NCBI RefSeq assembly: GCF_003182275.1
Contig: NZ_QGTR01000001.1
Span: 912,215-976,214, forward strand
Reading direction: 5' to 3'
DNA length: 64,000 bases
Source of the DNA: Hoeflea marina
GTDB taxonomy: Bacteria; Pseudomonadota; Alphaproteobacteria; Rhizobiales; Rhizobiaceae
Below, one piece after another: positions 1 through 64,000 of this stretch (positions are counted from its first letter, which is position 1; every line of letters starts with the position of its first letter). The notes below the pieces were generated by a model, which saw nothing but the letters and a program-made list of their open reading frames with translations, was not told the DNA's origin and ran no database searches. The translations under genes and the position numbers were made by a program.

Positions 1-1506
1 GACATCGGAGAAGCCGATCGTGCCGCTGTCGGTGAGGTCGCCCACAGGCGTCACCGGTTCGGTGACCGCCCCGGTGACGTCGGCCGTGTCGACGACCGGT
101 GCATCGTTGGTGCCGGTGATGGTGACGGTGACATCCTGGGTCACGCTCCCCGCCACCGCGCTGTCGTCGCTCAGCGTCACCGTGTAGGTGATGACAAGCT
201 GCTCGCCCGCCGCCAGGTAATCGAACTGGTCGGTGCCGGAATTGAAGCTCCACGCCACCGTGCCGGTGGTCGAGGCGCCGTCGATCAGCGCCGCGGCCAG
301 GCCGGGCGTGACGGTGAACATGCCGAGCAGGGCTGCCGCGTCCGGCAAACCGGCGATGTCACCGCTCGCCGCCACGCCGATGCCCGACACGGAGACGGTG
401 TCGCTGATGTCGACGTCGCGCACGTCGAATGCGCCCGACGTCTGCACCACGCCCTCGTCCTCGACAAGCGTTTCGGACACATCCGTCTGCGCAGTGATTT
501 CCGGAGCGTCGTTGGTGCCGGTGACGACGATGGTGACGATGCCGATCGACTGCGTCGGCAGATTGCCGCCGGTCAGGTTGACGTCGAAGGACAGCGTCAC
601 CGTTTCGCCGGCGGCCAGGAAATCCACCGCGCTGTTGGGAACCGCATAGGTCCAGTTGATGGTGCTGTCGCCATTGGCCGCCGGGCCGGTCGCAATGCCG
701 TCGGCATCCTCAAGCGAAAACCCTGCAAGCAGCGCATCGACCTGCCCGGGAGTGAGGACCAGGCCGCTGTCCAGCTGAGCCTCCACCAGCGTGCGCGTCG
801 CCACCTCGGCGCCGATTGTCAGGCCGTAGAACGTGTCGTTGAAGCTGATCGAACCGGTGGCCGGAGCCGCATCCTCGTCGACGCCGCCGACCGTGTCCGC
901 GCTCTCGACAAGGCCGCCCTCGAAGTCGCCGGCAATGAGGATGGCCTCGAAGTTGTCCACATCCGTGAAGCTTGCCGCACCCGTCTCCCCGAAGGACCCG
1001 GTGTCGTCACCGAGCAGCGCCAGCGTGGCCGGCCCCTCGCCACCGATACCGCCGCCTTCGCCGTCCTGGAATTGCGACCCCGACCCCGCCGGCGCCTGAG
1101 GGGCCACCGAATTGCTGCCCGCGGCGACGTCAAACCCGTTGGCATTCAGCGCCGCCACCAGCACATCACGCGGGATCTCCGTGTCGCCGACGACAAAGGT
1201 CGGAATGTCGAGCGCACCGCCGAGAATACGGATCTCTGAGCCGTCGGCCTGCACCAGGATCAGATCATCGCCATCGACCCTTATGTTCTCGAGCGACACA
1301 TTTGCGGACAGCAGCACCCGGTTTTGCGCGTCCGGTTCGATTTCGAGACGGACCGGCTCGACCGGCGGAGTGTTCTCCACTGGTCCTTGTCCGGCCGGCG
1401 CAACGCGGCCGCCCATGACTGCCTGGGCTACAACGACAACTTCATCCTTATTGGCAAGAAATTCTCGGCTTGAGTTGAATTCCGACAGGTCCTGTTCTTC
1501 GGTCAT
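1..1506 (-). CDS. VCBS-repeat adhesin, LapA-like, partial at 3' end
   Basis: N-terminal 502 residues of a large secreted surface protein; the C-terminus runs off the window. No Sec signal peptide is visible, as expected of a type I secretion substrate. Residues about 45-125 form a beta-rich hydrophilic module, followed by VAAG at 127-130 and a Gly/Ser/Pro-rich linker. From about residue 160 there are acidic VCBS/cadherin-like repeats with recurrent TGTNDAP motifs (two complete motifs in view) and LAAGE strands. This matches biofilm adhesins whose N-terminal retention module is cut by a LapG-type protease. The ATG at 1506 has a GGGAG ribosome site about 7 nt upstream. The matching T1SS operon and a LapG-like gene lie adjacent. 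Calcium binding and biofilm function are inferred from the family. Confidence 0.85.
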   Translation of the reverse strand, partial: MTEEQDLSEFNSSREFLANKDEVVVVAQAVMGGRVAPAGQGPVENTPPVEPVRLEIEPDAQNRVLLSANVSLENIRVDGDDLILVQADGSEIRILGGALDIPTFVVGDTEIPRDVLVAALNANGFDVAAGSNSVAPQAPAGSGSQFQDGEGGGIGGEGPATLALLGDDTGSFGETGAASFTDVDNFEAILIAGDFEGGLVESADTVGGVDEDAAPATGSISFNDTFYGLTIGAEVATRTLVEAQLDSGLVLTPGQVDALLAGFSLEDADGIATGPAANGDSTINWTYAVPNSAVDFLAAGETVTLSFDVNLTGGNLPTQSIGIVTIVVTGTNDAPEITAQTDVSETLVEDEGVVQTSGAFDVRDVDISDTVSVSGIGVAASGDIAGLPDAAALLGMFTVTPGLAAALIDGASTTGTVAWSFNSGTDQFDYLAAGEQLVITYTVTLSDDSAVAGSVTQDVTVTITGTNDAPVVDTADVTGAVTEPVTPVGDLTDSGTIGFSDV

Positions 1507-1805
1507 CGCAATACTCCCAGTTGCGCTGTTTTTAGAACCTTGGATTTGCTTGTACAAATAGTTTGTCAACGCACAAGCATAGACTTCTATGCCGATAACC
1601 AACATTATTTCATATAGTTAATGACAGGACATACAATCCTATGCCGTCACGTCCCAGCTCGACCGGGACCGTCCGAAGGGCGCCGCCCGGAACTCGATAA
1701 AATTTGAATCAAACCCACGAAAAAATGTGATTGATGCGTTAGTATTGTTCCTTTTCAAGGGCTTAAATAGTTTCGTGCAATGTGCAGCCATAACAGGGGC
1801 GGCAC
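1507..1805. other. Divergent promoter region, adhesin / protease
   Basis: About 300 nt separating the adhesin (leftward) from the LapG-like gene (rightward). It is AT-richer than its surroundings, particularly at 1550-1625 and 1695-1770, consistent with two divergent promoters. I see no gene, and no operator that I can name. Confidence 0.5.
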
Positions 1806-2774
1806 ATGAAGAGCAAAAAACATACTATTCTTGCGGCAATACTGCTCGTATATCTTGGGATGACTGCAAGCTCCCCTGCGAGGCCGCTGGCAGCAGTGGA
1901 TCAGGCCCCGCAGTCGCTGCCGGTCTTCGACATGATGGTCGCCCTGCCCGTTGCCGGCTTCTGGACAGTCCGGGCCGGCACCGAACAGAGAGCGCCCTTG
2001 TCGGCGATGGCGGCCGTCTCGCCCTATTTCGACCTGGTCGCGCTTCTCGGACCCGGCAACGATGCGGGGCAGCCGGCAGATCCCGCCCGGCCGACATACG
2101 GCGCGGCAGCGCCGGCCGCAGCATTCTCGGCGTTTGCGCCCGGACGCAATGTGAACCTATTCGGCGCCAGGCCGATCCGGTTTGGCGCCATACCGACAGG
2201 CAAGCGACTGGCACTCGAGATCCGCCGCGCCGCAAGCCTCGACCGCGGCATGCTCTGCGGCAGCGGGCGCTGCCCGGCGGAAGTTCGCGAGTTTGCGGAC
2301 AGGATTCCCCCCGCCGGGTCCGGTGTCGAGAGACTGGCGGCCGAAGTCAATCGTCAGGTCAACGCTCGCATCACCTATGCCGAGGACCGCAAGACCCATG
2401 CAATGACCGACCACTGGTCGCTGCCCGCCGAGACCATTGCCAGCGGCATGGGCGACTGCGAGGATTTCGCCGTGCTGAAGATGGGACTGATGGCCGAGCG
2501 CGGCATACCGATGGCGGACATGGCCGTCGTCGTGGTCAAGGATACGCGCCGCCGCCTCTATCACGCAGTGCTGGCCGTCAGTATGGATGGGGGCACGCTG
2601 ATCCTCGACAACATGCGAGACGAGAACCGGCACGACACCGATCTTCCCGATTACGCACCGCTGTTTGCCGTGGGTGGATCGGGCAATTACATCTTTGGCT
2701 ACACGCCGGCACAGAAGATCGAGATGGCGTCCACCGGCAATCTCGGCCAGGTGGCTCCCGGCGCCGGGTTCTGA
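1806..2774 (+). CDS. LapG-like transglutaminase-like cysteine protease (BTLCP, PF06035)
   Basis: A 322-residue exported protein with a signal peptide (KSKK then a hydrophobic stretch, about 1-30). The catalytic triad of the bacterial transglutaminase-like cysteine proteinase family is intact: Cys218 in MGDCEDFA, His253 in RLYHAVLAV and Asp268 in LILDNM, with the upstream conserved WSLP at 204-207. In Pseudomonas, LapG of this family cuts LapA-type adhesins at a di-alanine site when the receptor LapD does not sequester it. Its position beside an adhesin and T1SS suggests that substrate here. It is longer than LapG (about 230 aa) because of an N-terminal Ala/Pro-rich extension of roughly 100 residues. 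A GGGGCGG ribosome site precedes the ATG. No LapD gene is in the window. Confidence 0.85.
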   Translation: MKSKKHTILAAILLVYLGMTASSPARPLAAVDQAPQSLPVFDMMVALPVAGFWTVRAGTEQRAPLSAMAAVSPYFDLVALLGPGNDAGQPADPARPTYGAAAPAAAFSAFAPGRNVNLFGARPIRFGAIPTGKRLALEIRRAASLDRGMLCGSGRCPAEVREFADRIPPAGSGVERLAAEVNRQVNARITYAEDRKTHAMTDHWSLPAETIASGMGDCEDFAVLKMGLMAERGIPMADMAVVVVKDTRRRLYHAVLAVSMDGGTLILDNMRDENRHDTDLPDYAPLFAVGGSGNYIFGYTPAQKIEMASTGNLGQVAPGAGF

Positions 2775-2776
2775 CC

Positions 2777-3361
2777 TCAGGGGGTGACATAGGCCAGGAT
2801 CATGCCGGCGTCGTTGACCGACGCCAGCACCATGTTGAGCCTGCCGCGGGCCCGCCGCTCGCCAATGCCGATGGCAAAGCCTGCCACCACCGGCCGGCCG
2901 GGCTCTGCCTGCAGCCTGGAGAGAACCTCGCCGATCTGCACGTCCAGCGACAGCACCATGCTCCTGAGCACGTCGGCGTCAGCCACACCCGAAAAATGCT
3001 GCTGAATGAAACGGAAGAAGGCCTGATTGTAGCGCACGATGCGCTTGTCGTCTGTCAGCAGAAAGGCGGGCGCGGGGCTTGCCAGCACCAGCGCGAAGGC
3101 ACGCTCGCGGCTGTTGACCCTCTCGAGATCGCGCAGCCGCGAGACCAGGTCATTGGCTACCGCCGAGCGGACCCGCGAACTGAACCCCGCCTCGGAAAGG
3201 ACCTCGCCCTCGATCCGGTCGAAATAGGCGCCCACGGAGATTCCCTGTCGCCGCGTGATGTCCTCAATGGCGGACCAGAATATGTTCTCGAGCCGGATAC
3301 CGCGCCGGGCGCCGCGGGAATTGACCGCGCGGAAATGCGGTGTGGCATAATTCGAGGTCAT
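2777..3361 (-). CDS. Ribbon-helix-helix (RHH_4) protein with PAS-like domain
   Basis: 194 residues. Residues about 15-55 (GIRLENIFWSAIEDI, then GISVGAYFDRIEGE) resemble the RHH_4 ribbon-helix-helix DNA-binding family common in alphaproteobacteria. Residues about 85-185 have the look of a PAS/sensor fold (PAFLLTDDKRIVRYNQAF). It is the last gene of the TolC-ABC-HlyD group, 46 nt after the hlyD stop, with a GGGAGGG ribosome site, and it converges with the protease gene at a 2-nt gap. I infer that it regulates the adhesin/T1SS locus; the signal it senses is unknown. The RHH part is confident, the PAS call less so. Confidence 0.65.
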   Translation of the reverse strand: MTSNYATPHFRAVNSRGARRGIRLENIFWSAIEDITRRQGISVGAYFDRIEGEVLSEAGFSSRVRSAVANDLVSRLRDLERVNSRERAFALVLASPAPAFLLTDDKRIVRYNQAFFRFIQQHFSGVADADVLRSMVLSLDVQIGEVLSRLQAEPGRPVVAGFAIGIGERRARGRLNMVLASVNDAGMILAYVTP

Positions 3362-3407
3362 CTATCGGCCCTCCCGGCCAGGCGGAGATCACTCGGGCGC
3401 ATGGGTG

Positions 3408-4700
3408 TCATCGCTCGGTCATCGCCTCGTATCTTGCCTTGTTGAAGGGCTTGACGAGATAGTCGAGGACGGTCTTGTCGCCAGTGATGATCTCGACGGT
3501 TGCGACCATGCCGGGTCGGATTGCGTGCACCTTGCCGTTCTTGCCGATCTTTGAATCACCCGTCTGCACCAGCACCTCATAGTAGGTCTCGCCGGTCTTG
3601 GCATCGACCAGGCTGTCGGCGGAGACGGTCGACACCTTGCCCTCGAGGCCGCCGAAGATGGAGAAGTCATAGGCCGAGATCTTGACCAGCGCGCGCTGGC
3701 CGGGCTGCACGAAGGCCACGTCCCTGGGCGAGATCCGGGCCTCCACCAGCAGCGTCTCGGTCACGGGAACCACCCCGGCAACCACCGCGCCCGGCTGCAG
3801 GAAGGCGCCGATGGTGTTGACGTCGAGCGTGTTGATGATGCCGTCGACCGGCGAGACCACGTCGGTGCGCCGCACCCGGTCGGAAGCGCCGCTGATGGTG
3901 GCCTGCAGAACCCCGAGTTCGGCCAGCGTCTGGCTGAGTTCGCGCCGCGCCTCGACCCTGAACTGCAGCTTGAGCTCCTCGATCTGCAGCTGCGCCTCCT
4001 TGAGCTGCGATTCCAGCCGGAACAGGCTCTGCGCGATGGCGTCGCGCTGGCCCTGCTGCTGCACCATCTCGCGGTCGAGCCTGAGCAGGTTGATCTCCGG
4101 ATGGATGCCGCGCTTGACCAGCGGCGCGATCTGGTCGCGCTCGGCCTGCATGGCGGCGATCAGCCGGTCGAGATTGGCTATGCTGGTGCGCGCCTCGTCG
4201 ATCTCCTGCCGGCGCTGGTCGCGCCGCGCCTCCAGAACCGAGGCCTTGTTGGTGAAGCCGTCGCGGCGCGCGGCCAGCAGCAGCGCCTCGTTGCGGCAGA
4301 TGTCCGAGGAGATCGCCCGCGCCTCCTCGGGGCAGGCGAATTCCTTGCCGAAGAGATCGTCGATCTCGATCTCCAGCCGCGCGATCGTCGCCCGCGCCGC
4401 ATCCGACTTCGTCTGGGATTCCCCCAGCGACGATTTGGTGCTGGTGTCGTCGAGCCGGACCAGCAGCTGCCCCTTTCTCACCGTCTCGCCGAGCTTGACG
4501 GCAATCTCCTGCACCACGCCGGGCTCGCTCGCCTGCACGATCTGGGTCTTCGACAGCGGGATCACCTTGCCGTCGCCGCGCGCGATCTCCTCGACATGGG
4601 CAAAGGCCGACCAGCCCAGAAACAGCGTCAGCGTCAGCACGCAGCCGAACAGGATCGCCTGGGCCGCAAGCGGCGGATGGTCGGCGGAATCCGACCTCAT
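3408..4700 (-). CDS. HlyD-family T1SS membrane fusion protein
   Basis: 430 residues. A single N-terminal membrane segment (about residues 13-30, ILFGCVLTLTLFLGW) is followed by the biotinyl-lipoyl-like half (GDGKVIPLSKTQIVQ), a long coiled-coil hairpin (about 95-275, rich in Arg/Glu/Leu) and the returning beta-barrel part (VSPVDGIINTL, then the RPGMVATVEIITG motif near the C-terminus). This is the TIGR01843-type periplasmic adaptor linking the inner-membrane ABC exporter to TolC. Its ATG overlaps the stop of the ABC gene by 4 bp (ATGA), indicating translational coupling. It probably exports the adjacent VCBS adhesin. Confidence 0.93.
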   Translation of the reverse strand: MRSDSADHPPLAAQAILFGCVLTLTLFLGWSAFAHVEEIARGDGKVIPLSKTQIVQASEPGVVQEIAVKLGETVRKGQLLVRLDDTSTKSSLGESQTKSDAARATIARLEIEIDDLFGKEFACPEEARAISSDICRNEALLLAARRDGFTNKASVLEARRDQRRQEIDEARTSIANLDRLIAAMQAERDQIAPLVKRGIHPEINLLRLDREMVQQQGQRDAIAQSLFRLESQLKEAQLQIEELKLQFRVEARRELSQTLAELGVLQATISGASDRVRRTDVVSPVDGIINTLDVNTIGAFLQPGAVVAGVVPVTETLLVEARISPRDVAFVQPGQRALVKISAYDFSIFGGLEGKVSTVSADSLVDAKTGETYYEVLVQTGDSKIGKNGKVHAIRPGMVATVEIITGDKTVLDYLVKPFNKARYEAMTER

Positions 4701-6808
4701 GCCACGGCCTTCTGCTGCAGCGCCTGGATGACACGGTCCCGCGGGCCGTCGGCGATGACGCGGCCGTTGTCGATGACGATCAGCCGCTCGACCAGTTCCA
4801 GCATCGAGTGCCGGTGCGTCGAGATGATCACCGTCGTCTCCCGGTCGAAGACGTCGCGCAGGCTCTGGATCAGCTGCCGCTCGCTGGCCAGATCCATCGC
4901 CCCCGAGGGCTCGTCCAGGAACACGATCTTCGGCTTGCACAACAGCAGCCGGGCAATGGCCACCGACTGCTTCTGACCGCTCGACAGGTTGCAGCCGTTC
5001 TCGCCCACCGGCATGTCGAAGCCGCGCGGATGCCGGGTGACGAAGCGGTCGATGCCGGTCAGCCGAGACACCGCGATCAGATCCTCGTCGCTGGCCCGCG
5101 GCGCCGCCATCAGCAGGTTGTCCTTGAGCGAGCCCGAGAACAGGTCGCTCGACTGCCCGGCAAAGGCCACCGCGGCACGCACCTCGGCGGGATGGAACTG
5201 GCTCACATCCACGCCCTCGAACAGGATCTTGCCCTCGGCGGCGACATAGAGCCGCGACAGCAGCCGACCCAGCGTCGTCTTGCCCGAGCCGATGCGGCCG
5301 ATGATCCCAACCCGCTCGCCAGCCCGGATCGAGAAGCTCACCCCGTCGAGCGCGTTCTGGTCCGAGTTCGGATAGCGGAACACCACCTGCTCGAAGCGCA
5401 CATCGCCGCTGGCGATCGTCCGGTTGACGAAGCCGGTCGCCGTCGGCGTGTCCTCGGGCTGGTCCATGATCCTGTCGAGGATCTTCAGCGACAGCATCGC
5501 CTGGCGCATCCGCGCCAGCGTCATCGCCAGCTGCCCAAGCGGCGCCACCGCCCTGCCCGACAGCGTCACCGAGGCGATGATGGCCCCCGTGGTCACCAGC
5601 CCCTGGTCGAACAGATAGGCGCCGAAGACGATGATCGCCACCGTCACCACCTGCTGCACCAGCTGCGTGGCGTTGGACGCCATCGAGGAGACCGACTTGA
5701 TGCGCTCGGACGTGTTGGACGAGTTGATGCACAGCTCGCGCCAGCGCTTGAGCATCGCCCCCTCGGCGCGCAGGCTCTTGATGGTCTCCCCGGTGGCGAT
5801 CGTCTCCACCAGCAGCGCCTGGCGCAGCGCCGATTCATTGGCGGCCGCGGCCACCCGACGCGAGATCATCTGCTGCGCGATCAGGCCGATGGCGATGACG
5901 ATGATCACCGCCGCCAGCGGCACCAGAGAAAGCCAGCCGGCAATGGCGAAGATGGCGAGCACGAAGACGAAGATGAACGCCGTGTCGATCAGCGTCGCAA
6001 TCGTGCTCGAGGTGAAGAACTCGCGCACGAACTCGTACTGCGTCACCCGGCTGGCATATTCCCCCGTCGACATCGCCCGCGCCGACAGCGACGTGCTCAT
6101 CACCTTCTCGAAGATCTTCATCGCCAGCTTCAGGTCGATCTTGCGCCCGGTGTAGTCGATCAGCGCCGCCCGTGCCGTCTTGAGCAGGAAGTCCATCACG
6201 AAGGCGATCATCACCCCGGTGGCGAGAACCCACAGCGTCGAGATGGCGGCGTTGGGCAGAACCCGGTCATAGACATTCATCACGAACAGCGGCGAGGCCA
6301 GCGCCAGCAGGTTGATGAACAGCGCGCCCAGACCAAGCTTGACATAGGAGCGCCAGAACGGCCTGACCGCGCTCGACAGCCAGTGCGGCGTCTCGATCCG
6401 GCCCGAACTGGCAAGGCCGATGTCGGCGGCATCGTTGAGATAGATCTTCTCGAACGACCAGAACGCCGCATGCTCCCGATCGCCGATCAGGCCGGGATCG
6501 AAAACCGCCCGGCCGCCGGCCTGCCCGGCATCGATGCAGACGAGTTCGCCCGCCTCCGTCTCGTCGACGATGACCGCATACCCGCCGCCGCCCAGATGCA
6601 GGATCCCAGGAAGCTGGACATTGCCCCTGACCAGGTCGCGGGCGCGGCCTTCGACCACGTGCAGCCCGTGCCGCCGCGCCAGCGTCTCCAGAACCTCGAT
6701 GCCGGGCTCGACCAGGTCGTCGGGCGGCATCGAGGCAAACAGCACGCTGTCGGACCCGGACCGCTCGAAGGCGAGGCTGATCTGCCGGAACGCTTCACGG
6801 AAATTCAT
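4697..6808 (-). CDS. T1SS ABC transporter with degenerate C39-like domain (LapB/LssB type)
   Basis: 703 residues. Residues 1-135 are a C39-peptidase-like domain that lacks the catalytic Cys near its N-terminus, so it is a substrate-docking domain rather than a protease; this is typical of exporters of RTX/VCBS adhesins. The six-helix transmembrane domain spans about 155-440. The ATPase domain has Walker A GRIGSGKT at 504-511, signature LSSGQ at 608-612, Walker B IVFLDE at 628-633 and the H-loop His665. It lies 47 nt downstream of the TolC gene and overlaps hlyD. Family TIGR03375. The likely cargo is the adhesin at the left edge. Confidence 0.95.
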   Translation of the reverse strand: MNFREAFRQISLAFERSGSDSVLFASMPPDDLVEPGIEVLETLARRHGLHVVEGRARDLVRGNVQLPGILHLGGGGYAVIVDETEAGELVCIDAGQAGGRAVFDPGLIGDREHAAFWSFEKIYLNDAADIGLASSGRIETPHWLSSAVRPFWRSYVKLGLGALFINLLALASPLFVMNVYDRVLPNAAISTLWVLATGVMIAFVMDFLLKTARAALIDYTGRKIDLKLAMKIFEKVMSTSLSARAMSTGEYASRVTQYEFVREFFTSSTIATLIDTAFIFVFVLAIFAIAGWLSLVPLAAVIIVIAIGLIAQQMISRRVAAAANESALRQALLVETIATGETIKSLRAEGAMLKRWRELCINSSNTSERIKSVSSMASNATQLVQQVVTVAIIVFGAYLFDQGLVTTGAIIASVTLSGRAVAPLGQLAMTLARMRQAMLSLKILDRIMDQPEDTPTATGFVNRTIASGDVRFEQVVFRYPNSDQNALDGVSFSIRAGERVGIIGRIGSGKTTLGRLLSRLYVAAEGKILFEGVDVSQFHPAEVRAAVAFAGQSSDLFSGSLKDNLLMAAPRASDEDLIAVSRLTGIDRFVTRHPRGFDMPVGENGCNLSSGQKQSVAIARLLLCKPKIVFLDEPSGAMDLASERQLIQSLRDVFDRETTVIISTHRHSMLELVERLIVIDNGRVIADGPRDRVIQALQQKAVA

Positions 6809-6855
6809 GGCGCCTTCCTGTGGGTGATCGCATGCCGGCCAGTCGCCACCGGCCC

Positions 6856-8289
6856 TCAGCGCCGGATGGTCGCCAGCAGGTCGAGAGGCCCGTCGGCAAC
6901 CTGCCGCGAGGGAATCCGCGCATACACCGGCTCCGGCGCATCCGCAGGCGCCTTGAAGGCCTCGCGCGCATAGGGCTCGGCCTGTTCGACCGGATTGAGC
7001 TTGAGGGTCTCCACCAGCACTCCCATCGCCGCCAGCAGCTGGTAGTCCGCAAACCGCGAGGCGTACTGCGTCGTCTTGGCCAGCACGTCGGAGTTGAAGC
7101 GGGTGTTCTGGGCGCTCAGCACGTCGAGCAGCGAGCGGTCGCCGACCCGGAACTGGTCGCGATAGGCCGAGACCAGCGCCATGTTCGAGGCGGTCTGCTC
7201 GCGCAGCGTCGCCGCCTGCTCGGCCCGCTTGGTCTTGCGGTTCCACGCCGACAGGATGGACTCGGTCACTTCGCGATGGGCAAGCACCAGGTTCTGCCGC
7301 GCCTCCCCGGCGCGCCGGATCCGCTCCTGCTCGGCCGACTGGTCGCGGCCGCCGCGATAGAGATTCCACCGCGCCACGACCTTGGCCTCGAGATCAGAGG
7401 TCCGCCCCTCGGCGCCGTCGATGTCGCTGCCAACCCGGGCGCGCGCCTCGAAGGAGACCGTCGGCAGATAGGCCGCGCGCGCGCCGCGCACCATCGCGTC
7501 GGACGCATCCGCGTCGGCCCCGGCCGCCGCAATCCGCGGGCTCTTCGACCGCGCCTGCTCCACGGCCGCGTCGGCGCTGCGCGGCAGCGCCCGGCTCAGC
7601 GACGGCGGCTGGTCCGCCGAGCGCAGCGGCACCCCAACCAGCCGGGCAAAGCGGATCCGCGCCTCCTCCAGATCTTCCTCGGCTTCCTTGAGCCGAGCCC
7701 GCGCCGACAGCAGACGCTCGCGACCCTGGGTGCGGTCGGCGCTCGTCAGCGTGCCGCCGCTCACGCCGGCGGAAATGTCATCGACAATGCCCGAAAGCAC
7801 ACCGGCATTCTGCCGGGCGATCGCCACGATCTCGGCCTGCAGCAGGATCTCGAAATACTCCTGCGACACCGCAAGCGCGATCGCCTCGGAGCGCTCCAGA
7901 ACCCGGAACGAGGCGCCGTCAACACGCGCCGCCTGCCGCTCCAGTTCCGAGCGCCGGGCCCCGCCGTCAAACAGCGTCTGACGCAGCGTCAGCCCGGCAT
8001 CGCCGATGTCCAGAGACTCGTCGTCCGTCCCAAGCCGCCGACGCGCCGGCGTGTCCAGCAGACGACCCCCGGCCGAAGCCTCCAGATCAAGCGTCGGAAG
8101 ATAAAGTCCGCGCGCCTGGCGAAGCTCGAACTCGACAGCCTCACGGTTCTCAGCCGCAGCCAGAACCTCCGGGTTCGACCCCAAGGCCTCCGAAACCGCT
8201 TCCTTCAACGACATGGCCAGCGAAGGTCCGGAAAAGCATGCCGACAACGCGGAGGACAAACACACGAGCACCACTGCCTTCTTGAGCAT
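6856..8289 (-). CDS. TolC-family outer membrane protein of the T1SS
   Basis: 477 residues. A signal peptide (LKKAVVLVCLSSALSACF) may carry a lipobox-like SAC, then come two long amphipathic helical repeats typical of TolC/LapE channels (LRQTLFDGGARRSELERQ at about 130; RWNLYRGGRDQSAEQERI at about 315). The C-terminus mentions no extra domain. I chose the ATG at 8289 over an in-frame start 36 nt upstream because GGGGAG lies about 7 nt before it and the signal peptide then begins correctly. It is the first gene of the exporter operon; its promoter must lie in the AT-rich sequence to the right. Confidence 0.92.
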   Translation of the reverse strand: MLKKAVVLVCLSSALSACFSGPSLAMSLKEAVSEALGSNPEVLAAAENREAVEFELRQARGLYLPTLDLEASAGGRLLDTPARRRLGTDDESLDIGDAGLTLRQTLFDGGARRSELERQAARVDGASFRVLERSEAIALAVSQEYFEILLQAEIVAIARQNAGVLSGIVDDISAGVSGGTLTSADRTQGRERLLSARARLKEAEEDLEEARIRFARLVGVPLRSADQPPSLSRALPRSADAAVEQARSKSPRIAAAGADADASDAMVRGARAAYLPTVSFEARARVGSDIDGAEGRTSDLEAKVVARWNLYRGGRDQSAEQERIRRAGEARQNLVLAHREVTESILSAWNRKTKRAEQAATLREQTASNMALVSAYRDQFRVGDRSLLDVLSAQNTRFNSDVLAKTTQYASRFADYQLLAAMGVLVETLKLNPVEQAEPYAREAFKAPADAPEPVYARIPSRQVADGPLDLLATIRR

Positions 8290-9167
8290 GCAAGCTCCCC
8301 ACCAATTCGCACGCATCGCGCGCAACTACTGCACTGTCCCGAAATCGCACATTTGAACGCGACGATCAACTTCAACATCTCGCCGCTTTATGGAAAAAGT
8401 CAAATTTCTTAAGGCTTGTTACATGTTCGCATCAATCAAAAAAGAAAACTGGATCAAGAACGGGCAGTCCCCAAGGACGGTTTAAAAAAATAAATTATAA
8501 TATACAACCAATTTCACTATACACCGACAGAAAATTGAGTCGAAAAAGGCTCACATAATATTTTATACATAAATCTATTTATACAAATTTAAATATGACG
8601 ATATATTTAATTGATTTGCGGCAGCAGGGTATCCGGCGTGAATATTCACTCTAACTACGATGCGATTTGAATGTGAGGGGCGCTAAAACGAATGTATAGT
8701 GGTCATAAAATCATCTTGTTACTTGCGCCTCGACATGGGCTACCTCTCTAAAAATTACGTGCATTTCCCTATCCTTATGGAGCACACGTGCAGGAGGCGA
8801 GCGCTCCGGAGCAGCATTGCGCTATGTATGGCCGACATGGATCGCCCATTCCGGTCCCCCTGCCTTCGGCTTGATCAGCGCGGACCCTTGGCCGGAGCCA
8901 AACAGCACCCAAGTAAAGTCGGAAATCAACTATGGATTGAAGGCAAGAATTCCGGGCTGGTCAAATAATCATTGTCGGGCTTTTATTTGCCGGTGGTCTT
9001 GCGGCGGTACGGCGAATCCCGGCTTCGGCGACCGCACCTCGATAATCCCTGAGGGAGACCGTTGGCCGCTCGCGGGAGGGAATCTGCGCACGACGTGAGC
9101 CCCATCGTCGCGGGGGAGCGTTGCAAAGCTGGGCGGGGGCTGCAGTTTCCCCGCAAGCTGAAGCACC
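8290..9167. other. Long AT-rich intergenic region with weak ORFs
   Basis: About 880 nt with no recognised gene. Bases 8380-8700 are strikingly AT-rich against the roughly 64 % GC surroundings, with runs such as TTTATACATAAAT. Short plus-strand ORFs (8699-8968 and 8817-9098) look like nothing I know and lack a convincing ribosome site. The region holds the promoter of the leftward exporter operon and the 3' end of the siderophore operon. It could be a remnant of transferred DNA or an AT-rich regulatory region of the kind bound by nucleoid proteins. Confidence 0.45.
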
Positions 9168-10232
9168 CTAACCCTTGTCCCTTTCCCAGTACCAGGCCAC
9201 ATAGCGCTTCTCGCGCGCGTGGCCGCGCTGCTTGAGGAAGCTGCGGATCGAGCGGATCTCTTCCTTCTCGCAGCCGACCCAGACATAGGTCTCGGGCCCC
9301 ATGGCGACGACGGCTGCCTTGACTGCCGAGGCCAGAACCATGCCGGCATCGGCCGGATAGGCTTTCCGGTGCAGCCAACGCACCTCAAGCGTGCCTTTCG
9401 AGGGCAGCGGCTGCTCTTCGGCCTCGTCTTCCACCTCGATGATCGCCACCAGCCGGGTACCGGCCGGAATTTCGGCTGCGATGCGGGCAATGGCCGGCAG
9501 CGCCGATTCGTCGCCGGCAAGCAGCACATGGTCGGCCTGAGGCAGGTCGCCGCCGCCAGGCCCGATCAGCGCCACCCGATCGCCCGGCCGGGCGGTGCGG
9601 GCAAAGCCGGCACCCGGGGCATGCTCGCCCGGCGCGCCGTGCTGGACGAAGTCGACCCACAATTCGCCACGTTCCGCGTCGACGGCGCGTATGGTGTAGA
9701 CGCGCACCAGCAGTTCGTCCTCGCCCTCCGGCCAGCCGGTGCGCCCGTCGGGCAGAATGCTCGGCCAGACCGGCGTCCTCTGTCGCGGCGGAACCAGCAG
9801 CCGCACATGCATCCCGCCTCCCACGAAAGGGGCAATGTCGGAACAGGCGAGCTTCACCCGGCGCATCCGCGGGGTGACATCCTCGGACGAGACCACCGTG
9901 CATTCGTGCAGGTTGGGCAGCGGCGCCGGCGCGGCGGGCTCAGACCATTGGAGTTCCATCGGCTCGTCCCCGGCGAAATAGAACAGGTGCTCGGCGATGC
10001 TGTTGCAGCTCATCTGCAGCGCTTCCTCGCTTGGGCAGCTGAGGTCGATGATGAGCTTTCCGTCGAGCGCGCGGATGCCGGCGACGCCGATCTCGCTCGT
10101 CAGCCGCGCGAAGTCTCCGTCCCGCTCGACGCGGGAATGCTCGATGAAATGCTCGCAGATCTCGTCGAGCATCGCGAGCGCGTCATGCGGCACCGCGATG
10201 CCGGACAGGGTGCGGGTGGCGGTTCCGGTCAT
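9168..10232 (-). CDS. Siderophore-interacting protein (DUF2218 + FAD reductase)
   Basis: 354 residues. Residues about 5-95 match DUF2218 (CEHFIEH near the start, HLFYFAGDEPMELQW at the end). The remainder is a ViuB/YqjH-type siderophore-interacting flavoreductase: FAD-binding segment RVYTIRAVDAERGELWVDF, GPGGGD, and the NAD(P)H-side ESALPAIARI. C-terminal YVAWYWERDKG is typical of the family. It reduces ferric siderophore in the cytoplasm to release iron. It is the last gene of the uptake operon; its ATG overlaps the ATPase stop by 4 bp. The DUF2218 fusion is common in rhizobia. Confidence 0.9.
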   Translation of the reverse strand: MTGTATRTLSGIAVPHDALAMLDEICEHFIEHSRVERDGDFARLTSEIGVAGIRALDGKLIIDLSCPSEEALQMSCNSIAEHLFYFAGDEPMELQWSEPAAPAPLPNLHECTVVSSEDVTPRMRRVKLACSDIAPFVGGGMHVRLLVPPRQRTPVWPSILPDGRTGWPEGEDELLVRVYTIRAVDAERGELWVDFVQHGAPGEHAPGAGFARTARPGDRVALIGPGGGDLPQADHVLLAGDESALPAIARIAAEIPAGTRLVAIIEVEDEAEEQPLPSKGTLEVRWLHRKAYPADAGMVLASAVKAAVVAMGPETYVWVGCEKEEIRSIRSFLKQRGHAREKRYVAWYWERDKG

Positions 10233-11122
10233 GGCTGGTCCTCGTCTTTGAGCTGGAAAATCGACTCCGCGGATCCCCCGGCAGGCCGTCTTGCAGGGTC
10301 GCCGCGCGGCCTTGCATCTCCCGAGCCGCCGCCGGAAGGACGTCTCCGGCGCGGCACGATCAGCGGCGTGCCGGTCACCGGATCGGCGATGATGGCGCAG
10401 GCAAGCCCGAAGACGCGTTCGATCAACGCCTCGGACACGATCCTCTCGGGCCGCCCCTCCGCCACCACCGCGCCTTCGCGCATGGCGATGAGATGCGTGG
10501 CATAGCGGCAGGCATGGTTGAGATCGTGCAGCACGGCGACCACCGTGCGGCCCGCGGAATTGATGTCGGCCAGGAGATCCATGAGTTCGATCTGGTGGGC
10601 GATGTCGAGAAAGGTGGTCGGCTCGTCGAGCAGCAGGATGGGAGTCTGCTGCGCCAGCACCATGGCGATCCACACCCGCTGCCGCTGGCCACCCGAAAGT
10701 TCATCGACCGGACGATCGGCCAGGTCGGCGATGCCGGTGGACATCATCGCCGCCGCCACGGCGTCGCGATCGGCCGGCGACCATTGCCGGAACATCGACT
10801 GGTGCGGGTAGCGGCCGCGCGCCACCAGGTCGGCGACACTGATGCCGTCGGGTGCGATCGAGCTCTGCGGCAGCAGCCCCAACCGGCGAGCCACCTCTCT
10901 GGCAGGCAGCCTGCCGATGCTGCCGCCATCGAGGATCACGTCTCCCCGCGAGGGCGGCAGCAGCCGCGACAGCGCCCTGAGCAGGGTCGACTTGCCGCAG
11001 GCATTGGGCCCGACGATGATGGTGAAGGAGCCGTCCGGAATGCTCACCGAGAGATCGTGCGCGATGATCCGCTCGCCGTATCCCAGCGTCACAGCATCCG
11101 CGTGAAGACGGTCACGCGTCAT
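10229..11122 (-). CDS. Iron-siderophore ABC transporter ATPase (FepC-like)
   Basis: 297 residues. Walker A GPNACGKS at 38-45, signature LSGGQRQR, Walker B ILLLDEPTTFLD and the switch His in VLHDLN are all present. The GxxPH motif region (RGRYPHQSMFRQWS) is characteristic of FecE/FepC importers of iron complexes. The C-terminal 45 residues are Arg/Pro/Gly-rich and look non-conserved. Coupled by ATGA overlaps to the permease upstream and the reductase downstream. It powers uptake of the ligand bound by the periplasmic protein at 13214-14233. Confidence 0.95.
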   Translation of the reverse strand: MTRDRLHADAVTLGYGERIIAHDLSVSIPDGSFTIIVGPNACGKSTLLRALSRLLPPSRGDVILDGGSIGRLPAREVARRLGLLPQSSIAPDGISVADLVARGRYPHQSMFRQWSPADRDAVAAAMMSTGIADLADRPVDELSGGQRQRVWIAMVLAQQTPILLLDEPTTFLDIAHQIELMDLLADINSAGRTVVAVLHDLNHACRYATHLIAMREGAVVAEGRPERIVSEALIERVFGLACAIIADPVTGTPLIVPRRRRPSGGGSGDARPRGDPARRPAGGSAESIFQLKDEDQP

Positions 11123-12180
11123 TTGCGTGCCTCGCTGACAAGCAGCCAGATGAAATAGAGCCCGCCGACATTGAACGTCATCACGCCCACCGGCAGCTGG
11201 AAGCCGAAGGCATGCTGCGCCGCCCAGTCCGATGCGATCAGCAGCAAGCCACCCATCAGCGCCGAAGGGACGAGTGCCACCCCGGCCGAGCGCACGAGCC
11301 TGCGGGCGAGTTGCGGCGCGGCAAGCGCGATGAAGCCAATCGGCCCGGCGGCCGCAGTGACCAGAGCCACCAGCGCCACGCCGACCAGCGCCAGGCACAC
11401 CCTGACCCGCTCGGGCGAAACCCCCGAGGCCATGGCGGCGTCGTCGCCGAGCTCAAGCTGGCGCAATGGCCGCGCCAGCATCAGCGCCGCCGGCATCAGC
11501 AGCGCCAGCGCGAGTGCCGCCGGCAGCAGCCGGTCGAGGCCAAGCCCGTTGAGCGAACCCGCCGCCCACATCGCCGCCGACATGGCGACCTGCAGCTCGG
11601 CCTTGCGGATCATCCACACATTGGCCGCCGACAGCATGGCAGCGATGCCGATCCCGACGACGATCAGCCGGAAGCCGTCGACGCCCTGCCGCCAGGTCAG
11701 CGCATAGACGGCGACGGCGGTGGCTATGCCGCCGCCGAGCGCGCCGACCGCCGTCTCATAGTAACCGCCTGAAAAGATCAGCATCACCACCAGCGCGCCC
11801 GTATGGGCGCCGGCCGAAAAGCCGATGATGTCGGGAGAACCGAGCGGATTGCGCGTGAGCGATTGGAAGATCGCGCCGCTGACGCCGAGCGCGGCGCCGA
11901 GCAGCAGCGCCAGCAGTGCCCGCGGAAGGCGCCATTCCAGAACAATCATGCCCGCCATCCCGTCGCCGCGCCCCGAGAGCGCCCGCGCCACCTCCGAGAA
12001 CGGCAGGCCGTAGTCGCCGGAGACCAGCGACATCAGCATGAGCACCAGACTTGCAGTGCCCATGCCCATGCAGGCAATCAGCGTGCGGCGGCTGAGCCGC
12101 ATCGAGATCCGGCCGCCGGTCAGCCAGCCGAGCGGACGGATGACGAGGACGCCACGGGCAAGATCCGGCGGCGCGCTCAC
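11119..12180 (-). CDS. Iron-siderophore ABC permease (FepG-like)
   Basis: 353 residues, FecCD family (PF01032), about 9-10 membrane helices. Family motifs include GAALGVSGAIFQSLTRNPL, and the ATPase-contacting GPIGFIALAAPQLARRLV near the C-terminus. I chose a GTG start at 12180 that overlaps the stop of the preceding permease (GTGA), matching the coupling style of the whole operon. An ATG 87 nt further in would give a shorter protein, also of acceptable length, so the start is moderately certain. It pairs with the FepD-like protein to make the heterodimeric channel. Confidence 0.92.
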   Translation of the reverse strand: MSAPPDLARGVLVIRPLGWLTGGRISMRLSRRTLIACMGMGTASLVLMLMSLVSGDYGLPFSEVARALSGRGDGMAGMIVLEWRLPRALLALLLGAALGVSGAIFQSLTRNPLGSPDIIGFSAGAHTGALVVMLIFSGGYYETAVGALGGGIATAVAVYALTWRQGVDGFRLIVVGIGIAAMLSAANVWMIRKAELQVAMSAAMWAAGSLNGLGLDRLLPAALALALLMPAALMLARPLRQLELGDDAAMASGVSPERVRVCLALVGVALVALVTAAAGPIGFIALAAPQLARRLVRSAGVALVPSALMGGLLLIASDWAAQHAFGFQLPVGVMTFNVGGLYFIWLLVSEARK

Positions 12181-13217
12181 AGCCGGCTCACCTTGCTGCG
12201 GCGCACCAGCAGGATCAGCACCGGCGCGCCGACAAAGGCGGTGACGATCCCCGCCTCCAGTTCGCCCGGCCTGAGCAGGAAGCGGCCGAGAATGTCGGCT
12301 GAGATCAGCAGGATGGGCGCGAAGACCATGGTGCCGGCGACGACCAGCCGCTGGTCCGGGCCGAAAAGCCAGCGCACCACATGCGGCGCCATCAGTCCGA
12401 CGAAGCCGATCGGGCCGACCGCCGCCGTCGCGGCGCCGGCCAGCAGCGTGACCGAAACCGCCGCCATCAGCCGGCTGCCGGCGATCCGGGTTCCGAGCGC
12501 GCGTGCCTGGTCTTCCCCGAGGGCAATCGCGTTCATTGAGGGCGAGACCAGCAGCGCCAGCATCAGTCCCGCGACGATGAAGGGCGCGACCGCGTAGACG
12601 ACGCCCGTGTCGCGCCCGGCCAGCGAGCCGATCATCCAGACGCGCAGGCTGTCGAACGCCATCGGATTGAGCAGGGTGACCGCCTGCCCGAATCCGCCGA
12701 GAACGGCAGTGATGGCCACACCGGCCAGCAGCAGACGCAGCGGCGTGGCGCCGTCTCGCCCGACCGAGCCCAGCGCATGGACCATCAGCGTCGCCGCGAT
12801 GGCGCCCAGAAAGGCGAAGCCGAGCTGTGCGCCCATCGCCTGGACGCCAAACACGCCAGCGGCGACGGTGACGAAGAAGGCGGCGCCGGCGTTGACGCCG
12901 AGCAGCCCCGGATCGGCGAGCGGATTGCGCGTTGTCGCCTGCATCAGTGCACCCGAAACGCCAAAGGCCGCCCCGCACATCAGACCCAGCAGGGTGCGCG
13001 GCAGCCGGTAGTCGGCAATGGCGATATGGTCGGCATTGCCGCCGTCGTAGGCAAACAGCGCCGCGGCCACGGTTGAAATGGAGACCGTCCGCGCGCCTGC
13101 GATCAGGCTGGCGATGCAGACGAGCAGCAGCACGGCGCAGCCGGATGCCATCAGAAGGACACGGCGCCGGGTCTGTGGGCCCGCGTTCTCGGTCGCCCTG
13201 GCCTGGGGCATCGTCAC
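12177..13217 (-). CDS. Iron-siderophore ABC permease (FepD-like)
   Basis: 346 residues, FecCD family. Contains GAAFGVSGALMQATTRNPLADPGLLG, the longest conserved stretch of the family, and GPIGFVGLMAPHVVRWLFG near the C-terminus. GTG start at 13217 overlapping the stop of the binding-protein gene (GTGA); an ATG two codons later is an alternative. It partners the FepG-like permease in the inner membrane. Confidence 0.92.
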   Translation of the reverse strand: MTMPQARATENAGPQTRRRVLLMASGCAVLLLVCIASLIAGARTVSISTVAAALFAYDGGNADHIAIADYRLPRTLLGLMCGAAFGVSGALMQATTRNPLADPGLLGVNAGAAFFVTVAAGVFGVQAMGAQLGFAFLGAIAATLMVHALGSVGRDGATPLRLLLAGVAITAVLGGFGQAVTLLNPMAFDSLRVWMIGSLAGRDTGVVYAVAPFIVAGLMLALLVSPSMNAIALGEDQARALGTRIAGSRLMAAVSVTLLAGAATAAVGPIGFVGLMAPHVVRWLFGPDQRLVVAGTMVFAPILLISADILGRFLLRPGELEAGIVTAFVGAPVLILLVRRSKVSRL

Positions 13218-14233
13218 GGCGCTAGGCCCGCCTTGACCGCTGACGGCACGGCTGTGGCCGGATCGCCGTCGACAGCTGCCGCAATGTCTGCCTCCAGTTC
13301 CGAAGCGGCGAACGGCAGCGACAGAATCGTCCCGAACGAGATCGCCGCCGCCAGCAGCCCGCCGGCGAACACCTCGCGACCTTCGGCATGCGCCTTGAGC
13401 GCGCGCCGCATCGGCAGCTGTGCGAGATCGGCGGCCGTCTCTGTGGAGGAAACCCAGAATATGAGGTCGGCCTCCAGCGCCGAAAGGTCCTCGGGCGACA
13501 GCTTCTGGTAGAAGGCGCCGGTCTTGTCGAGGTGGCGCGCAGCAGGAACCGGCTCGAAGCCGAGTTGGGCGAGAAAATGACCGCGCGTGTCGGAGGGGGC
13601 GAAGATGCCGGTCTCGCCACCATAGTGATAGGCGGCGACGCCCGTCCTGCCGCTCCAGCCGGGATGGCGCGCGCGCATGGCGGCGAGAATTGCCGCCGCC
13701 TCCCTAATCTTTTCGTCGGCTGCCGCCTCCCGGCCGACGGCGCGGCCAATGAGACCGGTCATCGCATCCCACGGCATGCCGTAAGCCGGAAATTCCGGCG
13801 GTTGCATCAGCACCGGTGCAATGCGCGACAACGATGCGTATTCCGCCTCATTGATGCCCGAGCCGATGCCGACGATGAGGTCCGGCCTGAGCACCGCGAC
13901 CGCCTCGAGGCTGACATTGCCCCTGATCACCGCGGGATCGGCGCCCTTAAGGTGGGCCTGCGCCCACGGCCACACGCCGTGCGGCTGATCCCCGAACCAC
14001 TCGCGGATCCCGACAGGAACGATGTCGAGCGCCAGCAGCGGGTCCTGCGTCGTGTAGCCGATCGAGACGACGCGCCGCGGCGGCTCCGGCAGCACCGTGG
14101 TGCCGAAGGCATGTGGAAAGCTCAGCGCCCCGCCAGCCGCGGATGCGCGGGTGGCGGAGAGCAGCGCCGGTGCAAACAGCGTCGCCGCCATGCCGCCCAG
14201 CACCTGGCGTCGGCTGCAGGGAAAAGCGCCCAT
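13214..14233 (-). CDS. Iron-siderophore periplasmic binding protein (FepB/FhuD-like)
   Basis: 339 residues. A twin-arginine-like N-terminus (CSRRQVLGGMAATLF) and signal sequence ending around ASA precede a class III binding-protein fold: PPRRVVSIGYTTQDPLLAL, NVSLEAVAVLRPDLIVGI and the C-terminal FAGGLLAAAISFGTILSLPFA. The start at 14233 is chosen because AAGGAG lies about 8 nt upstream and it gives a compact signal peptide. It delivers iron-loaded siderophore to the FepDG-like channel. Located 77 nt downstream of the receptor gene. The ligand cannot be read from sequence. Confidence 0.9.
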   Translation of the reverse strand: MGAFPCSRRQVLGGMAATLFAPALLSATRASAAGGALSFPHAFGTTVLPEPPRRVVSIGYTTQDPLLALDIVPVGIREWFGDQPHGVWPWAQAHLKGADPAVIRGNVSLEAVAVLRPDLIVGIGSGINEAEYASLSRIAPVLMQPPEFPAYGMPWDAMTGLIGRAVGREAAADEKIREAAAILAAMRARHPGWSGRTGVAAYHYGGETGIFAPSDTRGHFLAQLGFEPVPAARHLDKTGAFYQKLSPEDLSALEADLIFWVSSTETAADLAQLPMRRALKAHAEGREVFAGGLLAAAISFGTILSLPFAASELEADIAAAVDGDPATAVPSAVKAGLAP

Positions 14234-14310
14234 CGGTGTAGCTCCTTCAGTCATGCTCGGGCTGGCGGCCGCGCCGTCCGGGACAGACCCCGTCCGGAAG
14301 GCGCACCCCC

Positions 14311-16464
14311 TCACCAGGTGTAGCGCAGCGTCGCCTTCACCGCGCGGCGGTCGCCGTAATAGGCGGTGTTGGAATAGGTATCGACGGAGCTCACATATTC
14401 CTTGTCGAACAGGTTGGTCGCATTGACCGCCAGCGCGACGTTCTCGCTGACCTGGTAGTTGAGCGCCGCATCGAAGACGATGCGCGACGGCAGCTCGATG
14501 GTGTTGGCGTAGTCGGCGAAGACCTCGCCCACGAACCGAGCACCGAGCCCGAGCGTGACGTCGCCGAAACGGCCATTCCCCGGGATGGTGTAGTCACCCC
14601 ACAGCGAGGCCATGTGGGCGGGGACGAGCTGCGGCCGCTTTCCGACATTGACCGGCGTGGTGTCGTCCTTGATCTCGGCATCCCAGTAGGAATAGGCGGC
14701 CGTCAGATTGATCCGGTTGGTCATGGCGACCTTGCCCTCGAGTTCGAGGCCGCGGACATTGATTTCGCCGATCTGGTACTGGGCGGAATAATCCGGCGTG
14801 TATTGGGCGACATTGGTCTGGGTGAGGTCGAACAGCGCCACGCTGAACAGCGCGTCCATGCCGGCGGGCTGGTATTTCGCCCCCACTTCGTACTGGGTGC
14901 CCTTCTGCGGCTTCGCCTCGCCGACGAGCAGGCTGCGGTTGGCGTCCATCGGCTGGAAGGATTCGGCGTAATTGGCAAACAGCGAGACCTCATCGGTCGC
15001 CTTGTAGGTCAGGCCGGCGCGCGAGGTGAACGCAGCGTCGGTGGCGGCATTGTCGCCATAGGTGCCTTCCGATACCGTGTCGACATGGTCGTAGCGCCCG
15101 CCGAGCGTCAGGATCCACTGGTCGTTGAGCGTGAGTTGCTCCTGCAGATAGGCACTCGCCGTCTTCTGCGTGCTGTCGGTGACGGCCGCCGGATAGAAGG
15201 TGATCGCGTCCCTGCCGACATAGACCGGATTGTTGATGTCGATTCCATCAAGATATCCGTCGAGCCGCACTTCCCGCACATCTTCATGATCGTAGCTGAC
15301 GCCGAGCAGCATGGTCGAATCGAAGGCGCCGAAGCTCGCGTCGTACTGCAGCTGGTTGTCGATCCCGAAGCGGTCCGCGGTGCCGTCGATGCCGAGCGCA
15401 CTGCGTCCGGCCTCCACTCCGCTGCCACCGGCATAGACGCCCTCGTAGAGCAGCTCGAGATGGGTGTAGCGGGCGTTCTGGCGGAATTCCAGGCCGTTGC
15501 CGAAATCGTGGCGGAACTCGTAGCCGATATTCCACTCCTCGGTGTCCATGTTGTCGTAGTCGGGCTCGGCCAGATAGGTTTCCGAATCGATGCCGCTGCC
15601 GTAGGGAATGCCGTGCGAGGTCGAGCCGTTGCGCTTGTTGTAGCTGCTCAGGATGGTGAAGTCGGTGTCGGCCGACGGGCTGAAGGTCAGCGCCGGAGCG
15701 ATGTAGATGCGATCGTCCTGGCTGAAGTCGATGCCCTGCCTGGCGTCCTGCCACTTGCCGGTCAGGCGGTAGCTCCAGAGGCCTTCGGCGTCGATCGGAC
15801 CGCCGATATCGGCACCGGTCTCGAGATGATCCTCGCCGAATGTGGTGTAGATCTCGCCGAACTTGTAGTCCAGCGGCCGCTTGGAGACGGCGTTGACGAT
15901 GCCGCCGGGCTGCGACAGGCCGAACAAGGTGGAGTTGGCGCCCTTGAGCACCTCCAGGCGCTGCAGGCCGTAGGGCTCCATGCGGCTGCCCGTGAAGTTG
16001 CTCACACGGAGCGGCAGGCCGTCGCGGAAAGTGCTGAGGCCGGTGCTGTAGAATCCGCGGATCATGTAGTGGTCGTAGCGGTTGTCGGAGCCGTAGACAT
16101 CGGTGACCACGCCGGGCGTGTAGGACAGCGCCTCGTCGAGCGTGGTGACGCCGCGCTCTTCAAGCTCCTTTTCGGTGACCACCGAGACCGAGGCCGGCGT
16201 GTCGACGAGCGGCGTGCTGGTCTTGCTCGCCGTGCGCGAGGTCTTGGCCACGATGGTGGCGTCGGGACCGACAGGCGTCTCGTCGCCGCCCGAAACGGTG
16301 ATAGTTTCAAGCGTGGTCGTCTCGGTCGATTGCGCCAGGACGGCGGTTCCGGCGAGCAGCGAGGAACTGGACAACAGCGCCACCATCAGCCGGTTTTTCA
16401 ACCCCTGCCCCGCGGTTGCATGCTGGCTCGAAGCGGGTTGGATTCTGGTGGGTCGAGGCGCCAT
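14311..16464 (-). CDS. TonB-dependent siderophore receptor
   Basis: 717 residues. Signal peptide (KNRLMVALLSSSSLLAGTAVLAQ), then a TonB box-like ETITVSG, plug domain at about 65-190 (DTPASVSVVTEKELEERG; LEVLKGANSTLFG; QPGGIVNAVSK) and a 22-strand barrel ending in the aromatic C-terminal motif ATLRYTW. The plug wording (RIEVLKGP..LYG-like) and length match FhuA/ferrichrome-type receptors (TIGR01783). The ATG at 16464 has GAAAGG about 10 nt upstream; a GTG 24 nt further out is an alternative. First gene of the iron operon, with an iron box 88 nt upstream. Confidence 0.93.
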   Translation of the reverse strand: MAPRPTRIQPASSQHATAGQGLKNRLMVALLSSSSLLAGTAVLAQSTETTTLETITVSGGDETPVGPDATIVAKTSRTASKTSTPLVDTPASVSVVTEKELEERGVTTLDEALSYTPGVVTDVYGSDNRYDHYMIRGFYSTGLSTFRDGLPLRVSNFTGSRMEPYGLQRLEVLKGANSTLFGLSQPGGIVNAVSKRPLDYKFGEIYTTFGEDHLETGADIGGPIDAEGLWSYRLTGKWQDARQGIDFSQDDRIYIAPALTFSPSADTDFTILSSYNKRNGSTSHGIPYGSGIDSETYLAEPDYDNMDTEEWNIGYEFRHDFGNGLEFRQNARYTHLELLYEGVYAGGSGVEAGRSALGIDGTADRFGIDNQLQYDASFGAFDSTMLLGVSYDHEDVREVRLDGYLDGIDINNPVYVGRDAITFYPAAVTDSTQKTASAYLQEQLTLNDQWILTLGGRYDHVDTVSEGTYGDNAATDAAFTSRAGLTYKATDEVSLFANYAESFQPMDANRSLLVGEAKPQKGTQYEVGAKYQPAGMDALFSVALFDLTQTNVAQYTPDYSAQYQIGEINVRGLELEGKVAMTNRINLTAAYSYWDAEIKDDTTPVNVGKRPQLVPAHMASLWGDYTIPGNGRFGDVTLGLGARFVGEVFADYANTIELPSRIVFDAALNYQVSENVALAVNATNLFDKEYVSSVDTYSNTAYYGDRRAVKATLRYTW

Positions 16465-16551
16465 GCTGCGCGGCCTTTCGTCAATCACCGCACAAATAAG
16501 CGGTTGAGATTTCGATGCTATCCTGGCGGTGGGCGAACCGCGACAGAAAGA

Positions 16552-16566
16552 TGACTAATTTTGTCA
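16552..16566. promoter_or_regulatory. RirA-type iron-responsive operator (IRO)
   Basis: A 15-bp inverted motif of the exact form TGA-N9-TCA (TGACTAATTTTGTCA), embedded in the longer palindrome ATGAC-N7-GTCAT. This is the consensus of the iron-responsive operator bound by RirA in Rhizobium and Agrobacterium. It sits 88 nt upstream of the receptor start. Repression of the siderophore operon under iron-replete conditions is inferred. Confidence 0.6.
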
Positions 16567-16953
16567 TGTATCTACCCGAGCTTCGATGCGAGTCAATTCC
16601 CCCTTGTGCATTTCCCTGATTGAAATCGGCCTGTTGCCGCAATGCCACGGTGCCATACAGGCCCGCGAGCCGACCGGAGTCACGGTTGCGCGGGGACCCG
16701 GAAGCGCAGTGAGGCAATCGGGCGGTCAATCAGCGCACGCAGCGATGATGCGGCGAAAGGAATGGATGGAGATCTTCAGGACCGCAGCCGCAGCTGCGTG
16801 CGGCACCCCTCGGAAACCGCGCGGCAGTGCCGTCAGGGGGCAGATACGGCAGGATCACCGGCCGCCGCATGCGGTCGGGGGCCGGGCGGCGCCGCCGACA
16901 CCGCCCGCCTCCCGGCAGAGAGTGCCGGGAGGCGCGGCAATCCCATCATGCGC
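16567..16953. other. Intergenic, no gene seen
   Basis: About 390 nt between the iron operon promoter and the 3' end of the decarboxylase gene. Open frames here have no ribosome sites and no recognisable family. The stretch at 16826-16930 is very GC-rich and could form structure as part of the decarboxylase transcript 3' end. Confidence 0.4.
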
Positions 16954-19245
16954 TCAGGAAGCCACGCAGTCGGCGAAATAGGCTATTACGCCGTCGCTCC
17001 CGGCTTCCTGCACCAGTCCGTGGATATCGGTCTCGAAGCCGGGGCATTCGCGAGCAAATTCGCGGTTGAACCTCAGATACTCGACAATCTTTCGATTGAA
17101 CACCTCTCCCGGAATCAGCAGCGGGATGCCCGGCGGATAGGGCGTCACCAGGCTGGTGGTGATGCGGCCCTCGAGCTCGTCGATCGGCACCCGCTGGGTG
17201 GTGCGCTGCGCGATATGAGCGAAGGCATCGCTGGGCTTCATCGCCGGCGTATGATCGCTCAGATACATGTCGGTGGACAGGATCGCCACGTCATATTTGG
17301 CGTAGAGCGAATGCACATGCTGGCACAGGTCGCGCAGGCCCATCTTCTCGTAGCGCGGCTGCTTGGCGCAGAACTCCGGCATGATGCGCCACATCGGCTG
17401 GTTCTGGTCATAATCGTCCTTGAACTGCTGCAATTCGGTCAGCAGCGAGTTCCAGCGGCCCTTGGTGATGCCGATGGTGAACATGATGAAGAAGCTGTAG
17501 AGCCCGGTCTTTTCCACCACCACGCCGTGCTCGGCCAGATACTTGGTCACGATCGAGGCGGGGATGCCGGTCTGCTCGAAGCGCCCGTCAAGATTGAGCC
17601 CCGGCGTGATCAGCGTCGCCTTGATCGGGTCGAGCATGTTGAAGCCGGGCGCCATGTCGCCGAAGCCGTGCCAGGAATCCTCGCCGTCGGACGGCTGCAC
17701 GCCATCGGCATCGGTGCGCTTGAGCACCCAGTCCTTGGTACGGCCGATCCCCTCCTCTTCCAGCTCCTCAGGTCCCCAGACCTGGAACCACCAGTCTCCG
17801 TCGCCGAACTCCTCGTCGACCTTGCGCATGGCCCGCCGGAAATCGAGCGCCTCGGCAATGCTCTCCTCGACCAGCGCGGTGCCGCCGGGCGGCTCCATCA
17901 TCGCGGCCGCGACATCGCAGCTGGCGATGATGGAGTATTGCGGGCTGGTCGACGTGTGCATCAGGTAGGCTTCGTTGAAGAGATGGCGATCGAGCTTGGT
18001 GTCCTGGCTGTCCTGCACCAGCACATGGCTCGCCTGGCTGATGCCGGCCAGCAGCTTGTGGATGGACTGTGTGGCGTAGGTCACCGAGTGCATCGGCCGG
18101 GCGCGCTTGCGACCCATCGAGTGGAAACTGCCGTAGAACGGATGGAAGGCGGCGTGCGGCAGCCAGGCCTCGTCGAAATGCAGATTGGCGATGTAGCCGT
18201 CGAGCAGCGTCTTGATCGTTTCGGTGTTGTAGAGAACGCCGTCATAGGTGGACTGGGTCAGCGTCATGATCCTGGGCTTGACCGTTTCGGCATCGACGCC
18301 CTGCAGCAGCGGATTGGCGCGGATCTTCGCCTTGATCGAGTCGATCTCGAATTCGCTCTGCGGGATCGGACCGATGATGCCGTAGTGGTTGCGAGTCGGC
18401 TTGAGAAAGACCGGAATCGAGCCAGTCATGATGATCGAGTGCAGGATCGACTTGTGGCAGTTGCGATCCACCACCACCACGTCGCCGGGCGCCACGGTGT
18501 GGTGCCAGACCATCTTGTTGGATGTCGAGGTGCCGTTGGTGACGAAGAAGCAGTGGTCGGCATTGAAGATCCGCGCCGCATTGCGCTCCGAGGCGCCGAT
18601 GGCGCCATTGTGGTCGAGCAGCTGGCCGAGTTCCTCCACCGCATTGCAGACATCGGCGCGCAGCATGTTCTCGCCGTAGAACTGGTGATACATCTGCCCG
18701 ACGGGGCTCTTCAGGAACGCCACGCCCCCCGAATGGCCGGGGCAATGCCAGGAATAGGACCCGTCTTCGGCGTAGTTGAGAAGCGCCTTGAAGAACGGCG
18801 GCTTGATGCCCTCAAGATAGCTTTTGGCCTCGCGGATGATGTGCCGCGCCACGAATTCCGGCGTGTCCTCGAACATGTGGATGAAGCCGTGCAGTTCGCG
18901 CAGGATGTCGTTGGGCAGGTGCCGGCTGGTCTTGGTCTCGCCGTAGATATAGATCGGCACGTCGGCGTTCTTCCAGCGCACCTCCTCGATGAAATTGCGC
19001 AGATTGAGGACCGCCGGATCGAGATCGGGGCCGGGGCTGAATTCCTCGTCGTCGATCGACAGCACAAAGGCGCTGGCCCGGGACTGCTGCTGAGCATATT
19101 GTGAAAGATCGCCGTAGCCCGTCACCCCTAGCACTTCGAAGCCCTCGCTTTCGATGGCCTGCGCCATGGCGCGGATGCCCAGCCCCGAAGAATTTTCGGA
19201 GCGGAAGTCTTCATCGATGATGACGATGGGAAAGCGAAACTTCAT
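16954..19245 (-). CDS. Orn/Lys/Arg decarboxylase, PLP-dependent fold type I
   Basis: 763 residues, the full length of biodegradative amino-acid decarboxylases (SpeF/AdiA/CadA). An N-terminal receiver-like wing domain (1-130, FPIVIIDEDF) is followed by the PLP domain with SWHCPGHSGGVAFLKSPVG at 165-183, LHFDEAW at 355-361 and Lys397 in ATQSIHKLL as the Schiff-base lysine. The C-terminal domain contains VTPYPPGIPLLIPGE. It decarboxylates ornithine, arginine or lysine to the polyamine precursor; which one cannot be settled from sequence. The ATG at 19245 begins the family's N-terminus; a frame extension upstream lacks similarity. It stands alone, not in an operon. Confidence 0.93.
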   Translation of the reverse strand: MKFRFPIVIIDEDFRSENSSGLGIRAMAQAIESEGFEVLGVTGYGDLSQYAQQQSRASAFVLSIDDEEFSPGPDLDPAVLNLRNFIEEVRWKNADVPIYIYGETKTSRHLPNDILRELHGFIHMFEDTPEFVARHIIREAKSYLEGIKPPFFKALLNYAEDGSYSWHCPGHSGGVAFLKSPVGQMYHQFYGENMLRADVCNAVEELGQLLDHNGAIGASERNAARIFNADHCFFVTNGTSTSNKMVWHHTVAPGDVVVVDRNCHKSILHSIIMTGSIPVFLKPTRNHYGIIGPIPQSEFEIDSIKAKIRANPLLQGVDAETVKPRIMTLTQSTYDGVLYNTETIKTLLDGYIANLHFDEAWLPHAAFHPFYGSFHSMGRKRARPMHSVTYATQSIHKLLAGISQASHVLVQDSQDTKLDRHLFNEAYLMHTSTSPQYSIIASCDVAAAMMEPPGGTALVEESIAEALDFRRAMRKVDEEFGDGDWWFQVWGPEELEEEGIGRTKDWVLKRTDADGVQPSDGEDSWHGFGDMAPGFNMLDPIKATLITPGLNLDGRFEQTGIPASIVTKYLAEHGVVVEKTGLYSFFIMFTIGITKGRWNSLLTELQQFKDDYDQNQPMWRIMPEFCAKQPRYEKMGLRDLCQHVHSLYAKYDVAILSTDMYLSDHTPAMKPSDAFAHIAQRTTQRVPIDELEGRITTSLVTPYPPGIPLLIPGEVFNRKIVEYLRFNREFARECPGFETDIHGLVQEAGSDGVIAYFADCVAS

Positions 19246-19440
19246 GACAATTTCCAGTCGGAAACGGGAGATGGAGAACGGGGGTCTAGGCTCAATCAAT
19301 AGCCGCATATTTGCGACGGTCTCATGACCGCGGCGCGGCGTGTCTCACTATCACGGCGTGGCTGTCGCCGCCAATGCCCAGTCGGGTGATCGCCGGCGAG
19401 GATCCGGCGCGCGTCCCCGGGGCCGCTGCGGCCGGCCCGG

Positions 19441-19878
19441 TCAGGGCTTGACGTAGCTGTAGCCCTGCTCCTGCAGCTCCATCAGCCGGACAACGCCCGA
19501 CGGGACCATGGATGTTTCGGCAATCAGCGCGATCTTCGTGCCGGCCTTCTTTTCCATGGCCGCCAGTGTGTTGCCGCAGGCGGAGAAGACGAGACTCGGG
19601 TGCTCGAGCGACAACGCCGAAATCCGGTCCCGGACCGGGCTGTCGGCGGTGTACATCTTCAGGCCCGGACCGTAGGCGACGACTTCTATGGTCACCGAAT
19701 CGCCCTTTTCTGCGTAATAGGCCTCGACGTTCTCAAGGTTGTTGAGCGCGAGATTCATGGCCGCCGGATCGCTCTGATCGACATGGACGGCGAGCTTGTG
19801 GTCGGCGGCCGACGCCTGCACCAGGGAGGCATACAGGCCGATGGCCGCGGCCAGCATCACCTTGACAAACAGCTTCAT
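19441..19878 (-). CDS. Periplasmic DsrE-family protein
   Basis: 145 residues. Signal peptide (KLFVKVMLAAAIGLYASLVQASA), then a DsrE/DsrF-like fold: KLAVHVDQSDPAAMNLALNNLENV, VEVVAYGPGLKMYTA-like strand, and one Cys in FSACGNTLAAME. Relatives are small exported proteins, some with sulfur-relay roles; here only the single Cys is conserved and the substrate is unknown. GGGAGATAC precedes the ATG. Single gene between the decarboxylase and the aldehyde dehydrogenase. Confidence 0.8.
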   Translation of the reverse strand: MKLFVKVMLAAAIGLYASLVQASAADHKLAVHVDQSDPAAMNLALNNLENVEAYYAEKGDSVTIEVVAYGPGLKMYTADSPVRDRISALSLEHPSLVFSACGNTLAAMEKKAGTKIALIAETSMVPSGVVRLMELQEQGYSYVKP

Positions 19879-19979
19879 GTATCTCTCCCAAAGAGGTGAT
19901 GTGAATGGTTTTCCGGCTCTTTCGCCGATCAGCGAGAGGCAGGGCCGCCAGACATGTGCGGCGGCCCTGCCCTGGATGA

Positions 19980-21491
19980 TCAGACCAGATCGGCAGGCAG
20001 CACCGCATCGGGAATGTTCTGGTAGCTCACCGGTCGCAGGAAGCGCCGGATCGACAGCGTGCCGACAGAAGTGGCGCCGAAATTGGTCGAGGCGGGATAA
20101 GGTCCGCCATGCACCATCGCCTCGGAGACCTCGACGCCCGTCGGGTAGCCGTTGGCAAGCACCCTGCCCGCCTTGCGCTCCAGGATCGGCATCAGGCCTC
20201 GGGCGAGTTCGACATCGCCGTCATCGAGATGCAGCGTGCAGGTGAGCTGGCCCTGCAGGCTTCTGGCCACCGTCAGCATTTCCTCGGCGTCGCCGACCTT
20301 GACCACCAGGCCGAGTGGGCCAAACACCTCTTCGCCGAGGTAATGGTTGCCGAGCCATTCCTTGCCTGTGGTGACGAACAGATAGGGCGTGGCGTTGCGC
20401 AGGTCGCAGGTCGATGTCAGCAATTCCTGCACGCCGGCGGATGCCGCGATGCGGTCGCGTCCGGCGCGGTAGGCCGACGCGATGCCGTCGGTCAGCATGG
20501 TCTGCACCGGGGTCGGCTCGAGCGCTGCCACCGATGCCGAGATGAACGCCTCCGCTTCGGGGCCGTCGATGACGACCGAAATCCCGGGATTGGTGCAGAA
20601 CTGGCCCGCGCCCATGGTCAGCGATCCGGCCCAGCCCTTGGCGATCGCCTCGCCGCGCGCCTTGATCGCCTCCGGCAGCAGGAACATCGGATTGACCGAG
20701 CCCAGTTCGCCGAAGAACGGAATCGGCTCCGGGCGCTGCGCGCACAGGTCGTAGAGCGCGCGACCGCCCGCCAGCGAGCCGGTGAAGCCGACCGCCTTGA
20801 TCAGCGGATGCTGCACCAGGCTGGAGCCGACATCGCGCTTGCCGCCCTGGATGAGCGAGAAGATGCCCGGATCCATGTCGAGCGCCTTGAGCGCGGCGTC
20901 GATCGCCTGGGCGATGATCTCGCCGGTGCCGGGATGGGCCGAATGGCCCTTGACCACCACCGGGCAGCCGGCTGCGAGTGCTGCCGCCGTGTCGCCGCCG
21001 GCAGTGGAGAAGGCGAGTGGAAAGTTGGAGGCGCCGAAGACGGCCACCGGGCCGATCGGCCGCTGCATCATCTTGATGTCGGGACGCGGCGGGGTCCGGT
21101 CGGGAAGCGCCACGTCGTGGCGGCGATCGAGATAGTCACCCTTCTCGATATGGCTGGCAAACAGCCTGAGCTGGCCCGTGGTGCGGCCGCGCTCGCCGTT
21201 GAGCCGAGCCTCCGGCAGACCTGTTTCCTGGGTGCCGATCTCGGTGATCTCGGCTGCGCGCGCCTCGATCTCGTCCGCGATGCGGTTGAGCAGCGCCGCG
21301 CGCTGGGCGCGAGTCGAATAGCCGAAACCGTAGAAAGCCGCTTCGGCAGCCTTTGCCGCCTGGTCCACCAGCGCCACGGTGCCGACGGAAAATTCATGCG
21401 CCGGGCCATGCGCCGGCTCGGACATGAATGTCGCCTCGCCGCCGATCCATTTGCCGGCGATCAGGTGCTTTCCGGTGGGTTTGAAGCTCAT
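19980..21491 (-). CDS. Alpha-ketoglutarate semialdehyde dehydrogenase (ALDH family)
   Basis: 503 residues, NAD(P)-dependent aldehyde dehydrogenase. Key motifs: GASNFPLAFSTAGGDTAAALAAGCPVVVKGH, FTGSLAGGRAL, catalytic Glu in GELGSVNP and catalytic Cys in GQFCTNPG. The wording and the length match the subgroup of 2,5-dioxovalerate (alpha-ketoglutarate semialdehyde) dehydrogenases that finish non-phosphorylative pentose and sugar-acid pathways. It oxidises alpha-ketoglutarate semialdehyde to alpha-ketoglutarate. It is divergent from the FAH-type dehydratase at 21910, which would make its substrate. The context strongly supports the assignment. Confidence 0.9.
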   Translation of the reverse strand: MSFKPTGKHLIAGKWIGGEATFMSEPAHGPAHEFSVGTVALVDQAAKAAEAAFYGFGYSTRAQRAALLNRIADEIEARAAEITEIGTQETGLPEARLNGERGRTTGQLRLFASHIEKGDYLDRRHDVALPDRTPPRPDIKMMQRPIGPVAVFGASNFPLAFSTAGGDTAAALAAGCPVVVKGHSAHPGTGEIIAQAIDAALKALDMDPGIFSLIQGGKRDVGSSLVQHPLIKAVGFTGSLAGGRALYDLCAQRPEPIPFFGELGSVNPMFLLPEAIKARGEAIAKGWAGSLTMGAGQFCTNPGISVVIDGPEAEAFISASVAALEPTPVQTMLTDGIASAYRAGRDRIAASAGVQELLTSTCDLRNATPYLFVTTGKEWLGNHYLGEEVFGPLGLVVKVGDAEEMLTVARSLQGQLTCTLHLDDGDVELARGLMPILERKAGRVLANGYPTGVEVSEAMVHGGPYPASTNFGATSVGTLSIRRFLRPVSYQNIPDAVLPADLV

Positions 21492-21909
21492 GGTCGATGT
21501 CCTTGTATGATACGGATGGTATGGGACTGGCGGTCGTCGCCAGAATGAATGACAGGGTGTCGGCAAGCCCCGCGGCCTGCCCCTTCCAGCCCTGGCGGGG
21601 TGCTGAATCGTGCGCCCCTCGGCCGCGGCCGGAGGCGCCGTGATGTCCTATATGGGGCCTTGCCGCCGCTTTTTTAGTGCCGGCGCCCGCGTTCCCGGGC
21701 CACCGGCGCCGCAATTCCTGCACCAGAACACGGGTGCAAGACAAGCACTTTTGCGCAATTGCCCGCCACCGCAAGCCGCATCCGCCGCGGTGATCCGCTG
21801 TTGCGCCGGGCGGACGTCTGCTATTGGATGCAGGTGCGTCGAAGCAGCATGGGTGAGGGATTCGGCGTCATCGGCATCAGCCCCGCCCGCCGCACTTGGA
21901 GGAATTGTG
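21492..21909. other. Divergent promoter region, dehydrogenase / FAH protein
   Basis: About 420 nt between two divergent catabolic genes. It should hold both promoters. I see no tRNA, repeat or convincing small gene. The frame that runs through it into the FAH gene has no similarity to the family. Confidence 0.4.
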
Positions 21910-23052
21910 ATGACCACCCTGTTTCCGGAATCCGGATTGTTGCTCGCCCGGGTCTGGAACCCGGATGCCCGGGGTCCATCGGTCGTCACGTTGCGCGACG
22001 GCGAAGTCATCGACATCACCAGCCGCGAGGCCCCGCTGGTGCGCGACATCTGCGAGATGGACGAACCGGCCGATTACGTCCGCCACGCCCATGGCCGCTC
22101 GCTCGGCGCGGTCGACAAGATCGCCGCGGCCAACAACCACGACGACGCGATCATCCATTTTCTCGCGCCCTGCGACCTGCAATCGATCAAGGCCTGCGGC
22201 GTCACCTTCGCCCGTTCGATGGCCGAACGCGTCATCGAGGAACAGGCCGCCGGGGATCCGCAGAAGGCCGATGCCATTCGCCGGCGCGTCACTGCCTCAA
22301 TCGGCGACAGCCTGCGCAACATCGTTCCGGGTTCGCCCGAGGCCGCCAAGGTCAAGGCGGCGCTGATCGCCGAGGGCGTCTGGAGCCAGTATCTGGAGGT
22401 CGGCATCGGCCCGGACGCGGAAGTCTTCTCCAAGGCCCAGGTGCTGTCGTCCGTGGGCGCCGGCGCCGATGTCGGGCTGCACCCGATCTCGAAGTGGAAC
22501 AACCCGGAGCCGGAGATCGTGCTCACCGTCTCGTCGAAAGGCCGTGTGGTCGGCGCGACGCTGGGCAACGACGTCAATCTGCGCGACGTCGAGGGCCGCT
22601 CGGCCCTGCTTCTGTCGAAGGCGAAGGACAACAACGCCTCGTGCTCGATCGGCCCGGCGATCCGGCTTTTTGACGAAAGCTATTCGCTCGATGACGTGCG
22701 CAAGGCAGAACTCGACCTGCGTGTCGTCGGCGAGGACGGCTATGTGCTGCACGGCCGGTCGTCCATGTCGGAAATCAGTCGCGACCCTCTCGACCTGGTA
22801 AGCCAGGCCATGGGCCGGCACCACCAGTACCCGGACGGCATCATGCTGTTTCTCGGCACGCTGTTTGCGCCCACCGAGGACCGCGACGTGCCCGGCGAAG
22901 GCTTTACCCACAAGCTCGGCGACAAGGTTTCGATTGCCAGCCATGATCTCGGCCGGCTGCAAAACACAGTGAGACTGTCGACCGAAATCGCTCCCTGGAC
23001 CTTCGGCATCAGCCATCTGATGCGCAATCTCGCTGCCCGCGGCCTGCTTTAG
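21910..23052 (+). CDS. FAH-family protein, probable 2-keto-3-deoxypentonate dehydratase
   Basis: 380 residues, fumarylacetoacetate hydrolase superfamily. Conserved core: CGVTFARSMAERVIEEQAAGD, GIGPDAEVFSKAQVLSSVGAGADVG, and NNPEPEIVLTVSSKGRVVGATLGNDVNLRDVEGRSALLL. Length and motifs resemble XylX-type 2-keto-3-deoxy-D-xylonate dehydratase of Caulobacter and its L-arabinonate counterparts, which yield alpha-ketoglutarate semialdehyde. The ATG at 21910 has a GGAGG site about 6 nt upstream. Its partner enzyme is transcribed divergently. Substrate stereochemistry is unresolved. Confidence 0.82.
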   Translation: MTTLFPESGLLLARVWNPDARGPSVVTLRDGEVIDITSREAPLVRDICEMDEPADYVRHAHGRSLGAVDKIAAANNHDDAIIHFLAPCDLQSIKACGVTFARSMAERVIEEQAAGDPQKADAIRRRVTASIGDSLRNIVPGSPEAAKVKAALIAEGVWSQYLEVGIGPDAEVFSKAQVLSSVGAGADVGLHPISKWNNPEPEIVLTVSSKGRVVGATLGNDVNLRDVEGRSALLLSKAKDNNASCSIGPAIRLFDESYSLDDVRKAELDLRVVGEDGYVLHGRSSMSEISRDPLDLVSQAMGRHHQYPDGIMLFLGTLFAPTEDRDVPGEGFTHKLGDKVSIASHDLGRLQNTVRLSTEIAPWTFGISHLMRNLAARGLL

Positions 23053-23073
23053 TCCGTCGTCGGGCCGGCCGGC

Positions 23074-24060
23074 TCAGCCGCTCTTCCCCGCCAGCCGCGC
23101 CGCATAGGCGCGGCCCAGATCCGCCAGATAGGCATGGAAGGTGCGCGCCGCCGGCGACAGCTCGTCGTGGGCGCGCCGGACCAGCGCGAACGGCGACACC
23201 GCCAGGTCCGGCGCCACGGCAAGCGCGACAGTGCGGCCGTCAAAACCTCGGTCGCCGCCAAAGATCTCGGCCACCGCGCGCGCCATCGGCGCGATTGCGT
23301 TGGTCTCCATCACGGTGGCGAGCGTCAAGAGCACCGAGGCGGTGTTGAGCACCTTCTGCGGCAGCGGCAGTCCCTGGGCGATCAGATAGTCGTCGACGGT
23401 TCGGCGCAGCAGGCCGCCCTGCCCCTGCATCACCCAGTCGTAACCGACGCAATCAGACAAGGTGACATGGCTGGCATGGGCCAGCGGATGGTCCCGCCGC
23501 ACCACCAGCACCATCGGTTCCTCGCCGATGACGCTGACCGAGAACAGCCGTCGGTCCGACTGGGCCGGAACCCGGCCGATGTAGAAATCCAGCCTGTTGG
23601 CGAGCAGGTCCTTGGCCAACACATCGCTGATGTCGACGTTGACGGTGGTCTCGACGCCGGGATTGGTCACCCGCATCCGCTTGATTGACGGCAGCACCAG
23701 TTCGATGGCCGCGCCCGAAACCGATCCGATCGTCACGCTGCCGGCCTGGCCCTCGCCCAGTTCCACCAGCTCGCGGCCGGCATCCCGAAGCCCCTGCACC
23801 ATCGACTGCGCCCGTGCGGCCAGCCGCCTGCCCTGTTCGGTGAGTTCCACGCCACGCGGATTGCGCACATAGAGCTCGACGCCCGTGATCTTTTCGAGTT
23901 CCGCAGCCAGCCGCGAGGCGGCCGGCTGCGAGATGTTCATCGCCGCGGCAGCCGCCGAGATCTGGTTGGTCTCCGCCAGCTGCGCCATCAGCCTGAGATG
24001 GGCGAGCTTGACGCCGCGCTGCATCAGGTCGCCGCGCATCTGGGGAAATCTCGTGGTCAT
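23074..24060 (-). CDS. gbpR: LysR-type regulator of sugar uptake (GbpR-like)
   Basis: 328 residues. The helix-turn-helix occupies about 20-45 (NQISAAAAAMNISQPAASRLAAELE), followed by the periplasmic-binding-like effector domain. Divergent placement next to chvE matches gbpR of Agrobacterium, which controls chvE in response to sugars. I chose the ATG at 24060 because GGTGGAG lies 7 nt upstream; the ATG at 24087 would put the N-terminus across a palindrome that is probably the operator. It converges with the FAH gene at its 3' end. Confidence 0.8.
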   Translation of the reverse strand: MTTRFPQMRGDLMQRGVKLAHLRLMAQLAETNQISAAAAAMNISQPAASRLAAELEKITGVELYVRNPRGVELTEQGRRLAARAQSMVQGLRDAGRELVELGEGQAGSVTIGSVSGAAIELVLPSIKRMRVTNPGVETTVNVDISDVLAKDLLANRLDFYIGRVPAQSDRRLFSVSVIGEEPMVLVVRRDHPLAHASHVTLSDCVGYDWVMQGQGGLLRRTVDDYLIAQGLPLPQKVLNTASVLLTLATVMETNAIAPMARAVAEIFGGDRGFDGRTVALAVAPDLAVSPFALVRRAHDELSPAARTFHAYLADLGRAYAARLAGKSG

Positions 24061-24085
24061 GGCGGTCTCCACCGTTTCGATTGCC

Positions 24086-24101
24086 ATACCAATTCAGGTA
24101 T
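24086..24101. promoter_or_regulatory. Candidate LysR operator in the gbpR-chvE intergenic region
   Basis: Inverted repeat ATACC-N6-GGTAT. The half ATACCAAT recurs as a direct repeat at 24132-24139, 46 bp away. LysR proteins commonly bind such paired sites between divergent genes. Assignment to the adjacent regulator is inference. Confidence 0.4.
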
Positions 24102-24273
24102 ATCCAACAGCTCTATCGATATTTGACCGGAATACCAATAGCGCCTTATCTGCTCCGACCTTTCCAAAGGCGCTGCGCGGGAGCCGCAGCAATACCGGCA
24201 TGCGCCAATGCAGCCATCAATCCGGACCCGACCGGCACGACGCCTCGCGGGACCACACAAGGGAGGACTACCC

Positions 24274-25350
24274 ATGTCATTGACTAGACGCACACTCATG
24301 TCCGCAACCGTGGCGGCCTTTGCCTTCGCAAGCTTCGCCGCACCGTCGTTTGCCGCAGACAAGGGCACCGTCGGCATAGCCATGCCGACAAAGTCCTCGG
24401 CCCGCTGGATTTCAGACGGCGAATCCATGGTCAAGCAGTTCACCGACGCCGGCTACGCCACCGATCTGCAATATGCCGAGGACGACATCCCCAACCAGCT
24501 CGCCCAGATCGAGAACATGATCACCAAGGGCGCCAAGGTGCTGGTGATCGCGGCCATCGACGGCACCACGCTGTCGAACGCGCTCGACAACGCCGCCGCC
24601 GCCGGCATCAAGGTCATTGCCTATGACCGCCTGATCCGCGACAGCGGCAATGTCGACTATTACGCCACCTTCGACAATTTCAAGGTCGGCGTGCTGCAGG
24701 CCAACAGCCTGGTGGCCGGCCTCAAGGAGCGCTTCCCGGACGTCAAGCCGTGGAACGTCGAACTCTTCGGCGGTTCGCCCGACGACAACAATGCGTTCTT
24801 CTTCTACAACGGCGCCATGTCGGTCCTGCAGCCGCTGATCGATTCCGGCGATGTGGCTGTTCCATCCGGCCAGATGGGCATGGACAAGGTCGGCACCCTG
24901 CGCTGGGATGGGGCGGTAGCCCAGTCGCGCATGGAGAACCTGCTCTCGGCCAACTATGGCGACAAGCAGGTCCACGGCGCACTGTCTCCCTATGACGGCC
25001 TGTCGATCGGCATCCTGTCGGCTCTCAAGGGCGTCGGCTACGGCTCGGGCGACCTCAAGATGCCGATCGTTACCGGCCAGGACGCCGAAGTGCCGTCGGT
25101 CAAGTCGATCCTCGCCGACGAGCAGTACTCGACGATCTTCAAGGACACCCGCGAACTGGCCGGCGTCACCGTCAAGATGGTCGATGCGGTGCTGTCGGGC
25201 AGCGAACCCGAGATCAACGACACCTCGACCTATGACAACGGCGTCAAGGTCGTTCCGTCCTACCTGCTCGAGCCGCACACCGTCGACAAGTCGAACTGGG
25301 AAGAGACCCTGATTGGCTCCGGCTACTACACGGCCGACCAGATCAAGTAG
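24274..25350 (+). CDS. chvE: Multiple sugar-binding periplasmic protein ChvE
   Basis: 358 residues. Signal peptide to about residue 28 ([11 protein letters not shown]). The mature part follows ChvE closely: [57 protein letters not shown], and [16 protein letters not shown]. ChvE binds arabinose, galactose, glucose and related sugars and in Agrobacterium also signals to VirA. GGGAGGA sits 9 nt before the ATG. It is followed by gguA and gguB after a strong hairpin, so it is probably made in excess over the transporter. Confidence 0.93.
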
Positions 25351-25379
25351 CATCGCCCCAAAGGCACCATGACGCCTCC

Positions 25380-25403
25380 AGCCCGCGGCGACTGCCGCGG
25401 GCT
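25380..25403 (+). promoter_or_regulatory. Intercistronic hairpin between chvE and gguA
   Basis: Perfect 10-bp GC-rich stem (AGCCCGCGGC / GCCGCGGGCT) with a 4-nt loop, 29 nt after the chvE stop and 25 nt before gguA. No T-run follows, so it is more likely an mRNA-stabilising or partial-attenuation structure that gives more binding protein than ATPase. Confidence 0.7.
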
Positions 25404-25428
25404 GGACATGCCACAGATGGACAGCGCA

Positions 25429-26943
25429 ATGGCCACCCTTCTCGAAATGCAGTCGATCACCAAGACCTTCCCGGGCGTCAAGGCACTCGACCAGGTTTCG
25501 TTCACCGTCGAGGAAGGCGAAATCCACGCCCTGGTCGGCGAGAATGGCGCCGGCAAGTCGACGCTGATGAAGGTGCTGTCCGGCGTCTACCCGGCCGGAA
25601 GTTATGACGGCCAGGTCGTCTATGACGGCAAGCCCGCCGCCTTCCACACAATTTCCGACAGCGAACGCGTCGGCATCATCATCATTCACCAGGAACTGGC
25701 GCTGATACCGCTGCTGTCGGTGTCCGAAAACCTGTTCCTCGGCAACGAAGTCTCGAAGAACGGCATCATCGACTGGCCCGAGACCTTCGCCCGCACCGAG
25801 ACGCTGCTGGAAAAGGTCGGCCTGCGCGAGGCACCCACCACGATGGTCGAGAAGCTGGGCGTCGGCAAGCAGCAGTTGATCGAGATTGCCAAGGCGCTGT
25901 CCAAGGACGTGCGCCTGCTCATCCTCGACGAGCCGACCGCGGCGCTGCAGGAGAACGACAGCCAGAAACTGCTCGACCTGCTGCTCGAACTCAAGGCGCA
26001 AGGCATCACCTCGATCCTGATCAGCCACAAGCTCAACGAAGTCGCCAAGGTCGCCGACCGGCTGACCGTGCTGCGCGACGGCGCCACCGTCTGCACCATG
26101 ACCCGCGACGAGATTTCCGAGGATCGCATCATCCGCGACATGGTCGGCCGCGACATGGCCCACCGCTACCCCGAGCGCAAGCGCAATCCCGGCGAAGTGC
26201 TGATGGAGGTCAAGAACTGGAACGTCTGGCATCCCGAACTCGCAGACCGCAAGGTGATCAAGAACGTCTCCTTCAACGTGCGCAAGGGCGAGATCGTCGG
26301 AATCGCCGGTCTGATGGGCTCGGGCCGCACCGAGCTTGCCATGAGCATCTTCGGCAAGAGTTACGGCCGCGACATCACCGGCTCGGTGACGATCGGCGGC
26401 AGGCCGGCCGAAGTCGGCCGCGTAAAGGACGCAGTCGCCGCCGGCCTCGCCTACGTCACCGAGGACCGCAAGGGGCTTGGGCTGGTGCTCGATGACCCGA
26501 TCCTGCGCAACATCTCGCTTGCCAATCTTCCCGGTATATCTGCCAACGGCGTCATCAACGAGGCCGAGGAGCAGAAGATCGCCGAGGGCTATCGCGGTGC
26601 CATGAACATCCGCACGCCGAGCGTCCACCAGCATGTGGTCAACCTGTCGGGCGGCAACCAGCAGAAGGTGGTGCTGTCGAAATGGCTCTTCACCGGCCCG
26701 CAGGTGCTCATCCTCGACGAGCCCACCCGCGGCATCGACGTCGGGGCGAAGTTTGAAATCTACGGGATCATGAACAAGCTCGCCGCCGAAGGCCGCGGCG
26801 TGGTGATGATCTCCTCCGAGATGCCGGAACTGCTCGGCATGTGCGACCGCATCTATGTCATGAACGAAGGCGCACTGGTCGGCGAACTGTCCGCCGACGA
26901 AGCCAGCCAGGAGCGCATCATGTCGCTCATCGTGCGCAATTAA
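25429..26943 (+). CDS. gguA: Sugar ABC transporter ATPase GguA
   Basis: 504 residues, duplicated ABC ATPase of the CUT2 family. First domain Walker A GENGAGKS at 37-44, Walker [12 protein letters not shown]; second domain degenerate P-loop GLMGSGRTE and full signature NLSGGNQQK, then [11 protein letters not shown]. Start 25429 matches the known N-terminus ([16 protein letters not shown]); upstream in-frame ATGs fall within or near the hairpin. The ATPase works with GguB and ChvE in sugar import. Confidence 0.93.
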
Positions 26944-26956
26944 GGGAGGCCGGCCA

Positions 26957-28165
26957 ATGTCGGAAATGACCGAAGGTGAAGCGCGGCGGGCGGGAAATCC
27001 CGGCCTTGTCTATCTGAGATCGCATCTGCGCGAATACGGGATGCTGATGGCGCTGATCGCCATCGTCATCTTCTTCTCCGTGCTTGTGAAGGCCCAGGTC
27101 GGCATCGATTTCCTGGTCGCCCAGAACATCACCAACCTTTTCCTGCAGAACTCCTACGTCATCATCATGGCGCTCGGCATGCTGCTGGTGATCGTCGCGG
27201 GCCATATCGACCTGTCGGTGGGCTCGGTGGCCGCCTTCACCGGCGCGGTGGCGGCAGTGCTGACGATCAATTACGGCCTGCCGGTCTGGGTCGTGGTCCC
27301 CACCTGCCTCGTCGTCGGCGGTCTCATCGGCGCGGCGCAGGGCTACTGGATCGCCTACTGGCGCATCCCGTCCTTCATCGTCACGCTGGCCGGCATGCTG
27401 GTGTTTCGCGGGCTAACCCTCTGGCTGCTCGACGGCCGCAATGTGGGGCCGTTTCCGAAGGCCTTCCAGTCGCTGTCGACCGGCTTCATCACCGATGTCT
27501 TCGGCGTCGGCCGGCCCAATGTCACGGCCATCCTGATCGCCGTCCTCGCCGCCTCGGCGCTGATCTATCTGGGCTGGCGCACCCGGACGCGCAACATCTC
27601 CTACGGCATCAACGAGGAGCCGACGATCGTCTTCGTCATTCGCAACGCAGTGATCGCCGCTGCGCTGATCTTCGTGGGCTGGAAGCTCGCCACCTTCCGC
27701 GGCATCCCCAATGTCGCCGTGTCGATGGCCGTGCTGACGGTCATCTATGCCTTCTTCACCGAATCCACCGTCACCGGCCGACGCATCTACGCCATCGGCG
27801 GCAACCTCAAGGCGGCGCGGCTCTCGGGCATCAACGCCGACCGGCTGACGTTCCTTTGCTTCGTCAACATGGGCGTGCTCGCAGCACTCGCCGGCATGAT
27901 CGTCACCGCGCGGCTCAATTCGGCGACGCCGAAGGCCGGCGTCGGCTTCGAGCTTGACGTCATCGCCGCCGTCTTCATCGGCGGCGCCTCCATGTCGGGC
28001 GGGGTCGGAAAGATTGTCGGCGCCGTGGTCGGCGCCTTCATCATGGGCGTGATGAACAACGGCATGTCGATCCTCGGCATCGGCATCGACTACCAGCAGG
28101 TCATCAAGGGCCTGGTGCTGCTGGCCGCCGTCGTCTTCGACGTCTACAACAAGCAGAAAGCGTGA
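26957..28165 (+). CDS. gguB: Sugar ABC transporter permease GguB
   Basis: 402 residues, CUT2/BPD_transp_2 permease with about 10-11 helices. Conserved GHIDLSVGSVAAFTGAVAA and the EAA-type RLSGINADRLT; C-terminal GKIVGAVVGAFIMGVMNNG. It has the longer middle insertion (about residues 205-255) seen in XylH/GguB. GGGAGG sits 8 nt before the ATG, 13 nt after gguA. Its stop overlaps the gguC start (TGATG). Confidence 0.93.
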   Translation: MSEMTEGEARRAGNPGLVYLRSHLREYGMLMALIAIVIFFSVLVKAQVGIDFLVAQNITNLFLQNSYVIIMALGMLLVIVAGHIDLSVGSVAAFTGAVAAVLTINYGLPVWVVVPTCLVVGGLIGAAQGYWIAYWRIPSFIVTLAGMLVFRGLTLWLLDGRNVGPFPKAFQSLSTGFITDVFGVGRPNVTAILIAVLAASALIYLGWRTRTRNISYGINEEPTIVFVIRNAVIAAALIFVGWKLATFRGIPNVAVSMAVLTVIYAFFTESTVTGRRIYAIGGNLKAARLSGINADRLTFLCFVNMGVLAALAGMIVTARLNSATPKAGVGFELDVIAAVFIGGASMSGGVGKIVGAVVGAFIMGVMNNGMSILGIGIDYQQVIKGLVLLAAVVFDVYNKQKA

Positions 28166-29163
28166 TGACCATGCTGATTTCCCAGATCCGAACCAGTGAC
28201 GGCCGCATCCAGGTGGTGGCCCGCTCCGGCACCGAGGCCTTTGTCGTCAAGGGGGCATCTTCGGTCTACGATCTTGCCATGGCCTGCGCGGAGTCCGGCA
28301 CGTCGCTCGCCGACCACATCGGGGCGCTCGGCCTCGCCGAGGCCGTCGATCTGCCGCGCGCCTATTCCGAGGGCCGGGTGCTGCCGCCGATCACCCATCC
28401 CGATCCCAGTCACCTGCACCTGACCGGCACCGGCCTGACCCATCTGGGCTCGGCTTCCACCCGGGATGCGATGCATGCCGGCGAGCAGGCTGCCGCGCAG
28501 ATGACCGATTCGATGAAGATGTTCCGCATGGGCGTCGAGGGCGGCAGGCCGAGGGCCGGAGAAGTGGGCGTGCAGCCCGAGTGGTTCTACAAGGGCACCG
28601 GCGCCTCGCTGGCGAGCCCCGGTGCAGCCCTCGTCTCCCCCACCTTCGCGCTCGATGGCGGCGAGGAACCTGAGCTCGCAGGCATCTATGTGATCGCCTC
28701 CGACGGCAGGCCCTGCCGCGTCGGCTTCGCGCTCGCCAACGAATTCTCTGACCACGTTACCGAACGGCAGAACTATCTCTATCTCGCCCATTCCAAGCTC
28801 AGGCCGGCAAGCTTCGGTCCGGAAATCCGGCTGGGCGCCCTACCCGACGACGTCCAGGGCACCAGCCGCATCCGGCGCGGCGATGCGACGATATTCGAGG
28901 CGCCGTTTCTCTCGGGCGAAGCCAATATGAGCCATACGCTCGCCAATCTCGAGCATCACCATTTCAAGTACGACCTGTTCCGCCAGCCGGGCGATGTGCA
29001 TGTCCACATGTTCGGGACGGCGACTCTTTCCTTCGCCGCCGGTATCAAGCCGGAGAATGGTGATATATTCGAGATCGAGGCGGCGGGATTCGGCCTGCCG
29101 TTGCGCAATTCACTTGAGGTGACGAGCGGGTCCAATGCCGCCGTCGCCGTCACGTCACTCTAA
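28165..29163 (+). CDS. gguC: GguC / AraD1-family FAH-superfamily protein
   Basis: 332 residues, the usual GguC length. Typical: LTGTGLTHLGSASTRDAMH near residue 95, GVQPEWFYKGTGASLASPGAAL, EEPELAGIYVIASDGRPCRVGFALANEFSDHV, which carry acidic residues of the FAH-like active site. Family members are called AraD1 and are proposed as L-2-keto-3-deoxyarabonate dehydratases; direct proof is limited. It starts in overlap with gguB. Two FAH proteins (this and 21910) may act on different 2-keto-3-deoxy acids or one may be a regulatory paralogue. Confidence 0.82.
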   Translation: MTMLISQIRTSDGRIQVVARSGTEAFVVKGASSVYDLAMACAESGTSLADHIGALGLAEAVDLPRAYSEGRVLPPITHPDPSHLHLTGTGLTHLGSASTRDAMHAGEQAAAQMTDSMKMFRMGVEGGRPRAGEVGVQPEWFYKGTGASLASPGAALVSPTFALDGGEEPELAGIYVIASDGRPCRVGFALANEFSDHVTERQNYLYLAHSKLRPASFGPEIRLGALPDDVQGTSRIRRGDATIFEAPFLSGEANMSHTLANLEHHHFKYDLFRQPGDVHVHMFGTATLSFAAGIKPENGDIFEIEAAGFGLPLRNSLEVTSGSNAAVAVTSL

Positions 29164-29177
29164 TCGAGGCCGACCCC

Positions 29178-30920
29178 ATGACCTTCCAGAAAGCCCAGTG
29201 GCCCCGCAAACTCCGCAGTCAGGAATGGTATGGCGGAACCAGCCGCGACAACATCTATCATCGCTCCTGGATGAAGAATCAGGGGTTTCCCGAGGATCTG
29301 TTCGACGGCCGCCCGGTCATCGGCATCTGCAACACCTGGTCCGAACTCACGCCCTGCAACGCGCATCTGCGCGACCTCGCCGAGCGCGTTCGTCATGGCA
29401 TCTACGAGGCCGGCGGCCTGCCGCTGGAGTTCCCGGTGTTCTCGCCGAGTGAAGCCTCGCTCAGACCCACCGCCATGCTCTACCGCAACCTCTGTGCCAT
29501 GGATGTGGAGGAGGCGCTGCGCGCCAATCCGCTCGACGGCGTGGTGCTGATGGTCGGCTGCGACAAGACCACGCCGGCGCTGCTGATGGGCGCGGCCTCG
29601 GTCGATATTCCGGCAATCGTCGTGACCGGCGGGCCGATGCTCAATGGGAAGTGGCGCGGCCAGGACGTCGGTTCCGGCACCGCGCTGTGGCAGATGTCGG
29701 AGGCGGTCAAGTCCGGCGAGATGAGCCAGGCCGAATTTCTCGAGGCCGAACAGGCGATGTCGCGTTCGCCCGGTTCCTGCAACACCATGGGGACCGCCTC
29801 GACGATGGCCTCGATGGCCGAGGCGCTCGGCATGGCCCTGTCCGGCAACGCCGCCATTCCGGCGGTCGATTCACGTCGGCGGGTGATGGCGCAGCTTACT
29901 GGCCGCCGCATCGTCGACATGGTGAAAGATGACCTGAAGCCGTCCGACATCATGACCAAGCCCGCCTTCGAGAACGCCATTCGCGCCAACGGCGCCATCG
30001 GCGGCTCGACCAACGCCGTCATCCACCTTCTGGCCATTGCCGGCCGTGCCGAGGTCGACCTGACGCTCGACGACTGGGACCGGCTCGGCCGCGACATTCC
30101 CACCATCGTCAACCTGCAGCCCTCGGGCAAATATCTGATGGAAGAATTCTTCTATGCCGGCGGTCTGCCGGTGGTGCTCAAGTCGCTGCTCGAAGGCGGC
30201 AAGCTGCATGGCGACGCCCTCACCGTTTCGGGCCGCACAATCGCCGAGGAAATCGAAGGCGTGAAGAACTGGAACGATGATGTCATCCTGCCGGTCGAGC
30301 AGGCGCTGACCCAGTCCGGCGGCATCGCCGTGTTGCGCGGCAATCTTGCCCCACGCGGCGCCGTTCTCAAGCCGTCCGCCGCCTCGCCTCACCTCCTGCA
30401 GCATCGCGGCCGCGCGGTCGTCTTCGAGGACATCGACGACTACAAGGCGAAGATCAACGATGACGCGCTCGACATCGACGAAACCTGCATCATGGTGATG
30501 AAGAACTGCGGGCCGAAGGGTTATCCCGGCATGGCCGAAGTCGGCAATATGGGCCTGCCGCCCAAGGTCCTCAAGAAGGGCATCAAGGACATGGTGCGGA
30601 TTTCAGACGCCCGCATGTCCGGCACCGCCTACGGCACCGTGGTGCTGCACACATCGCCCGAGGCCGCTGTTGGCGGACCGCTGGCGGTGGTGCAGTCGGG
30701 CGACATGATCGAGATCGACGTGCCCGGCCGCCGCCTGCATCTCGACATCACCGACGCCGAACTCGAGCGCCGGCTCGCCGCCTGGGCGCCGTCGATCCAC
30801 CGTCCGATCAGCGGCTACGAGGCGCTCTACCACAACCATGTCGAAGGCGCGGATCTGGGCGCCGATTTCGACATCCTCAAGGGCAGGCGCGGGAAGGCAG
30901 TGGGCCGTGAAAGCCACTGA
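29178..30920 (+). CDS. L-arabinonate dehydratase (IlvD/EDD family)
   Basis: 580 residues, very close in motif and length to the characterised Rhizobium leguminosarum L-arabinonate dehydratase. Candidate [2Fe-2S] ligands Cys60 (TPCN), Cys128 (GCDKTTPA) and Cys201 (SCNTMGTAS) match that enzyme's spacing. N-terminal FQKAQWPRKLRSQEWYGG is diagnostic of the sugar-acid subgroup, and the C-terminal SDARMSGTAYGTVVLH holds the catalytic serine of the superfamily. It dehydrates L-arabinonate (also D-fuconate, D-galactonate) to 2-keto-3-deoxy acid. Fourteen nt after gguC. Confidence 0.92.
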   Translation: MTFQKAQWPRKLRSQEWYGGTSRDNIYHRSWMKNQGFPEDLFDGRPVIGICNTWSELTPCNAHLRDLAERVRHGIYEAGGLPLEFPVFSPSEASLRPTAMLYRNLCAMDVEEALRANPLDGVVLMVGCDKTTPALLMGAASVDIPAIVVTGGPMLNGKWRGQDVGSGTALWQMSEAVKSGEMSQAEFLEAEQAMSRSPGSCNTMGTASTMASMAEALGMALSGNAAIPAVDSRRRVMAQLTGRRIVDMVKDDLKPSDIMTKPAFENAIRANGAIGGSTNAVIHLLAIAGRAEVDLTLDDWDRLGRDIPTIVNLQPSGKYLMEEFFYAGGLPVVLKSLLEGGKLHGDALTVSGRTIAEEIEGVKNWNDDVILPVEQALTQSGGIAVLRGNLAPRGAVLKPSAASPHLLQHRGRAVVFEDIDDYKAKINDDALDIDETCIMVMKNCGPKGYPGMAEVGNMGLPPKVLKKGIKDMVRISDARMSGTAYGTVVLHTSPEAAVGGPLAVVQSGDMIEIDVPGRRLHLDITDAELERRLAAWAPSIHRPISGYEALYHNHVEGADLGADFDILKGRRGKAVGRESH

Positions 30921-31842
30921 ACCGACGCGCATCGCCATCGTCGGGGTCGGCAAGATAGCCCGCGACCAGCACATGCCGTCGATAGAGCACAATCCGAATT
31001 TCACCCTTTGCGCGGCCGTCAGCCGTCATGCCCGGGTCGATGGCGTCGAGCACTACAACGCGCTCGACGCGATGCTGCTGAAGCGTCCGGATATCACCGC
31101 CTTAGCCTTGTGCACACCGCCCGCCGTCCGCTTCGACATGGCGATGGCAGCCCTGCGCGCCGGGCGCCACGTCCTCCTGGAGAAGCCCCCTGGCGCCACG
31201 CTGACGGAGGTGGAGACCCTGGTCGGCGAGGCCCGCGAGCGCGGTCTGACACTTTACGCCACCTGGCATTCCAGGCATGCGCTCGGTGTGGAACCGGCCC
31301 GCGACTGGCTTGCCCCGCGCCGAATCCGATCGGTCCGGATCGTCTGGAAGGAAGATGTCCGTCGCTGGCATCCGGGCCAGGCCTGGATCTGGAATGCCGG
31401 CAATGTCGGCGTCTTCGATCCCGGCATCAATGCGCTTTCCATCCTCACCCGCATCATGCCGCACCCGGTGCACGTCGCATCGGCGGATCTCGATTTTCCG
31501 TCCAACTGCCAGACACCGATCGCCGCGCGGCTGGAGTTCGCCGATCCGTTCGGGGCCACGGTGACGGCGGAGTTCGACTGGCGCCACGAAGGCCATCAGA
31601 CCTGGGACATTGCCGTCGAAACCGATGCCGGCTCGCTGCTCCTGTCGGAAGGTGGCAGCAGGCTGACCATCGACGGCGAACCCGCCGTGTCCGGGCCGGA
31701 CCGCGAGTATCCGGCAATCTACGAGCATTTCGCCGAGCTTCTGGCCGCCGGACGGATCGATGTCGATGTGTCGCCGCTTCGCCATGTCGCCGACGCGTTC
31801 CTCGTCGGCCGCCGTCATGAGGTCGATGCGTTCCACGAATGA
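30907..31842 (+). CDS. L-arabinose / D-galactose 1-dehydrogenase (Gfo/Idh/MocA)
   Basis: 311 residues. Rossmann motif GVGKIARDQHM at about 13-23, catalytic Lys in LLEKPPGATL, and WKEDVRRWHPGQAWIW followed by GVFDPGINALSI. These match Azospirillum brasilense L-arabinose 1-dehydrogenase and related galactose dehydrogenases. It oxidises the sugar to the lactone, the first step of the non-phosphorylative route. GTG start at 30907 with GGAAGGC upstream, overlapping the dehydratase by 14 nt; the earlier in-frame ATG would overlap by more than 80 nt. Confidence 0.88.
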   Translation: MKATEPTRIAIVGVGKIARDQHMPSIEHNPNFTLCAAVSRHARVDGVEHYNALDAMLLKRPDITALALCTPPAVRFDMAMAALRAGRHVLLEKPPGATLTEVETLVGEARERGLTLYATWHSRHALGVEPARDWLAPRRIRSVRIVWKEDVRRWHPGQAWIWNAGNVGVFDPGINALSILTRIMPHPVHVASADLDFPSNCQTPIAARLEFADPFGATVTAEFDWRHEGHQTWDIAVETDAGSLLLSEGGSRLTIDGEPAVSGPDREYPAIYEHFAELLAAGRIDVDVSPLRHVADAFLVGRRHEVDAFHE

Positions 31843-32293
31843 AGTCGGGCTGAGCTCCAAGTCCAGACCGGAGCAGATCTTGATCGCCATGCTTCTGCCG
31901 GCCGCGTGATTTGTGTGCGGCGGATTACAACTTCGCCGTTTGCCGTCACGCTCACGCCCAATACTCATTTATAGTGCAATGCAGCAATTCCGCCTTCGCA
32001 TCTCGCAGGTGGGAATAGCACTCCCGCGCCGCCGGCTTCGGGCGGCCATATCGGCACTCCCTCGCTGCTTGCGGCGCCAACGAGACCACGTCTCTCTCAA
32101 TACCTATCTGATTTTGCACGATTTATTTAGGAGGTGGATTTTGTGGGCGCAACGCGGCGCGGCGCGGATTCAGTTCCTTCGGCGATCCCCGGCGCTGCCC
32201 GACAATCCACTTTACATATAATAGTACTTTTGCTAGCGTCCAGTCACGCCGAGTATGGATGGATCATGCCGGCGCCTTTGGGAGGAAGAAATC
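31843..32293. other. Intergenic region before the second sugar transporter
   Basis: About 450 nt, no recognised gene. The frame beginning at 32134 lacks family similarity even though an AGGAGGTGG motif stands before it. Bases 32100-32225 are AT-richer (TTTACATATAATAG) and probably hold the promoter of the downstream transporter operon. Confidence 0.4.
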
Positions 32294-33256
32294 ATGTCAA
32301 TACTCGCCAGGCTTGCGCTCGCCGCAAGCATTGCCACAGCCTTGTCCACACCCCTGCTCGCCGCGGAAATGACGGTCGGCTTCTCGCAGATCGGATCCGA
32401 ATCCGGTTGGCGCGCAGCCGAAACCTCGGTCACCAAGCAGCAGGCGGAAGAACGCGGCATCGATCTCAAGTTCGCCGACGCGCAGCAGAAGCAGGAAAAC
32501 CAGATCAAGGCGATCCGCGGCTTCATCGCCCAGGGCGTCGACGCCATCCTGGTGGCTCCCGTGGTCGCCACCGGCTGGGACGACGTGCTGACCGAAGCCA
32601 AGGAAGCCGACATCCCCGTGGTGCTGCTCGACCGGGGCGTTGACGCGTCCGAAGACCTCTATCTCGCCTCCGTCGCATCCGACCAGGTCAAGGAAGGCCG
32701 CGTTGCCGGCCAGTGGCTCGTCGACACCGTCGGCGACAAGGAATGCAAGGTGGTCGAGCTCCAGGGCACCGTCGGTTCGACGCCTGCGATCAACCGCAAG
32801 AAGGGCTTCGAGGAAGCCATTGCCGGCCATGCCAACATCACCATCGCGCGCAGCCAGACCGGCGACTTCACTCGCTCGAAGGGCAAGGAAGTCATGGAAG
32901 GCTTCATCAAGGCCGAGAATGGCGGCAAGGACATCTGCGCCATGTACGCCCACAATGACGACATGGCAGTGGGCGCCATCCAGGCCATGAAGGATGCCGG
33001 CCTCAAGCCCGGCTCCGACATCTACGTGGTGTCCATCGATGCGGTTCCGGACATCTTCGCGGCCATGGTCGCCGGCGAAGCCAACGCCACCGTCGAACTG
33101 ACCCCGAACATGGCCGGCCCGGCCTTCGACGTCCTGGCCGCCTATCTCAAGGACGGCACCAAGCCGGAGAAGTTCATCATCACCGAATCCAAGCTCTACA
33201 CCCCGGCGGACAATCCGCAGGGTGAATACGACACCCGCAAGGGTCTCGGCTACTAG
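32294..33256 (+). CDS. Sugar ABC transporter binding protein (YtfQ-like)
   Basis: 320 residues. Signal peptide to about residue 24 (STPLLAAE). Mature motifs GFSQIGSESGWRAAETSV, VVLLDRGVDASEDLYLASVASDQ, CAMYAHNDDMAVGAIQAMKDAG and the C-terminal ITESKLYTP are those of YtfQ, the E. coli galactofuranose-binding protein, and rhizobial relatives. GGGAGGAAG sits 8 nt before the ATG. First gene of a five-gene operon. The actual sugar is unknown; galactofuranose is the family precedent. Confidence 0.88.
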   Translation: MSILARLALAASIATALSTPLLAAEMTVGFSQIGSESGWRAAETSVTKQQAEERGIDLKFADAQQKQENQIKAIRGFIAQGVDAILVAPVVATGWDDVLTEAKEADIPVVLLDRGVDASEDLYLASVASDQVKEGRVAGQWLVDTVGDKECKVVELQGTVGSTPAINRKKGFEEAIAGHANITIARSQTGDFTRSKGKEVMEGFIKAENGGKDICAMYAHNDDMAVGAIQAMKDAGLKPGSDIYVVSIDAVPDIFAAMVAGEANATVELTPNMAGPAFDVLAAYLKDGTKPEKFIITESKLYTPADNPQGEYDTRKGLGY

Positions 33257-33274
33257 GAGCGCCAGAATCGAGAT

Positions 33275-33326
33275 CGGTTCCGCCGGCCCGTCCGGCGGAA
33301 CCGCTTGCGCGTGGATGCGCAAGCGG
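33275..33326 (+). promoter_or_regulatory. Tandem hairpins between ytfQ-like and ytfR-like genes
   Basis: Two perfect stems in a row: 12 bp (CGGTTCCGCCGG / CCGGCGGAACCG, 33275-33303) and 10 bp (CCGCTTGCGC / GCGCAAGCGG, 33301-33326). They share 3 nt, so the outermost pairs compete. No T-run follows. As with the chvE-gguA hairpin, the likely job is to protect the 5' binding-protein message or dampen read-through. Confidence 0.65.
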
Positions 33327-33360
33327 GAATAGTTGCGCAATGATGCCGGGAGGGGGATCG

Positions 33361-34880
<1,520 letters not shown>

Positions 34881-34884
<4 letters not shown>

Positions 34885-35885
34885 GACGCCATCCCCTTAT
34901 GCGCATCCTCAATGCGCAGACCGTCGCGCTGGCCGGCGTTCTTCTCCTCAACTGGTTTCTGTTTCCCGGTTTTTTCGATATCGCCTGGCAGGACGGCCGC
35001 TTCTTCGGCAGCCTCATCGACGTGCTGAACCGCGGCGCGCCGGTGGCCATCCTCGCCGTCGGCATGACGGTGGTGATCGCCACCAAGGGCGTCGACCTCT
35101 CGGTCGGCGCGGTGATGGCGGTGGCCGGCGCGGTGGCCGCCACCATGGTCGTGGACGGCTATTCGGCTTTCACCGCGATCGTCGTGGCGCTTGCGGTCGG
35201 CACATTGTGCGGAGTCTGGAACGGCCTGCTCGTGGCCCTTCTCGACATCCAGCCGATCATCGCCACCCTCGTGCTGATGGTGGCCGGGCGAGGCCTGGCG
35301 CAGCTGATCACCGAGGGCTCGATCGTCACCTTCTCCGATCCGCATCTCATCTTCATGGGAACCGGCTCGTTTCTCGGCTTCCCGATGGCGGCGGTCATCG
35401 CCCTGGTGCTGATGATCGCGGTGACGCTGGCGGTGCGGAGGACCGCGATCGGGCTGTTCATCGAAGCCGTCGGCATCAATCGCTCGGCGGCGACCTTCGC
35501 CGGCATCCGCTCTCGCATGCTGCTGATTTCAGTCTATGCTCTTTCGGGTTTCTGCGCCGCAGTCGCCGGAATCATCGTGGCCGCCGACATCCGCGGCGCC
35601 GACGCCAACAATTCCGGCCTCTGGCTTGAGCTCGATGCCATCCTCGCCGTCGTCATTGGCGGCACCTCGTTGCTCGGCGGCCGCTTTTCCATTCCCATGG
35701 CGGTCATCGGCGCGATCATCATCCAGGCCATGAACACCGGGATCCTGGTCTCCGGCTTCCCGCCCGAGTTCAACCTGATCGTCAAGGCGGGTGTCATCAT
35801 CCTCATCCTCGTCCTGCAGTCGCCGATCGCCCAGCAGTTGTTGATCTTCAGCCGTCGCAATGCCGGCAAGCGGAGCACGCCATGA
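34881..35885 (+). CDS. Sugar ABC transporter permease (YtfT-like)
   Basis: 334 residues, BPD_transp_2 permease. TKGVDLSVGAVMAVAGAVAA, FAGIRSRMLLISVYALSGFCA and GGTSLLGGRFSIPMAVIGAI are family motifs. The ILNAQTVALAGVLLLNW N-terminus fits YtfT. Overlaps the ATPase stop by 4 bp and the next permease start by 4 bp. It forms a heterodimer with the YjfF-like permease. Confidence 0.9.
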
Positions 35886-36868
35886 ACCGCAGTCTCAGGC
35901 CGTTGGCGGCCACCACGATCATCTTCATCATCGCCTATGGGCTCAGCGTGGCACAGTTCCCCAACATGTTCTCGACCCGCGTGCTGGGCAATTTTCTCAC
36001 CGACAACGCGTTCCTCGGCATCACCGCCGTCGGCATGACCTTCGTCATCATATCGGGCGGCATAGATCTCTCGGTGGGAGCGGTAATCGGCTTCACCGGC
36101 GTGCTCGTCGCCGTGCTGGTCAGCTGGTTTTCGGTCCATCCGCTGATTGCCTTCGCCATCGCGCTGGTCGTCGCCTCCGCTTTCGGCGCGCTGATGGGCT
36201 GCGCCATCCATTTCCTGCAGGTGCCGTCCTTCATCGTCACGCTGGCCGGCATGTTTCTCGCCCGCGGCGCAGCCTCCGTGCTCACCCAGGATTCGATCCC
36301 GGTCAACCACGAATTCTACTCGTTCATCTCGACGCTCTACATCAAGCTCGACGGCGGCGGCCGCATCAGCTTCATCGGCGGCCTGATGCTGCTGGTCTTC
36401 GTCATCGGCGCCATTCTTGCCCACCGCACCAAATTCGGCTCCTATGTCTATGCGCTCGGCGGCAATGCCACATCTGCTTCGCTGATGGGCGTACCGGTGG
36501 CGCGCACCACCATTCTTGTCTACACGCTGTCGAGCTTCCTTGCAGGTCTTGCCGGTGTCGTCTTCTCGCTCTACACCTCGGCGGGCTATCCGTTGGCAGC
36601 CGTCGGCGTCGAACTCGACGCCATAGGGGCGGTGGTCATCGGCGGCACGTTGCTGACCGGTGGATACGGCTTCATCTTCGGCAGCTTTGTCGGCGTCATG
36701 CTGCAGGGTCTGGTGCAGACCTACATAATCTTCGACGGCTCGCTTTCGAGTTGGTGGACCAAGATCGTGATCGGCATGTTGCTGTTTTTGTTTATCGTTC
36801 TGCAACGGGTGATCTTCTCGTCCTCGGCGCCGAAGCTCAAGCATGTCAGGAAATTGAAGCATGAGTGA
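35882..36868 (+). CDS. Sugar ABC transporter permease (YjfF-like)
   Basis: 328 residues, second BPD_transp_2 permease. SGGIDLSVGAVIGFTGVLVA, QVPSFIVTLAGMFLARGAAS, MGVPVARTTILVYTLSSFLAG and GGTLLTGGYGFIFGSFVGV support YjfF. ATGA coupling to YtfT-like. The C-terminus overlaps the regulator gene by 8 nt, so the regulator is part of the same transcript. Confidence 0.9.
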   Translation: MNRSLRPLAATTIIFIIAYGLSVAQFPNMFSTRVLGNFLTDNAFLGITAVGMTFVIISGGIDLSVGAVIGFTGVLVAVLVSWFSVHPLIAFAIALVVASAFGALMGCAIHFLQVPSFIVTLAGMFLARGAASVLTQDSIPVNHEFYSFISTLYIKLDGGGRISFIGGLMLLVFVIGAILAHRTKFGSYVYALGGNATSASLMGVPVARTTILVYTLSSFLAGLAGVVFSLYTSAGYPLAAVGVELDAIGAVVIGGTLLTGGYGFIFGSFVGVMLQGLVQTYIIFDGSLSSWWTKIVIGMLLFLFIVLQRVIFSSSAPKLKHVRKLKHE

Positions 36869-37610
36869 AGCCGGCAGCCTGATCCGTTCTCTTTCGGGGC
36901 GGCTCGCGGCGCGCAATTTCCACTCCTATGTAATCAACGATATCGGCGTAGGCATCGTTTCGGGGCGGTTTCCCATCGGCTCGATCCTGCCCAATGACGC
37001 GGCCATGATGAGCGAGTACGGCGTCTCTCGCACGGTGCTGCGCGAGGCGCTGAAGACGCTCGAGGCCAAGGGGCTGGTCGAGGCCCGCCCAAAGGTCGGG
37101 ACCCGGGTGCTGCCGCGCAACCGCTGGAACCTGTTCGACGCCCAGGTGCTGTCCTGGCATTTCGAGGCCGAGCCGGACAGGCATTTCATCGCCAGCCTGT
37201 TCGACACCAGGCTGGCGCTGGAGTTGCGCGCGGCCGATCTCGCCGCCCGCCACCGCAATTCCGACCATATCCGCCTGCTCAAATACTGGGCCCACCAGAT
37301 GGAAATGTCGTTCGACGCCGTCGAGCCCTTCGCGCTGGCCGAACTCGAATTTCACCGCACGATCGCCGAGGCCTCCGCCAATCCGTTTCTGCGCTCCATC
37401 GGCGGCATGGTCGAGCTTGCGGTGACTCTGACGATCGCCGCCGATGCCGGCGCGGATCACGGCCGCAGCCGCCGCGTCGCCGCCTACGAGGCCCACCACC
37501 GGCTGGCCCTTGCGATCGAGGCATCCGACCCCGACGCCGCCTGCAACGAAATCTCGGGCATCATCCGCAGCGCGCTTGCCGCCGCCCTGCCCGGGCCGCC
37601 CGCCGCCTGA
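36861..37610 (+). CDS. GntR/FadR-family regulator (FCD domain)
   Basis: 249 residues. The winged-helix domain (about 25-85; MMSEYGVSRTVLREALKTLEAKGLVEARPKVGTRV) is the GntR signature. The FCD effector domain (about 100-240) holds the metal/ligand residues: the LFDTRLALE segment, the EFHRTIAEASAN motif, and the AYEAHHRLALAI motif. FadR-subgroup regulators of sugar and sugar-acid genes commonly sit at the end of the operon they control; autoregulation of the YtfQRT-YjfF-like operon is inferred. Confidence 0.9.
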   Translation: MSEAGSLIRSLSGRLAARNFHSYVINDIGVGIVSGRFPIGSILPNDAAMMSEYGVSRTVLREALKTLEAKGLVEARPKVGTRVLPRNRWNLFDAQVLSWHFEAEPDRHFIASLFDTRLALELRAADLAARHRNSDHIRLLKYWAHQMEMSFDAVEPFALAELEFHRTIAEASANPFLRSIGGMVELAVTLTIAADAGADHGRSRRVAAYEAHHRLALAIEASDPDAACNEISGIIRSALAAALPGPPAA

Positions 37611-37812
37611 AGATGGACGTGGTCCCGCCACGGCGGGATCGGCCGGTCCACGCCGCCTCGTGCCTGCCATTCCGCGACAGTCCCGGCACGATCTTCGCAG
37701 TCACCGGCTCATCTGAGCATTCTTTTGATCAGCAAATACGGAACCAATCAACGCGCCGCGGATTGTGAGTGCGAGACCCGGAAACAGTTCCGGCCATACA
37801 GGGATTATGCAC

Positions 37813-37986
37813 ATGACAGAAGACAAGACCACGATCATCAAGACCGGCGGCGGCGGCGCGAGCGGTTGGTTCATCGCCACCATTCTGGCCGTCGTTCTCA
37901 TCGTCGGCGGCTTCTATCTCTACAATGGCGGCTTTTCCAACTCCAAGACCGTGGACGTCGAAATCACTCTGCCCAAGGTCAACTGA
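37813..37986 (+). CDS. Small single-pass membrane protein, unknown function
   Basis: 57 residues. A charged, Gly-rich N-terminus (TEDKTTIIKTGGGGAS), one hydrophobic helix (about 18-37, GWFIATILAVVLIVGGFYLY) and a short polar tail (SKTVDVEITLPKVN). No Cys, no signal cleavage motif. I do not recognise a function. The nearby ATG 6 nt upstream is an alternative start. It stands alone between the sugar operon and the Sel1 gene. Confidence 0.6.
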   Translation: MTEDKTTIIKTGGGGASGWFIATILAVVLIVGGFYLYNGGFSNSKTVDVEITLPKVN

Positions 37987-38162
37987 TTCCCATCGACCTG
38001 CCCTCCCGCGGCCGCGGCGTGCATCCCTGATGCCGCCGCGGTTTGCGTTTTCAGCTGTCCCTGCATCGGCCGGCGGCGATTTACCTTGCAATTCCACAGG
38101 CATATATAATTAATTGCTAGCGTAACGGTTGCGGAAGACGGCAGGCGCCGAAGGGGGCGGGA

Positions 38163-39965
38163 ATGGGCGGACGGATAGCGGCTGCACTGGTGTTGGCAAT
38201 GCTCACGTCCGGCCTCACCCAGGCCCGAGAAACCGAAAATCCTCGAACTGTCGGCGCTGTCGCCCTTTCGCGCCAGGCGCGCCTGTGGGAACAGGCGGCC
38301 GAGGCGGGCGACGCCGAGGCGCAGTACCAGCTCGGCCACAGCTACGCCTACCGGAAAGACGGTTTTCGCGTCGACCTCGCCGAATCGGTCAAATGGTTTC
38401 GGCTCGCCGCCAACCAGCACCATCCCGCCGCCGAATTCGAGCTTGGCATCTCCTACTATTTCGGCGACGGCGTCGAGGTGGATGATACCGAAGCTCTGAA
38501 ATGGCTCAGCACGGCTGCCAGCCACCGCCATGTGCCCGCCTATGTCTATCTCGGCCACTGCTATTATTACGGCTACGGCGTGGAACCGGACCTGGGCCAG
38601 GCCCGGCACTGGTATGCTCGCGCCGCAGACGACAACGATGCCGACGGACAGTTTGCCCTCGCCATCATCCATGACAACGGGCGCGGCGTTCCCGTCGACG
38701 CCTTCGAGGCCTTCCGCCTCTACAAGCTGGCCGCCGATGCCGGCCACGGGCAGGCGCAGAACAACCTTGCCATGGACTATCTCTACGGCACGGGAACGGA
38801 AATCGACCTCAACGCGGCGGTGCGCTACCTCAGGCTTTCGGCTGCCCAGGCCAACCACATGGCCGAGGCCAATCTGGGCGATTTCTACGCCGGCGGCGTC
38901 GTCGTGCCGCAGGACTACGCAATGGCGGAATCCTGGTACCGCAAGTCCGCCGAGGGCGGCAATTCCCGCGGCATGACAGGGCTCGCCCGGCTCTATGAGT
39001 CCGGCAGCGGCCTCGAACAGGACTACCTTGCCGCGTTCCAGTGGTACAAGGAGGCGGCGGACATGGGGGATCGCGACGGCCAGTTCGCGGTCGGCTACTT
39101 CTACGATGTCGGACTGGGAATAAGCCCGGCGCCCGCCGAGGCCGCCAAATGGTACCGGCTCGCCGCCGATCAGGAGCACTCGATGGCCAGGAACAATCTG
39201 GGCGTTCTCTACATGGAGGGCAGCGGCGTGCCTCAGGACAGCGCGGAGGCGATCAAATGGTACCGCGCGTCGGCGGAGCAGGACAACGAAGTTGCACAGT
39301 ACAATCTGGCCAAGCTCTATTATTTCGGCACCAAGATAGACCAGGATTATGCGGAAGCGGCCCGGTTGTGGCGGCTGTCGGCCGAGCAGGGCTACGCCGA
39401 TGCCCAGGCCGACCTCGCTTTTCTCTATCGAAACGGCCAGGTCGTCGCGGAGGACATTGCCGAGTCGGTCAAATGGGACCTGAAAGCCGCCGACAAGGGC
39501 GTTGTCGCTTCGCAGGCAAACATGGGCGACGCCTACCAGTATGGCTATGGCGTGGAGCCTGACATGGAGAAGGCGTTGCACTACTTCCAGGCCGCCGCGG
39601 CCCAGGGCAACATCTACTCGATCAATCACCTCGCACAGATCCATGCCGAGGGCGAGGGCGTGGAAAGAAGCGTGGCAACGGCGCTGCACTGGTGGCGCAT
39701 CGCCGCGGAACTGGATGACGCCGACGCCCAGTACCAGCTTGGCGTCTCCTACAACACCGCGCGCGGCGTTCCGCGCGACAATGTCGCAGCCTATATGTGG
39801 CTGGCGCTGGCCTCGATGAAGAAGCCGGGCCAGGCCTGGCTCCGGCTTTTGTATCTCAGGCAGACTCTGGACGCCGGGCTGTTGGCCGAAGCGGAACGGC
39901 GCCTGCGGGAATGGAAGCCGAGGCCGCCAGGGCAATCGCGCCCGCCGCCGTCAACACTTCCTTAG
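38163..39965 (+). CDS. Exported Sel1-repeat protein
   Basis: 600 residues. Signal peptide to about residue 21 (LVLAMLTSGLTQA), then roughly 14 Sel1-like TPR repeats spanning about 35-570. The repeat wording is clear throughout: AAEAGDAEAQYQLGHSYAYR, YRLAADQEHSMARNNLGVLYMEG, and so on. Such solenoids are protein-interaction scaffolds; no catalytic domain is present. AAGGGGGCGG sits before the ATG. It may be coupled to the downstream PilZ-like gene (46 nt gap). Confidence 0.88.
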   Translation: MGGRIAAALVLAMLTSGLTQARETENPRTVGAVALSRQARLWEQAAEAGDAEAQYQLGHSYAYRKDGFRVDLAESVKWFRLAANQHHPAAEFELGISYYFGDGVEVDDTEALKWLSTAASHRHVPAYVYLGHCYYYGYGVEPDLGQARHWYARAADDNDADGQFALAIIHDNGRGVPVDAFEAFRLYKLAADAGHGQAQNNLAMDYLYGTGTEIDLNAAVRYLRLSAAQANHMAEANLGDFYAGGVVVPQDYAMAESWYRKSAEGGNSRGMTGLARLYESGSGLEQDYLAAFQWYKEAADMGDRDGQFAVGYFYDVGLGISPAPAEAAKWYRLAADQEHSMARNNLGVLYMEGSGVPQDSAEAIKWYRASAEQDNEVAQYNLAKLYYFGTKIDQDYAEAARLWRLSAEQGYADAQADLAFLYRNGQVVAEDIAESVKWDLKAADKGVVASQANMGDAYQYGYGVEPDMEKALHYFQAAAAQGNIYSINHLAQIHAEGEGVERSVATALHWWRIAAELDDADAQYQLGVSYNTARGVPRDNVAAYMWLALASMKKPGQAWLRLLYLRQTLDAGLLAEAERRLREWKPRPPGQSRPPPSTLP

Positions 39966-40011
39966 CGCAAAGCGAGCATGCTGGGACCGGGCCGTTGCCA
40001 CGGGATACGCC

Positions 40012-40368
40012 ATGAAGATGAAGAGCCACGCGCTGACGCAACTGGGAGAGAGATCCGACCGTCGGGTCTACTTTCGCCGCGACGCCAATTGTCCGGTGAT
40101 CACCCATGTCCGCAGGCGCGGTGAGACCGAGCGCAGCCAGGTTCCCGCATGGCTCGTCAACATCTGCGAGGATGGGGCGCTTCTGACGAGCGACTACTTC
40201 CCCACCCGGCTGGAAGACGCCTATGTCATCATCCCCGGGCTCGGCTCCAAGGTGCTCGGCGCCGTGCGAAGCCAGGGCCAGTACACCATCAACGTCAAGT
40301 TCCGCAGCCTGCTCAATGCCGCGCTGATCGACAAGATCTCGCGTCTGACCATGGTGCCGAAAGACTGA
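40012..40368 (+). CDS. PilZ-like domain protein
   Basis: 118 residues, nearly all one domain. RRVYFRRDANCPV resembles the PilZ RxxxR box and NICEDGALL the D/NxSxxG box, with Cys in place of the Ser, so c-di-GMP binding is uncertain. A PilZ-type protein in the same window as a LapG-like protease is suggestive but there is no direct link. Follows the Sel1-repeat gene. Confidence 0.6.
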   Translation: MKMKSHALTQLGERSDRRVYFRRDANCPVITHVRRRGETERSQVPAWLVNICEDGALLTSDYFPTRLEDAYVIIPGLGSKVLGAVRSQGQYTINVKFRSLLNAALIDKISRLTMVPKD

Positions 40369-40383
40369 CATCGGCGCGGCCGG

Positions 40384-40782
40384 TCAGAGCTGCGCGGCAA
40401 TTGCTGCCTTGTCGATGACCGACCATACCGCCGCGATGCGCCGCTCGCGGAATTGATAGAAGACATTTTCCGAGAACGACACTCGCCGCCCGTTCACCGG
40501 CAGGCCGAACAGCTCGCCCACCGGGGTGCAGTCGAACAGCAGCCGGCTTGCGACATGCGGCGGATCGCAGGCGATCAGGCCGATGTTGAAGCGGAGGTCC
40601 GGAATGGCGCGGAAATCGCGTTCCAGCATTGCCCGGTAACCGGAAAGCCCGACGCGCTCGGCATTGTAATGGACGTCCTCTCCGACGACGCGGTCGAGGT
40701 TGTTCCAGTCCCGGGCGTTGAGGCAGTCGATGTATCGGCGATAGATGCGTTCGAGCTCGGCCTTCGGCAACGGGGTCTCCAT
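40384..40782 (-). CDS. SnoaL-like / NTF2-fold protein
   Basis: 132 residues. N-terminal ELERIYRRYIDCLNARDWNNLDRVVGEDVHYN and FRAIPDLRFNIGLIACDPPHVASRLLFDCTPVGELFGLPVNGRRV are characteristic of the SnoaL-like polyketide cyclase family within the NTF2 superfamily. Function is unclear; such proteins often bind small aromatic or cyclic molecules. It ends the minus-strand aromatic cluster, 71 nt after maiA. Confidence 0.75.
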   Translation of the reverse strand: METPLPKAELERIYRRYIDCLNARDWNNLDRVVGEDVHYNAERVGLSGYRAMLERDFRAIPDLRFNIGLIACDPPHVASRLLFDCTPVGELFGLPVNGRRVSFSENVFYQFRERRIAAVWSVIDKAAIAAQL

Positions 40783-40853
40783 TCAGCTACGGTCAGGCAC
40801 AAGGTAGGCAGTGCTCAGCCCGCGTCCAGAGCGAATCTGCGCGCAGCGGCCCC

Positions 40854-41486
40854 TCATCTTGCCGCGTCGGGATGCGCCCGGATGAAGGCCTGCAGCCTGT
40901 CGCATTCGATGCGGATGGCATGGATGCGCCCCAGGTCGGCGATCTGTGCGCCCCATCGCTCGGCATTGTAGAGCTGCGGCACCAGGCAGAAATCCGCGAC
41001 CCCCGGTCGGTCGCCGTGGCAGAAACGCCCCGTGGCGGGATGGTCGAGCAGCCTCTCGAAGGCCACCAGTCCCTTGCGGATGAAATCCCGCATCCACTCG
41101 ACCTTCGCGGCGTCGCCGCCGCCGGTGAGCTCGGCCACGCGGGCGACCACATTGCTGTTGCAGACCGGGTGGATGTCCATGGCGATGACATGGGCCAGTG
41201 CCCTTGTCCGCGCCCGGCCGGCCGGATCTTCCGGCAGGAAGCCGCAGCCGCGGGTCTCGTCGATATAGTCGACGATGGCCAGCGACTGGGTGAGCAGCAG
41301 CCCGTCGATCTCGAGTGCCGGCACATAGCCCTGCGGGTTGCGGTCGAGATGCGGTTCCGAGCGCTGCTCGCCGGCCACCAGATCGACAGCGACGCTGCGG
41401 TAGCCGATGCCGGCCATGTTCAGCGCGATCCGCACGCGATAGCTGGCAGAGGAGCGCCAGTAGTCGTACAACACCACATCAGTCAT
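40854..41486 (-). CDS. maiA: Maleylacetoacetate isomerase (zeta-class GST)
   Basis: 210 residues. Zeta-GST signature YDYWRSSASYRVRIALNMAG at about 7-26 with the catalytic SSxS, N-P-Q-G-Y-V-P-A-L glutathione motif, and C-terminal GDRPGVADFCLVPQLYNAERWG. It isomerises maleylacetoacetate to fumarylacetoacetate in homogentisate degradation (or maleylpyruvate in gentisate degradation). hmgA and fumarylacetoacetase in the same cluster favour the former. The start overlaps DUF2783 by 8 nt. Confidence 0.9.
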   Translation of the reverse strand: MTDVVLYDYWRSSASYRVRIALNMAGIGYRSVAVDLVAGEQRSEPHLDRNPQGYVPALEIDGLLLTQSLAIVDYIDETRGCGFLPEDPAGRARTRALAHVIAMDIHPVCNSNVVARVAELTGGGDAAKVEWMRDFIRKGLVAFERLLDHPATGRFCHGDRPGVADFCLVPQLYNAERWGAQIADLGRIHAIRIECDRLQAFIRAHPDAAR

Positions 41487-41679
41487 CGGAGCTGCCTTTC
41501 GCGGCGTCGAGCACCGCTTCGAGAATCCTCGCGTCACCGATGGCATTGGCCATCAGCAGCACCAGCCGCATGTTGAGCCGCTGGCTGGCCTCCGGGTCAA
41601 GGCCGGCATGCGCCCGGATCAGCCGGTCATAGAACAGGTCGCCAGCCGGCCCCAGCCGGTCAGTGCCGATGTCGATCAT
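41479..41679 (-). CDS. DUF2783 protein
   Basis: 66 residues, acidic to neutral, mainly helical: DIGTDRLGPAGDLFYDRLIRAHAGLD then RLNMRLVLLMANAIGD. It matches DUF2783, a small family almost always beside FAD-dependent aromatic hydroxylases. It overlaps the hydroxylase stop by 4 nt (ATGA) and maiA by 8 nt, so it is a true coupled gene. Possibly an accessory subunit; function unknown. Confidence 0.8.
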   Translation of the reverse strand: MIDIGTDRLGPAGDLFYDRLIRAHAGLDPEASQRLNMRLVLLMANAIGDARILEAVLDAAKGSSDD

Positions 41680-43292
41680 GCGACTCTCTCCTCTGCCGAC
41701 TGTCCGCGCGCCCGCGACAGGGCCACCCGCACCGTTGCGGCATCCGGCCGGTCGAAGGCGGCTGCCACATGCTGGTCGGGCCGGACGAGATAGGTCCAGC
41801 CCGTGCCGTAGCGCGTGGCCACAAGCCCTGTGGGATCCTCGAAGCCGGACCCCGGCGCGACGACCAGGTGGGGCACGCCGCAGTCCGCGAGATCCGGCGC
41901 GGGGCCGACGCTCAGCACCATGAATTCGCCCCCGAGCCGGTGGAGCAGCCAGCCCTCGCCGTCCGCACTCCGGATCGGCGCATCGGGCGCGGCCGATCCG
42001 GGCTGCAGGGGCGCGTCCGGGTTCGGCGTCACCAACGATGAGCCGGCCAGCGCACAGGGCAGCGACAGCCGCCCCGAATTGATCAGTTTGCGCGCAAACG
42101 CATGGTCTCGCGCCAGGTGCAGCACCTCGTCGCGGAACATGGTCTCCACCGGCGATTTCGGCGTCATGAAATTGGTGGCGCGGGTGGAATGCCCGATGTT
42201 CTCGTCGCTGGCGTGCACGCGCTCGTCATTGTAGCTCTCGATCGGGCCGGCCGGCGCCTCGCCCTTGATCACCGCCGCAAGCTTCCAGCCCAGATTGTCG
42301 GCATCCTGGATGCCGCCATTGCCGCCGCGGGCGCCAAAGGGCGAGACAACATGAGCGCTATCGCCGCAGAAGATCACGCGGCCACGGACGAAGCGCTCAA
42401 GCCGCGCGCAGGTGAAACGATAGATGCTCATCCAGTCGATCGAGAACGGCCGATCGCCGACAATGCGGCGGATGCGCGGCAGCACATTCTCCTCGCGCTT
42501 CTCGAACTCGACATCGGCGTCCCGCCCCAGTTGCAGGTCGATCCGGTAGATGTTGTCAGGCTGCTTGTGCAAGAGCACCGACTGGCCGTCATGGAAGCTC
42601 GGCTCGAACCAGAAGCGGCGCTCTGCCGGCCCCGCGCCGAACGGGCTGTCTTCCATCTCGATGTCGCAGATGAGGAATTTCTCCTCGAATGTCTGGCCTG
42701 AGAATTCGAGCCCCAGCGCGCCGCGCACGAAGGATCGCGCCCCATCGCAGGCGACCAGCCAATCGGTTTCCATGGGATAGCCGCCATCCGGTGTCTCCAC
42801 CGTCACCCGCGCACCATCCTTGAGCTGATCGACCGCAGTGACCTTCGACTTGAAGCGCAGGTCGATCAGCTCGGGAAACTGCTGCGCCCGCTCCACCAGC
42901 ATCGCTTCGACATGATATTGCTGCAGATTGACGAAGGCCGGCATGCGGTGGCCGGGCTCGGGCAAGAGGTCGAACGACCAGATCTCCTCGTCGCGGTGAT
43001 AGAGCCGGCCTACCTGCCAGGTCACTCCCTTTTTCGCCATCGTTGCGCCGACGCCGAGCCGGTCGAAGATTTCCAGCGTGCGTTTTGCCCAGCAGATCGC
43101 CCGGCTGCCCACCGAAACCACATTGTTGTCGTCGAGCACCACCGAGGTCACTCCGTGCAGCGCGAGATCGATGGCCAGCGCCAGCCCGACCGGCCCGGCG
43201 CCGACGATGACGACAGAGTAGCGCCCGGGTGCCGCCCCGCTCAGCTCCGGCGCCGGCCGGCAGTCGAAGGGCCGGTGCTCATACCGCGGCAT
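41676..43292 (-). CDS. FAD-dependent aromatic hydroxylase (MhpA-like)
   Basis: 538 residues, group A flavoprotein monooxygenase. Rossmann GAGPVGLALAIDLA at about 31-44, DG motif ACDGARS at about 175, GD motif FCGDSAHVVSPFGARGGNGGIQDADNLGWKL at about 310-340, and a thioredoxin-like C-terminal domain. Similar to 3-(3-hydroxyphenyl)propionate and 3-hydroxyphenylacetate hydroxylases. With the homogentisate genes, a likely role is making a dihydroxylated ring substrate; the substrate is not determined. Start 43292 chosen with an AAGGCGAG site. Confidence 0.85.
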   Translation of the reverse strand: MPRYEHRPFDCRPAPELSGAAPGRYSVVIVGAGPVGLALAIDLALHGVTSVVLDDNNVVSVGSRAICWAKRTLEIFDRLGVGATMAKKGVTWQVGRLYHRDEEIWSFDLLPEPGHRMPAFVNLQQYHVEAMLVERAQQFPELIDLRFKSKVTAVDQLKDGARVTVETPDGGYPMETDWLVACDGARSFVRGALGLEFSGQTFEEKFLICDIEMEDSPFGAGPAERRFWFEPSFHDGQSVLLHKQPDNIYRIDLQLGRDADVEFEKREENVLPRIRRIVGDRPFSIDWMSIYRFTCARLERFVRGRVIFCGDSAHVVSPFGARGGNGGIQDADNLGWKLAAVIKGEAPAGPIESYNDERVHASDENIGHSTRATNFMTPKSPVETMFRDEVLHLARDHAFARKLINSGRLSLPCALAGSSLVTPNPDAPLQPGSAAPDAPIRSADGEGWLLHRLGGEFMVLSVGPAPDLADCGVPHLVVAPGSGFEDPTGLVATRYGTGWTYLVRPDQHVAAAFDRPDAATVRVALSRARGQSAEERVA

Positions 43293-43351
43293 GGCTCGCC
43301 TTGCTGAAGACCGGCTTCTCGCTTAAATTGAGGTCACGAAGGATGTTTGCC

Positions 43352-43609
43352 ATGAACGAACATGCCAAGTCCGCCAAACCCGTCACATATTCGGTCACCG
43401 AGGCCAGGGCCCGGCTGTCAGAACTGCTCGCCCGCGCCGCCAAGGGCGAAGACATCCACCTCACCCGCAACGGCAAGCCATATGCCCGCATCAGCGGCGA
43501 GGCGCCGCCCGAGAAGCCGAGGCGGCCGAAGGTGGGTGCATTCGAGGGGCAATTCTCGTTGCCGGACAACTGGGACGAGATCCCCACCGGCTTTGAAACA
43601 CTGACGTGA
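43352..43609 (+). CDS. Phd/YefM-type antitoxin
   Basis: 85 residues. The Phd fold motif VTYSVTEARARLSELLARAAKGEDIHLTRNGKPYARIS covers about 13-50. The C-terminal PRRPKVGAFEGQFSLPDNWDE is the toxin-binding tail seen in VapB/Phd partners. AAGGA sits 8 nt before the ATG at 43352. Overlaps the PIN toxin by 4 nt. Probably neutralises the toxin and represses the operon. Confidence 0.85.
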   Translation: MNEHAKSAKPVTYSVTEARARLSELLARAAKGEDIHLTRNGKPYARISGEAPPEKPRRPKVGAFEGQFSLPDNWDEIPTGFETLT

Positions 43610-43986
43610 CGCGACCGCCAATGTATCTGCTCGACAGTCATGTCTTGATATGGTCGCTCTACGACAATCGACGCCTGCCGAGCCGGTATAGGCCAATGCT
43701 TAGAGGTGACGGCGTTACCTGGATCAGCGCGGCAACGGTCTGGGAGATCGAAATCAAGAAGCGCGCTGGAAAGCTGCCCATCCCGGAGGAAATCTGGAAC
43801 CAGGCTGCAGAGGTCGGTCACCGGTTTCTGATCATTACACCCGCTCACGCGGTGGAGGCGGCCTCCCTGCCGACCCATCACACAGATCCCTTCGACCGCA
43901 TGCTTATCGCACAGACTCGACTCGACGGTCTTCGACTGATGTCGACGGACCGCCAGCTTCGCGCCTACGATGTCGCCTTCGCCTGA
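43606..43986 (+). CDS. PIN-domain toxin (VapC-like)
   Basis: 126 residues. Acidic PIN residues are visible: Asp10 in LLDSHVLIW, Glu in AATVWEIEIKK, the DPFDRMLIAQ motif and Asp in STDRQL. These are ribonucleases that usually cut tRNA or rRNA. The GTG at 43606 overlaps the antitoxin stop (GTGA); the ATG at 43621 starting at YLLDSHV is an equally reasonable start. Encoded on the plus strand inside a minus-strand catabolic block. Confidence 0.85.
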   Translation: MTRPPMYLLDSHVLIWSLYDNRRLPSRYRPMLRGDGVTWISAATVWEIEIKKRAGKLPIPEEIWNQAAEVGHRFLIITPAHAVEAASLPTHHTDPFDRMLIAQTRLDGLRLMSTDRQLRAYDVAFA

Positions 43987-44038
43987 GCCGAGGTGGCAGG
44001 CGCTACGACGCGCCCATCTTCGGGTCTCCGCCACCGCC

Positions 44039-44575
44039 CTACTCCGCCCCGCCACCGTGGAGCCGGGCCGCGAAACGGGTGGCGATCGGCGTCCGGTAGT
44101 GTTCGAGGAAGAAATCATCGAGCTGCGGCGGCGCAATGCCGGCGTCCTGCACCTGCACATGCGCCTGGCCGCGATGGTGGATCTGGTGCTGGAACAGATG
44201 CAGCAGGATGTCGCCGACTGTCTCATGGATGAAACCGCCCTCGATCTCGATCGCCACTCTGCGCGAGAGCCGTTCGGCGTCCAGGCTGCGGCAGACGGCC
44301 ACCAGCCTGTCGTCCGCGCGCGCCACCGCCTGGGCCAGCGCCACAGGATCGGTCTCCCGGTCGCGGGCGAACACCTTGTGGCCGAGCCCGCCCTCTTCCA
44401 CTGCGTCGATATAGTAGAGATCGACCTCGTGGATGTGGTTCAGCGTCGCCGCCAGCGAGCCGAAGAATCCCGGCCGCGGCGCGGTGAACGCCTCCCGCGA
44501 CATGCCCTCGATCGCCGCGTACAGCGTCGCATTGGCATAACCATTGTTCAATGCCAGGCCGAGATAGGGGTCCAT
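44039..44575 (-). CDS. DinB-family protein
   Basis: 178 residues, four-helix DinB superfamily. Metal-site histidines fit the family: His47 in TLNHIHEVD, His130 and His134 in LFQHQIHHRGQ. GGGAGG sits 6 nt before the ATG at 44575. DinB-fold proteins include metal-dependent thiol transferases and maleylpyruvate isomerases (MDMPI), so an accessory thiol-dependent step in this aromatic cluster is possible. Starts 2 nt after the upstream MBL gene stop. Confidence 0.85.
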   Translation of the reverse strand: MDPYLGLALNNGYANATLYAAIEGMSREAFTAPRPGFFGSLAATLNHIHEVDLYYIDAVEEGGLGHKVFARDRETDPVALAQAVARADDRLVAVCRSLDAERLSRRVAIEIEGGFIHETVGDILLHLFQHQIHHRGQAHVQVQDAGIAPPQLDDFFLEHYRTPIATRFAARLHGGGAE

Positions 44576-44577
44576 TG

Positions 44578-45531
44578 CTAGCCTCCCTGCAGGTCCTGCC
44601 ACATCTGCCGGTCGCGCTCCGCCGTCCAGATCCGCGGCGTGTCGATGCCGAGCGCCTCGTCATAGGCGCGCGCCACGTTGAACGGCAGGCAGTGCTCGTA
44701 GATGGCGTAGCCCGAGAATTTTGGGTCGCATTCCGCCCGGCAGGCGTCCCACGCCTGCTTGAGCGAGCCGCCGCGGCCAGCCACCCGGGCCACCGGCCGG
44801 TAGGTCGAGCGGACGAAGTCGGCGGTCGAAGCGAGCGCCGCGTTGACCTTGTCGCGGCCGGCGAGCGCCCCGCCGCGGCCCGGCGCCACCGCGTCGAGGT
44901 CGAAGCCGCGGATCTTCTCGAGCGTACCCGGCCAGTCGTGGAAGTGACCGTCGCCGCAATAGCAGGCCGAGTGGTCCTCGACGATGTCGCCGGTGAACAT
45001 CACGTTGGCGTCGGGCACGAAGGCGGCGATGTCGCCGGCCGTGTGCGCCCGGCCGAGAAACATCAGATCGACCCGGCGCTTGCCGAGATACACCGTCATC
45101 CGGTCACGGAAGGTGGTGGTCGGCCAGGTCAGGCCGGGAATGCTCTCGTGCCCCTCGAACAGCCGCGGAAAGCGACCGAACTCGGAATCCCAGTCCTCCT
45201 GGCCGCGCTCGGCCACCATGGCGCGCGCGGTCTCGCTCATGATCACCTGCCCCGCGCCATAGGCCGAGGCGCCGAGCACGCGCACGGCGTGGTAGTGGGT
45301 GAGCACCAGATGGCTGATCGGCTTGTCGGTGACCGAGCGCACCTTCTTGATCACCTTGTTCGCCAGCCGCGGCGTCGCCTGCGCTTCGATCACCATGACG
45401 CTGTCGTCGCCGATGATCACCCCTGAATTGGGATCGCCCTCGGCGGTAAACGCCCAGATGTCGCGGCCGATCTCGGAGAAGGTGACCGGCTTTTCCGCCA
45501 TGTCGCCAGCGGATGCGAAGGCCTTGCTCAT
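44578..45531 (-). CDS. MBL-fold hydrolase with altered metal motif
   Basis: 317 residues, metallo-beta-lactamase fold. The first metal motif is HYHAVR at 79-84, where the family usually has HxHxDH: His79 and His81 are kept but the Asp-His pair is Val-Arg. The third His (RAHTAGD) and Asp (TGDIVED) are present, so at most one metal site is complete. C-terminal half is rich in conserved Trp/His. Coupled context: 10 nt after fumarylacetoacetase. Substrate unknown; a lactone or thioester intermediate of the aromatic route is conceivable. Confidence 0.8.
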   Translation of the reverse strand: MSKAFASAGDMAEKPVTFSEIGRDIWAFTAEGDPNSGVIIGDDSVMVIEAQATPRLANKVIKKVRSVTDKPISHLVLTHYHAVRVLGASAYGAGQVIMSETARAMVAERGQEDWDSEFGRFPRLFEGHESIPGLTWPTTTFRDRMTVYLGKRRVDLMFLGRAHTAGDIAAFVPDANVMFTGDIVEDHSACYCGDGHFHDWPGTLEKIRGFDLDAVAPGRGGALAGRDKVNAALASTADFVRSTYRPVARVAGRGGSLKQAWDACRAECDPKFSGYAIYEHCLPFNVARAYDEALGIDTPRIWTAERDRQMWQDLQGG

Positions 45532-45541
45532 GCGATGGTCC

Positions 45542-46552
45542 TCACGCCTGTTCCACCACCTGCTCGATCGCCCCGAAGATGGTCCGGCCGTCGGCATCCT
45601 TCATGGCGATGCGCACCGTGTCGCCGTATTTCAGGAACGGCGTCTTCGGTCCGCCGCCGTCGATGGTCTCGATCATCCTGAGTTCGGCGATACAGGAATA
45701 GCCCGCGCCACCCTCGCTGACCGGCTTGCCGGGGCCGCCGTCGGCGCCCTTGTTCGACACCGTTCCCGATCCGATGATGCTGCCGGCGATCAGCGGCCGG
45801 GTGCGCGCCGCGTGCTGGATCAGCCGCGGAAAGTCGAAGGTCATGTCGGTGCCGGCATCGGCGCGGCCGAACGGCTGTCCGTTGAGATCGATTGAGAGCG
45901 GCAGCGAGAGCTTGCCGCCGTCCCAGGCCTCGCCCAGCTCGTCCGGCGAGACGGCGACCGGCGAAAAGGCCGAAGACGGCTTGGACTGGAAGAAGCCGAA
46001 ACCCTTGGCGAGTTCGCCCGGGATCAGGCCCCTGAGCGACACGTCGTTGACCAGCATCACCAGCTTGATCGCATCGCGGCAGGCGTCGAGGTCGGCGCCC
46101 ATCGCCACGTCGCCAACGATGACCGCCACCTCGCCCTCGAAATCGGCGCCATGGGCGAGATCGGCCACCCTGATGGCGCCGCGCGGCGCGAGAAACGAGT
46201 CCGAGCCTCCCTGATAGATCAGCGGGTCTTCCCAGAAGCTCGGCGGCATCTCGGCGTTGCGGGCCTTCCGCACCAGTTCGACATGGTTCACATAGGCCGA
46301 GCCGTCGGCCCACTGGTAGGCGCGCGGCAGCGGCGAGAGCGTATCGCGCTCGTGGAAGCGCTCGGCGGGCTCGGCGCCGGCTTCCAGCATCGACGCCACG
46401 TCCGCGAGCCTCGGCGCCACATGCGCCCAGTCGTCCAGTGCTGCCTGCAGCGACCGGGCGATGTGCGGCACGCCGCTGGCGCGGGTGAGATCGCGCGAGA
46501 CGACGACCAGTCGGCCGTCGCGGCTGCCGTCGCGGAGGGTGGCAAGTTTCAT
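45542..46552 (-). CDS. Fumarylacetoacetase (FAH family)
   Basis: 336 residues. RLVVVSRDLTRASGVPHIA near the N-terminus, FEGEVAVIVGDVAMGAD at about 138-155, NDVSLRGLIPGELAKGFGFFQSKPSSAFSPVAVSPDELG at about 170-207 and IAGSIIGSGTVSNKG at about 255-270 form the active site and metal-binding core. It hydrolyses fumarylacetoacetate to fumarate and acetoacetate, last step of homogentisate degradation. ATGA overlap with the preceding MBL gene. Confidence 0.88.
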   Translation of the reverse strand: MKLATLRDGSRDGRLVVVSRDLTRASGVPHIARSLQAALDDWAHVAPRLADVASMLEAGAEPAERFHERDTLSPLPRAYQWADGSAYVNHVELVRKARNAEMPPSFWEDPLIYQGGSDSFLAPRGAIRVADLAHGADFEGEVAVIVGDVAMGADLDACRDAIKLVMLVNDVSLRGLIPGELAKGFGFFQSKPSSAFSPVAVSPDELGEAWDGGKLSLPLSIDLNGQPFGRADAGTDMTFDFPRLIQHAARTRPLIAGSIIGSGTVSNKGADGGPGKPVSEGGAGYSCIAELRMIETIDGGGPKTPFLKYGDTVRIAMKDADGRTIFGAIEQVVEQA

Positions 46553-47430
46553 GGCGCAATCCTTCTGTGAGCGGCCGAAGCCAGGGAAATCTCATGTCCG
46601 TCGGACCCAACCGTCAGCGGCCCGGACCATGTCGTCCGCACCTCCTCTGTCCAGTGGGCGGCGGTAATCTCGGTGTCGTCGGCGGGGACCAGATGGTTGA
46701 GCACCAGATGCCCGACACCGGCCATCATGGCGATGCGGCCGACATCGGCGGCCATGGTGTGGCTGTCGATGAGGTGCCGCTTCAGCCGCGCGCCATTGCC
46801 GGTACGCGCCACCAGCCGGTCGACGCCGGCCGGATGCATCGCCTCGTGGAGAAGTATGTCGGCGCCGCGGGCAAAGTCCGCGAGCGGCGGGAAGAATGCC
46901 GTGTCCGCCGACATCGCCACCACCTGTCCATCACCGGTGAATTTCAGCGCGTAGCACTCGGTGACCGGCGGATGCTCGACCCTGAGCGCCTCGATCCGCA
47001 GTGTTGCATCATCGAGCAAAACGCCCTCGCCGAATTCGCTGATCTCCACCATCTGGCGAATGTCGGGGCGGCCCTCGTCGGAGATCCGGATGTCGATGTC
47101 ATAGGCGAGCGATGCGAGGAAGCCGTCCCAGAGGGAGCGGGTACCCACCGGTCCGAACACCGTCACGGGCTGCTTCAGCCCCGAGGTCCACGCGGTGTGG
47201 ATCAGCGGCCCGAATTCAAGCACGTGATCGGAATGCAGATGGGTGATGATGATCATGTCGAGCATCGGCAGCGCCATTCCGGCCTCGACCAGCGCGCGCG
47301 TCACCCCGAGCCCGCAATCGATCACGATGCGCCGGCCGCCCAATTCCAGCAGCGTTGAAGTCGGCGAAGGGCCTCCCGGGCGGATGGCCGGTCCGCCCTT
47401 GGTGCCCAACAGGACCAGTCGATTGCTCAC
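46549..47430 (-). CDS. MBL-fold hydrolase (RNase Z-like)
   Basis: 293 residues. Canonical metal motif [15 protein letters not shown], later His in HEAMHPAG and [12 protein letters not shown], and Asp in SADTAFF. Domain arrangement resembles RNase Z/arylsulfatase-type MBL proteins but it is coupled to hmgA, not to tRNA genes. GTG at 47430 overlaps the hmgA stop (GTGA). Probably a hydrolase of a pathway ester or lactone; not shown. Confidence 0.8.
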
Positions 47431-48758
47431 TCCCAGCGTCCCTCCGGCGTGCCGTCGAATCTGCGTTCGAGTCCATCCCAGCATCGAACGTAGCCTGGCT
47501 GCAATGTTGTGAGCCCCGCCGCGTAGCCCGTGAGCATCTGCGGGAATCGGGTCTCGAACATGAAAGCCATCGTGTCGGACAGCTTGACCGGTTTCAGTTC
47601 CACCGTCGAGGCCTTTTCGAACGCACTCGCATCCGGCCCGTGCGGCATCATCATGTTGTGCAGCGAGATGCCGCCGGGCACGAAGCCTTCCTCCTTGGCG
47701 TCGTAGCGTCCGGCGATCAGCCCCATGAACTCGCTCATGATGTTGCGATGGTACCAGGGCGGGCGGAAGGAATGCTCGGCCACCATCCAGCGCGGCGGAA
47801 AGATGACGAAGTCGATATTGGCCGTTCCCGCCTCGCCCGACGGCGCCGTCAGCACCGTGAAGATCGACGGGTCTGGATGGTCGAAGCCGATGGCGCCGAC
47901 CGGCGAAAAGGTACGTAAATCATATTTGTAGGGGGCGAAGTTGCCGTGCCAGGCGACCACGTCGAGCGGCGACTGGCCGACATCGGTCACATAGAAGCCG
48001 CCGCACCATTTGACATGGATGCGGCAGGGCGTCTCCTTGTCCTCAAAGGCCGCCACCGGGGTCTTGAAGTCGCGCGGATTGGCGAGACAATTGGCGCCGA
48101 TCGGGCCGCGCTCGGGCAGCGTGAACTTAGCGCCGTAGTTTTCGCAGACATACCCGCGCGCCCGCTCCGTGCCTTCGGCCCGCGCCACCTGGAAGATCAT
48201 GCCGCGCGGCAGGATGGCGATTTCCAGCGGCGACAGCTCGATGCAGCCGAGCTCGGTGAAGATCATGAGGCTTCCCTCCTGCGGCACGATCATCAGCTCG
48301 GCGTCGGCGTTGAAGAAATAATCGTCCACCATGTCGGCCGAGAGCATGTAGACATGGGTCGCCATGCCGACCTGGGTCGCGGCGTCGCCGGTGGTGGTCA
48401 TCGTCCGCATGCCGGAGAGGAAATCGGTCGGCTCCTCCGGCCAGGGCGCGGGGTCCCAGCGCCGCTGGCCCAGCGACAGCACACCCGGCTCGACATGCGG
48501 CGCCGTCTTCCACAATGGCCGGTCATGCGGCCGGAAGTCGCCGGTGTGCCGGACCGACGGCCGGATCCGGTAGAGCCAGGAACGCTCGTTGGCGCCGCGC
48601 GGCGCGGTGAAGGGCGATCCCGAAAGCTGCTCGGCATAAAGCCCGTAGGCGCATCGCTGCGGCGAGTTCTGCCCCTGCGGTAGGGCGCCGGGCAGGCTCT
48701 CGGTCTCGAAATCGTTGCCGAAGCCCGGCATGTAGGCGAGCGCGTTGGCAATCGTCAT
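47427..48758 (-). CDS. hmgA: Homogentisate 1,2-dioxygenase
   Basis: 443 residues, the family's length. [19 protein letters not shown] at the N-terminus, [55 protein letters not shown] and [15 protein letters not shown] contain the iron-binding His/Glu/His set. It opens the homogentisate ring to maleylacetoacetate. First gene of the minus-strand aromatic block, which continues with MBL, fahA, MBL and dinB. Confidence 0.95.
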
Positions 48759-48815
48759 GGCAAATCCTCCCGGCGGCTGACAAAAGCCGCATCACATCAT
48801 GGCAGCATCAAACCA

Positions 48816-48829
48816 GTTGCATTTGTAAC
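48816..48829. promoter_or_regulatory. Candidate hmgA operator
   Basis: Imperfect inverted repeat GTTGCA-TT-TGTAAC, one mismatch, 57 nt upstream of the hmgA start and in the region where its promoter must lie. Similar short palindromes are bound by MarR/IclR-type regulators of aromatic genes. No such regulator gene is in the window; assignment is tentative. Confidence 0.3.
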
Positions 48830-48945
48830 CATCAAGGGGTGCGGTGAGCATTCCGGTCGCAGCGGATACGGAGGGTTGCGTCCCTTGCCACCATCTCCTT
48901 CGCCTCCTACGATACCGCAGCCATCCTCCAGCCTCAGGACCTTCC

Positions 48946-49524
48946 ATGTCCATCAGATCCATGCCCGCCATCCTCGCGTTGACGCTCTTCGCCCTTGCCC
49001 CGGCGCCGGCGCTCGCGCAGAGCGATCGGTGCCTCGAGATCGCCTCCAGCATCTGCCAGGGCGAGGATCTCGGCCCCTGCTTCGACGCCGAGGAGAGCTG
49101 GCAGATGCTGCCCGAGGAATGCGCCGGCGACGTCCAGCGCCAGATCGAGATGGACCGCGAGTTCTACGAGCAGCAGTCCGGCAATCCGGCCGACGACAAC
49201 GACGAGATCATCGGCGCCTATTCCGCCGTCATCGGCGAGGACGATCTCTACAATTCGTCCGGCAAGCGCCTGACCGCGCCCTGGCAGGTGCTGCGCCAGG
49301 ACCGCGCCAATTTTCACCGCTACGGCATCAGCCAGCCCGGCGACGAGGACGATCCGTTCTTCGGCAGCGCCGACAACCGCGCGGCGATGGAATCGCTGCT
49401 GCAGAACGGCGACATCGACCAGTCCACCGCCCGTGCGCTGATGAGTGGCCGCGCCCGCGTCTATGTCGAGATCTACGGCCGCAATGGCCGCGGCACCTAT
49501 GTCACGGTCGAGGTCCTGCGCTAG
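48946..49524 (+). CDS. Exported protein, unknown
   Basis: 192 residues. Signal peptide (MPAILALTLFALAPAPALAQ) then a Cys-containing domain (CLEIASSICQGEDLGPCFDAEESWQM; four Cys) rich in Asp/Glu. The C-terminus ARVYVEIYGRNGRGTYVTVEVLR is strand-rich. I do not recognise a family. The ATG at 48946 is chosen so the signal peptide begins properly; an in-frame upstream extension has no ribosome site. Divergent from hmgA. Confidence 0.65.
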   Translation: MSIRSMPAILALTLFALAPAPALAQSDRCLEIASSICQGEDLGPCFDAEESWQMLPEECAGDVQRQIEMDREFYEQQSGNPADDNDEIIGAYSAVIGEDDLYNSSGKRLTAPWQVLRQDRANFHRYGISQPGDEDDPFFGSADNRAAMESLLQNGDIDQSTARALMSGRARVYVEIYGRNGRGTYVTVEVLR

Positions 49525-49841
49525 TTTTTTCCGCAGACCCATCCGCCCCGGCCTGACGCGACCGCGGGCGCCTCCCCGAGGTCGGCGGATTAGCCATTGC
49601 CGGATCCGGGTCGGTCGGGTCGGGCGAGCGCCGCCCGCCCGCGTCTCACTCGCCGGAGAGGCTGCGAAATCGCGGTCTCGGACCGTCAGGGCCAAGTCGC
49701 AGATTTTTTTGGTGAGGGATTGGAGGCAGGCACCCTCCGGACCCGCATTTTCCGGCTTTCAACCGCGTCGAGGCGCTGAAATTGCTTCCTCGCCCTCAGG
49801 GATCGCAGGGGAAATGCGGAAAGCGCCAACCCCAAACGCAA
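49525..49841. other. Intergenic, no gene seen
   Basis: About 320 nt between the convergent exported protein gene and the tig terminator. GC-rich; open frames here lack ribosome sites and similarity. Confidence 0.4.
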
Positions 49842-49868
49842 GAGGCCCCGCCGGTCTGGCGGGGCCTC
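49842..49868 (-). terminator. Rho-independent terminator of tig
   Basis: Perfect 11-bp GC-rich stem GAGGCCCCGCC / GGCGGGGCCTC with a 5-nt loop, 22 nt beyond the tig stop codon on the minus strand, followed by TCTTGCGTTTGG on that strand. The T-tract is only moderate. Confidence 0.75.
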
Positions 49869-49890
49869 GGAGCATTCGAAGCGGAACCGG

Positions 49891-51324
49891 TTACTCGGCT
49901 GCGCCCTCGGCTTCGTCCTTCTTGGCGGCCTTCTTCTTCGGCGCGGCCTTCTTCTTGGCCGGCTTCTCGGCCTTGTCGGAGCCTTCGGCCTCGTCGTCAG
50001 CCATCAGCTCTTCCTTCGACACCGTCTTGTCGGTGACTTTGATCAGGCCGAGCATGTGATCGACGGTCTTTTCCTCGAAGATCGGGGCGCGCAGCGAAGC
50101 CACGGCGCCGGGCGTCTTCTGGAAATATTCGTAGATCTCCCGTTCCTGGCCCGGGAAGCGGCGAACCTGTTCGAACAACGAGCGCTGCAGTTCGTCGTCG
50201 GAGACCTGGATGCCGGCCTTTTCGCCGATCTGCGACAGAACCAGGCCGAGGCGGACGCGGCGTTCTGCCAGCGTGCGGTATTCCTCGCGCGCGGCTTCTT
50301 CCGTGGTGTCCTCGTCCTCGAAGGTCTTGCCCGAATCCGACAGCTCGGTGTTGATCTGGCGCCAGATGTTTTCGAACTCTGCGTCGACCAGGGTCGACGG
50401 GCTGTCGAACTTGTGCGCCGCGTCGAGCTGGTCGAGGATCTGACGCTTCAGCTTCTGCCGCGTGACCTGGCCGTACTGGCTTTCGATCTGCGAACGGACG
50501 ACTTCGCGCAGCTTGTCAGCCGATTCGAGGTTGAGCGACTTGGCCAGTTCGTCGTTGATCTCGACCTTGCCGGGCGCTGCCACTTCCTTGACGGTGATGT
50601 CGAAGGTGGCTTCCTTGCCGGCGAGATGGGCAGCCTGGTAGGCGGCCGGGAACGTCACCGTGATGACCTTCTCGTCGCCGGCCTTCAGGCCGATGAGCTG
50701 CTCTTCGAAACCGGGGATGAAGCGGTTGGAGCCGATGACCAGTTCGGCGTCCTGGTCAGCGCCGCCTTCGAAGGCCTCGCCGTCGACCTTGCCGAGATAA
50801 TCGATGGTGACGCGGTCGCCGTCGGCGGCCTTGCCCTTCTTGGTCTCGTAGGTGCGGCTGCCCTCGGCGACGCGAAGCACCTGCTCGTCGACTTCCTCGG
50901 CAGGCACGTCGACCACTTCGCGCACGACACTGATCTCGGAGAGATCCATGATGTCGAAGCTCGGAATGACTTCATAGCTGATGGTGAATTCGAAATCGGC
51001 TTCGGCGGCGAGGATCTTGTCGGCCAGCGCCTCGTCCTCGGTCATGGCGATCTGCGGCTGCGTCGCAGCCTTTTCTCCACGCTCGGAGAGGATCGCGGTC
51101 GGACGCTCCTGGATGATGTCGTTGACGAGCTGCGCCATGATCGAACGTCCGTAGACCTTCTTCAGATGCGCCATCGGCACCTTGCCCGGACGGAATCCGT
51201 TGATGCGGACCTTGTCCTTGGCGTCAGCCAGCTTCAAATTCATTTCGGCTGCCATGTCCTTGACCGGAATGACGACCTTGAGTTCGCGCTTCAGCCCTTC
51301 GGCAAGCGTTTCGGTAACCTGCAT
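49891..51324 (-). CDS. tig: Trigger factor, ribosome-associated chaperone and PPIase
   Basis: 477 residues. Ribosome-binding N-terminal domain (about 1-140; signature GFRPGKVP at 43-50), FKBP-type PPIase domain (about 150-245; [19 protein letters not shown]) and helical C-terminal chaperone domain (about 250-440). The Lys/Ala-rich tail ([20 protein letters not shown]) is normal in rhizobia. It folds nascent chains at the ribosome exit tunnel. GAAGG is about 9 nt before the ATG. Confidence 0.97.
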
Positions 51325-51921
51325 GTTCAAACCTTCATTTCCTCGCGATTGCGCCGATCGGAACGTTGCCGCCCGGCGCCAACGCCGGACCTCCGGCGCC
51401 GCATGTGGCATTTACAGTGATGCCTCTCGCATCGGTTGCCCGATCGGAGGCCCGTCTCAACTTGCCCTGTCGGATGTGCCAGTCGGCAGCCAAACCGGAC
51501 TTTCGAACTGCTGCGGCCGGAACGCGCCGGACTGAGGAAACGCTTTCGAACTTGGAATCCAAGTCGTTGTTTCCGCTTGCGTTTCGCGCTCCCGCAGCAT
51601 TCTGTCTTCTGCGATATGGTCCCATTCTGGTCCACGAAATGACACAGGATCATCGCAAACCAATCCAGCGGCAGGGGAAACCCCGGCCGACCGTCCCCGC
51701 AAGTATGCGATTTTCAGCCAAATGGCAAGCCTGAGCGTCAACAGATCACGACCTCCGTGTGACGAAGAGATGACCGCTCGGGAGCCTGCCGCGACGAGGT
51801 TGCGGCGGGGGTGGCCGGCCGGCGCTGCGCGGCCCGAAGACCGAACCGGCGCGGATGCCGCCGAACTTCACCGGCTCTTAACAGCGCGCATGTAGCATGC
51901 CGGCCAATCCAGGAGGATCGC
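51325..51921. other. Intergenic region upstream of tig
   Basis: About 600 nt between the divergent tig and glycosyltransferase genes. It should hold both promoters. ORFs on both strands are plentiful but GC-driven, lack ribosome sites and match nothing I know. No tRNA or riboswitch is evident. Confidence 0.4.
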
Positions 51922-52985
<1,064 letters not shown>

Positions 52986-53146
52986 CGCTGCCTGACCACC
53001 CGGCGCGGCCGAAACTCTCGAGATCAACGGGCCGGCGCCTGCGCTGCGGTGTTGATCGATCACGCCCCGTCGCACTTGTGATCGCTGACGGTCCACCCGG
53101 CCCTGATTGGCGCTGTGGGCGAACGCTGCACAAGGTTGACCGGTGC

Positions 53147-53231
53147 TGGTGCGGATGGAGGGACTCGAACCCCCACGCCTCTCGGCGCTTGGACCTAAAC
53201 CAAGTGCGTCTACCAATTCCGCCACATCCGC
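53147..53231 (-). tRNA. tRNA-Leu (anticodon UAG)
   Basis: 85 nt including encoded CCA. Acceptor GCGGATG pairs with CATCCGC; anticodon stem CTTGG/CCAAG with loop TTTAGGT gives anticodon TAG. The D-loop GGTAGACGC, a long variable arm (CGCCGAGAGGCG) and T-loop GTTCGAGTCC are typical of leucine tRNA. Confidence 0.95.
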
Positions 53232-53464
53232 ATGGGGCGCTGCCCCGGTGGCGCCGGGCGAACCCGGACGCGGCGCCTCTATAGCACCGGGCTCGGGCCG
53301 CACAAAGGGAAATGCGCCATCCGCGCCCGCATTCCCCAGCCCTTTGCAGCGGGCAGCAAATGCGAATGGTGCCGGTGCGAACGATTTGATTCGGCAGACA
53401 AATTTCAGCCCACCAAATGGGCAAATGCCCACGCATGCGTTTTTCGCATGGCTCTCATGATGAT

Positions 53465-53479
53465 ATTGCACTGCACAAA
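53465..53479 (+). promoter_or_regulatory. Upstream element of DUF1127 gene 1
   Basis: ATTGCACTGCACAAA; a second motif CCTATG-like begins 28 nt from its start. The same pair with the same spacing stands before DUF1127 genes 2 and 3. It fits a LysR-type activator site (VtlR/LsrB) plus -10 box. Confidence 0.5.
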
Positions 53480-53554
53480 TCGATTAGTATGACCTATGTG
53501 TTGGTCATCGGAGCGCTGCAGCGGCGAACCGGCAGAGACCCCAAGGAGCGAAAG

Positions 53555-53695
53555 ATGAAACTGATCACATCCTACGCCAGTTGGCGGAAATATCGCGAAA
53601 CCTGCTCGGAGCTCAACAGGCTTTCCGAGCGTGAGTTGGGCGACATCGGCATGAGCCGCGGCGACATCCCGTTCGTCGCCAGGCGCGCGCTTTAA
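53555..53695 (+). CDS. DUF1127 protein 1
   Basis: 46 residues. KLITSYASWRKYRETCSELNRLSERELGDIGMSRGDIPFVARRAL, read in pieces, is the standard DUF1127 arrangement: Trp-Arg-rich helix, LSDRELxDIGxSRGDI motif and basic end. Such proteins in Rhodobacter (CcaF1) bind RNA, and in Brucella and Agrobacterium they are VtlR-activated. AAGGAG is 8 nt before the ATG. Its 3' side carries three CCTCCTCCC stem-loops, as at the Rhodobacter CcsR locus. Confidence 0.9.
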   Translation: MKLITSYASWRKYRETCSELNRLSERELGDIGMSRGDIPFVARRAL

Positions 53696-53712
53696 GATTT
53701 AGGAATTCGGGC

Positions 53713-53830
53713 CGGCAGTATCCTCCTCCCATTGCCGTACCGATGTGACTGGCAGCCACCTCCTCCTCCCAGGTTGCCAGTCGTGCAAAATGGCGCTCAC
53801 CGGATCCTCCTCCCCCGGTGGGCGCTATTT
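53713..53830 (+). ncRNA. Cuckoo/CcsR-type small RNA array, three stem-loops
   Basis: Three successive hairpins, each exposing CCTCCTCCC in the loop. Hairpin A: stem CGGCA/TGCCG (53713-53717, 53733-53737). Hairpin B: GACTGGCA/TGCCAGTC (53747-53754, 53775-53782). Hairpin C: AAATGGCGCTCACCGG pairs with CCGGTGGGCGCTATTT with two mismatched or wobble positions (53788-53803, 53815-53830). It begins 18 nt after the DUF1127 stop. CcsR RNAs of Rhodobacter sphaeroides have this design, arise from the DUF1127 transcript and act in stress. Boundaries of the mature RNAs are estimated. Confidence 0.8.
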
Positions 53831-53997
53831 GATTCAGCGCCCGCCCCTTCCAGCCAGTCGTGCCACCGTCAATCGATCCGCATCCGCGTGAAGGCCGGCG
53901 CAATGAGCGCCGAGTCCGCCGGCAGCAGCCGCAACCGGCTGCAAATCAACACTTTGTTAATCCGCCCTGCACGAGCCGCATGGCTATTATGCAATTT

Positions 53998-54012
53998 ATT
54001 GCACTGCACAAT
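53998..54012 (+). promoter_or_regulatory. Upstream element of DUF1127 gene 2
   Basis: ATTGCACTGCACAAT, identical to the gene 1 element for 14 of 15 positions. CCTATAT begins 28 nt after its first base. T-N11-A-like spacing between outer T and A bases, typical of LysR sites. Confidence 0.5.
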
Positions 54013-54090
54013 CCAAACCTCGTCACCTATATTGTGAGCATGCAAACGGGCGGTTCGAACCGTCCAGATCAAAGCCTGAAAGGAACGACA

Positions 54091-54234
54091 ATGAACATTC
54101 GCAAGTCCTACAACGAGTGGCGCGCTTACCGCACGACCGTCAACGAACTTTCCCGCATGTCCGATCGCGAACTGAGCGATCTCGGCATCTCCCGCGGCGA
54201 CATCCCGTTCGTCTCGCGTCGCGCAGCCCAGTAA
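54091..54234 (+). CDS. DUF1127 protein 2
   Basis: 47 residues, close paralogue of protein 1: NIRKSYNEWRAYRTTVNELSRM, then SDRELSDLGISRGDIPFVSRRAAQ. AAAGGA is 8 nt before the ATG. A near-perfect palindrome GGGCGG-TTCGAA-CCGTCC in the leader (54048-54065) could form a hairpin. Followed by its own terminator, so it is monocistronic. Confidence 0.9.
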   Translation: MNIRKSYNEWRAYRTTVNELSRMSDRELSDLGISRGDIPFVSRRAAQ

Positions 54235-54272
54235 GCAGACCACCCGCGCGGCAACCCTGTTGCCGCCCGATC

Positions 54273-54302
54273 AAACGGCGCCCTCGCAAGAGGGCGCCGT
54301 TT
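54273..54302 (+). terminator. Terminator of DUF1127 gene 2
   Basis: 13-bp stem AAACGGCGCCCTC / GAGGGCGCCGTTT with a GCAA tetraloop. A further hairpin GCGGCAA/TTGCCGC lies at 54248-54266. The 3' stem ends in TTT. Confidence 0.85.
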
Positions 54303-54466
54303 CCGTTTGCACCACACATGCGGCCTGCCGCTCGGGCCCGTATCCGCGCGGATCCATGGCTAAAGAGCACCGCGGCGACACGATTGCTGCCTATTTTAAT
54401 TGCACTTCTGAAAACTGCACCCGCGATGGATCAGTCCTCCGAAAAACGCATGGCAGGCCAGCGATT

Positions 54467-54481
54467 ATTGCGCTGCACAAT
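54467..54481 (+). promoter_or_regulatory. Upstream element of DUF1127 gene 3
   Basis: ATTGCGCTGCACAAT, one base different from the gene 2 element; CCTATAT begins 28 nt from its first base, the same phase as at genes 1 and 2. Confidence 0.5.
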
Positions 54482-54492
54482 TCTGAGGCAAA

Positions 54493-54709
54493 CGCCTATA
54501 TCGACGGCACGGAATTGATGGCCCGCCAATGTGACGGGCAACCGCCACCTCAGGAGCCTACCATGAACATTCTTCGCGCCGCCCGCACCTGGATGAAGAA
54601 CCGCCAGACTGCAATCGAGCTTGCCAATCTCTCCAACGAAACGCTCGCCGACATCGGCCTCAACCGCTTCGACATCGACTCGGTTGCCCGCGGCATGCGC
54701 CGCCGTTAA
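54493..54709 (+). repeat. Tandem duplicated DUF1127 unit, copy A
   Basis: Leader from CGCCTATATC to the ATG (70 nt) plus gene 3. Shares the leader hairpin GCCCG/CGGGC (54521-54525, 54535-54539) and ribosome site with copy B at 54924-55138; a segmental duplication. Confidence 0.7.
54563..54709 (+). CDS. DUF1127 protein 3
   Basis: 48 residues: NILRAARTWMKNRQTAIELANL, then SNETLADIGLNRFDIDSVARGMRRR. Longer C-terminal Arg tail than proteins 1 and 2. CAGGAG is 7 nt before the ATG. Leader and first codons are a near-copy of gene 4. Confidence 0.9.
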   Translation: MNILRAARTWMKNRQTAIELANLSNETLADIGLNRFDIDSVARGMRRR

Positions 54710-54740
54710 GACCTGAACGGGTCAGATATAGTGTGATTGG

Positions 54741-54764
54741 CGGCGCCCTCCGGGGCGCCGTTTT
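54741..54764 (+). terminator. Terminator of DUF1127 gene 3
   Basis: Stem CGGCGCCC / GGGCGCCG with loop TCCG followed by TTTTG. Confidence 0.85.
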
Positions 54765-54923
54765 GTTGCGACCGTCTGCCGGACCGGTTCAGCCACGTCG
54801 AGCCGCACCGCCTTGCCAAGCTTGTTTTTTGGGCATTTTATACCCCAGCCTTGGTTTCCGGCCAGTCCCCCATTTCTTGCATGGCAGCTGCGCCAATCCA
54901 GACCTGCTCATTTGCACGGCAAT

Positions 54924-55138
54924 CGCCTATATCAAGTGCACGGAAATGATGGCCCGCCAATGTGACGGGCAACCGCCACACTGAGGAGCCTACCATGAAC
55001 ATTCTTCGCACCGCACGCAGCTGGATGAAAACCCGCCAGACCGCAATGGAGCTGTCCAACCTCTCCAATGAGTCGCTCAACGACATCGGCCTGAGCCGCA
55101 TGGACATTGATCGGGTTGCCCGCGGCCTGCGCCGCTGA
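54924..55138 (+). repeat. Tandem duplicated DUF1127 unit, copy B
   Basis: Leader of 71 nt from CGCCTATATC to the ATG, with the same hairpin (54952-54956, 54966-54970), plus gene 4. Unlike copy A, the exact 15-bp upstream element is not seen at the expected spacing; a nearby TTTGCACGGCAAT (54911-54923) may replace it. Confidence 0.7.
54995..55138 (+). CDS. DUF1127 protein 4
   Basis: 47 residues: NILRTARSWMKTRQTAMELSNL, then SNESLNDIGLSRMDIDRVARGLRR. Paralogue of protein 3. GAGGAG sits 6 nt before the ATG. Followed directly by its own terminator. Confidence 0.9.
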   Translation: MNILRTARSWMKTRQTAMELSNLSNESLNDIGLSRMDIDRVARGLRR

Positions 55139-55163
55139 GGCGAGCGGCCTCGTGACTGTCTGC

Positions 55164-55188
55164 AACGGCGCCCATCGGGCGCCGTTTT
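55164..55188 (+). terminator. Terminator of DUF1127 gene 4
   Basis: 10-bp stem AACGGCGCCC / GGGCGCCGTT, 3-nt loop, then TTTT. Confidence 0.85.
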
Positions 55189-55299
55189 GATTCCAGGCCC
55201 TCTGCCACACACGACAGACGCTCCGGTTCCTGCGAATTTCAGTCAGATCACCGGCGAAAGCAATTCCGGTTCGTTCGCTTCTGTTGTAAAGCATCGGCC

Positions 55300-56730
55300 A
55301 TGACCGATAACACCACCTCCCCCGTCCATGTCATCGGCGGCGGCCTTGCCGGCTCAGAAGCCGCCTGGCAGCTCGCCCGCCGCGGCGTCCCCGTCATCCT
55401 GCACGAGATGCGCCCGGTTCGCGGCACCGAGGCGCACAAGACAGATGGCCTGGCCGAGCTGGTATGCTCGAACTCCTTCCGCTCCGATGACGCGACATCG
55501 AACGCCGTCGGCGTCATCCATGCCGAGATGCGGCTAGCCGGATCGCTGATCATCGCCTGCGCCGACAAGCATCAGGTGCCGGCAGGCAGCGCGCTTGCCG
55601 TCGACCGCGACGGCTTCAGCCAGGCGGTGACCGCGGCGATCGAAGCAGAACCGCTCATCACGATTGCGCGTGAGGAGATTACCGGCCTGCCGCCTGAAGA
55701 CTGGGACCAGGCGATCATCGCCACCGGACCGCTGACCGCGCCTGACCTGGCGGCCGCCATCGCCGCGCAGACCGGCCAGGACGCGCTCGCCTTCTTCGAC
55801 GCCATCGCGCCGATCATCCACACCGAATCCATCGACATGGACGTCTGCTGGTTCCAGTCGCGCTACGACAAGGTCGGTCCCGGCGGCACCGGCAAGGACT
55901 ACATCAACTGCCCGATGACCAAGGACCAGTACGACGCCTTCGTCGACGCGCTGATCGCAGGTGACAAGACCGAGTTCAAGGAATGGGAGGGCACGCCCTA
56001 TTTCGACGGCTGCCTGCCCATCGAGGTGATGGCCGAGCGCGGTCGCGAGACGCTGCGCCACGGGCCGATGAAGCCGATGGGGCTCACCAACGCGCACCAG
56101 CCGGACATCAAGGCCTATGCCGTGGTACAGTTGCGCCAGGACAATGCGCTCGGCACGCTCTACAACATGGTCGGCTTCCAGACCAAGCTGCGCTACGGCG
56201 CGCAGGCCGACATCATCCGCATGATCCCGGGGCTCGAGAACGCGGAATTTGCCCGCCTCGGCGGCCTGCACCGCAACACCTATCTCAATTCGCCGCTGCT
56301 GCTCGACCCGACGCTGCAGCTGAAGTCGCGCCCCGGCCTGCGCTTCGCCGGCCAGATCACCGGCTGCGAGGGTTATGTCGAGAGCGCCGCAGTCGGCCTG
56401 ATGGCAGGCCGCTTCGCCGCCGCCGAACGGCTCGGCCAGGCGTTCACGCCACCGCCGGTCACCACAGCGTTCGGCGCGCTGATCAACCACATCACCGGCG
56501 GCCACATCGTCAGCGACGACGAGCCGGGCAAGCGCTCGTTCCAGCCGATGAACATCAATTTCGGCCTGTTTCCGCCGCTCGAACCCGGCGCCATCGTCCG
56601 CCCCGAGGGCGGCGGAAGGTTTCGCGGCAAGGACAAGGCGGTTGCCCGCAAGCTGGCCATGAGCCAGCGCGCACTCGCCGATTTTGCCGATTGGCTGGCC
56701 GTCGAGCCGCTGAGCCAGGCGGCGGAATAG
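55300..56730 (+). CDS. trmFO: TrmFO, folate-dependent tRNA (uracil-5-)-methyltransferase
   Basis: 476 residues. FAD site [17 protein letters not shown], conserved [18 protein letters not shown] with the family Cys, [50 protein letters not shown] and [17 protein letters not shown]. It methylates U54 of tRNA (T-loop) with methylenetetrahydrofolate. Full length, start supported by family alignment. Stands alone. Confidence 0.96.
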
Positions 56731-56756
56731 CACCGCACGCAGATCACCGGCAGCGG

Positions 56757-56777
56757 CCGGAGGGAAATGCCTTCCGG
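56757..56777. terminator. Candidate terminator between convergent trmFO and MFS genes
   Basis: CCGGA-GGGAAATGCCT-TCCGG hairpin followed on the plus strand by TCTTTGCTGTTT. The stem is short with bulges, so confidence is moderate. Confidence 0.45.
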
Positions 56778-56830
56778 TCTTTGCTGTTTCCGGAACAACT
56801 GGTTGCATGCGAAAGCAAACCTTCGCTGTT

Positions 56831-58312
56831 TCAGCCTTGGTCCTGCGCTGCGGGCGAACGAATTCCGAACCAGGCGGCAAATGCCGCAACCCCGGACATC
56901 GTGGCCGCCGAATAGGCTACCGCACTCATCGCCGCATTGCTGGCGGCCCGGTGCGCCGCGTCAACGCCTGTATCGAGCGCCAGTCCGAACTCTCCCGGTG
57001 CCGAAGACAGCCCGAAACGCCATGCCGCCAGACCGCCCATGGCGGCGACTGCAACCAGACCGGCGACGCGGCTGACCGCATTGTTGACGCCCGAGGCGGT
57101 GCCGGTGTCGGCATCATCCACCGAGCCCATGACGGCGGCCGACAGCGGAGCGACAACCAGTGCCATCCCCAGCGCCATGACGACGATGCAGGGCAGAACA
57201 TGCAGCCAGAAATTGTTGAGCCACAAAAAGGCGCCGAGCGTCGCATAGGCAGTCGCCACCAGGGCGGAGCCGGCGGCGATCAGCGGCCCCGGGCCGGTCC
57301 TGTCGGCCAGCGCACCGACGGGACCTGAGAGGCTGGCGATCGCCAGGGTCAGCGGCACGAACACGATGCCGGCAGTGGTCTCGCTCACGCCCCAGCCGCC
57401 GATCAGCGTCATCGGCAGGAAGAACAGCACCGCGGACAGCCCGAAATAGAGGCTGAAGGTGGCGATGTTGGCGGCATCGAAACTCAGGCTTGCAAACACC
57501 CGGAGCGGCATGATCGGCGCGACGGCGGTGCGCTCCGCATGGATGAAGCCCCAAAGGGCGAAGGCCGCCACCGACAGCCAGAGACCCAGATGACCGGCGT
57601 CGGGCAGGCCGTCGTCGGCCTCCGGACCCGTGAGAGCCCAGGCCAGGGCTCCGAGGAAGACGATTGCCAGACCCGCGCCGCGCACATCCAGCGGCTTGCG
57701 CGCCACGGGGGCGTCCACGGGCACCCGCGCCATCAGCATCCACAGCGCCAGTCCGCCGAGCGGCAGGTTGATGGCGAAGATGAAGCGCCAGATCTCCACC
57801 GAGCCCTGTGACAACAGGAATCCGCCGATGATCGGCCCGCCGGCGGTGGTGATCGCCGAGGCCGCGGCCCAGGTGCCGATCGCCCGGCCGCGCTCGGCCT
57901 TCGGATAGGCCTTGGAGATCAACGCCAGACTGCCGGGAATCATGAAGGCGGCGCCGACGCCCTGCAGCACGCGGAATCCGATCAGGCTCGACGGGCTCCA
58001 GGCCAGCGCGCAGAGCAGAGACATGGCGACGAACATCGCAATTCCGGCGCAGAAGACGCGCTTGAGGCCGAAGCGATCGCCGGCCGCGCCCCCGAGCAGC
58101 ATCAGGGCTGACAGCGACAGCGTGTAACCGTTGGCGATCCACTGCGCGTCGGTCAGCGAGGCGTCCAGGCTCTTGCGAATCGTCGGCGTTGCGATCGAGA
58201 CGATGGAGCCGTCGATGAAGGCGAGCGCCGAGGCCAGAATGGCGGCCGCGAGCACGAACTTGCGCTGCTCCGGCGTGCAGAAGGTAGACGGGCTGGCGGC
58301 GGCATCGGCCAT
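56831..58312 (-). CDS. MFS drug exporter (DHA2 family)
   Basis: 493 residues, 14 predicted helices in EmrB/QacA style. Motif A GGAAGDRFGLKRVF at loop 2-3, FIDGSIVSIATPTI in helix 1, VLQGVGAAFMIPGSLALI. Start at 58312 (ADAAASPSTFCTPEQ) gives a normal short cytoplasmic lead; an upstream frame extension of 50 residues lacks similarity. Expels drugs or a metabolite; substrate unknown. Convergent with trmFO. Confidence 0.85.
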   Translation of the reverse strand: MADAAASPSTFCTPEQRKFVLAAAILASALAFIDGSIVSIATPTIRKSLDASLTDAQWIANGYTLSLSALMLLGGAAGDRFGLKRVFCAGIAMFVAMSLLCALAWSPSSLIGFRVLQGVGAAFMIPGSLALISKAYPKAERGRAIGTWAAASAITTAGGPIIGGFLLSQGSVEIWRFIFAINLPLGGLALWMLMARVPVDAPVARKPLDVRGAGLAIVFLGALAWALTGPEADDGLPDAGHLGLWLSVAAFALWGFIHAERTAVAPIMPLRVFASLSFDAANIATFSLYFGLSAVLFFLPMTLIGGWGVSETTAGIVFVPLTLAIASLSGPVGALADRTGPGPLIAAGSALVATAYATLGAFLWLNNFWLHVLPCIVVMALGMALVVAPLSAAVMGSVDDADTGTASGVNNAVSRVAGLVAVAAMGGLAAWRFGLSSAPGEFGLALDTGVDAAHRAASNAAMSAVAYSAATMSGVAAFAAWFGIRSPAAQDQG

Positions 58313-58578
58313 GGCGGGACTCGGGTGTTGCGGGGTCTGGCGGCGTGCCCCGCCGGAGGTGGCCGGCGCCACCCGACAATGGGGCAGGCCAGGGACTGCA
58401 GGTCTATTGCGATTCCCCCAAGCACGGAAGTGCCCTCCGGAACTGGACCCCGGATCGTTCACTTGCCTGCGGGATCTGGATCTTCCCGCCGCCGGCGGGC
58501 AGCGTGGGTCCGCTTGCCACGCCTTGCGGATGGCAGCCTGCCAGTCGCATCTCCGGTACCCGGGCCGTAGCCCAGGCC

Positions 58579-59556
58579 CTATTCGGCGGCAGTCAGGCCA
58601 CGTGCGGATGCGGCAACAGCCGAACCGCTTGCCGGCAGGCCCGGCGTGCCTGCGGTCTCGGGGTGAAGGCCGACATATTCGGCCTTCAGTTCGGCGCTGT
58701 TGAGCCGCGAGCCGTCATGGCTCCAGCCCGGCGGCGCGAACAGATAGCCGATGCGCTGGCGCAGGCTCAGCCCGGGCTGGAACGCGTCCTTGAACATGTC
58801 GATCCATTCGTGGAAGGCGACACGAATCGGATTGAAGGTGCCGATGTTGCGCACGATGCCGTAGCGCGGCAGGTCCTCGTCGAGCTCGGGTACGAAGGTT
58901 CCGAACATGCGGTCCCAGACGATCAGCGTCCCGGCGAAATTGGCGTCGAGATAGCGCGGGTTGGTGGCGTGGTGCACCCGGTGGTGAGACGGCGTGTTGA
59001 AGATCAGCTCGATCGGCTTCCACATCCGGCCGATCGCCTCGGTGTGGATCCAGAACTGATAGACAAGGTTGAGACCGCCGACAAAGGCCAGGAGCAGCGG
59101 ATGGAATCCGAGGAGCGCCAGCGGGATGCGCAGGATGAACATCCCGGTCAGCGTCCCCGTCCAGCTCTGGCGCAGCGCGGTCGACAGGTTGTAATGCTGC
59201 GAGGAATGATGCGTGACGTGCTCGGCCCAGACCCAGCGCGAGCGATGGGCGATGCGGTGATACCAGTAGTAGCGCAGGTCATCGAGAATGAAGCAGAGCA
59301 CGATCACCGGCCAGGATGTGCCAAGGTCGAACAGCCGGAACTGCCAGGCCCACATCAGCACGCCGAAGGCGATGAAGCCGAGCAGGATGCCGGACACGAC
59401 ATTGCCGGTTCCCATCAGCAGCGAGGTCAGCGTGTCGCGGGTCTCGTAGTCGCCGCGCCGACGGAAATAGCGGATGACCGCCAGTTCGAGCAGCATGGCC
59501 GCGACGAAGAAGGGAATCGCCAGTTGCGTGACGTCGGGAAACCGGATGTCACCCAT
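58579..59556 (-). CDS. Sterol desaturase / fatty-acid hydroxylase-type membrane protein
   Basis: 325 residues with about four or five helices. The histidine cluster HRIAH, HHSSQHYN and HHRVHH is the diiron motif of the FA_hydroxylase family (PF04116). It may hydroxylate or desaturate a membrane lipid; sterols are not expected here. Overlaps the upstream unknown gene by 8 nt, so the two are co-expressed. Confidence 0.85.
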   Translation of the reverse strand: MGDIRFPDVTQLAIPFFVAAMLLELAVIRYFRRRGDYETRDTLTSLLMGTGNVVSGILLGFIAFGVLMWAWQFRLFDLGTSWPVIVLCFILDDLRYYWYHRIAHRSRWVWAEHVTHHSSQHYNLSTALRQSWTGTLTGMFILRIPLALLGFHPLLLAFVGGLNLVYQFWIHTEAIGRMWKPIELIFNTPSHHRVHHATNPRYLDANFAGTLIVWDRMFGTFVPELDEDLPRYGIVRNIGTFNPIRVAFHEWIDMFKDAFQPGLSLRQRIGYLFAPPGWSHDGSRLNSAELKAEYVGLHPETAGTPGLPASGSAVAASARGLTAAE

Positions 59557-60007
59557 TGCCCTGCCCTGCCCTTTCCTCCACCTCGCGTCCGGCCACGACA
59601 AAGGACTCCACCAGCCAGAGCGACACTTCGGCCGCGTCCTTGGCAGAGCGGAACCTGTAGTCGCCACCCTTGAGTGTGGATTCGCGGAACATGATGGTCA
59701 TGCCGTGACCGCGGTCGAGGGGCTTGGCCGTCACATAGGCAGGGTCGATGATGCGCGCCACATAGTGCTTGCCCATCGTCTGCAGGAAACCGGTGCGGCC
59801 GTCGGCCAAACGCAGGAACGCTGCATCGCCGGTCTCCGTCAGGATCACCGAACGGATCGCCTCGGTCGGGTAGGCCCTGCCGAACTCGAGAATGGCAGTG
59901 CCGGGATCCCGGTCGTCGCGGGCAAGCGAACCACCGGAATAGTGCACTGCGGCCACCACCAAGCCGATGCCGAGGACCACCACCATCACCAGCAGGCCCA
60001 GACTCAT
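59549..60007 (-). CDS. Single-pass membrane protein, unknown
   Basis: 152 residues. N-terminal helix (SLGLLVMVVVLGIGLVVAAVHYSGG) and a periplasmic or cytoplasmic alpha/beta domain (PGTAILEFGRAYPTEAIRSVILTETGDAAFLRLADGRTGFL). No family recognised. GGGAGA is 7 nt before the ATG at 60007. Coupled to the sterol desaturase-like gene. Confidence 0.65.
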   Translation of the reverse strand: MSLGLLVMVVVLGIGLVVAAVHYSGGSLARDDRDPGTAILEFGRAYPTEAIRSVILTETGDAAFLRLADGRTGFLQTMGKHYVARIIDPAYVTAKPLDRGHGMTIMFRESTLKGGDYRFRSAKDAAEVSLWLVESFVVAGREVEERAGQGNG

Positions 60008-60136
60008 GCCGTTCTCCCTTGACGCGAGACTGATCCGCGTCATCCCGGCAAACTATGCCGCGCGGCTGTCAGAAAAACAAGCCGCGGCTGCGGCAGAGGC
60101 ACGCCGGCAGCAGATGGGGATGGGCGTCCCGCCTGG

Positions 60137-60418
60137 TCAGCAGTCGCGGTTGTCGGTCCTGCCGTCGGCCATGATGGTGTTGCAGAGCTTCACACCTGTC
60201 AGATCCTCCTCTTCGAAGAAGGCATCTGTCAGGTTGGCGCCCGAGAGGTCGGCCTGAGGCTTGACCTTACCTGTCAGCATGGCGCCGGAAAGGTCGCAAT
60301 CCACACAGGAGCCTGTGGTCTCGAGCTTGTCGAGGTCGGCCTGCACGAAGGCGTGGGCGGAGCCCGAAAGGGCGAGCATTGCGGCGGCGGCGAGTGATGC
60401 GGCGGATCTGCGTGGCAT
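60137..60418 (-). CDS. Small exported pentapeptide-repeat protein
   Basis: 93 residues. Signal peptide (AAAAMLALSGSAHA) then ADLDKLETTGSCVDCDLSGAMLTG and ADLSGANLTDAFFEEEDLTGVKL, four to five A(D/N)LxG-like pentapeptide repeats. Three or four Cys may form disulfides. GGAGAC is about 8 nt before the ATG. Function unknown. Confidence 0.75.
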   Translation of the reverse strand: MPRRSAASLAAAAMLALSGSAHAFVQADLDKLETTGSCVDCDLSGAMLTGKVKPQADLSGANLTDAFFEEEDLTGVKLCNTIMADGRTDNRDC

Positions 60419-60596
60419 GGCATGTCTCCAGGCTTGCGGCCGGTCCCCAATGACACCGGCTGCGGTGAGTCGACCCCGGACGCCTCCGCGCCCACATTCG
60501 CCGATCGCCCACCCCATCGGGGACCGGCATCACAGCCAACGCGCGAGGACTGCTTCAGGTTCGATTTTCCGCCGGGAGATCGAATCGGCACGCGAC

Positions 60597-61469
60597 TCAG
60601 AGTGCGCCGCCGCGGCTGACGCGCCAGAGCCGCCATTGCCTGAGCCATTGCGGCGGTTGCGGAGGCCTTGTGAGGCAATCCGCGCCAAGCCGCCCAGCAC
60701 GGTCAAGCACCGGGGCTGCGATTGCCGCCGGAATGAAGGCGGCGCGGAGGCTGGGCGGCAAGGGCGCCATCGCGGCGCGGGCCTTGCCCAGATGCTCGCG
60801 TCCGAGCGCGACGAAGGCCGAAAGCGCCGCGGCGACTGCCGCCCTGTCGTCGCCGGCGAGGAAGGCATCGCGGTCAAGTCCGGTCGCCGCGAGAATGTCG
60901 CCGGGAACAAACACCTGGCCGCGCGCCCGGTGCTGCGGCAGCAGCATCAGATGACCGGCAACCGCGTGCGCCACTCCTGCGTGGCCCGCCGCGATGGCCG
61001 ATTCGGACGAAGCCGCCGGATCGAGGACGACCGAGGTGAGCTGGATCATCGCCGCCGCCGTTTCGCCGGCATAGCCCTCATAACTGCCGCGATCGGGCAT
61101 CGGATCATCGTAAAGGTCGAAAACATGGGCATCGCACAGCGCCATCAACGGTGCGGTCGGCAATTGCCTTGTCGCGATGCTTCGCAGCAACGATGCCGCG
61201 ACCGGGTGGTTGACCGCCTCGATCGCCCTCTCCCCCGAGATCACGTCACGCCACCATTGCAGCCGGATCTCCCCCGGCAGCGACTCACGGACCCGATCTC
61301 GAACGGCAGCGACTTCCGCATTGAAGAGATAGAGCGCGGCGATGTCTGCGCGCGCGGATTCCGGCATCAGCAACAGCGACAGATAGCGGTCGCGATCGGC
61401 TTCGCGGAGCGCCGACAGAGACCGCGTCCAGTCGGAAATCCCAGCTTCGGCAGATGCGTGCGGCACCAT
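60597..61469 (-). CDS. Squalene/phytoene synthase-like protein (NDUFAF6 relative)
   Basis: 290 residues, isoprenoid synthase-like all-helical fold. It has LYLFNAEVAAVRDRVRESLPGEIRLQWWRDVI but lacks the Asp-rich DxxxD pair of true prenyl-transferring synthases, as in the mitochondrial complex I assembly factor NDUFAF6. Next to the Mth938-like gene. Probably not a terpene enzyme. A role in respiratory complex I assembly is inferred from the human homologues. Confidence 0.75.
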   Translation of the reverse strand: MVPHASAEAGISDWTRSLSALREADRDRYLSLLLMPESARADIAALYLFNAEVAAVRDRVRESLPGEIRLQWWRDVISGERAIEAVNHPVAASLLRSIATRQLPTAPLMALCDAHVFDLYDDPMPDRGSYEGYAGETAAAMIQLTSVVLDPAASSESAIAAGHAGVAHAVAGHLMLLPQHRARGQVFVPGDILAATGLDRDAFLAGDDRAAVAAALSAFVALGREHLGKARAAMAPLPPSLRAAFIPAAIAAPVLDRAGRLGADCLTRPPQPPQWLRQWRLWRVSRGGAL

Positions 61470-61475
61470 CGGCCC

Positions 61476-61862
61476 TCAGACCGCGATCAGCGCGGCGGCG
61501 ACGGCGCGAGATTCGGCCAGCATCACATTGTAGGTGCGCACCGCCGCGCCGGTGCCCATCGGGTCTGAGGATATGTTGCGGGCGCGCAATTCGGCACGGA
61601 TCGGCTTTGGAATCTGGACGATCGACGTCCCCGTGCCCACCAGCAGGAATTCGATCTCTCCCGCCGCGTCGAGCACGCGGCGGAAATCTTCAAGGTCAAG
61701 CGCCGAAGCGTCTGTCACCTCCCAGCCATGAATGCCCGCGGGCAGGCAAAGGATCGAGCCCCGGTGCGACATATCGGCAAACCGGAAGCCGCCATTGCCG
61801 TAGGCATCGATCGGGGCCCGGCCGGGGAAATGCGCCTGCCGGATTTCGATCCCGCGCGCCAT
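61476..61862 (-). CDS. Mth938-like protein (NDUFAF3 relative)
   Basis: 128 residues. GNGGFRFADMSHRGSILCLPAGIHGW, EFLLVGTGTSI and GTGAAVRTYNVMLAESRAVAAALIAV match the Mth938/DUF498 family, whose human member NDUFAF3 helps assemble complex I. The gene sits 2 nt upstream-side of secDF and 6 nt before the NDUFAF6-like gene, the conserved alphaproteobacterial order. Confidence 0.85.
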   Translation of the reverse strand: MARGIEIRQAHFPGRAPIDAYGNGGFRFADMSHRGSILCLPAGIHGWEVTDASALDLEDFRRVLDAAGEIEFLLVGTGTSIVQIPKPIRAELRARNISSDPMGTGAAVRTYNVMLAESRAVAAALIAV

Positions 61863-61864
61863 TC

Positions 61865-64000
61865 CTAGACGACGCTTTTGCCGGCAACGCCCGTCTCGAC
61901 AACCTGTGTCCCGTCCGTCTCCTCCGCCACGCCCGGATCCTTGCGGAAACTGTCCGAGCGAAGCTTGAACAGGATCAGCACCGGGGCAGCGATGAAGATC
62001 GACGAGTAGGTGCCGACAAGCACGCCGAAGATCATGGCGAAGGTGAACGACCGAATGACCTCGCCGCCGAAGATGAACAGCGCAAGGAGCGCCAGAACGG
62101 TGGTGAACGAGGTCAGGATCGTGCGCGACAGAGTCTGGTTGATCGACAGGTCGAGCAGTTTCGGCAACGGCATCTTCTTGTAGCGTCGCAGGTTTTCGCG
62201 AACCCGATCGTAGACCACCACGGTGTCGTTGAGCGAATAGCCGACAATGGTCAGCACCGCCGCGATCGAAGTCAGGTTGAACTCAAATCCGGAGATGACG
62301 AAGACACCGATGGTCAGCACGACGTCGTGCACGGTGGCGATGATGGCGCCGAGCGCGAACTGCCACTCGAAGCGGAACCAGATATAGACCAGGATCGCCA
62401 TCAGCGCGGCAATCACGGCCAGAGTGCCAGCCTTGGCCAGTTCTCCGGACACGGTCGGACCCACCACCTCGACCCGGCGGAACTCGTAGGTATCCTCCAG
62501 TTCGCCGCGGATATTGGTGATGACGGTCTGTTCCGCATTCTCACCGCCGCCCTGCGCCTGGATGCGGACCAGCACCTCGCTCGGGCTGCCGAATTCCTGC
62601 ACCTGCACCTCGCCGAGATTGAGCTCGGACAGGCGCGCGCGGATATCGCTGATGTCAGCGGCACCATCCTTCGCCTTCAGCTCGATCATCGAGCCGCCCT
62701 TGAAATCGATGCCGTAATTCATGTTCAGGGTCGCAAACAGCACCATGGCCGCGATCGATGTCACTGCGGAGAACATGAATGTGAAACGGCGCAGTCCCAT
62801 GAAACGGATGCCGAAATCGCGCACGAGCGAATCGAGCAGTCCGCCGGGCAGCTTCTTCGGACGCCTCCGGCGCACCCACTCCGCCACCATCCAGCGCGTG
62901 AAGGTGAAGGCGGTGAACACGGTGGTGACAATGCCGATAGCCAGCGTGATAGCGAAGCCGCGCACCGGGCCGGTCCCGAGATAGAACAGGATGACGGCAG
63001 CGATCAGTGTGGTGACGTTGGCATCAAGAATGGTGGCAAAGGCGCGGCTGAACCCGGCGTCGATGGCCTGGATCAGCGAGCGCCCGTTGCGGTACTCCTC
63101 GCGGATGCGCTCATAGATCAGCACGTTGGAATCCACCGCCATGCCGACGGTGAGCACGATGCCGGCGATGCCGGGCAAGGTCAGCGTCGCTCCGAGAATG
63201 GTGAGCACCGCGATGATCATCGTCACGTTGGCAACGAGCGCCAGGTTGGCGATGAAGCCGAGCAGGCCGTAGGCGACGAACATGAAGCCCACCACCAGGA
63301 GCGCGCCGATGATGCCTGCGATTTCGCCGGCGGCAATCGAATCCGCGCCCAGGCCCGGTCCGACGGTCCGTTCCTCAATCACCGTCAGGGTCGCCGGCAG
63401 CGCGCCGGCGCGCAGCAGGATCGCCAGGTCATTGGCGCCCTCGACGCTGAAGCTGCCGGAAATCTGTCCGGATCCACCGAGGATCGGCTCCCGGATCACC
63501 GGTGCCGACAGCACCTGGTTGTCGAGCACGATGGCGAACGGCCTGTTGACGTTCTGCTGGGTGATCTGGCCGAAGCGCTGGCCACCCTTGGTGTCGAACT
63601 TGAAGCTGACGATCGGTTCGTTGTTGCGCTGGTCGAAGCCGGCCTGCGCGTCGACGAGGTTTTCTCCGGAGACTTCCACCTGGCGCTTGACCAGGTAGGG
63701 AACCGGCGGATCATCCTTGGAATAAAGCACTTCCGATCCGGCCGGCGGGCGGCCGTTCATCGCCTCCTGGACCGGCATGTCGGTATCGACCATGCGGAAG
63801 GTCAGCTTGGCCGTCTGGTTGAGAAGATCCTTCAGCCTCTGCGGATCGCCGAGGCCGGGAACCTGAACCAGAATGCGGTCGGTGCCCTGCCGCTGGATCG
63901 ACGGCTCCGTCGTACCGAGCTCGTCGACGCGGCGGCGAACCACCTCGATCGACTGGGCCACGGCCGACGAGACCCGGTAATCGATCCCGTCGTCGGACAG
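61865..64000 (-). CDS. secDF: Fused protein translocase SecDF, 5' end outside window
   Basis: 711 residues of the C-terminal part are in view. SecD half: GAGLGADSIAAGEIAGIIGALLVVG and GIAGIVLTVGMAVDSNVLIYERIREE, the conserved helix-4 proton-path motif. SecF half: MNYGIDFKGGSMIELKA, GYSLNDTVVVYDRVRENLRRYKK. The fusion of SecD and SecF into one chain occurs in many rhizobia. It uses the proton gradient to finish secretion through SecYEG. The open frame continues to the right edge. Confidence 0.95.
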   Translation of the reverse strand: MSDDGIDYRVSSAVAQSIEVVRRRVDELGTTEPSIQRQGTDRILVQVPGLGDPQRLKDLLNQTAKLTFRMVDTDMPVQEAMNGRPPAGSEVLYSKDDPPVPYLVKRQVEVSGENLVDAQAGFDQRNNEPIVSFKFDTKGGQRFGQITQQNVNRPFAIVLDNQVLSAPVIREPILGGSGQISGSFSVEGANDLAILLRAGALPATLTVIEERTVGPGLGADSIAAGEIAGIIGALLVVGFMFVAYGLLGFIANLALVANVTMIIAVLTILGATLTLPGIAGIVLTVGMAVDSNVLIYERIREEYRNGRSLIQAIDAGFSRAFATILDANVTTLIAAVILFYLGTGPVRGFAITLAIGIVTTVFTAFTFTRWMVAEWVRRRRPKKLPGGLLDSLVRDFGIRFMGLRRFTFMFSAVTSIAAMVLFATLNMNYGIDFKGGSMIELKAKDGAADISDIRARLSELNLGEVQVQEFGSPSEVLVRIQAQGGGENAEQTVITNIRGELEDTYEFRRVEVVGPTVSGELAKAGTLAVIAALMAILVYIWFRFEWQFALGAIIATVHDVVLTIGVFVISGFEFNLTSIAAVLTIVGYSLNDTVVVYDRVRENLRRYKKMPLPKLLDLSINQTLSRTILTSFTTVLALLALFIFGGEVIRSFTFAMIFGVLVGTYSSIFIAAPVLILFKLRSDSFRKDPGVAEETDGTQVVETGVAGKSVV

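Follow-up and report, generated by a model that had tools for sequence, protein, structure and literature searches.

A CIN1-type locus of Hoeflea marina: a DUF1127 gene followed by an ar14-type cuckoo RNA array, with a promoter that hints at PhaR

A short DUF1127 gene of Hoeflea marina is followed directly by three hairpins that share one loop motif, which raises the question of what kind of RNA these hairpins form and what controls their production. Six DUF1127 matches occur in the genome (5.26 Mb, 20 contigs, 96.6% complete), and the 64-kb stretch of DNA analysed here (hereafter the window) contains four of them. The four genes and the hairpin array of the window are as follows:

53555..53695, + strand: D1, DUF1127 protein, 46 aa (PF06568, E 1.5e-14)
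53702..53830, + strand: ar14/cuckoo RNA array, three hairpins (RF02344, 92.8 bits, cut-off 58.8)
53709..53741, + strand: hairpin 1, loop CCTCCTCCC at 53722-53730 (-12.1 kcal/mol; 8/200 shuffles equally good)
53747..53782, + strand: hairpin 2, loop CCTCCTCCC at 53762-53770 (-20.3 kcal/mol; 0/200 shuffles; covarying pairs)
53788..53830, + strand: hairpin 3, loop CCTCCTCCC at 53806-53814 (fold prediction)
54091..54234, + strand: D2, DUF1127 protein, 47 aa, no array (PF06568, E 2e-17)
54563..54709, + strand: D3, DUF1127 protein, 48 aa, no array (PF06568, E 1.6e-11)
54995..55138, + strand: D4, DUF1127 protein, 47 aa, no array (PF06568, E 1.3e-11)

D1 is 87-91% identical to proteins at seven loci, six of which are from Hoeflea, and an array lies behind the D1 ortholog at all seven of these close Hoeflea-like loci. 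At 6/7 of them, trmFO occurs in the same stretch as the D1 ortholog, as it does in the window; TrmFO identity is 84.6-86.7% across seven Hoeflea loci. Upstream of D1, positions 52932-52983 hold 26 perfect GA repeats, the first of them in the stop codon of an open frame (51811-52932), and this tract is a candidate hypervariable tract.

The 9-mer CCTCCTCCC starts at 53722, 53762 and 53806 and has no other copy on either strand of the 64 kb, so that the initial annotation, which described three consecutive stem-loops with a shared loop motif, was right on this point; three or more copies anywhere arose in 4/100 shuffles of the whole window. It had placed the first stem 18 nt after the D1 stop codon, a distance that fits the inner part of the stem, whereas the stem actually begins after 12-13 nt. 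Fold prediction, one of the checks proposed with that annotation, came out in its favour: the segment 53693-53870 is far more stable than its shuffles (z = -4.34; 0/200 as low). So did the covariance-model check, in which the ar14 model RF02344 aligned over all 123 of its positions (1-123) above its gathering score, with an E-value of 1.2e-15 for the whole window. The ar14 match begins 6 nt behind the D1 stop codon, and together with the PF06568 match of D1 it confirms that a DUF1127 gene is directly followed by an anti-Shine-Dalgarno array of the cuckoo type. This array is of the ar14 (NfeR1, rhizobial) type; the ar7 model also matches it, below its own cut-off.

In an alignment of 35 arrays (the window and 34 of 84 collected arrays), the loops show no variation, and for 20 of the 24 predicted pairs at least one sequence has both partners changed. 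The consensus fold of these 35 arrays misses stem 1, presumably owing to arms that are out of register. In eight related loci, the third hairpin is followed by T-rich sequence; the window has a weak T tract at this position, and a terminator scan that permits loops of 3-8 only found no terminator after hairpin 3.

The initial annotation had further proposed a fourth pairing that competes with the third stem and hints at a switchable 3' end. The structure in question is:

53817..53845, + strand: alternative hairpin, 53817-53826 paired with 53836-53845 (-19.3 kcal/mol alone)

Such a pairing is physically possible and stable on its own (0/200 shuffles are as good), and the window ranks third of 75 in the folding of this stretch. 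Moreover, in two of eight related loci (L195 and L149), a different stretch downstream of the third hairpin pairs with its 3' arm at -18.3 kcal/mol. When forced, however, the alternative reaches -22.9 kcal/mol versus -27.9 kcal/mol for the third stem and is thus 5 kcal/mol worse. A perfect complement of at least 7 nt to the 3' arm of hairpin 3 occurs in only 3/70 arrays, the window counted in, with a shuffle p of 0.07 in the window. The AGCGCCC of the window is absent behind the third stem in 8/8 related loci, and in the other six of them the stretch behind the third stem folds at only -7.7 to -14.8 kcal/mol. A 3' end that alternates between hairpin 3 and the alternative hairpin thus has weak support at best, and we consider it very improbable.

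Within an order-wide draw of 297 genomes, an ar14 match at E 0.001 was found in at least 103 genomes and one above the cut-off in at least 55. The loci that we examined come from this draw and from 40 further places, and high-scoring arrays are over-represented among them because of how the loci were chosen. In examined loci of five families (f1, f11, f16, f41 and f44), the first loop follows the DUF1127 stop codon at a distance of 19-69 nt. Other arrays have no DUF1127 gene in the examined stretch (L001 and L009-L012). L001 is the second ar14 copy of the H. marina genome (positions 1483-1626 of that locus); it resides on another contig, carries a fourth anti-Shine-Dalgarno loop in front, and lacks a DUF1127 gene within the 3.1 kb examined. 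Tandem arrays, with two or three ar14 units in succession or nine to ten loops per run, stand behind one or two DUF1127 genes in six loci (L013, L014, L016 and L035-L037). A genus with genomes of 1.4-2.7 Mb (L279-L294) has exactly one DUF1127 match in 16/16 genomes, and in five of these a sub-cut-off ar14 match directly follows the gene.

Candidate targets of the loops were surveyed with the pattern GGGAGGAG-N4-10-ATG, which has 34 genomic sites versus 2 for the reversed pattern. Thirty of the 34 sites were taken as loci, and they provide 17 start frames of at least 100 aa. Fourteen of these frames have a Pfam match, and half of the matches (7/14) are solute-binding proteins (DctP three times, SBP_bac_1 twice, NMT1 and Peripla_BP_6), the remainder being an ABC ATPase, a sulphur transporter and five others. 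The GGGAGGAG sites of the solute-binding genes may reflect generally strong Shine-Dalgarno sequences.

The second part of the question concerns the promoters, for which the window contains the following elements:

53446..53452, + strand: GCATGGC half box at about -61 of D1, LsrB/VtlR-like (one mismatch in the 13-mer, by eye)
53466..53478, + strand: TTGCACTGCACAA, PhaR-like box over the -35 of D1 (12-mer TGCACTGCACAA matches TGCRNYGCASMA 12/12)
53493..53498, + strand: CCTATG, probable -10 region of D1, by position
53978..54031, + strand: D2 promoter, with GCATGGC at 53978, TTGCACTGCACAA at 53999-54011, CCTATA at 54026 and a sigma-70-like match at 54005-54033
54448..54500, + strand: D3 promoter, with GCATGGC at 54448, TTGCGCTGCACAA at 54468-54480 and CCTATA at 54495
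54879: GCATGGC of the D4 promoter, which lacks a PhaR-like box

D1, D2 and D3 share the layout GCATGGC-N13/14-TTGCRCTGCACAA-N14-CCTAT, and the compound of its GCATGGC and TTGCRCTGCACAA parts occurs exactly three times in the genome, each time before a DUF1127 gene. D2-D4 follow one another (54091-55138), each with a promoter of the D1 type, that of D4 without the PhaR-like box. A simple scan that found the D2 promoter gave no sigma-70-like match for the D1 promoter and none between D1 and the array.

The distance from GCAT to CCTAT is 47-48 nt in D1-D3 and likewise in D4. The GCAT therefore lies at about -61, which is the position of the LsrB/VtlR consensus (GCAT-N3-TG-N3-T, about -61 to -49) in the abcR1 promoter (PMC8844928, PMC7486931). 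VtlR is reported to activate three DUF1127 genes and abcR2 in Brucella (PMC12595884), and LsrB is reported to activate NfeR1 (PMC10746234). The position of the D1 box fits this consensus; the box has TC instead of TG, and a matrix built from 14 boxes picked by eye puts it in 58th place among the positions of the window. The top matrix scores of the window belong to LsrB-like boxes at 11634 and 31266, which were dropped for their overlap with long open frames. In the genome, a LysR gene adjoins the AbcR (ar15) gene and is named putative LsrB/VtlR by this position; it has no listed NCBIfam model above cut-off, and homologs with 56-75% identity occur in 16 other genomes of the 17 searched.

The PhaR consensus TGCRNYGCASMA (PMC6201568) is matched 12/12 in the D1, D2 and D3 promoters and is not matched in that of D4. 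The TTGCACTGCACAA box is kept in seven D1-ortholog promoters that had not been chosen for it, as well as in one locus that had (L143). Genome-wide, TTGCRCTGCACAA with at most one mismatch has 28 sites versus 7 for the reversed pattern. The exact sites stand before D1, D2 and D3 and in L078 and L082, the latter two not placed; of the one-mismatch sites, four (with TTGCANTGCACAA) lie by three phasin genes and the citrate synthase gene, and 19 others were not placed. At one phasin locus (L103, about 1501-1531), two successive PhaR-like boxes are situated between divergent phasin genes. For S. meliloti, phasin genes and gltA are described as repressed by PhaR or as candidate targets of it (PMC12542648), and phaR itself is present in the H. 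marina genome (TIGR01848, E 1.5e-41). A literature search outside the founding cuckoo, CcsR and CcaF1 papers and the 2017 NfeR1 paper found no link between PhaR and DUF1127 or ar14, and the word DUF1127 is absent from the main texts of the PhaR literature searched by term.

Scanning 84,980 species genomes for the compound promoter GCATGGCN{12,15}TTGCRYTGCACAA yielded at least 122 matches in at least 119 stretches. Among the 122 matches listed, the first feature downstream is a DUF1127 gene in 64 (two of these assignments being weak, at 21.8 and 20.8 bits), a cuckoo array in 28 and neither in 30; lone chance copies of CTCCTCC, such as that in L155, were not counted as arrays in this tally. An array follows the DUF1127 gene in 2 of the 64 DUF1127-first matches listed, and a DUF1127 gene lies within 700 nt in 15 of the 28 array-first ones. 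The 30 listed matches with neither gene include 6 from Mesorhizobium and 15 from distant or less related groups. A spacing of 46-48 nt from GCAT to CCTAT is found, again among the matches listed, in 53/64 DUF1127-first, 4/28 array-first and 2/30 other promoters. In two loci (L164 and L167), a single compound-type promoter precedes an array, a DUF1127 gene and another array, in this order.

The same box can be followed from the array side, in 62 array loci that were found by the RNA model and not by the promoter. TGCRNYGCA occurs at most 505 nt upstream of the array in 38/62, and the full PhaR-like 12-mer is present in 22/62. As controls we used stretches downstream of the arrays, which were available at 30 of these loci; in these 30, which have enough flank on both sides, the 9-mer is found 21 times upstream versus once downstream. 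Thirty of the 62 loci carry the box apart from an LsrB-like box, 8 have it solely within one, and 24 lack it, namely 15 loci of f1 and 9/10 of f44. Both f44 genomes tested for phaR (2/2) contain it; the loci without the box count against PhaR control.

How the box over the -35 is read decides what would control the locus. For the D1 promoter itself, we give a chance somewhat short of even to the prediction that PhaR binds over the -35 and holds transcription down until PHB accumulates. The competing explanation, in which the box gives that one LysR regulator a second contact or simply belongs to the core promoter, so that LsrB/VtlR is in sole control, appears to us possible but rather doubtful. 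It draws on the general LysR form T-N11-A, which TTGCACTGCACAA also matches, and on the eight array loci whose TGCRNYGCA never occurs except in the right half of an LsrB-like box; these make up 8 of the 38 loci with the 9-mer and weaken the simple equation of TGCRNYGCA with PhaR. The middle base of the box, for which the pattern allowed C or T, also behaves as a fixed -35 would need, being C in 89/92 DUF1127 or cuckoo matches versus 16/30 other matches among those listed. Yet the seven close orthologs keep the -35 box but not the left half of the LysR box, whose GCAT reads GAAT in 7/7, a change that also speaks against the LsrB/VtlR-like box of D1. The AbcR promoter of the genome contains two LsrB-like boxes but, over the 140 nt shown, lacks such a palindrome, and the PhaR-like box precedes the LysR box in some clades and follows it in others. 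A further argument against sole LysR control comes from the f1 genus with small genomes mentioned above, in which phaR was found in 0/16 genomes: TGCRNYGCA occurs within 190 nt upstream in 0/16 of its DUF1127 genes, while GCA...TATG boxes remain, by eye, at 16/16 of the promoters, although this genus represents one loss event and its loci have 33-44% G+C.

Two other explanations concern the array itself. The initial annotation had named it Cuckoo/CcsR, and a CcsR operon proper would provide RpoH-driven oxidative-stress RNAs that are cut into separate units. The order of a DUF1127 gene and then CCUCCUCCC hairpins is indeed that of the CcsR operon, and the -10 element CCTAT of D1 resembles the RpoH1 -10 CCTATAT (PMC8844928). 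The CcsR1 model RF02791 does match the array, but at 32.9 bits versus its cut-off of 65.3, 60 bits below ar14, and membership was rejected on this score; the name thus holds for the cuckoo array and the CIN1 layout, and the model that passes is ar14. By eye, the D1 promoter has CTGCAC at -35 and CCTATG at -10 and does not fully match either of the sigma consensuses quoted in PMC8844928; its -35 agrees in 4/6 positions with CTTGAC and in 3/6 with CTTGAA, which is a small difference. We consider a CcsR operon proper unlikely. It is likewise improbable that the hairpins are a mere 3' end or stability element of the DUF1127 mRNA, with no action on other mRNAs. The position of the array directly behind the D1 stop codon and the T-rich sequence after hairpin 3 in relatives would suit such an element. 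Against it stand the invariant loops in variable stems, the DUF1127-free arrays described above, the 13 of the 28 array-first matches listed that have no DUF1127 gene within 700 nt, and the action in trans that is reported for NfeR1 through these loops (PMC10746234).

We therefore favour as the likely explanation the rhizobial (ar14/NfeR1) version of a CIN1-type locus, with hairpins that would act in trans and a transcript predicted to be under LysR/PhaR control. One transcript would start from the promoter at about 53446-53500 and cover D1 and then the three cuckoo hairpins, a joint transcript that we infer because the gap is only 6 nt. Its transcription is predicted to be activated from -61 by an LsrB/VtlR-type LysR regulator. 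The hairpin part of about 125 nt would either be cut off from the transcript or end it at hairpin 3, and would act in trans. By analogy with NfeR1 of S. meliloti, the CCUCCUCCC loops would pair with the Shine-Dalgarno sequences of target mRNAs, chiefly those of uptake systems, and stop their translation. The DUF1127 protein may help in RNA maturation or turnover, as is reported for CcaF1, a DUF1127 protein of R. sphaeroides that contributes to the maturation of the RNAs encoded behind ccaF1 (PMC10253847); for the DUF1127 proteins of Agrobacterium and Salmonella, action via protein contacts is reported (PMC12501420).

On a wider scale, Rhizobiaceae and neighbouring families might have their DUF1127 genes and cuckoo RNAs in one regulon that combines an LsrB/VtlR box at -61 (redox) with a PhaR operator (carbon store), here placed over the -35, so that PHB would lift PhaR and the anti-Shine-Dalgarno RNAs would shut nutrient uptake; we put this forward tentatively, with slightly more doubt than belief. 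If it is true, a cell with a full carbon store stops importing, and the recurrence of DUF1127 genes with NfeR1-type RNAs is partly explained, both being outputs of one switch. Binding of PhaR to these promoters, if it takes place, would explain the timing of cuckoo RNA and DUF1127 production and tie carbon storage to the repression of uptake genes.

Comparison with known systems places the locus as follows. The combination of short DUF1127 genes with CcsR-like or cuckoo RNAs has been termed the CIN1 locus (PMC10253847, after Reinkensmeier and Giegerich 2015), and D1, a short DUF1127 gene directly followed by cuckoo hairpins, conforms to it. The array resembles NfeR1 of S. meliloti (RF02344) in its three hairpins with CCUCCUCCC in each loop, its length of about 123 nt, its variable stems and an LsrB-like box upstream; NfeR1 is reported to silence ntrB and some transport mRNAs via three redundant loops (PMC10746234, PMC7143759). 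NfeR1 is, however, described with its own promoter, whereas the window array stands directly behind a DUF1127 gene, and the window promoter has the additional PhaR-like box over the -35. The locus also has its gene order and its loop motif in common with ccaF1-CcsR1-4 of R. sphaeroides, but that system has four RNAs and an RpoHI/RpoHII promoter, in contrast to the one three-hairpin ar14 array and the LysR/PhaR-like promoter of the window. With the LsrB/VtlR regulon of Rhizobiales (AbcR, NfeR1 and DUF1127 genes), the locus shares the target classes and a GCAT half box at about -61; it differs in that the D1 box deviates from the consensus at one position and a single promoter would serve both gene and array. 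Its 12/12 box, finally, is like those of the PhaR (AniA) regulon (phasins, gltA and others), and near-identical boxes lie by the phasin genes and gltA of this genome. The locus is thus a CIN1-type pairing already known in related bacteria, and what is new about it is a promoter suggestive of PhaR control.
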